This document shows, piece by piece, positions 1 through 46,020 of a stretch of DNA of 46,020 nt. Position numbers and translations under genes: made by a program. Under the pieces are notes generated by a model that was not told the DNA's origin, did not search any database, and saw nothing but the letters and a program-made list of their open reading frames with translations. Source of the stretch: Clostridia bacterium (GTDB taxonomy: Bacteria; Bacillota; Clostridia; UBA1212); the NCBI GenBank assembly GCA_017625675.1, contig JAGAKK010000066.1, positions 1 through 46,020 of the forward strand, read 5' to 3'. Position 1 is the first letter of the stretch. Each line of letters starts with the position of its first letter.

Positions 1-917
1 CCGCTGCGCTTCGTCGCAGCGGCAAGGCTGTTTGCGCTTTTATGGGTGAGGAATGTCCCGACGACCTTAAGTTTTTAATGGACGAGGACATTCCTACCGT
101 AACCACAGAAGCTGAAAAATTCAATGCTGCTAAGGAGGAGGGGGCTTTTGACCTTGCCATTGCGGTGGACTGCGCCACCGCAGACAGAATGAGCAGCGCC
201 TGCAAGGAGGTCTTCCTTAAAATACCAAAAAGCATAAGGATCGACCACCACTTGCCCTGCGAGGGTTCTGACTTTGCAGATATTATTGCCGCAGACCCCA
301 AGTGGGCGGCAGCATCTGAGGGCCTTTGGGATTTTTTGAAAATGTATTGTGACGGAAAGAGATGTCCCTTGCCGGACCGTGACGTTGCAATAAAGCTCTA
401 CACAGGCATTCTTACGGATACGGGGCGCTTTGTGTACTCCTGCACCACCGGCAACACTTTAAGAACCGTTGCTGAACTGGTGGATATTACGGGAACAGAC
501 CTTAACTGGATTGCAAGAAGTCTTTTTGACGTAAAGCCTGAGAGGGTTACAAGACTTCTGGCAGAGTCATACAATAAGGCTGAACGCTTCTTTGAGGGAA
601 AAGTTACGTATTTGTATCTTTCCTTGGCTGATTTTGAAAAGGCAGGAGCGTTGTCAAGCGACTCGAATGCAATTCCGCCGGCGCTTATGAACGTAATGGG
701 CACGGAGATTGCAGTGTTTGCAAGAGAGATAGTACGATCTGACGGAAGCGTTGAGATAAAAGTCAGCATGCGCTCCACCACTGATTATAACGTTGCGGCA
801 ATATGCAATATTTTCGGCGGCGGAGGACACGCCTGCGCATCAGGTTGCAGTATTTGCGAAGACTCTGATACCGTCAAAAAAATGATATTGGATGAAATCG
901 GAAAAATAATGGATTGA
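1..917 (+). CDS. DHH-family phosphoesterase (NrnA-like), 5' end outside window
   Basis: The reading frame is open from base 3 and the residues before the first Met (ALRRSGKAVCAFMG) already match the helix that follows the N-terminal DxD motif of this family, so the true start lies upstream of the window. Two signatures are visible: RIDHH near bases 238-252, the metal-binding DHH motif, and GGGGHACASG near 817-846, the DHHA1 substrate motif. Proteins of this type (NrnA) degrade nanoRNA or cyclic-dinucleotide-derived pNpN and may dephosphorylate pAp, in the cytoplasm. The gene stops five bases before truB; in many Firmicutes nrnA lies next to rbfA and truB, and this order fits. The family is clear; oligoribonuclease as opposed to c-di-AMP or pAp phosphatase activity cannot be told from the motifs alone. 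Confidence 0.88.
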   Translation, partial: AALRRSGKAVCAFMGEECPDDLKFLMDEDIPTVTTEAEKFNAAKEEGAFDLAIAVDCATADRMSSACKEVFLKIPKSIRIDHHLPCEGSDFADIIAADPKWAAASEGLWDFLKMYCDGKRCPLPDRDVAIKLYTGILTDTGRFVYSCTTGNTLRTVAELVDITGTDLNWIARSLFDVKPERVTRLLAESYNKAERFFEGKVTYLYLSLADFEKAGALSSDSNAIPPALMNVMGTEIAVFAREIVRSDGSVEIKVSMRSTTDYNVAAICNIFGGGGHACASGCSICEDSDTVKKMILDEIGKIMD

Positions 918-921
918 TATT

Positions 922-1863
922 ATGAACGGATTTATAAATCTGAAAAAAGAGAGGGGAATGACCTCTTTTAAATGTGTTGCCGCTGTGAGAAAAATTCTCG
1001 GAGAGAAAAAGACGGGACACGGCGGAACCCTTGACCCTGAGGCGTGGGGAGTGCTTCCCGTTTGTCTTGGGCAGGGAACAAAGTGCTCTGAATATTTCCT
1101 GCGTATGAAAAAATCCTACCGCGGCGAAATAACCTTTGGCTATGCTACGGACACAATGGATATATGGGGCAATGAAATAAACCGCTTTGAGGGCTCTTTG
1201 GACTTTATTACCGAAGACAAGGTGAGGGAAGCTCTTTCTTCCTTCAGCGGAGAGATTGAGCAGGTCCCTTCAATGTATTCTGCCATAAAAAAGGACGGCG
1301 TCCCACTGTACAAGCTTGCCCGCAAGGGCATTGAAACGGAGGTTTCGGCCCGCAAGGTAAATATTTACGATATATCCCTAGAATCTTTTACCGCAGCGAA
1401 GGACAGCGAGGACGGCCTTCCAAGGGCTGTAATCGATATGACCTGCTCAAAAGGTACGTACGTAAGATCCGTCTGCAATGACCTTGGCGAAGCCTTGGGT
1501 TGCTTTGGCGTAATGTCTGCTCTTTGCAGAACGGCCTACGGCAATATGACGGTAGACGAGGGTGTGACCCTTGAAGAGCTTTCGCAGGCGGTGTCAGAGG
1601 GAAATGCCGAAAAGTATATTTTGCCCTTGGATTGGGTTTTACAGGACTTCCCGAAGCTGGAGCTTTCAAAAAAAGACACCTTGCGATATACCCAAGGGAA
1701 AGCGGTTTTTGCGGAACGGTCATGCTTTGGCGAAAGAAAAGTGTCAGAGGGCGACGAAATTGCCCTTTGTTACAGGGGCAAGGTTTTTGCGGTGGCAACG
1801 GCAGAAATTTCTGAGGAAAAGATATTACTTAAGACAAAAAAGTTTTTTGGAGTTGATATTTAG
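922..1863 (+). CDS. truB: tRNA pseudouridine(55) synthase TruB
   Basis: TruB makes the universal pseudouridine in the T-loop of tRNA. The diagnostic catalytic segment GHGGTLDPEAWGVLPVCLG (about residues 32-50) holds the catalytic Asp in TLDP, and further on the motif KGTYVRSVCNDLG is typical of the TruB fold. At 313 residues it has the usual bacterial length, including a C-terminal PUA-like region. The start ATG has no clear Shine-Dalgarno site and sits five bases after the preceding stop, so translational coupling is likely. The gene ends in TAG, and the ATG of ribF follows immediately and in the same frame. Confidence 0.95.
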   Translation: MNGFINLKKERGMTSFKCVAAVRKILGEKKTGHGGTLDPEAWGVLPVCLGQGTKCSEYFLRMKKSYRGEITFGYATDTMDIWGNEINRFEGSLDFITEDKVREALSSFSGEIEQVPSMYSAIKKDGVPLYKLARKGIETEVSARKVNIYDISLESFTAAKDSEDGLPRAVIDMTCSKGTYVRSVCNDLGEALGCFGVMSALCRTAYGNMTVDEGVTLEELSQAVSEGNAEKYILPLDWVLQDFPKLELSKKDTLRYTQGKAVFAERSCFGERKVSEGDEIALCYRGKVFAVATAEISEEKILLKTKKFFGVDI

Positions 1864-2808
1864 ATGAAGGTTTACGGCTGCGTGCATTTTGCTGACAATT
1901 TCATAAGACCTGAGAAGGGTATCGGTGTGGGCCTCGGCAATTTTGACGGCCTGCATCTCGGCCACGCATCTCTTATTGAAGAATTGATGCGTAAATGCGC
2001 CGGAAAGGGTATTCCGTCCCTTGTGTACACCTTTGCAAATCACCCGAATAACGTGCTGTTTCCTGAAAAACCAACGAAGCTTATTGTAACGAACACACAG
2101 AAAGCGGCGCTTATGAAGGAAAAGGGCGTTGACGGCGTGTACTTTGAACATTTTGACAAAAAGTATGCCTGCGCCACACCCGAGCAATTTGTGAAAGAAA
2201 TATTGGTGGAGAAGTTAAATGCCAAGGTGGTTGTGACAGGTCACAATTATTCCTTTGCCCACAGGGGCAGCGGAACTCCTGAAATTCTTTCGGACCTTGG
2301 AAAAAAATACGGTTTTGAAACGGTGGTAATTCCTCCTGTGACCATTGACGGGGAAACTGTTTCCAGCACACTTCTCAGAGCGATTATAAACAGCGGAGAC
2401 GTGGAAAAATATCCTTTGTACACGGGACGGCGTTATTCTATGCCGGGAATCGTGCAGCAAGGCCGCCAGGTAGGAAAATCTCTTGGCTTTCCCACCGCCA
2501 ATATATTGCCCCGGGAGGGCTTTGCACTTCCTGACAGCGGTGTTTACATAACGGAAACGCTTATAGGAGGAAAGCTTTACGGAGGCATAACAAATATCGG
2601 AAACAACCCCACCTTTAATCTCACAAAGACCACGGTGGAGACCCATCTGTTTGATTATTGCGAATGCCTTTACGGCCAGAGCATTGAGGTGTTTTTCATA
2701 AAGAGAGTCCGGGGCGAGATAACTTTTAATTCCCCTCAGGAGCTTTCTGCAAGGGTAATGCAGGATATTGAGGACGGCAAGGCATTTTTTAGCGGCCGTT
2801 GTGATTGA
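1864..2808 (+). CDS. ribF: bifunctional riboflavin kinase / FAD synthetase RibF
   Basis: RibF phosphorylates riboflavin to FMN and adenylylates FMN to FAD. The N-terminal nucleotidyltransferase domain shows GLGNFDGLHLGH (about residues 22-33), the HxGH-like motif, and the C-terminal flavokinase domain shows GKSLGFPTANI (about 202-212) followed by the acidic and Arg residues of the kinase fold. Length (314) is typical. It begins directly after the truB stop with no intergenic base, in the common nrnA-truB-ribF order. Start choice: ATG at 1864 gives MKVYGCVHF; there is no separate RBS, so initiation probably depends on reinitiation or coupling. Confidence 0.95.
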   Translation: MKVYGCVHFADNFIRPEKGIGVGLGNFDGLHLGHASLIEELMRKCAGKGIPSLVYTFANHPNNVLFPEKPTKLIVTNTQKAALMKEKGVDGVYFEHFDKKYACATPEQFVKEILVEKLNAKVVVTGHNYSFAHRGSGTPEILSDLGKKYGFETVVIPPVTIDGETVSSTLLRAIINSGDVEKYPLYTGRRYSMPGIVQQGRQVGKSLGFPTANILPREGFALPDSGVYITETLIGGKLYGGITNIGNNPTFNLTKTTVETHLFDYCECLYGQSIEVFFIKRVRGEITFNSPQELSARVMQDIEDGKAFFSGRCD

Positions 2809-2832
2809 CTAATTTTGCCTGTGTGGTAAAAT
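2805..2832 (+). promoter_or_regulatory. candidate sigma-A promoter for lgt operon
   Basis: TTGACT (2805-2810), a 16-base spacer and TAAAAT (2827-2832). The -35 overlaps the end of ribF. It lies 34 bases before the lgt start, which has GGAGGT at 2854-2859. Confidence 0.55.
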
Positions 2833-2865
2833 AATAAGAGAACCTATAAATTTGGAGGTAACGGA

Positions 2866-3897
2866 ATGTTCGGAGGCGCTTTTTCGGCAGCATTGACAGC
2901 CACGTTGGTTGAATTTCCGAAGCTGGGGCTTAAATTTAACGTAGATCCTTCCATAACTGTTTTCGGAAGGGATATATATTGGTACGGCATTATTATATGC
3001 CTGGGCATGCTGATAAGCATTTTTCTCGGCCTAAGATTCAGCGAGAGATATGCCTTGGATAAGGATAAAATACTTGATTACGTAATCTGTGCAGTTCCTT
3101 CTGCCATTGTGGGAGCAAGACTTTATTACGTGATTTTTTCCTGGAGCGACTACAAGGACAACTTCTGGGACGTGTTTAAAATCTGGGAGGGCGGCCTTGC
3201 CATTTACGGCGGTATTTTCGGCGCGCTTCTTGCCATATTTATTATGTCGCGCTTTAAGAAAGATAAGTTTTTCCATCTTATAGACTTTGCCATTCCGTAT
3301 ATTATGCTGGGACAGGCAATCGGTCGCTGGGGAAATTTTATGAATCAGGAGGCTTTTGGCACCAATACGAACCTGCTCTGGGGTATGATAAGCCCTAAGA
3401 CCACTGAATACCTTACCTGGCTTGCAGAAAGCACGGGGGCAGCGGTAGACCCTTTAAAGCCCGTACATCCTACGTTTTTGTATGAGTCGCTGATATGCCT
3501 TGCAGGTTTTATTTTCCTTGTTATTTACAGGGCCAAGCTGCAGAAAAATTACGGTGAAGTGACGGCGCTTTATATGTGCATTTACGGTGTGGCAAGGGCG
3601 TTGATTGAGGGCCTCAGAACGGATTCACTGATGGTGAAGATAGGTTCTGTTGATATAAGAGTATCACAGGTGTTGTCAGTGGCGCTTATAGTTTTAGGCA
3701 TTGCGCTGTATATTGACTCAAGGCTTAAAGGTCAGAAAGCGGTCCTTCTTGTGAAAAATAAAGAGGGCATATTGGTGCCGAGAGACGGTGAGGCAGATGA
3801 TGAGGAAGATGATGCTCCCAGCTCTCTTGCCGAAGTTATAGAGGCAATGGCAGAAGAGGAAACCGGAAAGGTGACTGACGAGAGTCAGGAAAACTGA
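2866..3897 (+). CDS. lgt: prolipoprotein diacylglyceryl transferase
   Basis: Lgt transfers diacylglycerol from phosphatidylglycerol to the lipobox Cys of prelipoproteins in the cytoplasmic membrane. The family signature GRWGNFMNQEAFG (about residues 152-164), containing the essential Arg and Asn, is intact, and HPTFLYES (about 205-212) is the second conserved block. Several hydrophobic segments give the expected seven-helix topology, for example WYGIIICLGMLISIFLGL and GGLAIYGGIFGALLAIFIM. After the last helix there is an acidic tail of roughly 50 residues (DGEADDEEDDAPSSLAE), longer than in the basic enzyme and probably cytoplasmic. First gene of the division and envelope run that continues to sepF; RBS GGAGGT supports the ATG at 2866. 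Confidence 0.95.
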   Translation: MFGGAFSAALTATLVEFPKLGLKFNVDPSITVFGRDIYWYGIIICLGMLISIFLGLRFSERYALDKDKILDYVICAVPSAIVGARLYYVIFSWSDYKDNFWDVFKIWEGGLAIYGGIFGALLAIFIMSRFKKDKFFHLIDFAIPYIMLGQAIGRWGNFMNQEAFGTNTNLLWGMISPKTTEYLTWLAESTGAAVDPLKPVHPTFLYESLICLAGFIFLVIYRAKLQKNYGEVTALYMCIYGVARALIEGLRTDSLMVKIGSVDIRVSQVLSVALIVLGIALYIDSRLKGQKAVLLVKNKEGILVPRDGEADDEEDDAPSSLAEVIEAMAEEETGKVTDESQEN

Positions 3898-3921
3898 TTT
3901 TAGAAAAAGAAAGAAACGGGT

Positions 3922-5076
3922 ATGAAAAAGTTAAGTAACGTGACGCTGGAACACAGCAAAAAGGCTGACTACTTTCAGAGATTTGACTACTTTTTATTGG
4001 TGGCGGTCCTGGCGGTAACGGCTATCGGTCTGGTGTTTCTGAGCAGTGCTCAATATGACAGATACGAGGATCATGGCGAAAAGGCCATGCTGGTGCAACT
4101 TGTAGGTCTTGCTATCGGAGTTGTGCTCTGTATCGTTATGACCTTTTTTGATTACCGCACGTTTAAAAAGATATATATTCCGTTCTATGCTTTTAATATA
4201 TTGCTGATGGTGGCGGTTTTTCTCCCCGGCATAGGTATTGAGAGCGGAGGAAGCCGAAGCTGGCTGAATTTAGGGTTTACCACGTATCAGCCTGCAGAGA
4301 TGATGAAGCTTGCAATGGTAATATTTGTGAGCGTTCAGATGGAAAAGGCCAGAAAAGAGGGCATGACCAAGAAAAACGCGATTCTTATATTGGGCGGCTT
4401 TCTGGTGCCTTTGGGTCTTGTTTTTCTCCAGAAGGACCTTGGTATGGCCATTGTTTACGTTTTTACATTTCTGGTGCTGATTTTTGTGGGAGGCATAAAG
4501 CTCAGATACCTTGCAGGCGTTCTTGCGGCAGGCTGTGTGTTGTTGCCCTTCGTGTGGAAATTTTATATGAACGGTACCAGACGAATAAGATTTCTGGGAT
4601 TTCTTGACCCGAACAATGAATTGTACTTTGACTACACTCTGCAGCTGAGGCGTTCGCTTTCTGCAATAGGTTCCGGCGGCCTTTTCGGCAAGGGTCTGGG
4701 CGAAGGTCCTATGAACACCGATAATAAAATACTGGTAAAACTGACGGATATGATCTTCACGGTAATATGTGAAGAGGGCGGCTTCGTAATTGCCAGTATC
4801 GTGGTTCTGATGTTTTGTATCATATTGGGACGTATGCTCTATATTTCCCAAAGGTCCAAGGACTATTTCGGCAAATGCGTTTGCACAGGCGTTTTTGCAA
4901 TGTTCTTCATCGTAATATTCCAGAATCTTGCAATGAACGTGGGGCTGATGCCTATTACGGGTCTTGCATTGCCCTTTATGAGTCAGGGCGGTAGCGCAAT
5001 GCTTACGAACTACATTGCCGTGGGAATGGTAATGAGTATTTCAATGAGAAGAGAAAGAGGATTTTTTAATGACTGA
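3922..5076 (+). CDS. rodA: SEDS-family peptidoglycan polymerase (RodA/FtsW/SpoVE)
   Basis: A polytopic SEDS protein, which polymerises lipid II into glycan strands with a class B penicillin-binding protein. Visible family features are the block SRSWLNLGFTTYQPAEMMKLA (WxNLG...QPAE, about residues 112-132) and the C-terminal GLMPITGLALPFMSQGGSAM (about 336-355), where the usual GLxPxTGxPLPFxSxGGSS is clearly recognisable. About ten hydrophobic helices in 384 residues is typical. RodA is preferred over FtsW because the C-terminus is short and no divisome-specific tail is seen, but the subgroup is not certain. It starts 24 bases after lgt and its end overlaps the next gene by eight bases, so it is part of one operon. 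Confidence 0.87.
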   Translation: MKKLSNVTLEHSKKADYFQRFDYFLLVAVLAVTAIGLVFLSSAQYDRYEDHGEKAMLVQLVGLAIGVVLCIVMTFFDYRTFKKIYIPFYAFNILLMVAVFLPGIGIESGGSRSWLNLGFTTYQPAEMMKLAMVIFVSVQMEKARKEGMTKKNAILILGGFLVPLGLVFLQKDLGMAIVYVFTFLVLIFVGGIKLRYLAGVLAAGCVLLPFVWKFYMNGTRRIRFLGFLDPNNELYFDYTLQLRRSLSAIGSGGLFGKGLGEGPMNTDNKILVKLTDMIFTVICEEGGFVIASIVVLMFCIILGRMLYISQRSKDYFGKCVCTGVFAMFFIVIFQNLAMNVGLMPITGLALPFMSQGGSAMLTNYIAVGMVMSISMRRERGFFND

Positions 5077-6346
5077 AATGTTTGGAAAATTTATCAGAGA
5101 AAATTACGGAGTAAGAGAAGATATATACAGGCAGGGTCAGGAGGTCGAGGCAGGCCTTGAGGAGACCTTTAAAAGAATTGACGCAATAAGGGACTACAAC
5201 CAGATCAAAGTGCTTAAGGCAATGCAGGACGTGGGTATTGCGGAGCGACACTTTGGCGGCAGTTCAGGATACGGATATGACGACATTGGCCGCGATGCCA
5301 TTGACGAGGTGTATGCAAAGACCTTCGGAGCAGAGTCTGCGGTAGTAAGAAGCCAGATTGTTTCAGGTACTCATTGCCTTTGCACCGCTCTTTTCGGCGT
5401 GTTAAGGCCGGGGGACGAGCTTCTTGCGGTTACGGGAAAGCCCTATGACACGTTGGATACCGTTATCGGTATAAGACCCGGAAACGGTTCTCTTAAAGAA
5501 TTCGGCGTAATTTATAAGCAGGTGGATCTTAAGGAAAACGGAGAGCCTGACTATGATGCAATATATGAGGCGGTAAACCCTAAGACTAAGGTGGTTTTGG
5601 TTCAGCGCTCAAGAGGCTATTGCTACAGACCTGCAATGACACTTGCCCAGATACAGAAAATTTCTGAGACGGTAAAGAATAAAAACAAGAGCACATTGGT
5701 TTTCACCGACAACTGCTACGGCGAGTTTGTGGACGTAAAAGAGCCTACCCAGTGCGGAGCGGATTTTATGGCGGGTTCACTTATTAAAAATCCCGGCGGC
5801 GGACTTGCCCTCAGCGGAGGCTACATTGCAGGCCGTGAGGACATTGTGGATATGTGCGGAGAAAGAATTACTGCTCCGGGTCTTGGAAAGCATCTGGGCG
5901 CATCTCAGTTTGCTTGCAGAAATATTTTGCAGGGCTTCTATTTTGCCCCTCATATCGTGGCGGAGAGCCTTAAAGGCGCTGCTTTTGCATCTGCAATGGT
6001 GGAAAGAGCAGGGATTGAAACTTCGCCTAAGTCTACAGACGTGAGAAGTGACATCGTACAATGCATAAAATTCAACGACCCTGAATTGATGAAAACTTTT
6101 TGCAGAGCAATTCAGGCAGGCGCGCCGGTTGACTCCTTCGTAATTCCTGAGGCGGCAGAGCTTCCGGGATATGACGACAAGGTTATTATGGCGGCAGGCG
6201 CTTTTGTTCAGGGCTCCTCAATCGAGCTCAGCGCAGACGGTCCTATGAGAGAGCCGTACATTGCGTATATGCAGGGAGGTCTTACCTACGCAAACGTCAA
6301 GCTTGCAGTCCTTATTGCAATGCAGGAGATAAGTAAATTGATGTAA
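5069..6346 (+). CDS. methionine gamma-lyase-like PLP enzyme (aluminium-resistance family)
   Basis: A 425-residue fold-type I PLP protein of the family named methionine gamma-lyase or aluminium resistance protein (Bacillus YnbB type). The family-specific stretch FGGSSGYGYDDIGRD (about residues 62-76) and the following RSQIVSGTHC block are intact, and GSLIKNPGGGLALSGGY (about 237-253) holds the presumed PLP-binding Lys. Known members are annotated from homology rather than from assays, so the substrate (C-S lyase on methionine or cysteine derivatives) is inferred. It overlaps rodA by eight bases and is followed 21 bases later by the HlyD-like gene; its link with the wall genes is positional only. 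Confidence 0.87.
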   Translation: MTEMFGKFIRENYGVREDIYRQGQEVEAGLEETFKRIDAIRDYNQIKVLKAMQDVGIAERHFGGSSGYGYDDIGRDAIDEVYAKTFGAESAVVRSQIVSGTHCLCTALFGVLRPGDELLAVTGKPYDTLDTVIGIRPGNGSLKEFGVIYKQVDLKENGEPDYDAIYEAVNPKTKVVLVQRSRGYCYRPAMTLAQIQKISETVKNKNKSTLVFTDNCYGEFVDVKEPTQCGADFMAGSLIKNPGGGLALSGGYIAGREDIVDMCGERITAPGLGKHLGASQFACRNILQGFYFAPHIVAESLKGAAFASAMVERAGIETSPKSTDVRSDIVQCIKFNDPELMKTFCRAIQAGAPVDSFVIPEAAELPGYDDKVIMAAGAFVQGSSIELSADGPMREPYIAYMQGGLTYANVKLAVLIAMQEISKLM

Positions 6347-6367
6347 TATTTACAAGAGGTTCAAAAG

Positions 6368-8179
6368 ATGAGTGACAGAAGGACTATCGACTTTACCGCA
6401 GAACGAAACAAGAGGCGGGGAATAGAAGAACAGGGCGCCGACATCGGAAACGTGCCGGACTATATGAAAATTTTGTACGGAGAAGATGCGGTTGATCACA
6501 TGGACGACGGTGTTTCATCCTTTTTTGACGAAGAGGAAATTGAAGAGCCTGTTGCCCCTGTTTCCGTGCGCCCTTATAAAGAACCTTCTCAGAAAAAAAA
6601 GAAGCAGCTCTACGGCGTACAGGAAACCGATTTTGACGATGATGAAGATGTTTTCGACGGTCTCGGCGAGGGCGAGGAAATAGTATTCGGCGGAAAAAAT
6701 AAAGGCGATGAAGGGGTTTCCGGAGAAAAAAAGAAAAAGGTCAAAAAGACTAAGGAAATCTCTGAAAAGAAAAGAAGACGCATGGAAAAGCGTCTGGAAA
6801 AGAAAAAAAGAGACGATGAACGCCTTGAGAGAGCCATTAACGAGCCTATGGTAAGAAAACACATGGGGGACAAGGAGAGAAACAAGTCTGCCGTAAAGGG
6901 TATTGCAGTTGCAGCTGCAGCGGCGGTGCTTATGATTGTCCTTGCGGTGGTTTCCATTATCGGCGTTTCACGGAATTCGACTTATAAGCTTTCTTACATC
7001 AGCGAGGGCGAAATTGTAAAGACCGGCAGCGGCGAGGCCTGCTTCATAAGGACGGGAGACGTACTTGAGGCAACTGCGGAGGGTGTTTTTGTGCCTAACG
7101 TCAATGAAGGCGACAAGGTTCCCGCAGGCTACGTGGTGGGGTATATTACCGACGACGATTACGTAAACGACGTGATTAAACTGAGAAATCTTGAAAAAGT
7201 GATATTATCGATGCAAAACATGGAGGGCTTTGTAGGGGCTGTTGACCAGTCTGAACTGGAGTCTGCAGAGGCACAGATTTTATCCTTGCGAAAGAAATTG
7301 TCAGACATGGCCAAGGAAGGTCGCTTTGAAAACGGCGGAGACCTTATGGTGCAGCTTTCTGCGGCGCTTAACTATAAAAATCAGCTTATCATAGAGGCTG
7401 AAAGCGGCGAGGCATCCGTAAATTCCTTGCAGCAGGAGAGAAGAGAGCTGGAAAAGAAGCTTTCCTCTAAAATGGTGCCTGTAGAGTCTCAAATTGCAGG
7501 CGTGGTGTCCTTTAACATAACAGGCAGTGAGTATGCGGAAAATAAAGTCTACCCCAATATCGAGAATCCGGCGGAAGGTTTTACAGTGAACACTTCCGGA
7601 ATAAATAATACTGCGCAGTACGTTGCGAATACGAAGGTGCAAAAAGGACAGTTCGTTGCAAGGGTAATTACTTCACAGGACTACTATATTGTGATGACTA
7701 CCAAAGAGGATTACAGCACCTACGCAGGACGAAAAATAACGCTTACATCAGGCGACGGACACTTCAGCGCCAAGGGAACTATATTGTCGGTAGAACAAGG
7801 AAACGGTACAGAAAACACTATTACCGTAAAGACCAACCGTTCCTTGGTGGAGAGCCTTGCAGGCGTTCCCACGGTATCCTTTGAGATTAGCAGAAACACA
7901 GGCTATTGCGTACCCCTTACCGCCCTTAATGACTGGGATAAGCCGGCTCATACGGCAAGACTTGCGGTGGTAAGAGCGGGTATTGTAAGGTTTGTGTACG
8001 TAACAGTTGTTGATCACGATGATGAGTTTGCAATTATAAAGAACAACGTGTATTCGGATTCGGACGTATATTACGGAGATGAATTGACAGAAGACGAGCA
8101 GGAGCCTTTGTTCAAGGCAAACGACTGCTATATTGTCAATGCAGGAAGGGTTAAGGAAGGACAGGTTATAACGGAATGA
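6368..8179 (+). CDS. HlyD-like single-span membrane protein with long charged N-terminus
   Basis: 603 residues. The first ~175 are hydrophilic, first acidic (DDDEDVFDGLGEGEE) and then strongly basic (KKKKVKKTKE), and should be cytoplasmic. A single hydrophobic span (about 176-200, IAVAAAAAVLMIVLAVVSII) anchors it. Outside there is a biotinyl/lipoyl-like half motif, a helical section (about 270-380) and a beta-rich C-terminus, the order seen in HlyD/membrane-fusion proteins. No export ATPase or permease lies beside it; instead it sits directly upstream of yggS and sepF, overlapping yggS by four bases (ATGA). A role in envelope or division assembly is therefore as likely as drug efflux. The family placement is moderate, the function unknown. 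Confidence 0.68.
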   Translation: MSDRRTIDFTAERNKRRGIEEQGADIGNVPDYMKILYGEDAVDHMDDGVSSFFDEEEIEEPVAPVSVRPYKEPSQKKKKQLYGVQETDFDDDEDVFDGLGEGEEIVFGGKNKGDEGVSGEKKKKVKKTKEISEKKRRRMEKRLEKKKRDDERLERAINEPMVRKHMGDKERNKSAVKGIAVAAAAAVLMIVLAVVSIIGVSRNSTYKLSYISEGEIVKTGSGEACFIRTGDVLEATAEGVFVPNVNEGDKVPAGYVVGYITDDDYVNDVIKLRNLEKVILSMQNMEGFVGAVDQSELESAEAQILSLRKKLSDMAKEGRFENGGDLMVQLSAALNYKNQLIIEAESGEASVNSLQQERRELEKKLSSKMVPVESQIAGVVSFNITGSEYAENKVYPNIENPAEGFTVNTSGINNTAQYVANTKVQKGQFVARVITSQDYYIVMTTKEDYSTYAGRKITLTSGDGHFSAKGTILSVEQGNGTENTITVKTNRSLVESLAGVPTVSFEISRNTGYCVPLTALNDWDKPAHTARLAVVRAGIVRFVYVTVVDHDDEFAIIKNNVYSDSDVYYGDELTEDEQEPLFKANDCYIVNAGRVKEGQVITE

Positions 8180-8871
8180 CAGAGCTGGAAATAAAGATTG
8201 CTGACAATCTGAAAAGCATAAATGAGAGAATAGCAAAGGCTGCTGAGTCAGCAGGCAGACGGGCTGAGGACGTAAGGCTTGTGGCGGTATCAAAAACCGT
8301 AGGGCCGGAGGCTGTCAGGGCTGCTATCCTTGCAGGACAGAGGGAGTTTGCGGAAAACAGAGTGCAGGTTCTGAGAGAAAAACTTGAGGCGCTTCCCGAT
8401 GAAAATATTAATTGGCACCTTATCGGACATCTCCAGACCAACAAGGTTAAATATTGCGCAGATAAGGTCTCTCTGATACACTCAATTGACCGGCTTGAGC
8501 TTGCGGAGGAGCTGGAGCGTTTTGCAAAAAAACACGACACCGAGGTACACGGTCTTCTTCAACTTAACGTTTCAGGGGAGGAGAGCAAATTCGGCCTTGA
8601 TCCTGAAAAAATCAACGAATTTATTGAAGGGTTCGGAAAACTTACCAGAGTACATATTGACGGATTGATGACAATGGCGCCTTTTGGCGCAGAAAAGTCA
8701 TATTTAAGGGAAATTTTTTCAAAAACAAGGGAAATTTCTATTGACATTTCTTCGCAAAATGTACATAATATTTCTATGGTGGAGTTGTCTATGGGTATGA
8801 GCGGCGACTTTGAGGAAGCGATCCTTGAGGGTGCCACTATCGTGCGAATAGGAACAGCCGTTTTCAGTTAG
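8176..8871 (+). CDS. PLP homeostasis protein, YggS/YlmE family
   Basis: A single-domain alanine-racemase-like TIM barrel that carries pyridoxal phosphate and buffers the cell's PLP pool; no catalytic activity is known for the family. The PLP-binding motif VAVSKTVG (about residues 36-43) with its Lys, the block FAENRVQVLREK and NWHLIGHLQTNK (about 78-89) are all diagnostic. The C-terminal LSMGMSGDFEEAILEGATIVRIG motif (phosphate-binding end) is also complete. Length 231 is normal. It overlaps the previous gene by ATGA and precedes sepF, as ylmE does in Bacillus and many Clostridia. Confidence 0.93.
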   Translation: MTELEIKIADNLKSINERIAKAAESAGRRAEDVRLVAVSKTVGPEAVRAAILAGQREFAENRVQVLREKLEALPDENINWHLIGHLQTNKVKYCADKVSLIHSIDRLELAEELERFAKKHDTEVHGLLQLNVSGEESKFGLDPEKINEFIEGFGKLTRVHIDGLMTMAPFGAEKSYLREIFSKTREISIDISSQNVHNISMVELSMGMSGDFEEAILEGATIVRIGTAVFS

Positions 8872-8943
8872 TTTTATACATGCAGAACTGATTATTGTAC
8901 AAAAGAATTTTTTAAGTTACAAAAGACAAGGGAGGAAATTTTT

Positions 8944-9870
8944 ATGGCAACTATGCACGGTGGATCCGGCAAGGGTATTGGCGGCGTTTTCAGTGGTATC
9001 AAGACATTTTTCGGTGATCTTATGAGCAATGAATCAGACCTTATCGGCCCTGATGAGTATCTCGAGGATTCTGTTGACGATACCGATCTGGTTATGGAAG
9101 TATCCGATACAGTTTATGATGCACATGAAGAAACTATTTTTGAAGAGTCCGGGGAGTCTGCGATGGTTTTTGCGGAGATTGAAGAGACAGCAGAGCCTGA
9201 AATGAAAGCAGAGGAAGTTAAGGCAGAGGCGAAGAGCGTAGAAAATAAATCTGACTCAGGTTCTTTCGGAAGAGCGTCTTTCGTAAATCCCGTTGAGTTT
9301 TTTTATACAAAGAAAGTTAATACGACAGAGAATAAAGGAGAAACAAAAATGGCTAACGAGACTAAAGTTGAGACACCTGCATACGGTACAGCTAAGAAAA
9401 GTGAGAGAGTAGGTTCTGTAGGATTTAACTACAGCCAGACAAGTAACGAAGTAAACGGATCTTCTGCAGGACGCACTTTTGCAGCTCAGAAGGCAGGATC
9501 TCCCGTTGGAACTATCGTTCAGTTCTTTGAGCCCAGAGACACAAAGCAGGCTGACGACATCTGTACTGTTCTTAAGGCAGGTCATATCGTTGTTGTTAAT
9601 CTCTGCAACATCAGAGAAGAGAGCGACAAGATCAGAATTATCGACTTCGTAGCAGGTTGCTGTAAGGGTATTGACGCAAAGGCTCACACAGTAGCACCTA
9701 AGAGCATCTTCATTGCGGCTCCTAAGGGTGTAGAGCTCCGCAAGCCTGTTGATTATACACAGGAGGCTCCTGTTGAGAGTAATCAGGGCGCTCCTTTCTT
9801 CGGCGGACTTAATTTCAACGGAACTCCCGGCGGAGAGAGAAATATCAATTCTTTTGAGCCCAGAATCTGA
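8944..9870 (+). CDS. sepF: cell division protein SepF (long form)
   Basis: SepF tethers FtsZ to the membrane and polymerises into rings. The N-terminus (GIGGVFSGIKTFFGDLM, about residues 11-27) can form the amphipathic membrane helix. The SepF domain is at about 186-270: VGTIVQFFEPRD, the block HIVVVNLCNIREESDK and RIIDFVAGCCKGIDAK are the characteristic strands and helix. The linker of about 160 residues, rich in Glu, Lys and Val in its first part, is much longer than in Bacillus (whole protein about 150 residues), making 308 in total. Inside the linker there is a second perfect ribosome site and ATG at 9349. The start at 8944 is preceded by GGGAGG at 8931-8936. Last gene of the run starting at lgt. 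Confidence 0.92.
   Translation: MATMHGGSGKGIGGVFSGIKTFFGDLMSNESDLIGPDEYLEDSVDDTDLVMEVSDTVYDAHEETIFEESGESAMVFAEIEETAEPEMKAEEVKAEAKSVENKSDSGSFGRASFVNPVEFFYTKKVNTTENKGETKMANETKVETPAYGTAKKSERVGSVGFNYSQTSNEVNGSSAGRTFAAQKAGSPVGTIVQFFEPRDTKQADDICTVLKAGHIVVVNLCNIREESDKIRIIDFVAGCCKGIDAKAHTVAPKSIFIAAPKGVELRKPVDYTQEAPVESNQGAPFFGGLNFNGTPGGERNINSFEPRI
9334..9351 (+). promoter_or_regulatory. internal Shine-Dalgarno and ATG inside sepF
   Basis: AAAGGAG (9334-9340), eight bases, then ATG at 9349, in the sepF frame. Translation from here would give a 173-residue protein (MANETKVETPAYG...) that keeps the whole SepF domain but lacks the N-terminal amphipathic helix. The site is as good as the annotated start. 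Use in the cell is inferred. Confidence 0.5.
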
Positions 9871-9902
9871 TAGTGTGAAATAAATTTTATTAGATGTTAA
9901 TG

Positions 9903-9941
9903 ACGCCGCAGACGCAGTCCTTGGGGACTGTGGCGCGGCGT
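9903..9941 (+). terminator. hairpin after sepF, probable terminator
   Basis: Imperfect inverted repeat, left arm ACGCCGC...GCAGTCC, right arm GGACTG...GCGGCGT, with a TTGG loop, followed by a short TTTGTTG tract. The T-run is poor, so termination may be partial and the next small gene may be reached by read-through. Confidence 0.55.
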
Positions 9942-9956
9942 TTGTTGTGAGGTCGT

Positions 9957-10316
9957 GTGATAATTATGAAGCAGACAAATAAAACAACTGTTGTTATGTA
10001 CGTTATGTCCTCTGTAATCTCCTTGCTTATAGCAGCGGTGATTTTTGGATTGGCGGCGTTGGTATGCGGCAGTCAGTTCGGCGCATATATGAAATTGGTG
10101 TTTATACCCTTTTATGCGTTTTTCGGTGGGTTTTTCAATAACTTCTTCTTGAAAAAGTGCAAGTACGCACTGTTTATACCTTTGATAATATGCTTTCTTG
10201 CATATCTTATTTTTGTAAAATTATCCTTCTCTGTTTTCGGCTATTTTGTACTATACGCTGCGAACTGGGCCATAGGTGCGGCCATTGCATTTCTTGTCAG
10301 ATCCTACAAAAAATAA
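9957..10316 (+). CDS. small four-helix membrane protein, unknown function
   Basis: 119 residues, almost entirely hydrophobic, with four predicted membrane spans (about residues 14-36, 44-62, 68-86 and 90-114) and a basic end (RSYKK). No motif is recognised. Two starts are possible: GTG at 9957, close behind a GAGG-like sequence, or ATG at 9966. It sits between the sepF hairpin and the promoter of the T-box leader, has no obvious promoter of its own, and so is probably transcribed by read-through from sepF. Coding is supported by the uninterrupted frame, the hydrophobic pattern and the lack of a better frame. Confidence 0.6.
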   Translation: MIIMKQTNKTTVVMYVMSSVISLLIAAVIFGLAALVCGSQFGAYMKLVFIPFYAFFGGFFNNFFLKKCKYALFIPLIICFLAYLIFVKLSFSVFGYFVLYAANWAIGAAIAFLVRSYKK

Positions 10317-10324
10317 AAAAATTG

Positions 10325-10353
10325 TTGACAGTGGCTTTTGGGTCTTGTATAAT
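10325..10353 (+). promoter_or_regulatory. consensus sigma-A promoter of the T-box transcript
   Basis: TTGACA (10325-10330), 17-base spacer, TATAAT (10348-10353): both hexamers perfect. Drives the T-box leader and acyl-CoA synthetase gene. Confidence 0.88.
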
Positions 10354-10375
10354 TAAGCCCTAGTTGAATAAAAAA

Positions 10376-10650
10376 TGCATTGAAGGAAAAAAGTAACCTT
10401 GAAAAGTGTTTGCAGAGAGTCCGTGGCGGTGGAAACGGATAATGGTGATCAGGGCGAACTCGTTCCGGAGCATCCTGTACGAAGAGCTTTGCTTGTGTAG
10501 GACAGGACGTTGGGCAGGCGTTAACTGCGCTTTGAGGGAGTTGCTTGGCTTTTGTTTCCCGTAAGATTTGGAAAGTCAGTCGACTAATTAGAGTGGTACC
10601 GCGTAGAAAAGAAATCTTCGTCTCTATATTTATATATAGAGACTTTTTTT
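10376..10650 (+). promoter_or_regulatory. T-box leader (tRNA-sensing riboswitch), probable Leu specifier
   Basis: A T-box leader senses the aminoacylation of one tRNA and prevents termination when that tRNA is uncharged. Visible parts in order: stem I base with GAAGGA and AGTAA (10382-10395), the AGAGAGTC distal element (10414-10421), GGTGGAAAC (10428-10436), a specifier region GAACTCGTTCC followed by CGGAGC, and the T-box itself, GAGTGGTACCGCG (10591-10603), whose TGGTACC pairs with the tRNA acceptor end. A terminator hairpin follows at 10620-10650. Reading the specifier in the usual position after GAA gives CTC, leucine; a shift of one base would give TCG (Ser) or ACT (Thr). The identity of the class is firm; the amino acid is tentative. 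The regulated gene is an acyl-CoA ligase, not an aminoacyl-tRNA synthetase. Confidence 0.9.
10620..10650 (+). terminator. T-box intrinsic terminator
   Basis: Perfect inverted repeat, GTCTCTATAT and ATATAGAGAC, followed by seven T. This is the OFF structure of the leader; the T-box sequence upstream would form the competing antiterminator. Confidence 0.9.
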
Positions 10651-10691
10651 ATTGAAAAAAAGAAAGAGAAAGGCATTTTGGAGGTAATAAA

Positions 10692-12404
10692 ATGAACCCG
10701 ATTTTTGGTGAAAAGGACAACAGTTTGATAAATATGACGTTGGGCGACCTGCTTGACAGGACCGCATCTCTTTATCCTGACGTAGACGGCGTTGTTTACG
10801 CAGACCGTCCTTTTCGACTTACATATAAAGAGTTTAAAGAGAAGTGCGACGAGGTTGCAAGAGGTCTTCTTGCTATCGGCGTAAGAAAGGGCTGCCACGT
10901 AGCTATCTGGGCTACAAACTACCCTGAGTGGATACTGTTGATGTTTGCAACTGCGAAGATCGGCGCGACCCTCGTTACCGTAAATACAAACTACAAGATT
11001 TTTGAGGCGGAATACCTTCTGAAGCAGTCCGATACAGACACGTTGGTAATGATGCACGGTCTCAAGGACACTTGCTACACGGATATCATTAACGAGCTTT
11101 GTCCCAATCTTAAGGACAGCGCTCCGGGCCAGCTTGTGAACCCCGACCTGCCCCGTCTCAAGAGAGTTATCTACATTGACAAGAAAGAGGAGACTCCTGC
11201 AGGTATGTACCACTGGTCAGACCTTTATGAGGAGGCTGCCAAGGTGAGTCAGGAAACCTTGGTTGAAGTACAGAAAAACGTTGTGCCCGGTGACGTTGTA
11301 AATATGCAGTACACCTCAGGAACAACAGGCTTCCCCAAGGGCGTAATGCTTACACACTTCAATATCCTGAACAACGGAAAATGTATCGGTGACAATCAGA
11401 AGCTTAGCCACGTTGACCGCGTTTGCTTGCCTGTGCCCTTCTTCCATTGCTTCGGCTGTGTGCTGGGAATTATGGCGTGTATTACTCACGGCTCCACTAT
11501 CGTTCCCGTAGAGCGTTACAACCCCGTGAGAGTTATGGAGACCATTCAAAAGGAAAAATGCACCGCTACCTACGGCGTGCCTACCATGTATATTGCAATG
11601 CTTGAGCACCCTGATTTTTTCAAGTACGATTTTTCTACTTTGAGAACGGGTATTATGTCAGGCTCACCTTGTCCTATCAAGGTAATGCAACAGGTTGTAG
11701 ACCTTATGCACATGTCTGAAATCACTATTCCTTACGGAATGACGGAAACTTCACCTGTGTGCACAATGACAAACACAGAGGACAGCATTGAGAAGCGTGT
11801 TTCTACGGTTGGAAGAAAGATGCCTTTTATTGAGGTAAAGGTTGTTGACCCTGAGACCAACGAGGATTGCCCTCCCAACACTCCCGGTGAGGTAGTTGTT
11901 CGTGGTTACTCGGTAATGAAGGGCTACTACAATATGCCCGAGGCCACCGCCAACTCCATTGACAGCGAAGGATGGTATCACTCCGGCGACCTTGCAATGA
12001 TTGACGAGGACGGATATTTTAAGATTACGGGCCGTATCAAGGATATGATTATCCGCGGCGGCGAAAATATTTACCCCAAGGAGCTGGAGGAATTCCTTTA
12101 TACCCACCCGAAGATTAAGGACGTACAGGTAATCGGTGTTCCCGACAAGAACTACGGTGAAGAGGTCTGCGCCTGCGTTGTGCTTAAAGACGAGGTCAAG
12201 GCAAGCGAGTCCGAGGAAGATCTCCGCGCAGAGCTTAAGGAATTTGTACGCGCCAATATCTCCCGTCACAAGGCGCCCAGATACATCTGGTTTATGGACG
12301 GCTTCCCGATGACGGCCAGCGGCAAGATTCAGAAATATAAAATGCGTGAGATGGCAGTGGTTGCACTTAACCTTGGAGATGCTGCCAATATAGAAACTGC
12401 ATAA
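10692..12404 (+). CDS. AMP-dependent acyl-CoA synthetase (ACSF2/FadD-like)
   Basis: Activates a carboxylic acid to an acyl-adenylate and then to acyl-CoA, in the cytoplasm. Adenylate-forming signatures are complete: TSGTTGFPKGVMLTH (about residues 207-221, phosphate loop), YGMTETSP (A5), EGWYHSGDLAMIDEDGY (A7), GRIKDMIIRGGENIYPKE (A8, with the flexible hinge) and SGKIQK near the C-terminus with the catalytic Lys (A10). The 570-residue length fits the medium-chain or ACSF2-like group; the substrate is not readable. The gene follows a T-box leader, so expression should rise when one tRNA (probably tRNA-Leu) is uncharged; a branched-chain acid derived from leucine is one possible substrate, but that is inference. 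RBS GGAGGT at 10680-10685 fits the ATG. Followed by a hairpin with T-run. Confidence 0.9.
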   Translation: MNPIFGEKDNSLINMTLGDLLDRTASLYPDVDGVVYADRPFRLTYKEFKEKCDEVARGLLAIGVRKGCHVAIWATNYPEWILLMFATAKIGATLVTVNTNYKIFEAEYLLKQSDTDTLVMMHGLKDTCYTDIINELCPNLKDSAPGQLVNPDLPRLKRVIYIDKKEETPAGMYHWSDLYEEAAKVSQETLVEVQKNVVPGDVVNMQYTSGTTGFPKGVMLTHFNILNNGKCIGDNQKLSHVDRVCLPVPFFHCFGCVLGIMACITHGSTIVPVERYNPVRVMETIQKEKCTATYGVPTMYIAMLEHPDFFKYDFSTLRTGIMSGSPCPIKVMQQVVDLMHMSEITIPYGMTETSPVCTMTNTEDSIEKRVSTVGRKMPFIEVKVVDPETNEDCPPNTPGEVVVRGYSVMKGYYNMPEATANSIDSEGWYHSGDLAMIDEDGYFKITGRIKDMIIRGGENIYPKELEEFLYTHPKIKDVQVIGVPDKNYGEEVCACVVLKDEVKASESEEDLRAELKEFVRANISRHKAPRYIWFMDGFPMTASGKIQKYKMREMAVVALNLGDAANIETA

Positions 12405-12426
12405 ATAATACGTGATAACGTTATAC

Positions 12427-12458
12427 GTGACAGGGGACTGACCCCTGTCACTTTTTTT
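12427..12458 (+). terminator. palindrome plus T-run after acyl-CoA synthetase (repeat family copy R1)
   Basis: Inverted repeat with arms GTGACAGGGG and CCCCTGTCAC (12427-12451) followed by seven T. It acts as an intrinsic terminator by shape and is also one copy of the dispersed palindrome family described in the findings. Confidence 0.8.
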
Positions 12459-12484
12459 GCGGTGACAAGGTGCCTTGATAAAAT

Positions 12485-12520
12485 AAGCCCGGAGTTCATG
12501 ATTTCATGAATTCCGGGCTT
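12485..12520 (-). terminator. terminator of the minus-strand membrane-protein gene
   Basis: Long inverted repeat, arms AAGCCCGGAGTTCATGA and TCATGAATTCCGGGCTT with one mismatch; read on the minus strand it is followed by ATTTTAT. It lies about 50 bases beyond the stop of the gene at 12572-13405. Confidence 0.75.
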
Positions 12521-12534
12521 GTGCTTTGTTATTC

Positions 12535-12573
12535 AGAAGTCTTTATCAGAAGTTTCTATCAGAAGTTTCTATC
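12535..12573. repeat. 13-bp tandem repeat, three units
   Basis: AGAAGTCTTTATC followed by two identical units AGAAGTTTCTATC. The last unit runs into the stop codon (TGA, minus strand) of the neighbouring gene. Confidence 0.85.
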
Positions 12574-13405
12574 AGCGCTCTTTTCTTGCGCCAAGGAGCT
12601 TCCTTATGCGATCGTAGTCATTGGCATGGGCTTCGAGGTAAAGTCTGTCTTCTTCGCCGTCACCTGTCTTGATTTCAATTATAATGGCATCCTGGCCAAC
12701 TTTGACACCCTTGCCGTTGATTTTTGAAGGGTAGTTTGCATAAGAGCCAAAGGAAAGAACGTCGTCGGGATCGCACACCAATTCGCCTTTGGGATCCATA
12801 AAATCGCTGTCGTACACAACGATTTTTCCGTCTTCGCCGGTGATATAATATCTCTTCTTAGGCTGTGTCATAAGCTCGCCATAAAGGGTTATATTCTTAC
12901 AAAGAATGTCGTTAGGGTTATTCTTCGTGTTCAGCTTACTGATAAGGTCGCGGATCGCGTTATTGTACATGTCCTTCTTCTGTCTGTTTTGCATAGGAGC
13001 AAGGACTCTTGTAAACTCTGCGGCAGGCATTTCCGCAGGAAGATCTGCAGGGAAAAGGCCTTTGTATTCTGCCTTAAAATCAAACTTTTTCGTGCCTTCG
13101 CTGTTTGCGTTTTTGTATGTTTTCAGCGCTGCAAAGTGCTTGTAAACTATGCGGATTGTGAGCAATGCGGCAACTCCTGCGATAATAAGCCAGATCATTT
13201 CAGGCTTTTTGCTTTCAAAGAATGCTGTCAGAAGACACATTACGACGATAATCACCATGCTGAGACAACTGAAAATCGTAACGGCAAGGTCGGGCTTTGT
13301 AATGATAGGAGCATCTGATGCGCTGTCGTATGCAGATGTAAATGAATTTTCTATAAGTTTTTCAGGACAAACAACGTATCTGTTTGTTTTTCTTTCTGTA
13401 ATCAT
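12572..13405 (-). CDS. membrane protein of unknown function
   Basis: 277 residues that match no family I recognise. The N-terminal ~40 residues are polar, then two hydrophobic helices (about residues 42-63, TIFSCLSMVIIVVMCLLTAFF, and 70-88, MIWLIIAGVAALLTIRIVY), then a soluble C-terminal part of about 185 residues that looks alpha/beta, ending in charged residues (LLGARKER). This layout, a helical hairpin anchor plus cytoplasmic domain, resembles YcxB-like proteins but the resemblance is weak. The gene has its own promoter, a GGAGG site ten bases before ATG, and its own terminator, so it is a single-gene unit. The sequence is not truncated. Confidence 0.72.
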   Translation of the reverse strand: MITERKTNRYVVCPEKLIENSFTSAYDSASDAPIITKPDLAVTIFSCLSMVIIVVMCLLTAFFESKKPEMIWLIIAGVAALLTIRIVYKHFAALKTYKNANSEGTKKFDFKAEYKGLFPADLPAEMPAAEFTRVLAPMQNRQKKDMYNNAIRDLISKLNTKNNPNDILCKNITLYGELMTQPKKRYYITGEDGKIVVYDSDFMDPKGELVCDPDDVLSFGSYANYPSKINGKGVKVGQDAIIIEIKTGDGEEDRLYLEAHANDYDRIRKLLGARKER

Positions 13406-13439
13406 TGGCTTTAAACCTCCGTGAAAGTATTGCCTTGTA

Positions 13440-13468
13440 ATTATATAGTAAATTTACTGCAAGGTCAA
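13440..13468 (-). promoter_or_regulatory. promoter of the minus-strand membrane-protein gene, with palindrome in spacer
   Basis: On the minus strand: TTGACC (13468-13463), 17-base spacer, TATAAT (13445-13440). The spacer holds the perfect 12-base palindrome AGTAAATTTACT (13448-13459), a possible operator. Confidence 0.75.
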
Positions 13469-13798
13469 CCCAAAAAAGAGAGGGTCAGAGGGGCGGAGCC
13501 GCGGCGCAACGGCCACAGGGCAATGCGAAACCGTTGCGCCACCAAAAAAGCCCAAAAGTCGATAACCAAGGGCTTTTTTTTAGTGAGTCAGGGGGCAGGC
13601 CCCTGACTCATTCCCCCTGACTCATTTGGCTATGCCCCTTGTCTCACCCGACTCTGCCTCAGGGCTTGTTTTTTGCGAAGACTGTGTTGCGGCCAGAAAT
13701 TTCTTGTAATTTGCGGTGAATTGGATTATTATGTAGGGGAATTGTGCAGTATCCGTGTTGCGTTATGCAGCACTGTGAGATAGAAGGGAGAAATTCTT
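13469..13798. other. 330-bp intergenic region rich in hairpins, no gene seen
   Basis: Between two divergent genes. It holds a perfect 10-bp inverted repeat, GGCGCAACGG and CCGTTGCGCC (13503-13512 and 13531-13540), a terminator-like stem AAGCCC/GGGCTT with eight T (13548-13581), then a copy of the dispersed palindrome (13584-13624). Together 13470-13581 could be a small structured RNA ending in a terminator, but no plus-strand promoter was found. No clear promoter for the gene at 13799 was seen; its RBS is AAGGGAG. Confidence 0.5.
13584..13624. repeat. dispersed palindrome copy R2, with extra half-arm
   Basis: Arms TGAGTCAGGGG and CCCCTGACTCA (13584-13610), centre GCAGG, followed by a further half copy, CCCCCTGACTCA, ending at 13624. 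Same core as the other copies but with arm word TGAGTCA. Confidence 0.8.
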
Positions 13799-15793
13799 AT
13801 GTATTTATACTCGATAATGCCCCTTGACGTAGAGCATGCAGACGAAATATGTGAGGATATAAAAAAACAGTACGAGACCGGTGTTGCCACCTGCGTGTTG
13901 TTTAAAATGACTTTGGTGCCGGAAGGAGATCCGCCGGCTGACAAGGCAGGTATTATGTCAGAGAAATTTGATATCTTCCGTGATAAACTGGCGGCAATGG
14001 GTATAAGCAGCGGCATCTTGGTGCAGGCCTCCATTGGCCACGGTTACAAGCTCGACAAAATGTTTCCGTTCCAGCGCTATACGAACCTTACCGACGGCGG
14101 CTTGGAAAACGTTTGCTGTCCCTATGATGAGAAGTTCAGAGAGCATTTCAAGGGCGTTATGAGGACTCTTGCAGAGCATAAGCCTGCAGAGATAATGGTT
14201 GACGACGATTTCAGATTGATATTCAGAGGCGGCAGAGGTTGCGCTTGCCCTCTTCACATGGCTGCTTTTAACAAAAAAGCAGGGCTGAATCTTACCCGCG
14301 AGGAGCTCCTGAGGCACACGGAAGGCACCGGCGAAGAAGATATAAGAATTACAAATATATTTGCAGAAACTCAGAGGGAGTCTATGATACTTGCCGCCAA
14401 GGCTATGCGTGAGGGAATTGACGAGGTTGACCCGAAACTGAGGGGAAGCTTTTGTGCCTGCGGTCCCGGCGCGGAGTTTGCGGCAGAAATCGGTGGAATT
14501 CTTGCAGGAGAGGGCAATGCCGCTGTTATCAGAATCAACAACGGTATGTATTCTCACCCCGGCCCCCGAGGCCTTAGCGACGCTTCCTTCAGAGCGGCGA
14601 CCCAGATTACCGTCATTAACGGAGAGGCTGCTCAAAAAGGCATTAAGATTGATGCAATCTTAGCGGAAACCGACACCTGTCCTCAGAATCGTTACAGCAC
14701 CGCCGCTCAATTTTTGCACTCCCACTTTACCGCCACAATTCTTGAAGGCGTAAAGGGAGCAAAGCATTGGATAACAAGACTTTCCGCATACGAGCCCATA
14801 AGCGGCAAGGCATACCGTAAAATTTTGTCAAAAAATCGCGGCTTTTATGAGAAATTGTCGGAAATGGCTCCGGAAATTAAGTGGCAAGGAACAAAAATCC
14901 CTATGTCAAAGCGCCCTGCCTTTGGCTACGCTACCTCACCTATCGGCACCGGCGAAGGCGGTTGGCAATATTGCACGCTTGAGCGACTGGGCATCCCTAT
15001 GTACTTCTCTGCGGAGGAGGGCGGAGCAGTCTTTATGGACGGCGCTGCCGACTCAAGATTTACTGACGATGAGATGAGGGAAATGTTCAAGGGCGTTGTT
15101 GTACTGGCAGGGGAGACGGCAATGCGTCTTCAGGCCCGTGGCTTTGGTGAATATATGGGTGTGAAAATAGAGGCGTGGAAGGGCGAAAACGTCAGCGGCG
15201 AAATTTTGCACCTGAGCGGCAAGGATGTTTCTGCTCAGCTGAACTCAAGGAAAATTACCCCTCTTAAAAAAGACGATAATTTTATCGAAATGTCTTACGC
15301 CTACCACATTCCGGACGGCAAGACGAAAAAATACCTCTTCCCGGCTTCAACGATGTTTACAAACCCTGCAGGCGGCACAACGATTGTTTTTTGCGGAACG
15401 CCCAAGGCAGAGCTTCTTCACACCATTGGTTTTTCTTTTCTCAATGCTTCACGTAAGGAGCAATTTGTGTGGATGCTGAGCAAGCTTGGTTGTCTGCCGG
15501 TGTACTACCCTGAGGATGCCGAGGTGTATCTCAAGACCGGATTGCTTCCCGGCGGCGAAAGAATTGTGGCGGTGTTTAATCTTGGCCTTGATCCTTTGGA
15601 GGAACTGCCCTTGGTATTTGATTCCCATGAGGCTGCTATAAAAAGCGTTTCAAGAATTACGTCTGACGGAAAGTACGAGTCTTGTGATTTTTCGGACACT
15701 TCCTTGGAGGGCGAAAAGGGTGACATTCAAGGCACTGTTTTTGTGAAAGTGCCCGTTAACACCATGGACCCTGTGATATTAATTGTTAAGTAA
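13799..15793 (+). CDS. possible TIM-barrel glycoside-hydrolase-like protein, family not assigned
   Basis: 664 residues, cytoplasmic by sequence (no signal peptide). I do not recognise a named family with certainty. The N-terminal ~370 residues alternate hydrophobic strands and helices as in a (beta/alpha)8 barrel: EIMVDDDFRL (about 135-144) and IDAILAETDTCP (about 283-294) end in acidic clusters where GH42/GH-A-like barrels carry catalytic or sugar-binding residues. Next, about 400-460 (TLERLGIPMYFSAEEGGAVF) looks like a beta-galactosidase-trimerisation-like Rossmann section, and the C-terminus is beta-rich. The neighbours in the window (GH36, GH106-like, GalK) suggest sugar metabolism. Start supported by AAGGGAG at 13784-13790. 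It is a single-gene unit with a terminator behind it. Confidence 0.6.
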   Translation: MYLYSIMPLDVEHADEICEDIKKQYETGVATCVLFKMTLVPEGDPPADKAGIMSEKFDIFRDKLAAMGISSGILVQASIGHGYKLDKMFPFQRYTNLTDGGLENVCCPYDEKFREHFKGVMRTLAEHKPAEIMVDDDFRLIFRGGRGCACPLHMAAFNKKAGLNLTREELLRHTEGTGEEDIRITNIFAETQRESMILAAKAMREGIDEVDPKLRGSFCACGPGAEFAAEIGGILAGEGNAAVIRINNGMYSHPGPRGLSDASFRAATQITVINGEAAQKGIKIDAILAETDTCPQNRYSTAAQFLHSHFTATILEGVKGAKHWITRLSAYEPISGKAYRKILSKNRGFYEKLSEMAPEIKWQGTKIPMSKRPAFGYATSPIGTGEGGWQYCTLERLGIPMYFSAEEGGAVFMDGAADSRFTDDEMREMFKGVVVLAGETAMRLQARGFGEYMGVKIEAWKGENVSGEILHLSGKDVSAQLNSRKITPLKKDDNFIEMSYAYHIPDGKTKKYLFPASTMFTNPAGGTTIVFCGTPKAELLHTIGFSFLNASRKEQFVWMLSKLGCLPVYYPEDAEVYLKTGLLPGGERIVAVFNLGLDPLEELPLVFDSHEAAIKSVSRITSDGKYESCDFSDTSLEGEKGDIQGTVFVKVPVNTMDPVILIVK

Positions 15794-15816
15794 TGATATA
15801 GCAACGCATTGAAAAT

Positions 15817-15849
15817 GCCGCAACCGGTTTTACCAAGGTTGCGGCGTTT
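15817..15849. terminator. bidirectional terminator between convergent genes
   Basis: Perfect stem GCCGCAACC (15817-15825) and GGTTGCGGC (15837-15845), with T-rich bases on both sides (GTTTGTG on plus; ATTTTC on minus). It separates the gene ending at 15793 from the minus-strand operon ending at 15855. Confidence 0.75.
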
Positions 15850-15854
15850 GTGAT

Positions 15855-16553
15855 TTATAAGATTCGTTTTATTACCTCCACCGCTTCATCAATCGTTTCT
15901 ACGGCTGTTGTGACGCGGTGCTTTTCATTATCGGGGAGAGAAATTCCTATGGAAAAGCCTGCAAATTCAAACATGGGAAAATCGTTTCCGCTGTCGCCTA
16001 CGGCAATGACTTCTGCATCCGAGATGCCAAGCCGATTACAAAGACGGGCAAGTCCCTCCTTTTTGTTCACGTTTTTCGGAACGAAGTCGAAGGAATCGCA
16101 ATGGCGGTACACGTTAAGGGGCGAAAGCTCCGCAGCGTGGCTGTCGATGAAGTCCTGAACAATCTTAAATTCCTCGGTGGTGACAGGGAAGGGCGTTACC
16201 CCTGACTGGTTTGGCTGAAACCATACGTTGTGGCCTAAAAGCTTGTGTAAAGACGAATTTACAAAAGAAAGGGCATCCCGGGCTTCCTGTGAAACCGGGA
16301 GAGAATAGTGCTCCTTTGGGGGCAATGAAACGCCGAAATCAATTACAGCGCCGTTTTCTCCTACTAAAATCGTGTCGGGAAGACCTGCCGCTCTCATAAA
16401 ACCGCAAAGGTAATACGTGGGCTTTCCGGAGCACACCGCAAGGCGAAGACCCTTATCGAGAAAACCTTTAAGCTCGCACAGAACGCTTTGCGGGATAGGC
16501 TTGCCGAGGGGCGCCAAGGTGTTGTCAAGATCAAAAACTATCAGCTTGTACAT
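15855..16553 (-). CDS. HAD-superfamily phosphatase, Cof/type IIB-like
   Basis: Motif I is at the very N-terminus (VFDLDNTLAPLG; nucleophile Asp and acid/base Asp at about residues 8 and 10), motif II is in VCSGKPTYY, and the C-terminal VIAVGDSGNDFPMF (about 183-196) is motif IV with GDxxND. The cap between them (about 85-160) is the type IIB form found in Cof-like sugar phosphate or pyridoxal phosphate phosphatases. At 232 residues it is slightly short for Cof. The start is the ATG at 16553, which overlaps the TGA of the upstream reductase (TGATG), so translation is coupled; a TTG one codon earlier is less likely. Substrate unknown. Confidence 0.87.
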   Translation of the reverse strand: MYKLIVFDLDNTLAPLGKPIPQSVLCELKGFLDKGLRLAVCSGKPTYYLCGFMRAAGLPDTILVGENGAVIDFGVSLPPKEHYSLPVSQEARDALSFVNSSLHKLLGHNVWFQPNQSGVTPFPVTTEEFKIVQDFIDSHAAELSPLNVYRHCDSFDFVPKNVNKKEGLARLCNRLGISDAEVIAVGDSGNDFPMFEFAGFSIGISLPDNEKHRVTTAVETIDEAVEVIKRIL

Positions 16554-17683
16554 CAATTTTTCAACCTTTCGGAAAAATCTGCCAGAGCTTCGGAAATTTT
16601 AATATTCTGCGGGCAGACAGCCTCACAGCTCTGACAGCCTATGCAATTATGCGGGTGCTTCTCCTCGGGCATTGTTTCAAGGCGCATTGACACCAGAAAA
16701 CAGTTGCCGGAATAGCGGTGCTCGTTGTAAAGGCCGAGCAGCGTGGGAATATCCAGCTCCATGGGACAATTTGTGACGCAGTAGCGGCATGCAGTGCAAG
16801 GAATACCATTTGTCATCTCTGCGGCAATGTCGTACAACGCTGCAATTTCATTATCGTTAAGAGGTTTTTCGCTCTCAAAGGTTTCAATGTTTTCTTTCAG
16901 CTGCGTGAAATTTGACATACCGGAAAGTGTAACGGTTACGCCGTCAATTGCCTGCAAATACCTGAACGCCCAGCCCGGAACGGTCTCCTCAGGTCTCAGT
17001 TTCTTCAGATTGTCAATGTGCTTTTCGGGAAGAGTTGCAAGCTTTCCGCCCCTGAGAGGCTCCATTACCCAGATAGGGATGTTGAGTTTATTTAGAAGCT
17101 CTACCTTCGCTTTTGCATCCTGAAAATCCCAGTCAAGCCAATTTAATTGCACCTGACAAAATTCCATGTGCTCGCCGTAGGCATCAAGAAAACGTCCGGT
17201 GGTTTCAATGGTGCCGTGAACGGAAAAGCCCAGATGCTTTATTCTGCCGTTTTTCTTCTGCTCCATCAGATACGTGAAGAGTCCGTACTTTTCGTCGTCA
17301 AGGTACATATCAATATTGGTCTCGCAGACGTTGTGGAAAAGGTAAAAGTCAAAATACTCCATGCCGGTCTTTTCCAGCTGCTTCTCAAAAATTTCTTCAA
17401 CCTTGGTCATGTTGTTTGTGTCGTAGCCGGGAAATTTCGTGGCAATATAAAAACTGTCCCGGGGATAATTCTTCAGAATCTTGCCCATAACGATCTCCGA
17501 CATTCCGCCGTGATAGCCCCAGGCGGTGTCAAAGTAATTAACGCCCTTTTCCATGGCATACGCCACCATTTCAGCAGTTTTCTCTTCGTCAATCTGAGAC
17601 TCCTTGCCGTCAATCAAGGGAAAACGCATACAGCCAAGCCCCAGTGCCGACAATTTCTTTCCATGAAAATCTTTATATATCAT
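16553..17683 (-). CDS. aldo/keto reductase with C-terminal 4Fe-4S motifs
   Basis: The N-terminal ~275 residues are an aldo/keto reductase barrel: GLGCMRFPLI (about 15-24), YFDTAWGYHGG with the catalytic Asp and Tyr (about 49-59), and a Lys-containing ATKFPG block. The C-terminal ~90 residues carry CTACRYCVTNCP and CIGCQSCEAVCP, each a ferredoxin-type cluster motif of four Cys, so two 4Fe-4S clusters are expected. Fusions of this kind are common in anaerobes and presumably pass electrons between ferredoxin and the nicotinamide or substrate. 376 residues is the normal length. The start overlaps the end of maf by 11 bases. Confidence 0.92.
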   Translation of the reverse strand: MIYKDFHGKKLSALGLGCMRFPLIDGKESQIDEEKTAEMVAYAMEKGVNYFDTAWGYHGGMSEIVMGKILKNYPRDSFYIATKFPGYDTNNMTKVEEIFEKQLEKTGMEYFDFYLFHNVCETNIDMYLDDEKYGLFTYLMEQKKNGRIKHLGFSVHGTIETTGRFLDAYGEHMEFCQVQLNWLDWDFQDAKAKVELLNKLNIPIWVMEPLRGGKLATLPEKHIDNLKKLRPEETVPGWAFRYLQAIDGVTVTLSGMSNFTQLKENIETFESEKPLNDNEIAALYDIAAEMTNGIPCTACRYCVTNCPMELDIPTLLGLYNEHRYSGNCFLVSMRLETMPEEKHPHNCIGCQSCEAVCPQNIKISEALADFSERLKN

Positions 17684-18278
17684 TGCGGAAATTCTCCCCG
17701 AAAATTGTTTTTAATTCCTTGTAAAGCCTTGCCACGGGAAAACCGACCACGTTATTGTAATCGCCCTTTATGCCCTTAACGTGCGCTGAGAAAACACCCT
17801 GAATTGCATAGCTGCCGGCCTTGTCACTGTATTCATTGACGGCAATGTATTCTTCAATCTCGCTGTCCGTAAGTTTTTCAAACTCCACGTCGGTGCATTC
17901 GGAAAATGCTTTTTGAAGCGTTTTGCCCTCTTTTTTATAAAGCAATGTAATCCCTGTATAGACCTGATGGGTTCGTCCGCTGAGCATTTTAAGCATATGC
18001 TTTGCGTGGGTCGGGTTTTCGGGCTTCCCCAATATCTTTCCGTCACATACCACAATGGTATCCGCACCGATAATGACTTGCTCTTCTTCAAGTTCCTTAA
18101 CATCGTCAAGGGCGGCAACCGCCTTTTTCGAGGATATTTCGCACACTGCCACCGCAGGATTTTTCGAAAAGCAACTTTCATCAGCATCAACGCTGATACA
18201 CTCGTAAGGCGCTCCGATATATTTTATAAGTTCTCTGCGCCTGGGTGAGCAGGACGCCAATATAAGTCTTATCGCCAA
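17673..18278 (-). CDS. maf: Maf-family nucleoside triphosphate pyrophosphatase
   Basis: Hydrolyses non-canonical or modified nucleoside triphosphates (dTTP/UTP type or m7GTP type) to monophosphates. The N-terminal signature ILASCSPRRREL (about 6-17) with the Ser-Pro-Arg-Arg triphosphate site, VIIGADTIVVCDGKILGKP (about 67-85) with the metal Asp, and DKAGSYAIQG (about 151-160) identify it. Length 201 is usual. The start is TTG at 18278, eight bases after GGAGG; no ATG fits. First gene of a three-gene operon whose members overlap by 11 and 1 bases. Confidence 0.93.
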   Translation of the reverse strand: MAIRLILASCSPRRRELIKYIGAPYECISVDADESCFSKNPAVAVCEISSKKAVAALDDVKELEEEQVIIGADTIVVCDGKILGKPENPTHAKHMLKMLSGRTHQVYTGITLLYKKEGKTLQKAFSECTDVEFEKLTDSEIEEYIAVNEYSDKAGSYAIQGVFSAHVKGIKGDYNNVVGFPVARLYKELKTIFGENFRNDI

Positions 18279-18317
18279 GGTTTTTTCCTCCCTTTTATGT
18301 TCTTTTTACTGTTACAT

Positions 18318-18346
18318 ATTATATATCTTGTTTTTCTCCTTTGCAA
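18318..18346 (-). promoter_or_regulatory. promoter of the maf operon
   Basis: Minus strand: TTGCAA (18346-18341), 17-base spacer, TATAAT (18323-18318). About 40 bases before the maf start. Confidence 0.78.
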
Positions 18347-18360
18347 GGGGCGTGAGATAA

Positions 18361-18467
18361 ACCAGGGGTGCACCAGGGGGACGTGAGGGTGCACCAGGGG
18401 TCTGTCCCCCTGGTGCATTTCAAAAACGTGACAGGGGTCTGACCCCTGTCACATAAACCCCTGTCAC
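18361..18467. repeat. cluster of dispersed palindromes, copy R3 (three to four units)
   Basis: Units with two arm words lie side by side: half units with GTGCACCAGGGG (18361-18388), a complete unit TGCACCAGGGG/CCCCCTGGTGCA (18390-18417), a complete unit GTGACAGGGG/CCCCTGTCAC (18428-18452) and a half unit ACCCCTGTCAC (18457-18467). It lies between the divergent maf and GH36 promoters. Confidence 0.85.
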
Positions 18468-18479
18468 ATAATTTTTCAC

Positions 18480-18508
18480 TTGTTTTTATTGGCAATACTT
18501 GGTATACT
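18480..18508 (+). promoter_or_regulatory. candidate promoter of the alpha-galactosidase gene
   Basis: TTGTTT (18480-18485), 17-base spacer, TATACT (18503-18508), 46 bases before the ATG. Confidence 0.6.
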
Positions 18509-18553
18509 CAAAGCGGTGTGTATTAGCATTAACGCATACAGGAGGATTTGATT

Positions 18554-20596
18554 ATGTCAAAGAAAAGCATTGCCTTGGAAAAAGGCAGAAAATTATATGA
18601 AAAGATAATTGCAACGCCTGAGAGCGCGCCGGTGTCTTTTTTCTACGGTGACAGATACCATACGGGCCTTGGCGATTATACCCTTGTGAACAAGGAGATT
18701 ACAGAGACGAAGAAGGGCGAAAAGGCTGTTTTCCGTTACAAGATGGATGATGCTCTTGAGGCAGTTTTTATCGTTGAGTATTGCGCCGAGTTCGGTCAGG
18801 TGGAGTACACCCTTTGGTTTGAGAACAATTCCGACAAGAATTCACAGCTCATCCGCGATATGTACTCTATTGATACTGAGTTTTACGGAGAAGATCCTAT
18901 CCTGAGAGGCTGCCTCGGGGACCACGAGAATTTCTACGAGGGCTACGAGCACAACCTTAACAAGAATTGTAAATATTTTAAGTCCGATAACGGACGTGCT
19001 ACGCATATTGTATTCCCTTACTTTGACCTTGTACACGGCGACGGCGGTACACTTTTCGCGCTGGGCTGGGCAGGCACATGGGATGCAATGTTCTCTACTC
19101 ACGAGGGCCGCACCACGGTTCGCGCAAGAACCTGCCTCAACCTTCACGGAACGATTCTCCCCGGCGAGAAAATCCGTACCGGTCTTGTGGTGCTTCTTCC
19201 TTACAACGGCAGAAACGCTGACGATGCCACAAACCTCTGGCGTGAGTGGTACATGAAATATACCCTTCCCAAGGCAGATGCTGAGGGAAATCCTTTGAAG
19301 CCTTTCTCAACGGCAGGCTTTGCAAACGATACAGGAAAGCCTAACTCTGACGGAAGTATTTCCGAAGACCATACTACATGGAAGCCCACACTTGACAGAC
19401 TTATCAAAGAGGACGTTGTGGCAGATTTCCGTTGGTTTGATGCGGGCTGGTATTTTGACCCCTATATGCAGACTGTTCCTGCAGACTGGTGGGGTACTAT
19501 CGGAACATGGGAGCTTGACACCGTTAAGTGGCCTGACGGCTCTTTCCGCGAGTCCAACGAGGCTTGTCACGCAGTAGGCATGAAGGTTCTCACCTGGTTT
19601 GAGCCTGAGCGTGTAACTCACATTGAGGCCCTTGCAAAGAACTATGGCTTTAATCCTGAGTGGGTTGCTCCTCTGGGCGGCGCTACCTGCGCAAATAACC
19701 TTGGTAATGACGAGTGCCTCAAGTGGACTCTTGACCGAATTATAAAGATGATGGACGAAAATGCTATTGACATGTACCGCGAGGACAACAACAGCGACCC
19801 TGTCGGCTCATGGTGCGCATGGGATCAATACGAGGAGCAGCGCTACGGCGTACCTCGTTGGGGTATTAACGAGAACAAGTCCATTCAGGGTCACTACAAG
19901 CTGTGGGACGGCATTATCGAGTACTGCAGAAACAACGGCAAGTGCACTTTCGTTGACTCTTGCGCATCAGGCGGCGGAAGAAACGATATTGAGTCAATGC
20001 GCCGCGGTTTCCCTCTTATGAGAAGCGACTACGACAGAACCACGTCTGCAATGCGTCTTTCCCAGACCTCCACTTTCTGCAAGTGGGTACCTTATCACGG
20101 TTCATTGGTAAAGGAAACAGTAGGCCAGCTTGATGCAAGCAGCGGCAGCGGTGTTACAACCTACGTAAACAGAGCTTCATTGCTTCCTATTTACAACCAC
20201 TGCGAGGGCTACAACCAGAACAAGGAGTTTGACTTCGATATTCTGAGAAGAAATATCAACGAGTGGAAGAGCGTAAACCATCTGCTCACCAAGGATTTCT
20301 ATTGCCTTACACCTTGGCATCACCACCTTGACTCCTACGGCTGGACCGCTATTGCCTACGATGACAGCGAGATCGGCGAGAGCCTTCTCCTTGCTTTCCG
20401 TATGGAGCAGTGCTGGAAGGACAATTCCTTCACAGCGAAGCTTCCTTTCGCAGAGGAGGGCGCTACCTACAATATCGTTAACGAGGACACCAAGGAGAAC
20501 TTCACCATGACCGGTAAGGAGCTTAAAGACGGCGCTCTTAAGGTGGTTCTTGACGAGCCTAAGAGCAGTGCGATGTTCAGGATTAAGAGAGTGTAA
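18554..20596 (+). CDS. GH36-type alpha-galactosidase
   Basis: Releases terminal alpha-galactose, for example from melibiose or raffinose-type oligosaccharides; cytoplasmic, as no signal peptide is present. The first ~260 residues form the beta-sandwich domain, then the barrel begins with FRWFDAGWYFD (about 291-301). The strand carrying the nucleophile reads DMYREDNNSDP (about 406-416): the Asp of RED replaces the textbook KWDxN, similar to the YRQDFN subgroup. The acid/base motif is SCASGGGRND (about 469-478) and the sugar-binding LMRSD follows. 680 residues is near the family norm. Start chosen at ATG 18554, eight bases after AGGAGG; a TTG at 18548 is too close. Codon use is strongly biased, as in the acyl-CoA synthetase gene, which hints at high expression. 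Confidence 0.88.
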   Translation: MSKKSIALEKGRKLYEKIIATPESAPVSFFYGDRYHTGLGDYTLVNKEITETKKGEKAVFRYKMDDALEAVFIVEYCAEFGQVEYTLWFENNSDKNSQLIRDMYSIDTEFYGEDPILRGCLGDHENFYEGYEHNLNKNCKYFKSDNGRATHIVFPYFDLVHGDGGTLFALGWAGTWDAMFSTHEGRTTVRARTCLNLHGTILPGEKIRTGLVVLLPYNGRNADDATNLWREWYMKYTLPKADAEGNPLKPFSTAGFANDTGKPNSDGSISEDHTTWKPTLDRLIKEDVVADFRWFDAGWYFDPYMQTVPADWWGTIGTWELDTVKWPDGSFRESNEACHAVGMKVLTWFEPERVTHIEALAKNYGFNPEWVAPLGGATCANNLGNDECLKWTLDRIIKMMDENAIDMYREDNNSDPVGSWCAWDQYEEQRYGVPRWGINENKSIQGHYKLWDGIIEYCRNNGKCTFVDSCASGGGRNDIESMRRGFPLMRSDYDRTTSAMRLSQTSTFCKWVPYHGSLVKETVGQLDASSGSGVTTYVNRASLLPIYNHCEGYNQNKEFDFDILRRNINEWKSVNHLLTKDFYCLTPWHHHLDSYGWTAIAYDDSEIGESLLLAFRMEQCWKDNSFTAKLPFAEEGATYNIVNEDTKENFTMTGKELKDGALKVVLDEPKSSAMFRIKRV

Positions 20597-20618
20597 TGTA
20601 ATAACGTATGACAAATAA

Positions 20619-20650
20619 TTGACCCCCTCGATTTATTTCGAGGGGGTCAA
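20619..20650. terminator. strong hairpin after alpha-galactosidase gene
   Basis: Perfect arms TTGACCCCCTCGA and TCGAGGGGGTCAA with a five to six base loop. There is no long T-run, so terminator function is likely but not certain; the arms share the GACCCC/GGGGTC theme of the repeat family. Confidence 0.6.
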
Positions 20651-20713
20651 ATTAATGCTATTATTATTTCTTATTGCAATACGGAATAATATTCGGAATA
20701 ATATCTGCTGAGT

Positions 20714-20763
20714 TTGACATTGTTCTGAATATTGTTGACAAGGTTCTGAAACAAGGGTATAAT
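20714..20763 (+). promoter_or_regulatory. consensus promoter with direct repeat, upstream of HTH-AAA gene
   Basis: TTGACA (20735-20740), 17 bases, TATAAT (20758-20763). The 16 bases starting at the -35 (TTGACAAGGTTCTGAA) repeat 21 bases upstream (20714-20729) with two differences, i.e. on the same face of the helix. The gene product has a DNA-binding N-terminus, so this could be an autoregulatory operator (inference). Confidence 0.75.
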
Positions 20764-20798
20764 AATAACGTAAAATAATGTGAGGAGGTATCGTAACG

Positions 20799-22658
20799 AT
20801 GGCGGATACTATGTTTGTAAAAGATGCTGCAAAACTTTGGGATATATCCGAAAGAAGAGTGTCTACCCTTTGCAAAGAAGGTAAGATCAAAGGTGCAAAA
20901 AAACAAGGTAAATCATGGATCATTCCCGTTGCTGCGGAAAAACCTGCGGATAGCCGCGTGAAATCAGGGGCTTATATAAAGAAGGCTCGTCCGGCTAATC
21001 TTCCGTTGCCTATCGGCATCTCTGATTATCGTTTGGCTTCTTCGGAGTATTACTACATTGATAAAACGATGATGATCAAGGAATTTATTGATGAACGTCC
21101 TATGGTCTCTCTTTTTACACGCCCTCGCCGCTTTGGAAAAACATTGAATATGGATATGATTCGTACTTTCTTTGAAAAAACAGAGGAAGACACTTCCGTA
21201 TATTTTAAAGATAAAAAGATTTGGTCCTGTGGCAAAAAGTATCGTGATTATCAGGGAAAGTATCCCGTTATCTTTGTGACGTTCAAAGATATTAAGTTCA
21301 ACACCTGGGAAGAAACGTTTGATGGTATTAAAGAAGTGTTTTCCAAAGAAGCAGCTCGCCATATCGAGCTTCAAAGTTCAGAAAAGTGCAATGAATATGA
21401 AAAGAAAGCTTTTGATAATTTGTTATCAGGTGACATAAGCGAGGTGGAGCTTTCCGGTGCTCTTCTCAATTTGTCAAGCATGCTTCACAAGCATCATGGC
21501 ACTGCACCAATCATTATTATCGATGAATATGATATTCCCATTCAACAAGGTCATATGAAGAATTATTACGATAAAGTCATTCTTTTTATGCGTAATCTTT
21601 TCTCCGGCGGACTTAAAGACAACAGGCATTTGTCTTATGGATTCTTGACCGGCATTCTTCGTGTTGCAAAGGAAAGTATTTTCAGCGGCCTTAATAACCT
21701 TACTATTCATTCTGTTCTGGACAATAAATACAGTTCTTACTTTGGTTTTACTTCCGAGGAAGTAAAAGAAATGGCAGCATATTATGGTGTTTCTGATAAA
21801 TATGACGAGCTTTGCGAATGGTACGACGGCTACCGCTTCGGCAAAACTGAAATCTTCAACCCATGGTCTGTTATTAACTATTTTAACAATGAGTGTGAGC
21901 CGAGAGCCTTTTGGCAGTCTACAGGAAGCAATGATATTATCGGTGAAATCATTGCTGAAGCGGATAAAGAAATTTATAAAAAACTGACTTCACTCGTCAA
22001 TGGCGAAACCTTTACAACTTATATTGATACAGGGGTAATTTATCCTCAAATTAAGAACAATCCCTCAACTATCTACAGTTTCTTGTTGGTTGCGGGTTAT
22101 TTGAAAGTACTTAACACAACTCCGGCTTTCAACGGTGACTTTATGTGCGAAGTTGCATTGCCTAACAGAGAAATTTCGCTTGTGTATCATAAGGAGATTT
22201 TGCAGCAGCTTAATAATATTATTCCTCAACCCACCGCCATTTCCATTCAAGAGGCGATTTTTTCAGGCGATAAGGAAAAATTTCAAAAACTGATACAAAC
22301 TCTGCTCACTCAATCCGTAAGCTCCTTTGATATTGCAGGAGAAAACTTCTATCACGGTTTTATGCTTGGCCTGTGTGCTTTACTAGGCGGTTCATTTATT
22401 TCGTCTAACAGAGAGTCCGGTGACGGCAGATATGATATTCAACTTAAGCCAATAAAACAAAATCTGCCGGGTATTCTAATTGAATTGAAGGCTGAAAAGG
22501 ATTGTACGGAAGAACAACTTAAAAAGTTATCTGAAACGGCCCTTAAGCAGATTGTTGATAGGAAATACGATACCGAGATGACCGCTGCAGGAATTGAAAC
22601 CATTTATAAATACGGTGTAGCTTTCAGCGGCAAAAAGGTCGAAATAACAGTTGGGTAG
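20799..22658 (+). CDS. HTH + AAA-ATPase-like + PD-(D/E)XK nuclease-like protein
   Basis: 619 residues, three parts. Residues 1-50 (MFVKDAAKLWDISERRVSTL...GKSWIIP) form an excisionase or MerR-like helix-turn-helix. Residues ~70-400 are the AAA-ATPase-like domain (PF09820 type): family block GISDYRLASSEYYYIDKT, P-loop RPRRFGKTLNMDM (about 108-120) and Walker B-like PIIIIDEYDIPIQ (about 237-249). The C-terminus is the PD-(D/E)XK part (PF08011 type), with GRYDIQLKP and IELKAEK (about 543-567) giving the D...ExK catalytic pattern. The family is large and often multicopy in anaerobes; its job is not known, and selfish, regulatory or defence roles have been considered. It has its own consensus promoter and looks more AT-rich than its neighbours, so it may be a horizontally acquired single-gene unit. 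Confidence 0.88.
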   Translation: MADTMFVKDAAKLWDISERRVSTLCKEGKIKGAKKQGKSWIIPVAAEKPADSRVKSGAYIKKARPANLPLPIGISDYRLASSEYYYIDKTMMIKEFIDERPMVSLFTRPRRFGKTLNMDMIRTFFEKTEEDTSVYFKDKKIWSCGKKYRDYQGKYPVIFVTFKDIKFNTWEETFDGIKEVFSKEAARHIELQSSEKCNEYEKKAFDNLLSGDISEVELSGALLNLSSMLHKHHGTAPIIIIDEYDIPIQQGHMKNYYDKVILFMRNLFSGGLKDNRHLSYGFLTGILRVAKESIFSGLNNLTIHSVLDNKYSSYFGFTSEEVKEMAAYYGVSDKYDELCEWYDGYRFGKTEIFNPWSVINYFNNECEPRAFWQSTGSNDIIGEIIAEADKEIYKKLTSLVNGETFTTYIDTGVIYPQIKNNPSTIYSFLLVAGYLKVLNTTPAFNGDFMCEVALPNREISLVYHKEILQQLNNIIPQPTAISIQEAIFSGDKEKFQKLIQTLLTQSVSSFDIAGENFYHGFMLGLCALLGGSFISSNRESGDGRYDIQLKPIKQNLPGILIELKAEKDCTEEQLKKLSETALKQIVDRKYDTEMTAAGIETIYKYGVAFSGKKVEITVG

Positions 22659-22710
22659 ATTAAAAATTTAACAATAAAAAGAAATGCTTTTACACACAAG
22701 GAGGGCCCCT

Positions 22711-25700
22711 ATGAACAACCTGAAAAATCCGGCGGAGACGCTTGCGGAGCTTAACGAAATATTTGAAAATCCCGGAGCGGAGTACCGCGGCAAGCCCTTC
22801 TGGTCATGGAACGGCGAGCTTGAAAAGGATGAAGTGCTGAGGCAGATCGAGATAATGAAGGAGATGGGCTTCGGCGGATATTTTATGCATTCGAGGTCAG
22901 GGCTTATTACCGAGTATCTGGGAGACCGGTGGTTTGAAATCATTAACGCCGCCGCCGATAAGGGTGAGGAGCTTGGTCTGGAGGCCTGGCTTTATGATGA
23001 GGACCGTTGGCCCTCGGGAAGCGCCGGAGGTATTGCCAGCCGTGATGAAAAATACAGGATGAAATCCGTTTTCGTGTATGAAATCACCCGTGAGAAGTTT
23101 GTGTGGACGGAGGATGTGATGTGCGCCTTTGTTGCGAAACTTGAGGGCGTTAATATGGCTTGCTATGAACCCATAACCAAAGAGACTGACGTTATGGGTG
23201 ATGCTTTTGAGGGGATGACGGTGCTGAAATTTGCCGTGGTGAAGGATGCCCCTCACAGCGTGTTCAACGGCGCTACGTATATTGACACAATGATGCCTGA
23301 GGCTGTGGACAAGTTTATCGAGGTGACCCATGATGAGTATGTGAAAAGGTGCGGGGATAGAATAGGAAAGTCTATCAAGGGCATTTTTACGGACGAGCCT
23401 CACAGAGGCGCTTTGTACGATAAGTATTATCGTGATGAGAACGGTTTTATGTGCAGTCCCGTCTGCTATACGGACGATATTTTTGAGGAGTTTGAGAAGC
23501 GGTACGGATATGATGCCAAGGGCAGATTGCCGGAGCTTTTTTATAAGAACAGTTGCAAGGGTACGAGAAAATTGAAGCACGACTATATTGACCTTGCCTG
23601 CAATTTGTTTACGGAGAGATTTGCAAAGAGGATAAATGATTGGTGCGAGGAGCACGGAATTACCTTTACGGGGCATGGACTTCACGAGAATGCCTTGATG
23701 TACCAGACGGTGCCCTCCGGCTCGTTAATGAGGTTGTACGAGAATATGGGAATGCCGGGAATTGACCTTCTCTGCGAGGAGGAAAATGCCTATTGGGTGG
23801 CAAAGCAGGTGCAGTCTGTGGCAAGGCAGCTTGGCCAGAAGTGGATATTGTCGGAGCTTTACGGGTGTACCGGTTGGCACCTTGATTTCAAGGCCCACAA
23901 GGGCATTGGCGATTGGCAGGCCCTTTACGGCGTTAACGTGCGTTGTCCTCATCTTTCCTGGTATACCATGGAGGGCGAGGCGAAGCGAGATTATCCCGCA
24001 AGTATTTTGCATCAGTCGCCCTTTTATAAAGATTACAATTACATTGAAACGTATTTTGCAAGGTTTGGGGCGGCAATGTCTGCAGGAAAGCCTCTTTGCG
24101 AGGTGCTGGTGCTGAATCCTATTGAAAGCATCTGGATGGGCAGCTATGCAGGGTGGTCAAATTGGATGGTCCACGCGTCCCCGGATGCCATTGTAATTGA
24201 CGAGCATTATATGAAGCTTTTTGACTTCTTGCAGAGCAGGCATATTGATTTCGACTACGGAGAGGAGCTTCTTATGAAAGAGCACGGCAAGGTGTGCCTT
24301 GAAAAGGGCGAGGCGGTGCTCCGTGTGGGCGAAATGGCTTATCGTGTGCTTGTGGTAAGCGGTGCTGTTACGGTGCGTGAAAGCACCCTGAAACTAATTG
24401 AGGAGTTTGTGAGCCTTGGGGGCAAGGTTATTATCGGGGGCAATGGGCCTGCAATGGTTGATTGCGAGGAAAGTGATGCCTTTAAAGAATTGGCGGAGAA
24501 ATATCCCGATAACGTTATTTGCACTGAGTTTGAGGGCGAGGCTGTTGAAAAGGCTATCAGACCTCTGCTAAAGGTGAATACAAGCGCCTCTGATACAAGA
24601 CTTCGTACCCAGGCGAGAGTTTGTGAAGAAAGCGGAGCCGTTATTGCTGCGGTGATAAACCTTGACAGAAATAATGAAATTTCCGGGGCAACGTTTACCC
24701 TTGAAGGCGCAGAGGGTATAAAGAGCGTGGAAGAGTGGTCCTTAAGGGACGGCGGAAAGCGGGATATTACGGCGAAGTGTGAAATTTCTGAGGGAAGAAT
24801 TATCGTCAATACTTCCTTTGACCCCTGCGGAGAGAGAGTATTCGTGTTTCTTAAAGAAAAAAGTCAGAGCACGCCTTGTGAAAAGAAGTTGCGAGTTGCA
24901 GAGAAGGGTATAATTGCGGAGGAACATATAACGGGTTATTCTCTTGACGAAAAGAACGTTCTGGTGCTTGACTTTGCGGAGTACAAATTCCTTGACGGTG
25001 AGTGGCAGCCTCCCACGGAAGTACTAAAAGTTGACAGGAATATCAGGGACGAGCTGAAAATTGAGCGAAGAAGCGGCAACATGCTGCAGCCTTGGTATGC
25101 AAAAAAATATGCAAACGATGTGTACGGTCCTCTGGAGCTTCGTTTTGAGTTCTATATTGATGAGATGCCCTCGGGAGAGGTTAAGCTGGCAGGGGAGAGA
25201 CCTGAACTTTTTGAGTATGCAGTTAACGATGTGAAGCTTTCTGCAGACGGTGAGTTCTGGGTGGATATTTGCTTTAAGACGATGCCTGTGCCGAAAGAGG
25301 CTTTGAAGCTGGGTCGAAATGTTATTACTGCGAAAACCGTTTTCGGAAGGACTACCAACGTTGAGGCACTGTACCTTCTGGGAGATTTTGGCGTGAAAAT
25401 TGCGGAACATGAGCAGAATGTAACAGTTCGCCACGGAGAGCAGGGTAAGGGCCGATTTTTCGGTAATGAAAAGCATATTACCGCCCTTCCTGAGAATATT
25501 GGTTTTGATAATCTGGCAAAATACGGACTGCCCTTCTATTCAGGCTGCGTGACGTACAAAATCAACAGCAAGGCGCTTCCTGAGGTAAACCCTCGCAAGG
25601 GCGAAAGGCTGTTTATTGGCGCAGACAACTTCGTGGGAGCGTTGGTAAAAGTTTCCGCAGAGGGCAAGGAGATTCTTCTTCCCTGGAAGGGACAGATGGC

Positions 25701-25917
25701 GGACGTTACCGAACTTTCCGGCAAGGATATTTCAGTGATACTTGTTTGCACAAGAAAGAACACCTTCGGGCCGCTTCACCTTGTACCTGCAATACCGCCC
25801 CACATATTGCCGGATCTGTTCGTAACTGACGGAGAGGCCTTCAGCGAGGATTACGTACTTATGGACAGCGGAATTTTCGGCGGCATAAAGTTTGAAAAGA
25901 GGGTGCGTGAAGATTAA
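22711..25917 (+). CDS. large glycosyl hydrolase, GH106-like (alpha-L-rhamnosidase type)
   Basis: 1068 residues. The N-terminal block KPFWSWNGELEKDEVLRQI followed by MGFGGYFMHSRSGL and WLYDEDRWPSG (about residues 23-98) is the hallmark of the GH106-like/glyco_hydro_106 barrel group. GIFTDEPHRGALY (about 228-240) is a candidate catalytic acid region. The middle (about 500-600) is a Rossmann-like section with GGKVIIGGNGPAMVD, and the C-terminus is beta-sandwich. No signal peptide is seen, so imported oligosaccharides are the likely substrate; rhamnose specificity is inferred from the family and may not hold. Start: ATG at 22711, six bases after AAGGAGG; the longer frame from 22684 lacks a site. 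No close promoter; it follows the HTH-AAA gene by 52 bases and overlaps the radical SAM gene. Confidence 0.75.
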   Translation: MNNLKNPAETLAELNEIFENPGAEYRGKPFWSWNGELEKDEVLRQIEIMKEMGFGGYFMHSRSGLITEYLGDRWFEIINAAADKGEELGLEAWLYDEDRWPSGSAGGIASRDEKYRMKSVFVYEITREKFVWTEDVMCAFVAKLEGVNMACYEPITKETDVMGDAFEGMTVLKFAVVKDAPHSVFNGATYIDTMMPEAVDKFIEVTHDEYVKRCGDRIGKSIKGIFTDEPHRGALYDKYYRDENGFMCSPVCYTDDIFEEFEKRYGYDAKGRLPELFYKNSCKGTRKLKHDYIDLACNLFTERFAKRINDWCEEHGITFTGHGLHENALMYQTVPSGSLMRLYENMGMPGIDLLCEEENAYWVAKQVQSVARQLGQKWILSELYGCTGWHLDFKAHKGIGDWQALYGVNVRCPHLSWYTMEGEAKRDYPASILHQSPFYKDYNYIETYFARFGAAMSAGKPLCEVLVLNPIESIWMGSYAGWSNWMVHASPDAIVIDEHYMKLFDFLQSRHIDFDYGEELLMKEHGKVCLEKGEAVLRVGEMAYRVLVVSGAVTVRESTLKLIEEFVSLGGKVIIGGNGPAMVDCEESDAFKELAEKYPDNVICTEFEGEAVEKAIRPLLKVNTSASDTRLRTQARVCEESGAVIAAVINLDRNNEISGATFTLEGAEGIKSVEEWSLRDGGKRDITAKCEISEGRIIVNTSFDPCGERVFVFLKEKSQSTPCEKKLRVAEKGIIAEEHITGYSLDEKNVLVLDFAEYKFLDGEWQPPTEVLKVDRNIRDELKIERRSGNMLQPWYAKKYANDVYGPLELRFEFYIDEMPSGEVKLAGERPELFEYAVNDVKLSADGEFWVDICFKTMPVPKEALKLGRNVITAKTVFGRTTNVEALYLLGDFGVKIAEHEQNVTVRHGEQGKGRFFGNEKHITALPENIGFDNLAKYGLPFYSGCVTYKINSKALPEVNPRKGERLFIGADNFVGALVKVSAEGKEILLPWKGQMADVTELSGKDISVILVCTRKNTFGPLHLVPAIPPHILPDLFVTDGEAFSEDYVLMDSGIFGGIKFEKRVRED

Positions 25918-27574
25918 AAAGGTTTGTATTTGCGGAATAAATTCACAATATATACATTCAAATCCTGCGGTTTACAGTCTGGCTGCGTATTATTACGAAA
26001 ACAGCAGGTTTTCAGGCACCGACAAAGCCTTTTCCGTAACGATAAAGGAATACACCGTTAATGATATTATCGGCAACATTCTTCTTGATATTGCGGCGGA
26101 AAGGCCTGAGGTTCTTGCCTTTTCGGTGTACATCTGGAACGTGGAAACGGTGAAGAAGTTGCTGTCTGACGTCAGCAAGGTGCTGCCTGAAACGCAGGTG
26201 GTGATTGGTGGGCCTGAGGTGTCTTTCGGAACGGAGCATTGCGGCATTGACGATAATCTTTTCGACTTCGTGATAGAGGGCGAAGGGGAGCTTGCCTTTA
26301 CGGAGTTTCTTGATACTCTTTCAGGGGAAGGGAAATTGCCACGGAAAATAAGGGCCGAAAGACTTCTTGAAATGGCTGAAATTCCTTTTATTTACGAGGT
26401 TTTTGACCTTGCAAGATTTGAGAACAGAATAATATATTACGAAACGTCAAGAGGTTGTCCCTTCGGTTGCTCATATTGCCTTTCAGGCGGCGACAAATCT
26501 CCGGTGAGATTTTTGCCGGTGGAGACAGTTTTTCGGCATATTGATTTTTTTGCAGAGAACAATGTGCCGCTGGTGAAATTTGTTGACAGGACTTTTAATT
26601 GCAATCCCGAAAGGGCAAAGGCTATCGTTGGAAAGATTGCTTCTCTTCCTGAAACGTGCAGGACTTGTTTTCACTTTGAGGTGGGGGCGGACCTTTTCGA
26701 CAATGATTTTCTCGGCCTTTTAGCAACCCTTCCCAAGGGGCGGGTGCAGATTGAGGCAGGTATACAGTCCACCAATAACGAGGTGCTTTCAAGGTGTGTA
26801 AGGAAAACCGATAATAATCGTGTCTTTGACAACTTGCAGAAAATATGCAGTTATGGCAACATTAACGTGCATACGGATCTTATTGCCGGCCTTCCGGGGG
26901 AGAACTTAGACTCGTTCAAAAATTCTTTTAACGATGTGTATGCGTTAAGAAGTCATCAATTCCAATTAGGTTTCTTGAAAAGACTTCAGGGAGCGCCCCT
27001 TTGCGACACCGAAAAGGCTGATGGTCTGGTGTTTTCCGAAAATTCTCCCTATGAGATTCTGGAGAGCGCTTGTCTTTCTTTTGGCGAAATCACCGAGCTG
27101 AAGGAGGTGGAGGCGGCCCTGGAGCGGTATTATAACTCGGGTTATTACGTTGAGACATTGAAAAGAGTTGACGGCTGTTTCGGGACGTCCTACGAATTTT
27201 ACAGAAGGCTTGCGGAGTATTTAAAAGGGCAAGGCCTTTTGTGGGGCGGTGTTTCAAAGAGGAGAGCATTTGACGGCCTTTATGAGTTTTGTTGCGGCGG
27301 CGTTAATGATGAAGCTCTTGCAGAAACAATGCTCCTTGACTATTTTTCCTCGGACAAGTCGGAGCTTCCCCCTGACAGCCTGCGCTTTGTGTGGAGGCAT
27401 TCAAGGGCCTACAGGAACAGTGAGTCAGAGGTGTACAAGGCATTGAACATAGATGATTTTGCAGGATTTGGAATAAGGTACGTGGGCGGCAATGCTTACG
27501 TATTTGATTACCGCGGGAAAGACCCCGTTACAGGGCGGTACAGCCTAGGTGGCGTGGTAGAAAACGTTAAATAA
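25907..27574 (+). CDS. B12-binding-domain radical SAM protein (DUF4080-like)
   Basis: About 555 residues. The N-terminal ~140 residues are a cobalamin-binding Rossmann domain (KKVCICGINSQYIHSNPAVY, then VIGGPEVSFG and DFVIEGEGELAF). The radical SAM core begins with ETSRGCPFGCSYC (about 178-190), the CxxxCxxC that binds the 4Fe-4S cluster and SAM. The C-terminal part matches the DUF4080-like extension of clostridial members. The substrate is unknown; methylation or a radical C-C/C-S reaction is possible. The start is best placed at GTG 25907, preceded by AAAGAGGG; it overlaps the glycosidase end by 11 bases, and a TTG at 25892 has no site. Confidence 0.9.
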   Translation: MKIKKVCICGINSQYIHSNPAVYSLAAYYYENSRFSGTDKAFSVTIKEYTVNDIIGNILLDIAAERPEVLAFSVYIWNVETVKKLLSDVSKVLPETQVVIGGPEVSFGTEHCGIDDNLFDFVIEGEGELAFTEFLDTLSGEGKLPRKIRAERLLEMAEIPFIYEVFDLARFENRIIYYETSRGCPFGCSYCLSGGDKSPVRFLPVETVFRHIDFFAENNVPLVKFVDRTFNCNPERAKAIVGKIASLPETCRTCFHFEVGADLFDNDFLGLLATLPKGRVQIEAGIQSTNNEVLSRCVRKTDNNRVFDNLQKICSYGNINVHTDLIAGLPGENLDSFKNSFNDVYALRSHQFQLGFLKRLQGAPLCDTEKADGLVFSENSPYEILESACLSFGEITELKEVEAALERYYNSGYYVETLKRVDGCFGTSYEFYRRLAEYLKGQGLLWGGVSKRRAFDGLYEFCCGGVNDEALAETMLLDYFSSDKSELPPDSLRFVWRHSRAYRNSESEVYKALNIDDFAGFGIRYVGGNAYVFDYRGKDPVTGRYSLGGVVENVK

Positions 27575-27598
27575 TTTGCTGAAAGGAGCAATAATGAT

Positions 27599-28153
27599 AT
27601 GAAAGTTTTAATGATGATATCAAATGGTTTTGAAGAAGTGGAGGCTCTTACAACGGTGGACCTTTTAAGGCGCGGCGGTGTGGAGGTCAATATGTGCAGT
27701 ATGACGGGTGAGCTTCTTTTGCACGGGTCTCACGGCATTGACATTATGGCAAACTCTATCTGGAGCGAGGCTATGGTCAAGGACTACGACGAGTACGACG
27801 GAGTGATCCTTCCCGGAGGACTTCCCAATTCTCACACGCTCCGTGACGATGAAAGAGTCATTGCGGCTTTAAAGAAATTTGCATCTGACAGCAAAATCGT
27901 GGCGGCAATATGCGCGGCGCCGTGCGCCCTTGAAAGGGCCGGCTTGCTGGTGGGTAAGGAAGCGACATCCTATCCCGGTTGCATTGATGAAACTAAATGC
28001 AATTACCAGGAGATACCCACTGTTGTGTGCGATAATATCGTAACAAGCAGAGGCGTAGGCACGGCAATTGATTTTGCCTTGACTCTTCTGAGACTTTTTA
28101 AAGGACCCGAGGTGGCAGGAGACCTTGCTGACGGGATATTATATGAGGGATAG
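27599..28153 (+). CDS. DJ-1/PfpI-family protein
   Basis: 184 residues of the DJ-1/YajL group: FEEVEALTTVDLLRRGGVEV at the N-terminus and VAAICAAPCALERAGLL (about 101-117), whose first Cys is the reactive nucleophile-elbow residue. Members act as glyoxalase III-like, chaperone or protein-repair enzymes against reactive aldehydes; the exact activity cannot be told from sequence. Preceded by AAAGGAG, about ten bases before the ATG. It ends in TAG and is followed within ten bases by a strong hairpin. Confidence 0.9.
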   Translation: MKVLMMISNGFEEVEALTTVDLLRRGGVEVNMCSMTGELLLHGSHGIDIMANSIWSEAMVKDYDEYDGVILPGGLPNSHTLRDDERVIAALKKFASDSKIVAAICAAPCALERAGLLVGKEATSYPGCIDETKCNYQEIPTVVCDNIVTSRGVGTAIDFALTLLRLFKGPEVAGDLADGILYEG

Positions 28154-28159
28154 GGTATA

Positions 28160-28296
28160 AAAAGCGTGACAGGGGGCAGGTCTATGTCACGCTTTTCAAT
28201 GTGTGACAAGGGGCATACGCACAAAACTACGGAAGTTTGTGTGGTATGCCCCTTGTCATCTTTTATTTTTTGTGACAGTGACCTGCCCCCTGTCAC
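28160..28296. repeat. nested palindromic element R4 between convergent genes
   Basis: Three hairpins in 137 bp. Stem 1: AAAAGCGTGACA/TGTCACGCTTTT (28160-28196), a terminator for the DJ-1 gene. Stem 2: an imperfect 22-base stem (28204-28225 with 28236-28258) beginning TGACAAGGGGCATACG. Stem 3: GTGACAGTGACC...TGTCAC (28272-28296). In addition the first 17 bases of the dispersed repeat (28166-28182) and 28280-28296 are perfect reverse complements, so stems 1 and 3 can pair around stem 2. The last stem overlaps the end of the full-length galK frame. Confidence 0.85.
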
Positions 28297-28388
28297 ATTT
28301 TTATTTCTCTTGCGCCGTCGCCTATCTCGCATACGTAGAACTGTGGCTCGATACCGATTGCCGCCTTGTACTTTTCACCTACAACCTA
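28293..28388 (-). pseudogene. galK: 3' end of galK separated by an in-frame TAG
   Basis: Directly after the amber codon (28388-28386) the same frame continues for 30 codons to a TGA at 28295-28293. It reads VVGEKYKAAIGIEPQFYVCE then IGDGAREIKM. The FYV..IGDGA pattern is the conserved C-terminal strand of galactokinases, so this is the true end of the gene, cut off by a nonsense change (for example CAG to TAG). Confidence 0.85.
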
Positions 28389-29492
28389 TTTGAAGTCGTC
28401 AATACGGTGGCGGTTTACGATGTTAACGGTGCAACCGCCGAAGCCGCCGCCGCACATACGGCTGCCGATACAGCCATCAAAATTTTCAGCGGCATCATAC
28501 ATTGCGTCAAGCTCGTCGCCTGTGGCCTCGTAAAGGTATCTTATGGATTGGTTTGCCTCTCTCATAAGCTTGCCGAAGCCCTGAAGGTCCCCTGCTTCCA
28601 ATACTGAAACAGCTTTTTTTACTCTGTCGTTTTCATAAATAACGTGCTGAACACGGTTCTTGATGATGTTGTCTGTAAATGCTGCAGAATACTTCTCGAA
28701 ATCGTCAGGAGTGTACTCGCAAAGAGCGTTCTTCACGTCGGACGCATTGACACCGCTTGCTTTTTCAGCCTCCTGCATCACGGAGAGACCAACCTCTACC
28801 TCGTGGCGGCGCTCGTTGTACTTAGAAGCGCCAAGGGCGTGCTTCTTGCAGGTGTTTGCAAGGATAAGGACGTTGTCCCCAAGATCAAGAGGAACGTATT
28901 TGTACTCCAGCGTTCCGCAGTTAAGCATTATGGCGTGGTTTTCCTTGCCCATACCGCTGGCAAACTGGTCCATTATGCCGCAATTGACGTCACAGAAATT
29001 GTTTTCTGCGCTCTGTCCCATAAGTGCCAGCTCAATGTTGTCAAAGTTTCCGCCGAAAAGGGTGGAAACGGCAATGCCTGTGGCAAGCTCTATTGACGCA
29101 GAAGAGGAAAGTCCGCTGCCGAAAGGTATCGTTCCGTCGAAAAGCATGTCAATTCCTTCAACTTTGCAACCTTTTTTTATAAGTTCTTTGATAACGCCTG
29201 CCTGATAATTTCCCCACTTGAGGTCCCTTGCTTTTTCAATGTCGTTAAGGTCAAAACTGTATATTCCTTCGAGGTCGGTGGCGGCAAGATTAACGGTGCC
29301 GGAAGTGCCGTTTTTTCTGATAGCTACCACGTTATCCAGGGTGAGCGCTGCAGGAAAAACGTATCCGCCGCAATAATCTATGTGCTCGCCGATAAGGTTT
29401 ACTCTACCGGGAGCGGCAAAAAATCTGAGCCCTTCATCGCTTCCGAAGATGGCCTTGAACTTTAATTTTATATCGTTAATTCTGTTTTTCAT
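28386..29492 (-). CDS. galK: galactokinase, truncated by 30-odd residues at the C-terminus
   Basis: Phosphorylates galactose in the Leloir pathway; GHMP-kinase fold. APGRVNLIGEHIDYCGG (about residues 24-40) binds galactose, GSGLSSSASIE (about 124-134) is the ATP loop, and RMCGGGFGGCTV (about 347-358) is motif 3. The frame stops at TAG as codon 369, though the normal C-terminus follows in frame (see the adjacent entry). The loss removes part of the last domain and may weaken or inactivate the enzyme; all catalytic motifs are present. Start: ATG at 29492 with GGAGGA eight bases upstream; the longer frame to 29564 runs into the promoter region. Transcribed divergently from carD, convergent with the DJ-1 gene. 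Confidence 0.9.
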   Translation of the reverse strand: MKNRINDIKLKFKAIFGSDEGLRFFAAPGRVNLIGEHIDYCGGYVFPAALTLDNVVAIRKNGTSGTVNLAATDLEGIYSFDLNDIEKARDLKWGNYQAGVIKELIKKGCKVEGIDMLFDGTIPFGSGLSSSASIELATGIAVSTLFGGNFDNIELALMGQSAENNFCDVNCGIMDQFASGMGKENHAIMLNCGTLEYKYVPLDLGDNVLILANTCKKHALGASKYNERRHEVEVGLSVMQEAEKASGVNASDVKNALCEYTPDDFEKYSAAFTDNIIKNRVQHVIYENDRVKKAVSVLEAGDLQGFGKLMREANQSIRYLYEATGDELDAMYDAAENFDGCIGSRMCGGGFGGCTVNIVNRHRIDDFK

Positions 29493-29515
29493 AAAATTAT
29501 TCCTCCGTAATTCCC

Positions 29516-29544
29516 TTGAAATTTTCCATAAAATAGTATATAAT
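29516..29544 (+). promoter_or_regulatory. promoter of carD
   Basis: TTGAAA (29516-29521), 17 bases, TATAAT (29539-29544). Confidence 0.78.
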
Positions 29545-29564
29545 AAAACATGTAAACAGCACAA
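29535..29564 (-). promoter_or_regulatory. candidate galK promoter overlapping the carD promoter
   Basis: Minus strand: TTGTGC (29564-29559), 18 bases, TATACT (29540-29535). The two -10 boxes overlap, so galK and carD may compete for RNA polymerase. Confidence 0.5.
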
Positions 29565-29631
29565 GTCTTTTTTGCGAAGGTGCGTGAAGGATTGTGTGTT
29601 AATGTGTGTTAAAGGCTTAGGTGGAAAAGAT

Positions 29632-30126
29632 ATGAGTTACGGTATAGGTGACAAAGTGGTATACCCGATGCACGGCGCAGGAATTATTGTTTCTATTGAG
29701 GAGCGCGAGGTTCTGGGCGAGATTGCGAAATATTACGACGTGGAGTTTCCCTACGGAAATCTTCGTCTTATGGTGCCCATGGCTAATACCGAGCAGTTGG
29801 GAATTCGTGACGTGATGAGCGCAGATATGATTCCCCAGGTTATTGAGCATATAAAAAAGGCTGGCGGGGAAAATATGAACCAGAACTGGAACAAGCGTCA
29901 GCGTGAAAATCTTGATAAAATACGTAGCGGAAACATTTTTGAGGTGGCTACGGTGTATAAGTTTTTGTATCTGAGGGACGCGGCCAGAGCTCTTTCTACG
30001 GGAGAGAAGAAAATGCTTACGAATGCGAAGCATATTCTGTTCAGTGAGCTGGTTCTTGCCAGCGGCAGAGAATTTGAGGAAATCGAGGCTATGGTTCTGG
30101 AGGCGGTTAACTCTTCTTCAAAATAG
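29632..30126 (+). CDS. CarD-family transcriptional regulator
   Basis: 164 residues. The N-terminal ~60 residues (YGIGDKVVYPMHGAGIIVSI) are the Tudor-like RNA-polymerase-interacting domain that contacts the beta subunit; the rest is helical and contacts promoter DNA near the -10. CarD-like proteins stabilise open complexes and often affect rRNA and stress genes. The start is the ATG at 29632 behind AGGTGG; the frame is open much further upstream but that part lies in the promoter, and an ATG at 29602 has a weaker site. Confidence 0.88.
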   Translation: MSYGIGDKVVYPMHGAGIIVSIEEREVLGEIAKYYDVEFPYGNLRLMVPMANTEQLGIRDVMSADMIPQVIEHIKKAGGENMNQNWNKRQRENLDKIRSGNIFEVATVYKFLYLRDAARALSTGEKKMLTNAKHILFSELVLASGREFEEIEAMVLEAVNSSSK

Positions 30127-30157
30127 TACTATCCGAAAGGGATCAGGGATTTTAAGT

Positions 30158-30712
30158 ATGGGTAAAAGTTATTTGGATTATGATAAGGTGACCTGGAAGG
30201 ACGTTGTTCTACGTTATCTTAAAGTGTGCGGCCTTTCTTTAGGCGGCGCTTTGCTGGGTTGTATTCCGGTTATTGCCGTTATCAATTTTTTCGATTGGGA
30301 AAGTTATTTGCTCTATGTCCTTGCAGGCGTAGGCGCAATGGTTTTTTACGGCGTGTTTTTTCACAAGGAAGACCGCAGATGGTACGACCACTTCGGCATA
30401 GTTATCTTTGCGGCGCTGGGAACGTTGCTGGGCCAGATAATAAATTATATGATTTATTATGCGCCTCAATGGGTATCTCCTGCTTTTGAGAAGATGGGTT
30501 ATTTTGACAGAACTATGAAGGCTTATTTCATTGACCCTGTGTTTGACGGAATATCTGCCGGAAAGCTTATGACAGACGACGGCTCTTTTTCTGTGTGGAC
30601 AGTGTACTTTATATCCCTTGCGGTGGTATTGATAGGTATTTACGTAACCTTCCTTTTTGTATTGGCCAGCGACAAGCCTGAAAAAGATAATAAACGAAAT
30701 AAAAAACATTGA
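30158..30712 (+). CDS. membrane protein of unknown function
   Basis: 184 residues with four predicted spans: about 25-46 (GLSLGGALLGCIPVIAVINFF), 50-67, 80-104 (IVIFAALGTLLGQIINYMIYY) and 145-170, and a basic tail (DNKRNKKH). No family is recognised. The start at ATG 30158 is the first Met beyond the end of carD, 31 bases after its stop; SD is poor. Probably co-transcribed with carD. Confidence 0.68.
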   Translation: MGKSYLDYDKVTWKDVVLRYLKVCGLSLGGALLGCIPVIAVINFFDWESYLLYVLAGVGAMVFYGVFFHKEDRRWYDHFGIVIFAALGTLLGQIINYMIYYAPQWVSPAFEKMGYFDRTMKAYFIDPVFDGISAGKLMTDDGSFSVWTVYFISLAVVLIGIYVTFLFVLASDKPEKDNKRNKKH

Positions 30713-30819
30713 TTGATAAAACAGGGCGCAGACGAGATTGCGTTTTGTTTGCGTCCTGATGCCTCCTGTGGGAAAGTCCCTTGGGGGCATTATTGTTATA
30801 TAAGAGAAAGGGATTTGCT

Positions 30820-31758
30820 TTGAGTTTAAAATTGATTTTTAAGAAGGCCGGGGAGGTCTTTAAGAAAAATATAGGTGTGATATTGGCATTGTTTCTTATG
30901 ATGTACGTGCCGGTTGCTCTTTTGAACGGTTTTACTATGGTGAAGCTTGACAACAGCGCGAAGATTGACGAGGTCAATGAGAAACTGGAGAGAGATGATA
31001 TTACCGAAGAGGAAAAGGAATTGGCAGAGGCCATTCTGGCAGACGAGTATGCAAAGCATACGGTATACCTTTGTGCGGTGATGGCTGTAAGTGTCTTGTC
31101 CTCTGCTTTTTCTATCGCAATAATAAAATTGTCTGCAGATAGTTCTGCAGGCTGTGATCTCAGAGCTCGCGGCAAGAAGGATGAAGAAGAGGTTGTGATT
31201 GATGCGGAATACGATATTGTGACAGATTCGTACGTATGTGACAGCGATGAAGAGAAAGACTATCAATATTATTTTTCAGAGGCAGTGAAATGTCTTCCAA
31301 GGTATTTCTTTGCTTTGATCTTTTCCGTGCTGATGGTTATGTTAGGTGTTTTTTTCTTCGTGATTCCGGGTGTTATTGCAGCGATAATTGCCGCTTTCGT
31401 GCCGTATACCATTGCTCTTACTAAATTCAGAAGCAGAGCGGCGTTTACGTTTTCATCCACAGTGATAGCGAAAAATCATAAACTTCTGACAATATACATC
31501 GTTTATATCATTGCCAATATGCTTCTGACAGAAGTTTCTTCCTTTGTTATGACAAAATTGGCGGTGGGCAACGTTTACGGTGAGTTTGCTGTCTTTACGG
31601 GAATTAACTGCGTTCTGTCCTTTGCAATGATAATTTTTACAATTGCGCTGGCAGTGGGATTTTCTTATGCAATAGAAAACTCTCCCCGGCTTAAGGAAAT
31701 CGTTGCAGTGGGCAACCGATTTGAAGAGGAGAGAAAGGCTCGGAAAGAGCAGAATTGA
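30820..31758 (+). CDS. polytopic membrane protein (GPDPase-membrane/DUF975-like)
   Basis: 312 residues. Hydrophobic segments near residues 15-37, 85-110, 172-210 (FFALIFSVLMVMLGVFFFVIPGVIAAIIAAF), 230-255 and 280-300, plus an acidic soluble loop (about 125-165). The layout, with a glycine/proline-rich VIPGVIAA turn, resembles the membrane domain family PF10110/DUF975, whose function is unknown. Start chosen at TTG 30820 because AAAGGG lies seven bases upstream; an earlier TTG at 30781 has no site. It faces truA, with only three bases between the stops. Confidence 0.68.
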   Translation: MSLKLIFKKAGEVFKKNIGVILALFLMMYVPVALLNGFTMVKLDNSAKIDEVNEKLERDDITEEEKELAEAILADEYAKHTVYLCAVMAVSVLSSAFSIAIIKLSADSSAGCDLRARGKKDEEEVVIDAEYDIVTDSYVCDSDEEKDYQYYFSEAVKCLPRYFFALIFSVLMVMLGVFFFVIPGVIAAIIAAFVPYTIALTKFRSRAAFTFSSTVIAKNHKLLTIYIVYIIANMLLTEVSSFVMTKLAVGNVYGEFAVFTGINCVLSFAMIIFTIALAVGFSYAIENSPRLKEIVAVGNRFEEERKARKEQN

Positions 31759-31761
31759 TTA

Positions 31762-32580
31762 TTAATATTTGACTTTATTAAGGTATAAACCTTGGGCAGG
31801 CGCTGTGATGCCTGCCTTTTTTCTGTTTTTAGAGGCAATTATTTCAGGTATATCAGCAGGTTGTATTTTGCCCTGGCCTGCATAAACAATGGTGCCTGCA
31901 ATTATTCTCACCATGTTGTAGAGAAAACCATCTCCCTCTACGTAAAGGGCATAAAGGTCGGAGCCGTCAGGCATAAGAAAGGGCGCATTGACCTTTTCAA
32001 CCCGAATGTCAAAAATAGTTCTTTCTGTGGTCTTTGCAGAACCACCTGCGGCGCAAAATGCATCAAATTGGTGAGTCCCCAAAAGTCCTTTTGCGGCAAG
32101 CTTCATTGCGTCAAGGTCAAGGCTTGTGCCGTTTTTTATTGAAACGTGCCAGGCTCTGTTTTCAAGGGCCGGTACGGAAAATTCGCCGGTGTAGAACAAA
32201 TACTTATAGGTTTTTGAAACAACGTCAAAACGTGCGTGAAAATCATCCGGAGCTTTTTCGGATCGATATACGCAAATATCAGAGGGGAGAAATTGCTTAA
32301 GTGCGTAGCAAATTCTTTCTGCAGGAATGCTTTCGTTGTCCGTGTGGAAGCTTGCGCAATACATGTCTGCGTGGACTCCGGCATCAGTGCGGCTTACCCC
32401 TATGGGCTCCACTGCCTCTTGACCCTCAATTTTTCCGGCAAAGTCACCGTAAAGGGCGCGAAGGGCCGAGGCAAGAGTTCCTTGAATGGTTTTAAGACCG
32501 GACTCCTTGCCGTTCATGTTTTGTATCTGCCAGCCGTGGTATGCCGTGCCGTCGTATCTTAAATATAATCTGACGTTCAT
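31762..32580 (-). CDS. truA: tRNA pseudouridine(38-40) synthase TruA
   Basis: Makes pseudouridine at positions 38-40 of the anticodon arm. Motifs: LRYDGTAYHGWQIQ at the N-terminus, GVSRTDAGVHA (about 60-70) with the catalytic Asp, and FLYNMVRIIAGT (about 219-230). Length 272 is typical. It follows the ROK kinase gene by 23 bases on the same strand, so one transcript is likely; no separate promoter was seen. Confidence 0.95.
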   Translation of the reverse strand: MNVRLYLRYDGTAYHGWQIQNMNGKESGLKTIQGTLASALRALYGDFAGKIEGQEAVEPIGVSRTDAGVHADMYCASFHTDNESIPAERICYALKQFLPSDICVYRSEKAPDDFHARFDVVSKTYKYLFYTGEFSVPALENRAWHVSIKNGTSLDLDAMKLAAKGLLGTHQFDAFCAAGGSAKTTERTIFDIRVEKVNAPFLMPDGSDLYALYVEGDGFLYNMVRIIAGTIVYAGQGKIQPADIPEIIASKNRKKAGITAPAQGLYLNKVKY

Positions 32581-32603
32581 AAAATAAGTTCCTTAACGAG
32601 TTT

Positions 32604-33548
32604 TTAGAGCATTGCCGCGCCGATAATGCCGGCGTCATTTTTAAGAGCGGCCCGTTCTATTTTTGTGCGGGGAAGCATGTTGCTGCCGTAGGAATACCTG
32701 AATACGTATTCGCGGAGAGGCTCCAGAAGGTATTCTCCCTCGTTTGAAATGCCGCCGCCGATAAGGATTATTTCAGGCTGGAAGATGTTAATATAATTTA
32801 TTATTCCTTCGCCAAGCTCTTCAATATAGTTTTCAACTACCTGCGTAGCCACCTTGTCTCCTGCGCGCTTTCCGTCAAAAGCAGTCTTTCCGTTGATTTT
32901 ATCAATGTCACCGGCGCACAATTCGTTAAGCATTGAGTCGGGGTTTTTGAGAGCCGCTTCCTTCGTATCTTTTATAAGCGCGGTTGCAGAGGCGTATGCC
33001 TCAAAGCAGCCTTTTCTTCCGCAATTACATTGGCGGCCGTTTCTGTGCGTAATCATGTGTCCAAGCTCGCCTGCAGCGCAGTTAAAGCCGTTGTAAATTT
33101 TTCCGTCGATAATGATGCCGCCGCCAACGCCTGTTCCAAGGGTCACTGCAATGGCAGTTTTATAATTCTTCGCCGCGCCTGAAACAACCTCGCCAAGTAC
33201 CGCGCAATTTGCGTCGTTTTCAAGGTACACGGGAATATTCATTTTCTTTCCGAAAACTTTTCTGACGTCGAAATTTTTGTACGGAAGGTTGGGCGTCAGC
33301 ACGATAATGCCGTTCTCTGCATCCACCGCTCCCGGACAGCCTATTCCTATGGACCTGACGTTATCCTCGCCAACGTTATTTTCAGAAAGAATATCAAGAA
33401 CCAATCCGCACATTCTCTCGGTGATGCTTTCTGCCGTATCACCGGGCTGCACTGTAGGGACACTCTTTTTCGCAACAAGCCGGCCGTCCTCTGTAACAAG
33501 TCCTGCGGCAATATTGATACCGCCTAAATCAATTCCTATCCTGTACAT
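32604..33548 (-). CDS. ROK-family sugar kinase (glucokinase-like)
   Basis: 314 residues. N-terminal phosphate motif GIDLGGINIAAGLV; GTGVGGGIIIDGKI; then ELGHMITHRNGRQCNCGRKG, where His and the Cys-x-Cys-x4-Cys cluster form the zinc-binding ROK signature, followed by CFEAYASATAL. The kinase rather than repressor form, because there is no N-terminal HTH. Glucose is the most probable substrate, but ROK kinases also act on N-acetyl-mannosamine, fructose or allose. The ATG at 33548 lies ten bases after GGAG; a TTG two codons earlier is less likely. Confidence 0.9.
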   Translation of the reverse strand: MYRIGIDLGGINIAAGLVTEDGRLVAKKSVPTVQPGDTAESITERMCGLVLDILSENNVGEDNVRSIGIGCPGAVDAENGIIVLTPNLPYKNFDVRKVFGKKMNIPVYLENDANCAVLGEVVSGAAKNYKTAIAVTLGTGVGGGIIIDGKIYNGFNCAAGELGHMITHRNGRQCNCGRKGCFEAYASATALIKDTKEAALKNPDSMLNELCAGDIDKINGKTAFDGKRAGDKVATQVVENYIEELGEGIINYINIFQPEIILIGGGISNEGEYLLEPLREYVFRYSYGSNMLPRTKIERAALKNDAGIIGAAML

Positions 33549-33586
33549 ACGCAAAATGCTCCTTTACGCAAATATTAACTGCATAC

Positions 33587-33615
33587 ATTTTATCAATAAA
33601 GGCCACGGATTGCAA
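33587..33615 (-). promoter_or_regulatory. promoter of the ROK kinase-truA unit
   Basis: Minus strand: TTGCAA (33615-33610), 17 bases, TAAAAT (33592-33587). Confidence 0.72.
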
Positions 33616-33682
33616 GGTAACTTTTTGCGGAACCAAAGTGCCACCCGAATTTCGCAAAATCGTTTCTGCATAAGGCTTCAAG

Positions 33683-33720
33683 CCCGATGAGTCAGGGGGC
33701 AGGTCACTGACTCATTCGGG
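33683..33720. repeat. dispersed palindrome copy R5
   Basis: Arms CCCGATGAGTCA and TGACTCATTCGGG around the core CAGGGGGCAGGTCACTG, which is identical to copies R4 and R6; arm word TGAGTCA as in R2. Confidence 0.85.
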
Positions 33721-33810
33721 AAATAATTGACGAAAAAAGGGCGGTGGTGTTACCCTATATATACAACGTTGAAAAGCTGTGCACGGCATATTTTAAAAGG
33801 AGGTTTTATT

Positions 33811-35082
33811 TTGAAGAAGATATGGTTCTTGTGGGCCGCCCTTGGGGTGGTTGCGGTGTTGTGCGGCTTTTTTTCGCCGTCTGTAAAAGGTGAAAAAGAC
33901 GTTGAACTGAAAAATAAAAACGTGGCAGAGCTTTTTGCTGACACGGAGTTTCTGGAGAAGTTTGCCGAAGAATATAATGCGGTTACAAAAGAGGAGGACA
34001 GGCAGTTTTCCGGGAAAGAAGTTGAATTCTCTTGTCCCGTTACGGTGTATCCTGAGGGACAGGAGGGTGTGTATATCGATTTTGACGGCGAAAACGGCTA
34101 TATGGTAATTAATGACGAAAACGAAGTTGTTTCCTTTGAGGTGGCAGGAGATTATCCCGTGTACAGAAAGGATGAAAGCATTGCCAAGGGGCTTTCCTAC
34201 AGCATCTATGACGGCTTTGTATATCTTGATGAAAATGGTGAAACGATAAGGGCGGAGGGTGTTTCTCTTACTGAGGAACTCTGGGAAAAATACAGCGGCG
34301 GAAAAGTATCTGAGACGGCAAAATCAAAGGCCGGAAACAGTGAAGGGGGCGAGATTTTCTTGCCTGATGAATACGTCCGGAAAAAATACGGCACGGGATA
34401 TTCCCTTTATCAGAAAAATCATCTGACAGGGTATGATTATGCGGAGCAAAACGACTTTTCGATATATAACAAAAAAATTGGCGGCAATACCTACGGAGAG
34501 GGAAATTGTGTGCTGTCGTCTGTTTACTCGCTGATGAACTATCTCCGTCAATGCGGAAAATACCCTTTGCTGCCGAAAAATTACGAAACTGTTTACTTTC
34601 GGGCGGCAGAAGACAAATTTTACACAAAATATAAAGGACGTACTGACTACAGTATTGTGAAAACAAAAAATCTTCCGAAACTGTATTACAACGTGCGCGC
34701 CGTTGCCGTTAATGATTACGGATATGAAACGGGTGGTGTAAATCCTTTTGTAATTGATAAGCTTACGGAGAAGACAGGGAAAAAATTTAATTCAAAGCCG
34801 GATGCCACACATCTGGTACTGTGGTCTTTTGAATCGGCAATAAAAAAAGAGGTGGACGCAGGGTATCCAATTATATGGAATATGGCAAACAGCGCAGTTT
34901 ACGGCAGCCACACAACGGTAGTTACGGGGTACAGGGTGTACAGGCGGCAGAAGAAGATATTGGGGATAAGGATCTCGGAGTACGTAAAGCTGGCAGAGCT
35001 CAACGATAATTGGAACGACTGCGCGGTGTACTTTGATATGGGGGACTACAAAGGGGTCGGGTCGTTCGTGCGGGTGAGATGA
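33811..35082 (+). CDS. exported papain-like (C39-like) cysteine peptidase, putative
   Basis: 423 residues. Begins KKIWFLWAALGVVAVLCGFF, a signal peptide or anchor, then a charged, secreted-looking region. The C-terminal half has GEGNCVLSSVYSLMNYL with Cys ~233 at a helix start, GSHTTVVTGYR with His ~367 on a strand, and ELNDNWNDCAVYF with Asn/Asp ~398-400: the Cys-His-Asn order and spacing of the papain fold as in C39-type peptidases. Function is inferred from these motifs only; no maturation gene or substrate is next to it. Start: TTG at 33811, seven bases after AAGGAGG, gives a clean signal peptide; the frame is open further upstream to 33727, where no site exists. Confidence 0.65.
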   Translation: MKKIWFLWAALGVVAVLCGFFSPSVKGEKDVELKNKNVAELFADTEFLEKFAEEYNAVTKEEDRQFSGKEVEFSCPVTVYPEGQEGVYIDFDGENGYMVINDENEVVSFEVAGDYPVYRKDESIAKGLSYSIYDGFVYLDENGETIRAEGVSLTEELWEKYSGGKVSETAKSKAGNSEGGEIFLPDEYVRKKYGTGYSLYQKNHLTGYDYAEQNDFSIYNKKIGGNTYGEGNCVLSSVYSLMNYLRQCGKYPLLPKNYETVYFRAAEDKFYTKYKGRTDYSIVKTKNLPKLYYNVRAVAVNDYGYETGGVNPFVIDKLTEKTGKKFNSKPDATHLVLWSFESAIKKEVDAGYPIIWNMANSAVYGSHTTVVTGYRVYRRQKKILGIRISEYVKLAELNDNWNDCAVYFDMGDYKGVGSFVRVR

Positions 35083-35143
35083 AAGTGCTGAAAACGAACT
35101 ATCCCAAAATTAATTTTCTTGTGAAACTATATTTAAAAAACAG

Positions 35144-35172
35144 TTGACAATATCACGGTACGGTGATAAAAT
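35144..35172 (+). promoter_or_regulatory. promoter with inverted-repeat operator, DUF4160-remnant/DUF2442 unit
   Basis: TTGACA (35144-35149), 17 bases, TAAAAT (35167-35172). The spacer and the first -10 bases contain TATCACGGTACGGTGATA (35151-35168), an inverted repeat with TATCAC/GTGATA arms; a bound protein would block the promoter. Confidence 0.78.
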
Positions 35173-35194
35173 AACAACGAAAGGAGAAAGCAAT

Positions 35195-35239
35195 ATGCCG
35201 GTCCTGTCAAGATTTTACGGAATCATTATCCGTATGTGA
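35195..35239 (+). pseudogene. remnant 5' end of a DUF4160 gene, 14 codons
   Basis: After AAAGGAG stands ATG and the peptide MPVLSRFYGIIIRM, then TGA. This is the conserved N-terminus of DUF4160 proteins (MPxISRFYGIxIxMYF...), which normally continue for about 80 residues and are typically encoded just before a DUF2442 gene, as here. The rest is gone: the TGA is followed at once by the GAAGGAGG site of the next gene, so an internal deletion seems to have fused the two. It may survive as a leader peptide that couples translation. Confidence 0.72.
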
Positions 35240-35255
35240 GAAGGAGGAAAAATAT

Positions 35256-35693
35256 ATGTTTCACAAGATAAAAAACGTATTTCCTTTGGCTGAGTATCGT
35301 CTCAGCGTACAATTTGCTGAAGGGTGCACGAAACTATACGATATGAAGCCTTTGATGGAAGAATTTGATGTATTCAGGGCGCTGGAAGACCTTAATCTTT
35401 TTTATGAAGTATGTGTAGATACAGGCGGTCACGGTATCGTCTGGAATGATGATCTGGACCTTTCCTGTGATGAACTTTGGGAAAACGGTGCTGTGGTAGA
35501 AACTCCCTTTGACGGTCTTATGGCTTTTAGTGACGCTACTACTATCTGGGGACTTAATGAGAGCACCTTGCGCAAGGCCATTGCTTACGGAAAACTGATA
35601 GACGGAGTGGATGTCTGCAAGTTTGGAAAGCAGTGGGTGATTTCTATGGACGCTATGAGGCGTGAGTACGGAGAACCAAAGGATAAAAGATAA
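35256..35693 (+). CDS. DUF2442 protein with C-terminal helix-turn-helix
   Basis: 145 residues. The N-terminal ~80 residues (VFPLAEYRLSVQFAEGCTKL ... VDTGGHGIVWNDDLDLSCDE) are DUF2442, the usual partner of DUF4160, and the pair has been treated as a possible toxin-antitoxin-like module. The last ~50 residues (TTIWGLNESTLRKAIAYGKL ... CKFGKQWVISMDAMRREYG) form an excisionase-like HTH close in pattern to the N-terminus of the protein at 20799. A palindrome sits in the promoter, so autorepression is plausible. Here the DUF4160 partner is reduced to a 14-residue remnant, leaving the antitoxin-like half alone. Start ATG at 35256 after AGGAGG. Confidence 0.8.
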   Translation: MFHKIKNVFPLAEYRLSVQFAEGCTKLYDMKPLMEEFDVFRALEDLNLFYEVCVDTGGHGIVWNDDLDLSCDELWENGAVVETPFDGLMAFSDATTIWGLNESTLRKAIAYGKLIDGVDVCKFGKQWVISMDAMRREYGEPKDKR

Positions 35694-35712
35694 TTTTTCT
35701 TTAAATAAGCAC

Positions 35713-35781
35713 TTGACAAAATAAGTTTTGAGTTTTATACTGTAAAGGCTTTGACTTTTACATAAAGGTCAAGACCTTTAC
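35713..35781 (+). promoter_or_regulatory. promoter and 5' hairpin of the ylxM-ffh operon
   Basis: TTGACA (35713-35718), 17 bases, TATACT (35736-35741). Immediately after, GTAAAGGCTTTGAC (35742-35755) and GTCAAGACCTTTAC (35768-35781) form a 14-base imperfect stem that would begin the mRNA, about 40 bases before the GGAGGTGA site. Confidence 0.78.
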
Positions 35782-35821
35782 AGCTGTTTTGCTTGTTGGT
35801 ACATTATCGGAGGTGATTTTC

Positions 35822-36178
35822 GTGGCAGACGTGGTTGAAATCAGTATGCTTTTCGATTTTTACGGCACACTTCTCACAGAAAATCAGCAGAGATGTATTG
35901 AACTCTATTACAGTAATGACATGAGTTTTGCAGAGATTGCAGACGAGCTTGGCATTTCCAGACAGGGTGTGTACGATTCCATAAAGAGGGGTCGGAACCT
36001 TTTGGAAAGTTACGAAGAAAAGTTGGGGCTTGTTGCCAGATTTTTCAGGACAAAGGAAGAACTAGAGAAGATTAGCACAGAATTGTCCCTTATTTGCGAT
36101 TCTGAAGAGAGTCTTTCAGTAAAAGATGAGCTGGAAAAGGTAAACGAAAAGGTTAAGAGTATTGTCGGCGGACTGTAA
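35822..36178 (+). CDS. ylxM: YlxM-family DNA-binding/SRP-associated protein
   Basis: 118 residues from the GTG at 35822 (six bases after GGAGGTGA; the longer frame from TTG 35789 has no site). Residues about 20-70 contain a sigma-70 region-4-like HTH: QRCIELYYSNDMSFAEIADE then LGISRQGVYDSIKRGRNLLE. YlxM is conserved before ffh in Firmicutes and modulates the SRP pathway in streptococci; the molecular action is unclear. It ends 20 bases before ffh. Confidence 0.9.
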   Translation: MADVVEISMLFDFYGTLLTENQQRCIELYYSNDMSFAEIADELGISRQGVYDSIKRGRNLLESYEEKLGLVARFFRTKEELEKISTELSLICDSEESLSVKDELEKVNEKVKSIVGGL

Positions 36179-36198
36179 ACACGCAGAGGATCGAGATT

Positions 36199-37545
36199 AT
36201 GATTTTTGGAAATTTAGCGGCGAAGCTGCAGGAATCTATGAAAAAATTCCGCGGCAAGACCAGAGTAACCGAAAAAGACGTTAAAGAGTTTATGCGTGAG
36301 GTGCGTCTTGCGCTTCTTGAAGCGGACGTAAACTACAAGGTCGTAAAGGATTTTGTAAAAAACGTTTCAGAGAAGGCAGTGGGCACGGATGTCCTTGAGG
36401 GACTTAACCCCGGACAGCAGGTTGTTAAGATCGTTAATGACGAGCTTAAAGAGCTGCTGGGCGGCTCTGACGCAAAGCTGAACCTTGGAAAAACTCCCCC
36501 TAACGTTATTATGATGGTGGGTCTTCAGGGTGCAGGTAAAACCACTGCTTCAGGAAGCCTTGCCCTGATGCTTAAAAAACAGGGAAAAAATCCTTTGATG
36601 GCTGCCTGCGATATTTACAGACCTGCGGCTATAAAACAGTTACAGGTTCTGGGAGGCCAGATACAGGTTCCCGTGTATGCGGCGCCTGAGGGCACAAAGC
36701 CGGTGCAGATTGCCAAGGAAGCGGTTGAGAAGGCTATAAGAGGTCTTAACGACGTGGTTATCGTGGATACTGCAGGACGACTTGAGATTGACGAACCTCT
36801 TATGGAAGAACTTGAGGCCATTAAGGCTGCGGTGAATCCGTCTGAGATACTTTTGGTTGTAGACGCTATGACAGGTCAGAATGCTGCCAACGTTGCCGTT
36901 ACGTTTAACGAGCGCCTTGATATCAGCGGTGTTATTTTGTCAAAGCTTGACAGTGACACAAGAGGCGGTGCGGCATTGTCGGTAAGGTCTATGACAGGCA
37001 AGCCCATAAAGTTTGCTTCGGTAGGTGAGAAGCTTAACGAATTTGAAGTGTTCCACCCTGACAGAATGGCGGGCAGAATCCTGGGAATGGGAGATGTGCT
37101 TTCTCTTATCGAACAGGCTGAGAAGATGATCGACGAGAAAGAGGCCATTGAGCTGGAGAAAAAGATCAGACAGCAGACCTTTACTCTTGACGACTTTTTA
37201 AATCAGCTTCGCCAGATAAAGAAGATGGGCGGCGTAACGAAGCTTCTGGGTATGATGCCGGGAGTTGCCGGTCAGATAAAGGAAGAGGACATTGACGAGA
37301 GCAAAATGGTAAAAACTGAGGCCATTATCTGCTCTATGACAATGAAAGAGAGAAACAATCCTAACTTGCTCAATGCAAGCCGCAGGAAACGAATTGCAGC
37401 GGGTAGCGGTACTACCGTACAGGATGTAAACATACTGATCAAGCAGTTTGAGCAGATGAAAGAAATGATGAAAAAGCTCAACAATATGGGTCGGTCAGGC
37501 AAAAAGGGCTTAGGCGCTTTCGGAAAGAAAGGCTTTCCTTTTTGA
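36199..37545 (+). CDS. ffh: signal recognition particle protein Ffh
   Basis: GTPase that delivers ribosomes making membrane proteins to FtsY. N domain (1-85), then G1 GLQGAGKTTASG (about 108-119), DTAGRLEIDE (G3), SKLDSDTRGGAALS (G4 and SRP insertion), and from about residue 300 the Met-rich M domain, ending GKKGLGAFGKKGFPF with several Met in the signal-binding groove (for example MKEMMKKLNNM). Length 448 is typical. Middle of the operon; RBS is GAGGA. Confidence 0.97.
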   Translation: MIFGNLAAKLQESMKKFRGKTRVTEKDVKEFMREVRLALLEADVNYKVVKDFVKNVSEKAVGTDVLEGLNPGQQVVKIVNDELKELLGGSDAKLNLGKTPPNVIMMVGLQGAGKTTASGSLALMLKKQGKNPLMAACDIYRPAAIKQLQVLGGQIQVPVYAAPEGTKPVQIAKEAVEKAIRGLNDVVIVDTAGRLEIDEPLMEELEAIKAAVNPSEILLVVDAMTGQNAANVAVTFNERLDISGVILSKLDSDTRGGAALSVRSMTGKPIKFASVGEKLNEFEVFHPDRMAGRILGMGDVLSLIEQAEKMIDEKEAIELEKKIRQQTFTLDDFLNQLRQIKKMGGVTKLLGMMPGVAGQIKEEDIDESKMVKTEAIICSMTMKERNNPNLLNASRRKRIAAGSGTTVQDVNILIKQFEQMKEMMKKLNNMGRSGKKGLGAFGKKGFPF

Positions 37546-37591
37546 TTAACATATATGTTTTGACTGAAAAATTTTTGGAGGTGAATTTGAA

Positions 37592-37828
37592 ATGCTTAAA
37601 ATCAGACTTAGAAGAATGGGTGCAAAGAAGGCTCCTTTCTACAGAATAGTTGTTGCTGAGTCCAAGTACGCAAGAGATGGTAGATTCGTTGAGGAAATCG
37701 GAACATACAATCCCCTTGTAGACCCTGCTGAGGTTAAAATTGACCTTGAGAAGGCTGACGATTGGATGAAGAAGGGCGCTCAGCCTACAGACAAGGTAAA
37801 GTCCTTGATCGCAAAGGCAAGAGGCTAA
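37592..37828 (+). CDS. rpsP: 30S ribosomal protein S16
   Basis: 78 residues beginning [21 protein letters not shown] with the S16 pattern [16 protein letters not shown]; ends basic. GGAGGTGA precedes the ATG. Assembly protein of the 30S body domain. Its small size and the order ffh-rpsP-khpA-rimM are standard. Confidence 0.98.
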
Positions 37829-37849
37829 TCTTTAACAGGAGGAACTGTT

Positions 37850-38077
37850 ATGAAAGAGTTTTTGGAACTTATTGCAAAATCACTTGTTGACGATCCTGAG
37901 AAGGTGACTGTTGAAGTGGTTGAAACAGAGAGAAACATTACCCTTAAGCTTTCCGTTGCCGAAGAGGACACAGGAAAGGTTATCGGTAAGGAAGGCCGCG
38001 TTGCCAAAGCGATCAGAACAGTTGTCAGGGCAGCTTCCAGAAATATTGACAAGCCTGTGTTTGTTGATATTGTGTAA
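37850..38077 (+). CDS. khpA: KH-domain RNA-binding protein KhpA (YlqC)
   Basis: 75 residues with a single KH domain; the GxxG loop is IGKEGRVAKAIRTVV. KhpA binds RNA, often with KhpB, and influences cell-size and division genes in Gram-positives. AGGAGG seven bases before ATG. Located between rpsP and rimM as usual. Confidence 0.95.
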   Translation: MKEFLELIAKSLVDDPEKVTVEVVETERNITLKLSVAEEDTGKVIGKEGRVAKAIRTVVRAASRNIDKPVFVDIV

Positions 38078-38091
38078 GGGAGGATCTGCCG

Positions 38092-38610
38092 GTGATTGAG
38101 TATCTGACCATTGGCGAGATTGTGAATGTACACGGTGTGCGTGGGGCGGTGAGGGTAATACCTCTCACCGACGACCCGGCCCGTTTCAAGAAATTGAAGA
38201 CGGCCCGTGTGGTTCACAGAGGCAACACAAGAGAATACGACGTGCAAAGTGTCCAGATTCAGAGTAAGTTTGTTATTGTGAAGCTTTCCGGAATTGAGGA
38301 CAGAGATGCCGCAGCCGCATTAAGAGGCGCGGAGATTGAGGTAAGCCGCAAGGATGCGGTGAAATTGCCCAAAGACACGTATTTTATTTGCGATCTCATC
38401 GGGTGCAAGGTTATTGAACCTGACGGAAACGTTCTCGGTGTTGTGGATGATGTTTTTTCCACGGGCAGCAATGACGTTTACAGCGTAAAGGACCGGCGGG
38501 GCGGAAATATTATGATACCTGCCATTGCCCAGGTTATTAAAAACGTTGACGTCGAAAAAGGCGAGATAGAGGTTGAGCTTTTGCCCGGTCTTAAGGAAGT
38601 TTATCAATAA
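38092..38610 (+). CDS. rimM: 16S rRNA processing protein RimM
   Basis: 172 residues. YLTIGEIVNVHGVRGAVRV is the N-terminal RimM motif, and the C-terminal PRC-barrel-like half has DLIGCKVIEPDGNVLGVVDD and MIPAIAQVIKNVDVEKGEIEV. It binds S19 and helps assemble the 30S head. The start is GTG at 38092 with AGGGAGG upstream. In most bacteria trmD and rplS follow directly; here a terminator and a palindrome follow instead. Confidence 0.96.
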   Translation: MIEYLTIGEIVNVHGVRGAVRVIPLTDDPARFKKLKTARVVHRGNTREYDVQSVQIQSKFVIVKLSGIEDRDAAAALRGAEIEVSRKDAVKLPKDTYFICDLIGCKVIEPDGNVLGVVDDVFSTGSNDVYSVKDRRGGNIMIPAIAQVIKNVDVEKGEIEVELLPGLKEVYQ

Positions 38611-38625
38611 GCATCTGATAAAATG

Positions 38626-38657
38626 CGGCACTGCCACGAAAGGCGGCGCCGTTTTTT
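38626..38657 (+). terminator. intrinsic terminator of the ylxM-rimM operon
   Basis: Stem CGGCACTGCC (38626-38635) and GGCGGCGCCG (38642-38651), nine of ten pairs, followed by six T. Confidence 0.82.
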
Positions 38658-38667
38658 GTTTAAGCTT

Positions 38668-38733
38668 GTGTGTCAGGGGGCAGGTCACTGTCACATTTTT
38701 AAAAACGTGACAGTGACCTGCCCCCTGACACAC
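38668..38733. repeat. dispersed palindrome copy R6, two units head to head
   Basis: Two 27-base arms (38668-38694 and 38707-38733) that are exact reverse complements, each holding the core CAGGGGGCAGGTCACTG, with arm word GTGTGTCA. The 12-base spacer ATTTTTAAAAAC extends the pairing. A degenerate half unit (CCTGTCACCCCC...TTTTGACACAC) follows to about 38755. Lies between the rimM terminator and the dapF promoter. Confidence 0.9.
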
Positions 38734-38771
38734 CCTGTCACCCCCTTTTGACACACAATTAATATAAATTA

Positions 38772-38800
38772 TTGAAGAATGTGGAAAATCGTTATATAAT
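38772..38800 (+). promoter_or_regulatory. promoter of dapF-dapL
   Basis: TTGAAG (38772-38777), 17 bases, TATAAT (38795-38800). Confidence 0.75.
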
Positions 38801-38848
38801 AAAAATATAATTATAATATATTACTTATCGGTGCAGGGAGGCACGGCT

Positions 38849-39679
38849 ATGAAATTTACGAAAATGCAAGGCTTGGGAAATGACTACATATACGTTGATT
38901 GTATGAAGGAAACTGTAGAGAATCCTTCCGAAGTGGCAATAAAAGTAAGTGACAGACATTTTGGCGTAGGCTCTGACGGACTTATTCTGGTAAAAGCGTC
39001 AGACGTGGCAGATTACCGTATGGAAATTTATAATGCAGATGGTTCTGTGGCTGAAATGTGCGGCAACGGAATCAGGTGTGTAGGAAAATTCCTCCACGAC
39101 AATGGTTACGTAAAATCTGACTCTGTTTCTATCGAAACAGGCGCGGGAGTAAAACTTCTGAAACTCATTATTGATGACAACGGTGTGTGCGTAGGGGCAA
39201 GGGTTGACATGGGCGAGCCTATACTTGAGCCTTCGAGAATACCGGTGCGCTCAACGTCGGAAAGAGTTGTGGACGAGGAACTAAAGGTTGGCGGAAAAAA
39301 ATATCACATCACCTGTGTTTCTATGGGAAATCCTCATGCGGTAGTATTTGTTGACGATATTGACTCTCTGAACCTGGAAATTATCGGGCCTCTTTTTGAG
39401 AACAACCCGGTTTTCCCTGCAAGGATAAATACTGAGTTTGTAAAAATTGTTGACAAAAACACTGTAAATATGAGAGTATGGGAACGTGGCTCAGGGGAGA
39501 CCATGGCTTGCGGAACAGGAGCCTGCGCGGTGGTTGTGGCATCAGTGCTGAACAAGCATTGCGACAGAAACGTTACCGTGAACCTCAGAGGCGGAAGCCT
39601 TAAAATCAACTGGGATGAAAAGACCAACCGCGTATTTATGGAAGGTCCTGCCACTACAGTTTGTAAAGGAGAATATTAA
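38849..39679 (+). CDS. dapF: diaminopimelate epimerase
   Basis: Converts LL- to meso-diaminopimelate, the last step before lysine and wall cross-linking. [12 protein letters not shown] opens the protein; the two catalytic Cys are in [10 protein letters not shown] (Cys 71) and [10 protein letters not shown] (Cys 221), both intact. 276 residues, normal. Start: ATG 38849, eight bases after GGGAGG; an in-frame GTG at 38831 is too close to the promoter. Followed by dapL after two bases. Confidence 0.96.
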
Positions 39680-39681
39680 TA

Positions 39682-40938
39682 ATGGCACATATTAACGACA
39701 ATTTTCAGAAGCTTCCGGGAAGCTATCTTTTTACGGAGATAGGAAGACGCGTAAATGCTTATTCTGCGGCGCATCCCGAAAAATCCATTATAAGACTGGG
39801 TATAGGTGACGTTACACTTCCTTTGCCCAAAAGCGTTATTGAGGCAATGCACAAGGCTGTTGACGAGATGGCGGTTAAAGAAACCTTCAGGGGATACGGA
39901 CCTGAGCAGGGCTATGCGTTTTTGAGAGAGGCAATTGCCGAAAATGACTATAAAGCCCGGGGCGCAAATATTGAGCCTGATGAAATTTTTGTAAGTGACG
40001 GAGCGAAGAGCGATTGCAGCAATATCGGAGATATTTTCGGTATTGATAATAAAGTGGCGGTGTGCGACCCTGTTTACCCTGTGTACGTTGATTCAAATGC
40101 AATGGCAGGAAGAGCCGGAGATTACGTGGCAGAGCTTGGCCGTTGGAGCAATCTTATTTATATGCCTTGTACAAGCGATAATGGCTTTGTGCCTGAGCTT
40201 CCTGCGGCAAAGAATGAGATGGGTGAGCGCATTGCGCCGGATATGATATACCTTTGCTATCCGAACAATCCGATGGGTATGGGTATTACCCGTGAGGAGC
40301 TTAAGAAATGGGTGGACTATGCTATTGAAAATGAGTCCGTAATCCTTTATGACGCGGCTTATGAGGCATACATTACCGAGGACCTTCCTCACACTATTTA
40401 TGAGGTGGCAGGGGCTGAAAAGTGCGCCATCGAGTTCAGAAGCTTCTCTAAAAACGCAGGATTTACCGGTACAAGATGCGGTTTTGCGGTAGTGCCCAAG
40501 GCGCTTAAAGTGCGAAACGGCGCAGGGGAGCTTGTTTCATTAAACGGTCTTTGGTCAAGACGTCAATCCACGAAGATGAACGGTGTTCCTTACATTGTGC
40601 AGAGAGGCGCAGAGGCGGTTTATTCAGAAGAAGGAAAGAAAGAAACCAAGGCTCTCGTTGACTATTATCTTGAGAATGCAGGAATTATCCGACAAGGCCT
40701 TGTTGAGGCGGGATACACTGTTTACGGCGGCGTCAATGCTCCTTACGTGTGGCTGAAAGTACCTGAGGGAATGACCTCCTGGGAATTCTTTGATATGCTT
40801 CTTGACAAGGCAGGCGTTGTGGGTACTCCCGGCAGCGGCTTCGGACCTTGCGGAGAGGGATATTTCAGACTCACAGGCTTTGGCAGCCGTGAGAACACCG
40901 TTAAGGCTATTGAGCGCATAAAAGCGCTTAACGCCTGA
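39682..40938 (+). CDS. dapL: LL-diaminopimelate aminotransferase
   Basis: Makes LL-diaminopimelate from tetrahydrodipicolinate in one step, so the succinylase, acetylase and dehydrogenase branches are not needed. Fold-type I PLP enzyme; [15 protein letters not shown] and [18 protein letters not shown] (about 108-125) are DapL-specific, and [15 protein letters not shown] (about 254-268) carries the PLP Lys. 418 residues. AAAGGAG precedes the ATG. Its adjacency to dapF makes the pathway assignment firm. Confidence 0.95.
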
Positions 40939-40960
40939 GTAAAGAAGAGGGAGCAGGGAA

Positions 40961-41203
40961 ATGATATACGAATACAAAACCAGAGGTGTATGCTCAAGAA
41001 AGATTGAGATTGACACGGAAAACGGAATAATTAACAGCGTAAGATTTTTCGGCGGCTGCAATGGCAATCTTCAGGGAATATCAAAGCTTGTGGAGGGCCA
41101 GAAAATTGAGGACGTTATCAAAAGACTTGAGGGTATTGACTGCAATATGAAGGGAACTTCTTGTCCGGATCAGCTGGCGATGGCTCTTAAGGACCTGATT
41201 TAA
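40961..41203 (+). CDS. TSCPD-domain protein (TIGR03905 type)
   Basis: 80 residues: FFGGCNGNLQGISKLVEGQK and GTSCPDQLAMAL, the short TSCPD domain also found at the C-terminus of some ribonucleotide reductases. Conserved Cys may bind metal. Function unknown. GGGAG lies before the ATG; the gene follows dapL by 22 bases and ends the transcript. Confidence 0.92.
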   Translation: MIYEYKTRGVCSRKIEIDTENGIINSVRFFGGCNGNLQGISKLVEGQKIEDVIKRLEGIDCNMKGTSCPDQLAMALKDLI

Positions 41204-41232
41204 AAGCGTTTGTCCGAGAAAATACGACTGAT

Positions 41233-41280
41233 AGGGGGAGTGTGTACGTGGTGAACCTGCCGCGTCATATCTCCCTTTTA
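41233..41280 (+). terminator. terminator after the TSCPD gene
   Basis: Interrupted stem: AGGGGGAG (41233-41240) with CTCCCT (41271-41276), and inner ACGTGG with CCGCGT, followed by TTTTA. Confidence 0.65.
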
Positions 41281-41298
41281 CTTTTTATAAATTATATA

Positions 41299-41327
41299 TT
41301 GAATTTACAAGGCAATAATGGTAAAAT
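41299..41327 (+). promoter_or_regulatory. promoter of the membrane-protein gene at 41371
   Basis: TTGAAT (41299-41304), 17 bases, TAAAAT (41322-41327). Confidence 0.65.
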
Positions 41328-41370
41328 TATCACATAGTACGATTTTATCGTTTAGAAAACAAAGGAGAAG

Positions 41371-42261
41371 ATGCGTTATATGAAGGGTGCTTTTCAGGAT
41401 ATTAAAAAAAGACCTGTACTGCTCATTTTTATTATGATCATCGGTGCGGTTATTTGTTTTGCCGAGCAGTTTAATTCGCTTACGCAGGAGTTTGGATCAT
41501 TAAATAAATTATTTTCTACGGATTACGTCACACTTATTTCCGAGGTTGCGGGCTTTATTCAATCAAAAGCCACAGACCCCGGACTTATGACAGTTTCCAT
41601 AGTTATTGCGATTGTTGCGGCTATAGCCTTGGCGGCTGTGTGCGGCGTGCTTTTTTCCGGCTTTGCATATACAAATTACATAACGGTTCTTGATCGTGTG
41701 CACGGAAACATCAGACAGGGGAAAAAGACCTCCCAGATATTTGTGGAGGGTATAAATAAACGTTTCGGCAAGATGACTGGGTTCTTCATCTTCTTTATTC
41801 TGGGAGCGGTTGCGGTTACAGGGCTTTCTGCTTTTTCCGTGATGCCTTCTGCATTGGCTGTGAAGAACGTTATTGCAGGCGATACCGGAGCTATTTTCAG
41901 TATGATATTGATGCTGGCGGTTACCGTGATAATTTTGTTTTTTGCCATAGTGTTTTTTGCTATGTATGTGTCGTTCCTTATGCCCAGCATTATTGCGTTT
42001 AAGAAGGGCTCTGTTAAAGTTGCGCTTCGTATGGTCAATGGTTATTGCTGGTATCTGATTCCCCGTACCGTGGGATTTTTGGCATATATGATCGTAGTGT
42101 CTTTTGTGATGTTGGCGTTTAATTTCGGAGGTGCCTCTACGGTGGGCGCTTTGACTGTGTTCCTTGCAAATTGGCTGCTTAAGTCAATCGGTCTTTTTGT
42201 TTATACTCAGTATGTGTTCTCTACGTATATTGCTATGAAGGACGATATGTTCGAGGAATGA
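41371..42261 (+). CDS. polytopic membrane protein, unknown function
   Basis: 296 residues with about six spans (near 11-28, 70-100, 130-150, 172-205, 227-250 and 260-280). The hydrophobic pattern and the block VSFLMPSIIAFKKGSVKVAL recall the protein at 30820 (FVPYTIALTKFRSRAAF), so the two may be distant paralogs of the GPDPase-membrane/DUF975 type. No catalytic motif is visible. Start: ATG 41371 lies only three bases after GGAG and ATG 41380 twelve bases after it; neither is ideal. Next is murA. Confidence 0.68.
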   Translation: MRYMKGAFQDIKKRPVLLIFIMIIGAVICFAEQFNSLTQEFGSLNKLFSTDYVTLISEVAGFIQSKATDPGLMTVSIVIAIVAAIALAAVCGVLFSGFAYTNYITVLDRVHGNIRQGKKTSQIFVEGINKRFGKMTGFFIFFILGAVAVTGLSAFSVMPSALAVKNVIAGDTGAIFSMILMLAVTVIILFFAIVFFAMYVSFLMPSIIAFKKGSVKVALRMVNGYCWYLIPRTVGFLAYMIVVSFVMLAFNFGGASTVGALTVFLANWLLKSIGLFVYTQYVFSTYIAMKDDMFEE

Positions 42262-42346
42262 TATGTTTTTGCCCTTTGCGTTGCACAGAGGAGGCATTTC
42301 GGGCATAATTTAGTTATTGAAGAATTTTCTGAGCAGGTGTGTTGTT

Positions 42347-43621
42347 TTGAAGAAACTTGTTATTAACGGCGGGAGACCGCTTAAAGGCGATATAATGATC
42401 AGTGGCAGCAAGAACGCAGCAGTTGGAATACTGCCTGCGATTTTACTTGCAGGGGGGCCTTGTACCATTGAAAACGTGCCGGAGGTCTCCGATATAAAGA
42501 TCCTTCTTGAGGTTCTTGAATTATTAGGCGCAAAATGTGAGCAGAACGAAGATGTGGTTACTGTAGATCCTACTGGCGTGTCGTCTTCTGTGGCGCTCTA
42601 TGATAAAATTCGTAAATTAAGAGGTTCTTCCTACCTTATCGGCGCACTTCTGGGAAGATTCGGACGGGCTGAGGTTGCCCTTCCCGGCGGATGTAATTTT
42701 GGCCACAGACCCATTGACCAGCATCTTAAAGGCTTTAAGGCTTTAGGCGCTGAAATTACCGATGATTACGGAAAAGTCGTTGCCTATGCCCCGGACGGAC
42801 TTCACGGCGCAAACATTTATATGGACGTGGTATCAGTAGGCGCTACCATAAATCTCATGCTTGCGGCATGTAAAGCAGAGGGACTTACCGTTCTTGAAAA
42901 CTGTGCAATGGAGCCCCACGTGGTTGATGTTGCAAACTTCCTGAATACCATTGGCGCGAATATAAAAGGCGCAGGAACAAACGTTATAAAGATAAAGGGT
43001 GTGCCTACCCTTGGCAATGCAAAAATATACTCTGTAATTCCTGACCAGATAGAGGCGGGTACGTTTATGATTGCGGCGGCAGCTACGAAAGGCGACGTTA
43101 CCGTGAGAAACATTATTCCGAAGCATCAGGAAGCTCTTACAGCAAAGCTTGAGGAAATGAACGTGGGTATTACCGAGGGTCCGGACTGGATCAGAGTGTA
43201 CCATAAGGGCGATCTTTTGCCCGCTAACGTAAAGACCTTGCCGTATCCCGGATTTCCTACTGATCTGCAGCCCCAGATTGTGACGCTTTTGTGTCTTGCT
43301 GAGGGTGACAGTATCGTTACAGAGGCAGTCTGGTCCTCCAGATTTCAATATATAAGCGAGCTGTGCAGAATGGGCGCTGATATAAGAGTTGCCGATAAGT
43401 CTGCTATGATAAGCGGCGGAAGGCCTTTTAAAGGCGCATCCGTGAGATGTCCCGACCTTCGCGCAGGCGCAGCGTACGTTATTGCGGCATTGGCGGCAGA
43501 GGGACAGTCGAATCTTTACGAGATAAAGTATATTGACAGAGGATATCACCTTATTGAAGAAAAATTGAGAGCGGTAGGCGCGGATATATCCCGTGAAGAT
43601 GCTCCGGAAGAAAATTTATAA
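42347..43621 (+). CDS. murA: UDP-N-acetylglucosamine 1-carboxyvinyltransferase
   Basis: First committed step of peptidoglycan synthesis, transferring enolpyruvate from PEP to UDP-GlcNAc. LVINGGRPLKGDIMISGSKN at the N-terminus, the catalytic Cys in ALPGGCNFGHRPID (Cys 116, the fosfomycin-sensitive form), and ATKGDVTVRNIIPKH all match. 424 residues. The start is the TTG at 42347 (KKLVINGG), with a weak AGGTG upstream; an upstream in-frame TTG at 42317 adds residues with no family match. Confidence 0.95.
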   Translation: MKKLVINGGRPLKGDIMISGSKNAAVGILPAILLAGGPCTIENVPEVSDIKILLEVLELLGAKCEQNEDVVTVDPTGVSSSVALYDKIRKLRGSSYLIGALLGRFGRAEVALPGGCNFGHRPIDQHLKGFKALGAEITDDYGKVVAYAPDGLHGANIYMDVVSVGATINLMLAACKAEGLTVLENCAMEPHVVDVANFLNTIGANIKGAGTNVIKIKGVPTLGNAKIYSVIPDQIEAGTFMIAAAATKGDVTVRNIIPKHQEALTAKLEEMNVGITEGPDWIRVYHKGDLLPANVKTLPYPGFPTDLQPQIVTLLCLAEGDSIVTEAVWSSRFQYISELCRMGADIRVADKSAMISGGRPFKGASVRCPDLRAGAAYVIAALAAEGQSNLYEIKYIDRGYHLIEEKLRAVGADISREDAPEENL

Positions 43622-43656
43622 GCAGAGAAAATTCATAGTACGATAAATAAAGAGAT

Positions 43657-44454
43657 ATGTTGAAATTTTGCAGTTTGTTCAGCGGCAGTAGCGGAAATTG
43701 CATTTTTGTCGGGAACGGAGAAACGAATATATTGATAGACGCAGGCGTAAGCGGAAAGAAGATAGAGAAGGCCCTTAATGAAATTGGGGAAAGCGGCACT
43801 TCTCTCACAGGTATTCTGGTTACCCATGAGCATCAAGACCATATTAACGGTGTGGGCATATTGTCCCGCCGTTTTAAAATACCCGTGTACGCCAATGAAA
43901 AGACCTGGGAGGCTATTGACCGGGAAAAACTTTTAGGGAAAATGCCTGCGGAAAATAGAAGGGTTGTTTCAGCAGGGGACACCGTAAACGTCGGGTCAAT
44001 GCGTATAAAGTCCTGCAGAATATCCCACGATGCGGCAGACCCTGTTTGCTATACTATAAGCTCTGAAGGGCACAAGGTCGGAATTGCCACGGATATGGGT
44101 TTTGTAAGCGACGAAATCAAGACTATCCTGAGAGGCTGCGAATTAGCCCTTGTAGAGGCGAATCACGACGTTGAAATGCTGAAGGCAGGAAAGTACCCAT
44201 ACCAGCTGAAAAGACGAATTTTAAGCGATTCCGGCCATCTTTCCAACGAATCTGCGGCTGAGCTTGTGGCAATGCTTGCAAAACATGGCACGAAACGCTT
44301 TATTTTAGGCCATCTGAGCGAAGAAAACAATTATCCCAAGCTTGCTTACGAGGCAGTAAACTCAGTTCTGAAAATAAAGGGCTTTGACACGGAGAAGGAT
44401 ATTTTCCTGAGGGTGGCAGAACGTGACTGCCCCGGAGACGTTATATTGCTTTAA
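43657..44454 (+). CDS. metallo-beta-lactamase-fold hydrolase, WalJ/YycJ family
   Basis: 265 residues. FCSLFSGSSGNCIFVGNGET opens it; VTHEHQDHING (about 51-61) is the HxHxDH zinc site; GIATDMGFVS and RILSDSGHLSN supply the remaining ligands. YycJ/WalJ is found with the WalRK system in Firmicutes and affects wall metabolism and the timing of DNA replication or repair; its substrate may be DNA ends. It follows murA by 35 bases, without a clear promoter. Confidence 0.9.
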   Translation: MLKFCSLFSGSSGNCIFVGNGETNILIDAGVSGKKIEKALNEIGESGTSLTGILVTHEHQDHINGVGILSRRFKIPVYANEKTWEAIDREKLLGKMPAENRRVVSAGDTVNVGSMRIKSCRISHDAADPVCYTISSEGHKVGIATDMGFVSDEIKTILRGCELALVEANHDVEMLKAGKYPYQLKRRILSDSGHLSNESAAELVAMLAKHGTKRFILGHLSEENNYPKLAYEAVNSVLKIKGFDTEKDIFLRVAERDCPGDVILL

Positions 44455-44465
44455 AGGGAGAAAAT

Positions 44466-44912
44466 ATGCTGAAAATAACTATCCTTGCAGTGGGCAAGAT
44501 AAAAGAGAAATATATGCGTGACGCCATTGACGAATACGTGAAGCGTATGTCAAAGAATTACAAAGTCAATTTCATTGAAGCGCAGGAGCTGGACTCTGTA
44601 GAAAAGGAAGGAAGCGAGCTTTTAAGGCTTCTCCCCGACAATGCGTTTCCCGTGACACTTGACCTTGGCGGAAAGATGATAAGCTCCACGGACCTTGCAG
44701 ATTTCATTGCGGACAATACCTCAATGGGTGTGTCGCATTTTGTATTTATTATCGGCGGGTCTGACGGTCTTGACAAAAGACTTGTTTCAAAAGCAAAACT
44801 GAGTATATGTCTTTCTAAAATGACTTTTACGCACCAGATGGCAAGGCTCATACTCTGCGAGCAACTTTACAGAGCGATGAAGATAAATAACGGTGAAAAA
44901 TACCATAAATGA
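44466..44912 (+). CDS. rlmH: 23S rRNA (pseudouridine1915-N3)-methyltransferase RlmH
   Basis: SPOUT-type methyltransferase that finishes helix 69 on the 70S ribosome. ITILAVGKIKEKYMRDAIDE, then the knot region FIIGGSDGLDKRLVSKAKLS and FTHQMARLILCEQLYRAMKI are diagnostic. 148 residues, about ten shorter than many members, with the essential C-terminal YHK present. Starts twelve bases after the WalJ-like gene, with AGGGAG upstream; both often lie near the replication origin in Firmicutes. Confidence 0.96.
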   Translation: MLKITILAVGKIKEKYMRDAIDEYVKRMSKNYKVNFIEAQELDSVEKEGSELLRLLPDNAFPVTLDLGGKMISSTDLADFIADNTSMGVSHFVFIIGGSDGLDKRLVSKAKLSICLSKMTFTHQMARLILCEQLYRAMKINNGEKYHK

Positions 44913-44944
44913 TATCCGGATAACCTTATAGGGAGGTTTTTGAC

Positions 44945-46020
44945 GTGAACAAGAAGAATTTTGTAATTCTGGCAGCTGTTTTAGGGGTGCTTCTTGCAGG
45001 CATCGTTGTGATAATTTTTGTTTTGAGTACTGCTGAAAAAGGCAATACCGGAAATGCGAATACTGAGCCCCCTTATCCTGTGGGGGAGACTCCGCTTCCC
45101 GAGGGCAATTACTTTGACGATTTTATGTGTATCACCGTAAATATGGGAGAGGACCCGGAAACGGAGAAGAACTTCTGTTGGCAGACTTTTTCGGAAAAAG
45201 AGGGAGGCATCCTCCAATATGCTGTCTGCAGCGGTGAGCCTTCCCCGAACGGCATTGCTTCGGAGGCTTTTGAAAAACTTGATATTAAGGAGAAAACAGC
45301 GGTTTCAGAAAGTGAGATGCTAATGATTCCTGCAGATGGTCAGTACGAATTAAGAGGTCCTGACCTTACGTCCAGGGCCGGATATATTCACAGGGTACAC
45401 CTTGCAGGTCTTACGGCAGGCACGTCATATTATTACCGCGTAGGCGACGGAAAAGGGAACTGGAGCTCTGTGGCGTCATTTAAAACTGCCGGAGAAAACG
45501 AATCGGACTTTTCTTTCCTTTACGTGACTGATTCACAAGGCTTTACAGAGAGCGATTTTTCATTCTGGGGAAGGCTTATAAATACGGCAACGGCGGCCCA
45601 CGAGGATTTTGATTTCATATTGAATCTGGGTGATGCTGTAGAAGACGGAAAAAACCAATATCATTGGCAAATGTTTTTTGATGCGGCAAGAAACGTTATC
45701 AGGAACAATACTTTTGTGAGCGTTGCCGGAAATCAGGACAAGAAATATACGATGACCCATTTTACTTTTGGCGCAGAAGATAACAGAACTGCCCTCGTTT
45801 CGGGATATTACTCTTTTGACTATGGCAACGTGCATTTCACCGTGCTTAACACAGGCGACGGCGACAAGGACCTTGACAAGACCCAGTTAAAATGGCTGGA
45901 GGCTGACCTTGAAAGCGCGGAGGGTAAGGAGAAAATTCTGCTTATCCATAAAGCGCCCTATTCTGATGCGAACCATTGCAATGACGCTGAGATAGTTGCC
46001 ATCAGAAAACAGATTTTGCC
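44945..46020 (+). CDS. exported metallophosphoesterase, purple-acid-phosphatase-like, 3' end outside window
   Basis: The frame is open from GTG 44945 (GGGAGG ten bases upstream) to the window edge, 358 codons. A hydrophobic N-terminus (FVILAAVLGVLLAGIVVIIF) is a signal peptide or anchor. About residues 100-185 look like the N-terminal FN3-like domain of bacterial PAPs (YIHRVHLAGLTAGTSYYYRV). The phosphoesterase core has TDSQG (Asp ~196), NLGDAVEDG (Asp ~230), AGNQD (Asn ~261) and LIHKAPY (His). In the usual order GNH[DE] this protein has GNQD, so the His that is normally a catalytic acid is replaced by Gln. The final GHxH motif would lie beyond the window. Substrate unknown; a cell-surface phosphatase is likely. 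Confidence 0.85.
   Translation, partial: MNKKNFVILAAVLGVLLAGIVVIIFVLSTAEKGNTGNANTEPPYPVGETPLPEGNYFDDFMCITVNMGEDPETEKNFCWQTFSEKEGGILQYAVCSGEPSPNGIASEAFEKLDIKEKTAVSESEMLMIPADGQYELRGPDLTSRAGYIHRVHLAGLTAGTSYYYRVGDGKGNWSSVASFKTAGENESDFSFLYVTDSQGFTESDFSFWGRLINTATAAHEDFDFILNLGDAVEDGKNQYHWQMFFDAARNVIRNNTFVSVAGNQDKKYTMTHFTFGAEDNRTALVSGYYSFDYGNVHFTVLNTGDGDKDLDKTQLKWLEADLESAEGKEKILLIHKAPYSDANHCNDAEIVAIRKQIL

Follow-up and report, generated by a model that had tools for sequence, protein, structure and literature searches.

A conserved leucine T-box leader upstream of an acyl-CoA ligase gene in Clostridia: a candidate route from isovalerate to leucine

Uncharged tRNA stabilizes the antiterminator of a T-box leader, and the question raised by the locus described here is why such a leader should stand in front of a gene for an AMP-forming acyl-CoA ligase. 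The locus lies in a stretch of 46,020 nt (the window), a single contig of a 1.65-Mb metagenome-assembled genome (MAG; 76% complete) of a Clostridia bacterium. An earlier note on this DNA had given aminoacyl-tRNA synthetases and amino-acid genes as the targets of T-boxes, a generalization that would still hold if the ligase were itself a leucine-synthesis gene.

The Rfam covariance model RF00230 detects the leader at positions 10371–10628 of the forward strand with 122.4 bits (gathering score 93; E value 9.1e-27). The match is full-length, covering all 219 model positions (1–219) from Stem I to the antiterminator, and it is the sole Rfam match in the whole window. The specifier loop of Stem I includes the AGUA/GAA loop-E strands, while distal Stem I carries the AGAGA element (10414–10418) and a GGTG element of the GNTG type (10428–10431), both located by sequence reading together with the covariance-model alignment. 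The T-box sequence, AGAGTGGTACCGCG, is read directly at 10590–10603, and within it sequence and alignment place the TGGT (UGGN) bulge at 10594–10597, which pairs with a tRNA ending in ACCA. The intrinsic terminator at 10620–10650 is formed by a 10-bp stem (10620–10643) followed by T7 (−12.5 kcal/mol) and overlaps the antiterminator strand; the sequence GTCTCT is common to both of these competing structures. Together, these elements bear out the earlier description of a complete T-box, whose coordinates (10376–10650) were correct to within a few bases. The sigma-70-type promoter TTGACA-N17-TATAAT at 10325–10353, on the same strand, was rightly called perfect, as it matches the consensus exactly; a second exact copy occurs elsewhere in the window, at 20735–20763. 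The thermodynamic folding of the leader is not unusual (z −0.73). Folding energy is thus uninformative here, and the evidence for the leader comes from the covariance model and from conservation rather than from stability.

On its 3' strand, the specifier loop has the sequence GAA-CTC-G and is closed by a GGAA/TTCC helix. Both the RF00230 alignment and the rule employed in TBDB (PMC7778990), which takes bulge positions 2–4 counted from the 3' end, give the leucine codon CTC at 10459–10461. The alternative frames ACT and TCG are ruled out by orthologous leaders: those that read GAAA-CTC-A, together with four that carry the synonymous CTG, fix the frame as CTC. The leucine specifier that had been proposed on first reading is therefore retained by the covariance alignment. 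In the 76%-complete MAG, the Leu anticodons found are TAG, TAA and CAA only, tRNA-Leu(GAG) not being among them, and a pattern search, using a pattern that has no positive control, gave no match to tRNA-Leu(GAG) in four of five genomes. An A at the discriminator position is expected for tRNA-Leu.

The ligase ORF (10692–12404, forward strand) begins 42 nt past the leader terminator. Its product of 570 amino acids contains the domains PF00501 and PF13193 with intact adenylation motifs A3, A5, A7, A8 and A10, in agreement with the original identification of the target as an acyl-CoA ligase. The best NCBIfam match is NF009233 (PRK12583; 764.9 bits against a cut-off of 832), so the protein is closest to this fatty acid CoA ligase family and is not counted as a member; it is the best match, but the family leaves the substrate undefined. 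MbcS (NF047394) is not among the best 25 family matches of the window ligase. A terminator-like hairpin, read from the sequence on the same strand at 12427–12458, 3' of the gene, makes the transcript look monocistronic. Upstream in the window, a methionine gamma-lyase family protein (PF06838; 5069–6346) occurs in a cell-division neighbourhood, with SepF at 8944–9870. The nearest orthologues of the ligase come from MAGs of rumen and gut Clostridia.

Leucine specificity extends well beyond the window. All 64 leaders read upstream of ligase orthologues or of their operons specify Leu (60 CTC, 4 CTG), and the ligases under these leaders diverge to about 50% identity. Among the close orthologues (identity of 74% or more, 5' end intact, and the window counted), 14 of 14 have a T-box, ten with CTC and four with CTG. 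It is present, always with CTC, at another 10 loci of about 55–65% identity, most of which encode TIM-barrel fusions of ~840 aa. Sixty further loci/genomes were drawn from a class-wide search, and 40 of them have the T-box, either directly upstream of the ligase (26) or upstream of a leuA-like gene abutting the ligase (14), again invariably with CTC; a few of the 26 direct leaders were found by a T-box core pattern, with CTC readable and a score below Rfam gathering. About a third of the sampled class members with the ligase have no T-box, and none of the Brevibacillus and Desulfobacterota homologues retrieved for a ligase tree has the leader. The T-box label clusters strongly in the Clostridia of this tree, requiring 16 changes as opposed to 49 with shuffled labels, a clustering that near-copies inflate. 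Judged from these comparisons, leucine-specific T-box regulation of the ligase is nearly certain.

The gene neighbourhoods of the ligase relatives suggest what is being regulated. In 17 lineages, a ligase fused to a TIM barrel lies directly 3' of a leuA-like gene, and a Leu T-box heads 14 of these 17 operons. HMGL-like and LeuA_dimer domains are present in the leuA-like protein, which scores below the cut-offs for 2-isopropylmalate synthase. The full cluster was seen in just two genomes, G212 (L271+L314) and G246 (L279+L313), both members of a fused, more distant subclade, where the order is leuA-like, ligase, branched-chain aminotransferase (BCAT), P-loop, ferredoxin, vorB, vorA, vorC, XRE regulator and second AMP ligase. 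The BCAT of these clusters is ilvE_II, over the cut-off in G246; a Leu T-box of 103 bits heads the G212 cluster, and none was detected at the head of the G246 cluster. Elsewhere, ligase, P-loop and vorBAC follow one another in G089 (L270), vorBAC lies behind the ligase in L076, and VorA precedes it in L039. NifJ is directly downstream of a Leu-T-box ligase in L061, a weak link because this placement is seen in L061 only and the contig ends there. Taken together, the leuA-like, BCAT and vorDBAC neighbours point to leucine being made from an acid by reductive carboxylation. The earlier note had offered a branched-chain acid as substrate, serving to rebuild or replace leucine-derived acyl groups; gene context favours such a substrate, and these same neighbours argue for leucine synthesis rather than the replacement of such groups.

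Other genes also recur beside the ligase. An acyl-ACP thioesterase-like gene adjoins the T-box ligase, mostly directly downstream, in the rumen relatives L005, L006, L007, L009, L151, L152, L153 and L011, and a gene resembling homocysteine S-methyltransferase in sequence directly follows the Leu-T-box ligase in L240, L241, L242, L236 and L238. A search for an isovalerate-degradation cluster around the Brevibacillus and Desulfo homologues turned up no diagnostic isovaleryl-CoA pathway; beside these homologues lie an XRE/cupin regulator and genes for acyl-CoA dehydrogenase and MbcS-like proteins.

The second AMP ligase of G212 and G246 has MbcS as its best family, below the cut-off. In L214, L216, L219, L282, L284, L291 and L292, an MbcS-like ligase fused to XRE-HTH and cupin domains (~730–800 aa) is under an Ile (ATC) T-box. 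This gene precedes ileS in one case, L214, and in several genomes it is found directly behind the leuA-like/ligase pair. The Staphylococcus aureus MbcS is a methylbutyryl-CoA synthetase which takes 2-methylbutyrate and isobutyrate and is poor with isovalerate (PMC10026030), so that isovalerate would be left for another ligase. As an AMP-forming ligase salvaging branched short acids, the S. aureus enzyme resembles the proposed window enzyme. However, the window ligase belongs to another subfamily, with 24% identity to the MbcS-like paralogues, and is governed by a Leu T-box, whereas those paralogues carry Ile T-boxes. Reductive carboxylation would predict just such a pairing, of Ile with 2-methylbutyrate and of Leu with isovalerate.

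Biochemical work since the 1960s has shown that rumen bacteria convert isovalerate to leucine. We consider it probable that, in the organism studied here, leucine starvation induces the activation of isovalerate, which is then converted by reductive carboxylation to 2-oxoisocaproate and on to leucine. In this scheme, uncharged tRNA-Leu would base-pair at the CTC specifier and at the UGGU bulge, stabilizing the antiterminator and permitting readthrough into the ligase gene, whereas transcription would stop at 10650 when tRNA-Leu is charged. The ligase would transform isovalerate, which is abundant in the rumen, into isovaleryl-CoA, to which VOR or IOR would add CO2 using reduced ferredoxin, and a branched-chain aminotransferase would turn the resulting 2-oxoisocaproate into leucine. 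What is established at the level of sequence is the switch, with its specificity for Leu and its conservation, and the occurrence of this ligase family beside leuA-like, BCAT, vor and MbcS-like ligase genes. From these we infer isovalerate as the substrate and carboxylation as the direction, and the lone gene in the window would do what its clustered relatives do. The window ligase is not adjacent to vor or BCAT; the host genome encodes the 2-oxoacid:ferredoxin oxidoreductases vorBAC and iorAB elsewhere, and nifJ as well. It also has a de novo operon, ilvA-ridA-leuA-leuC-leuD-leuB-ilvB-ilvN (L086, 8395–16, reverse strand), preceded by a tandem T-box (8462–8901, reverse strand) read as Leu (CTC) and then Ile (ATC). 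Thus, the ligase route would be an alternative or cheaper source of leucine, not the sole one.

Isovalerate activation might instead serve lipids, the ligase salvaging isovalerate as isovaleryl-CoA to prime the synthesis of iso-branched membrane fatty acids once leucine, the usual source of this primer, runs out. Such an MbcS-like role has a precedent in S. aureus, where MbcS does so for 2-methylbutyrate and isobutyrate (PMC10026030), and the acyl-ACP thioesterase after the ligase in several rumen relatives hints at fatty-acid metabolism. We nevertheless judge it unlikely, since the ligase was not seen next to any gene of fatty-acid synthesis, the leuA-like, BCAT and vor neighbours are makers of amino acids rather than lipids, and tRNA charging would be an indirect signal for lipid priming.

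A slightly less likely reading than this has isobutyrate as the substrate, its CoA ester being carboxylated to 2-oxoisovalerate, which the leuA-like enzyme would elongate toward leucine. The VOR family accepts 2-oxoisovalerate, the VOR proteins give NF005507 matches, and the leuA-like gene abuts the ligase in the 17 lineages. Yet 2-oxoisovalerate also makes valine, and a Val specifier was never seen among the leaders read; moreover, most T-box ligases, that of the window included, have no leuA-like neighbour.

The isovalerate-to-leucine scheme gives no role to the fused TIM barrel. This N-terminal, xylose-isomerase-like domain (PF01261) is joined to the ligase in L118, L116, L113, L279 and about 80 class genomes, and its nearest NCBIfam model is fructoselysine 3-epimerase, far below the cut-off. 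It is this TIM barrel, and not an HTH domain as was considered, that accounts for the extra length of the ~840-aa homologues. The fusion is widespread and also T-boxed, and homologues of the TIM barrel exist as separate proteins in genomes whose ligase is unfused, all of which would suit a leucine-linked pathway where the ligase acts on some other acid and an isomerase-like domain is needed too. That this is so seems improbable, as the fusion was lost or never present in the window clade and the context of BCAT, VOR and MbcS-like genes needs no isomerase. Finally, although promoter captures of this kind happen and the same genome has a distinct T-boxed leu operon, chance capture of the leader from a lost leucine gene, a possibility that the earlier note had tied to orthologues lacking the leader, is scarcely credible given a Leu codon in 64 of 64 leaders across Clostridia and the few label changes on the tree (even with clustering inflated by near-copies), and the same conservation rules out a chance or decayed leader.

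A wider picture can be drawn, on which our confidence is evenly balanced. Clostridia would have a dedicated, tRNA-switched assembly of branched-chain amino acids from branched-chain acids. A shared VOR and aminotransferase would be supplied by two enzymes, a Leu-T-box isovalerate ligase (often TIM-fused and leuA-like-paired) and an MbcS-like 2-methylbutyrate ligase under an Ile T-box, and acyl-CoA ligases would form a new class of T-box targets. In architecture, CUC specifier, UGGN bulge and predicted transcription attenuation, the window leader is like the Leu-class T-boxes (Bacillus subtilis ilv-leu, CUC; Clostridioides difficile leuA and leuS); it differs in having an acyl-CoA ligase as its target. 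No such target is listed in the T-box surveys PMC2494555, PMC3766115 and PMC11477304 or in the main text of PMC7778990. References cited in PMC7356843 document the carboxylation of isovalerate to leucine in the rumen, and the proposed pathway shares with the route as described there the conversion itself, the anaerobic hosts and the rumen setting; the gene for the activating enzyme and the leucine RNA switch would be what is newly proposed here. In the literature searched, we found no paper naming a gene for the isovalerate-activating step.

Branched volatile acids are growth factors for rumen bacteria, which make leucine from isovalerate. A leucine-sensing switch on a conserved ligase provides a concrete candidate for the activating step and tells when it would be on, and a paired candidate is offered for the conversion of 2-methylbutyrate to isoleucine. 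If the proposal is true, the targets of T-boxes widen to acid salvage, and the result would help to annotate a large family now named simply 'fatty acid CoA ligase'.
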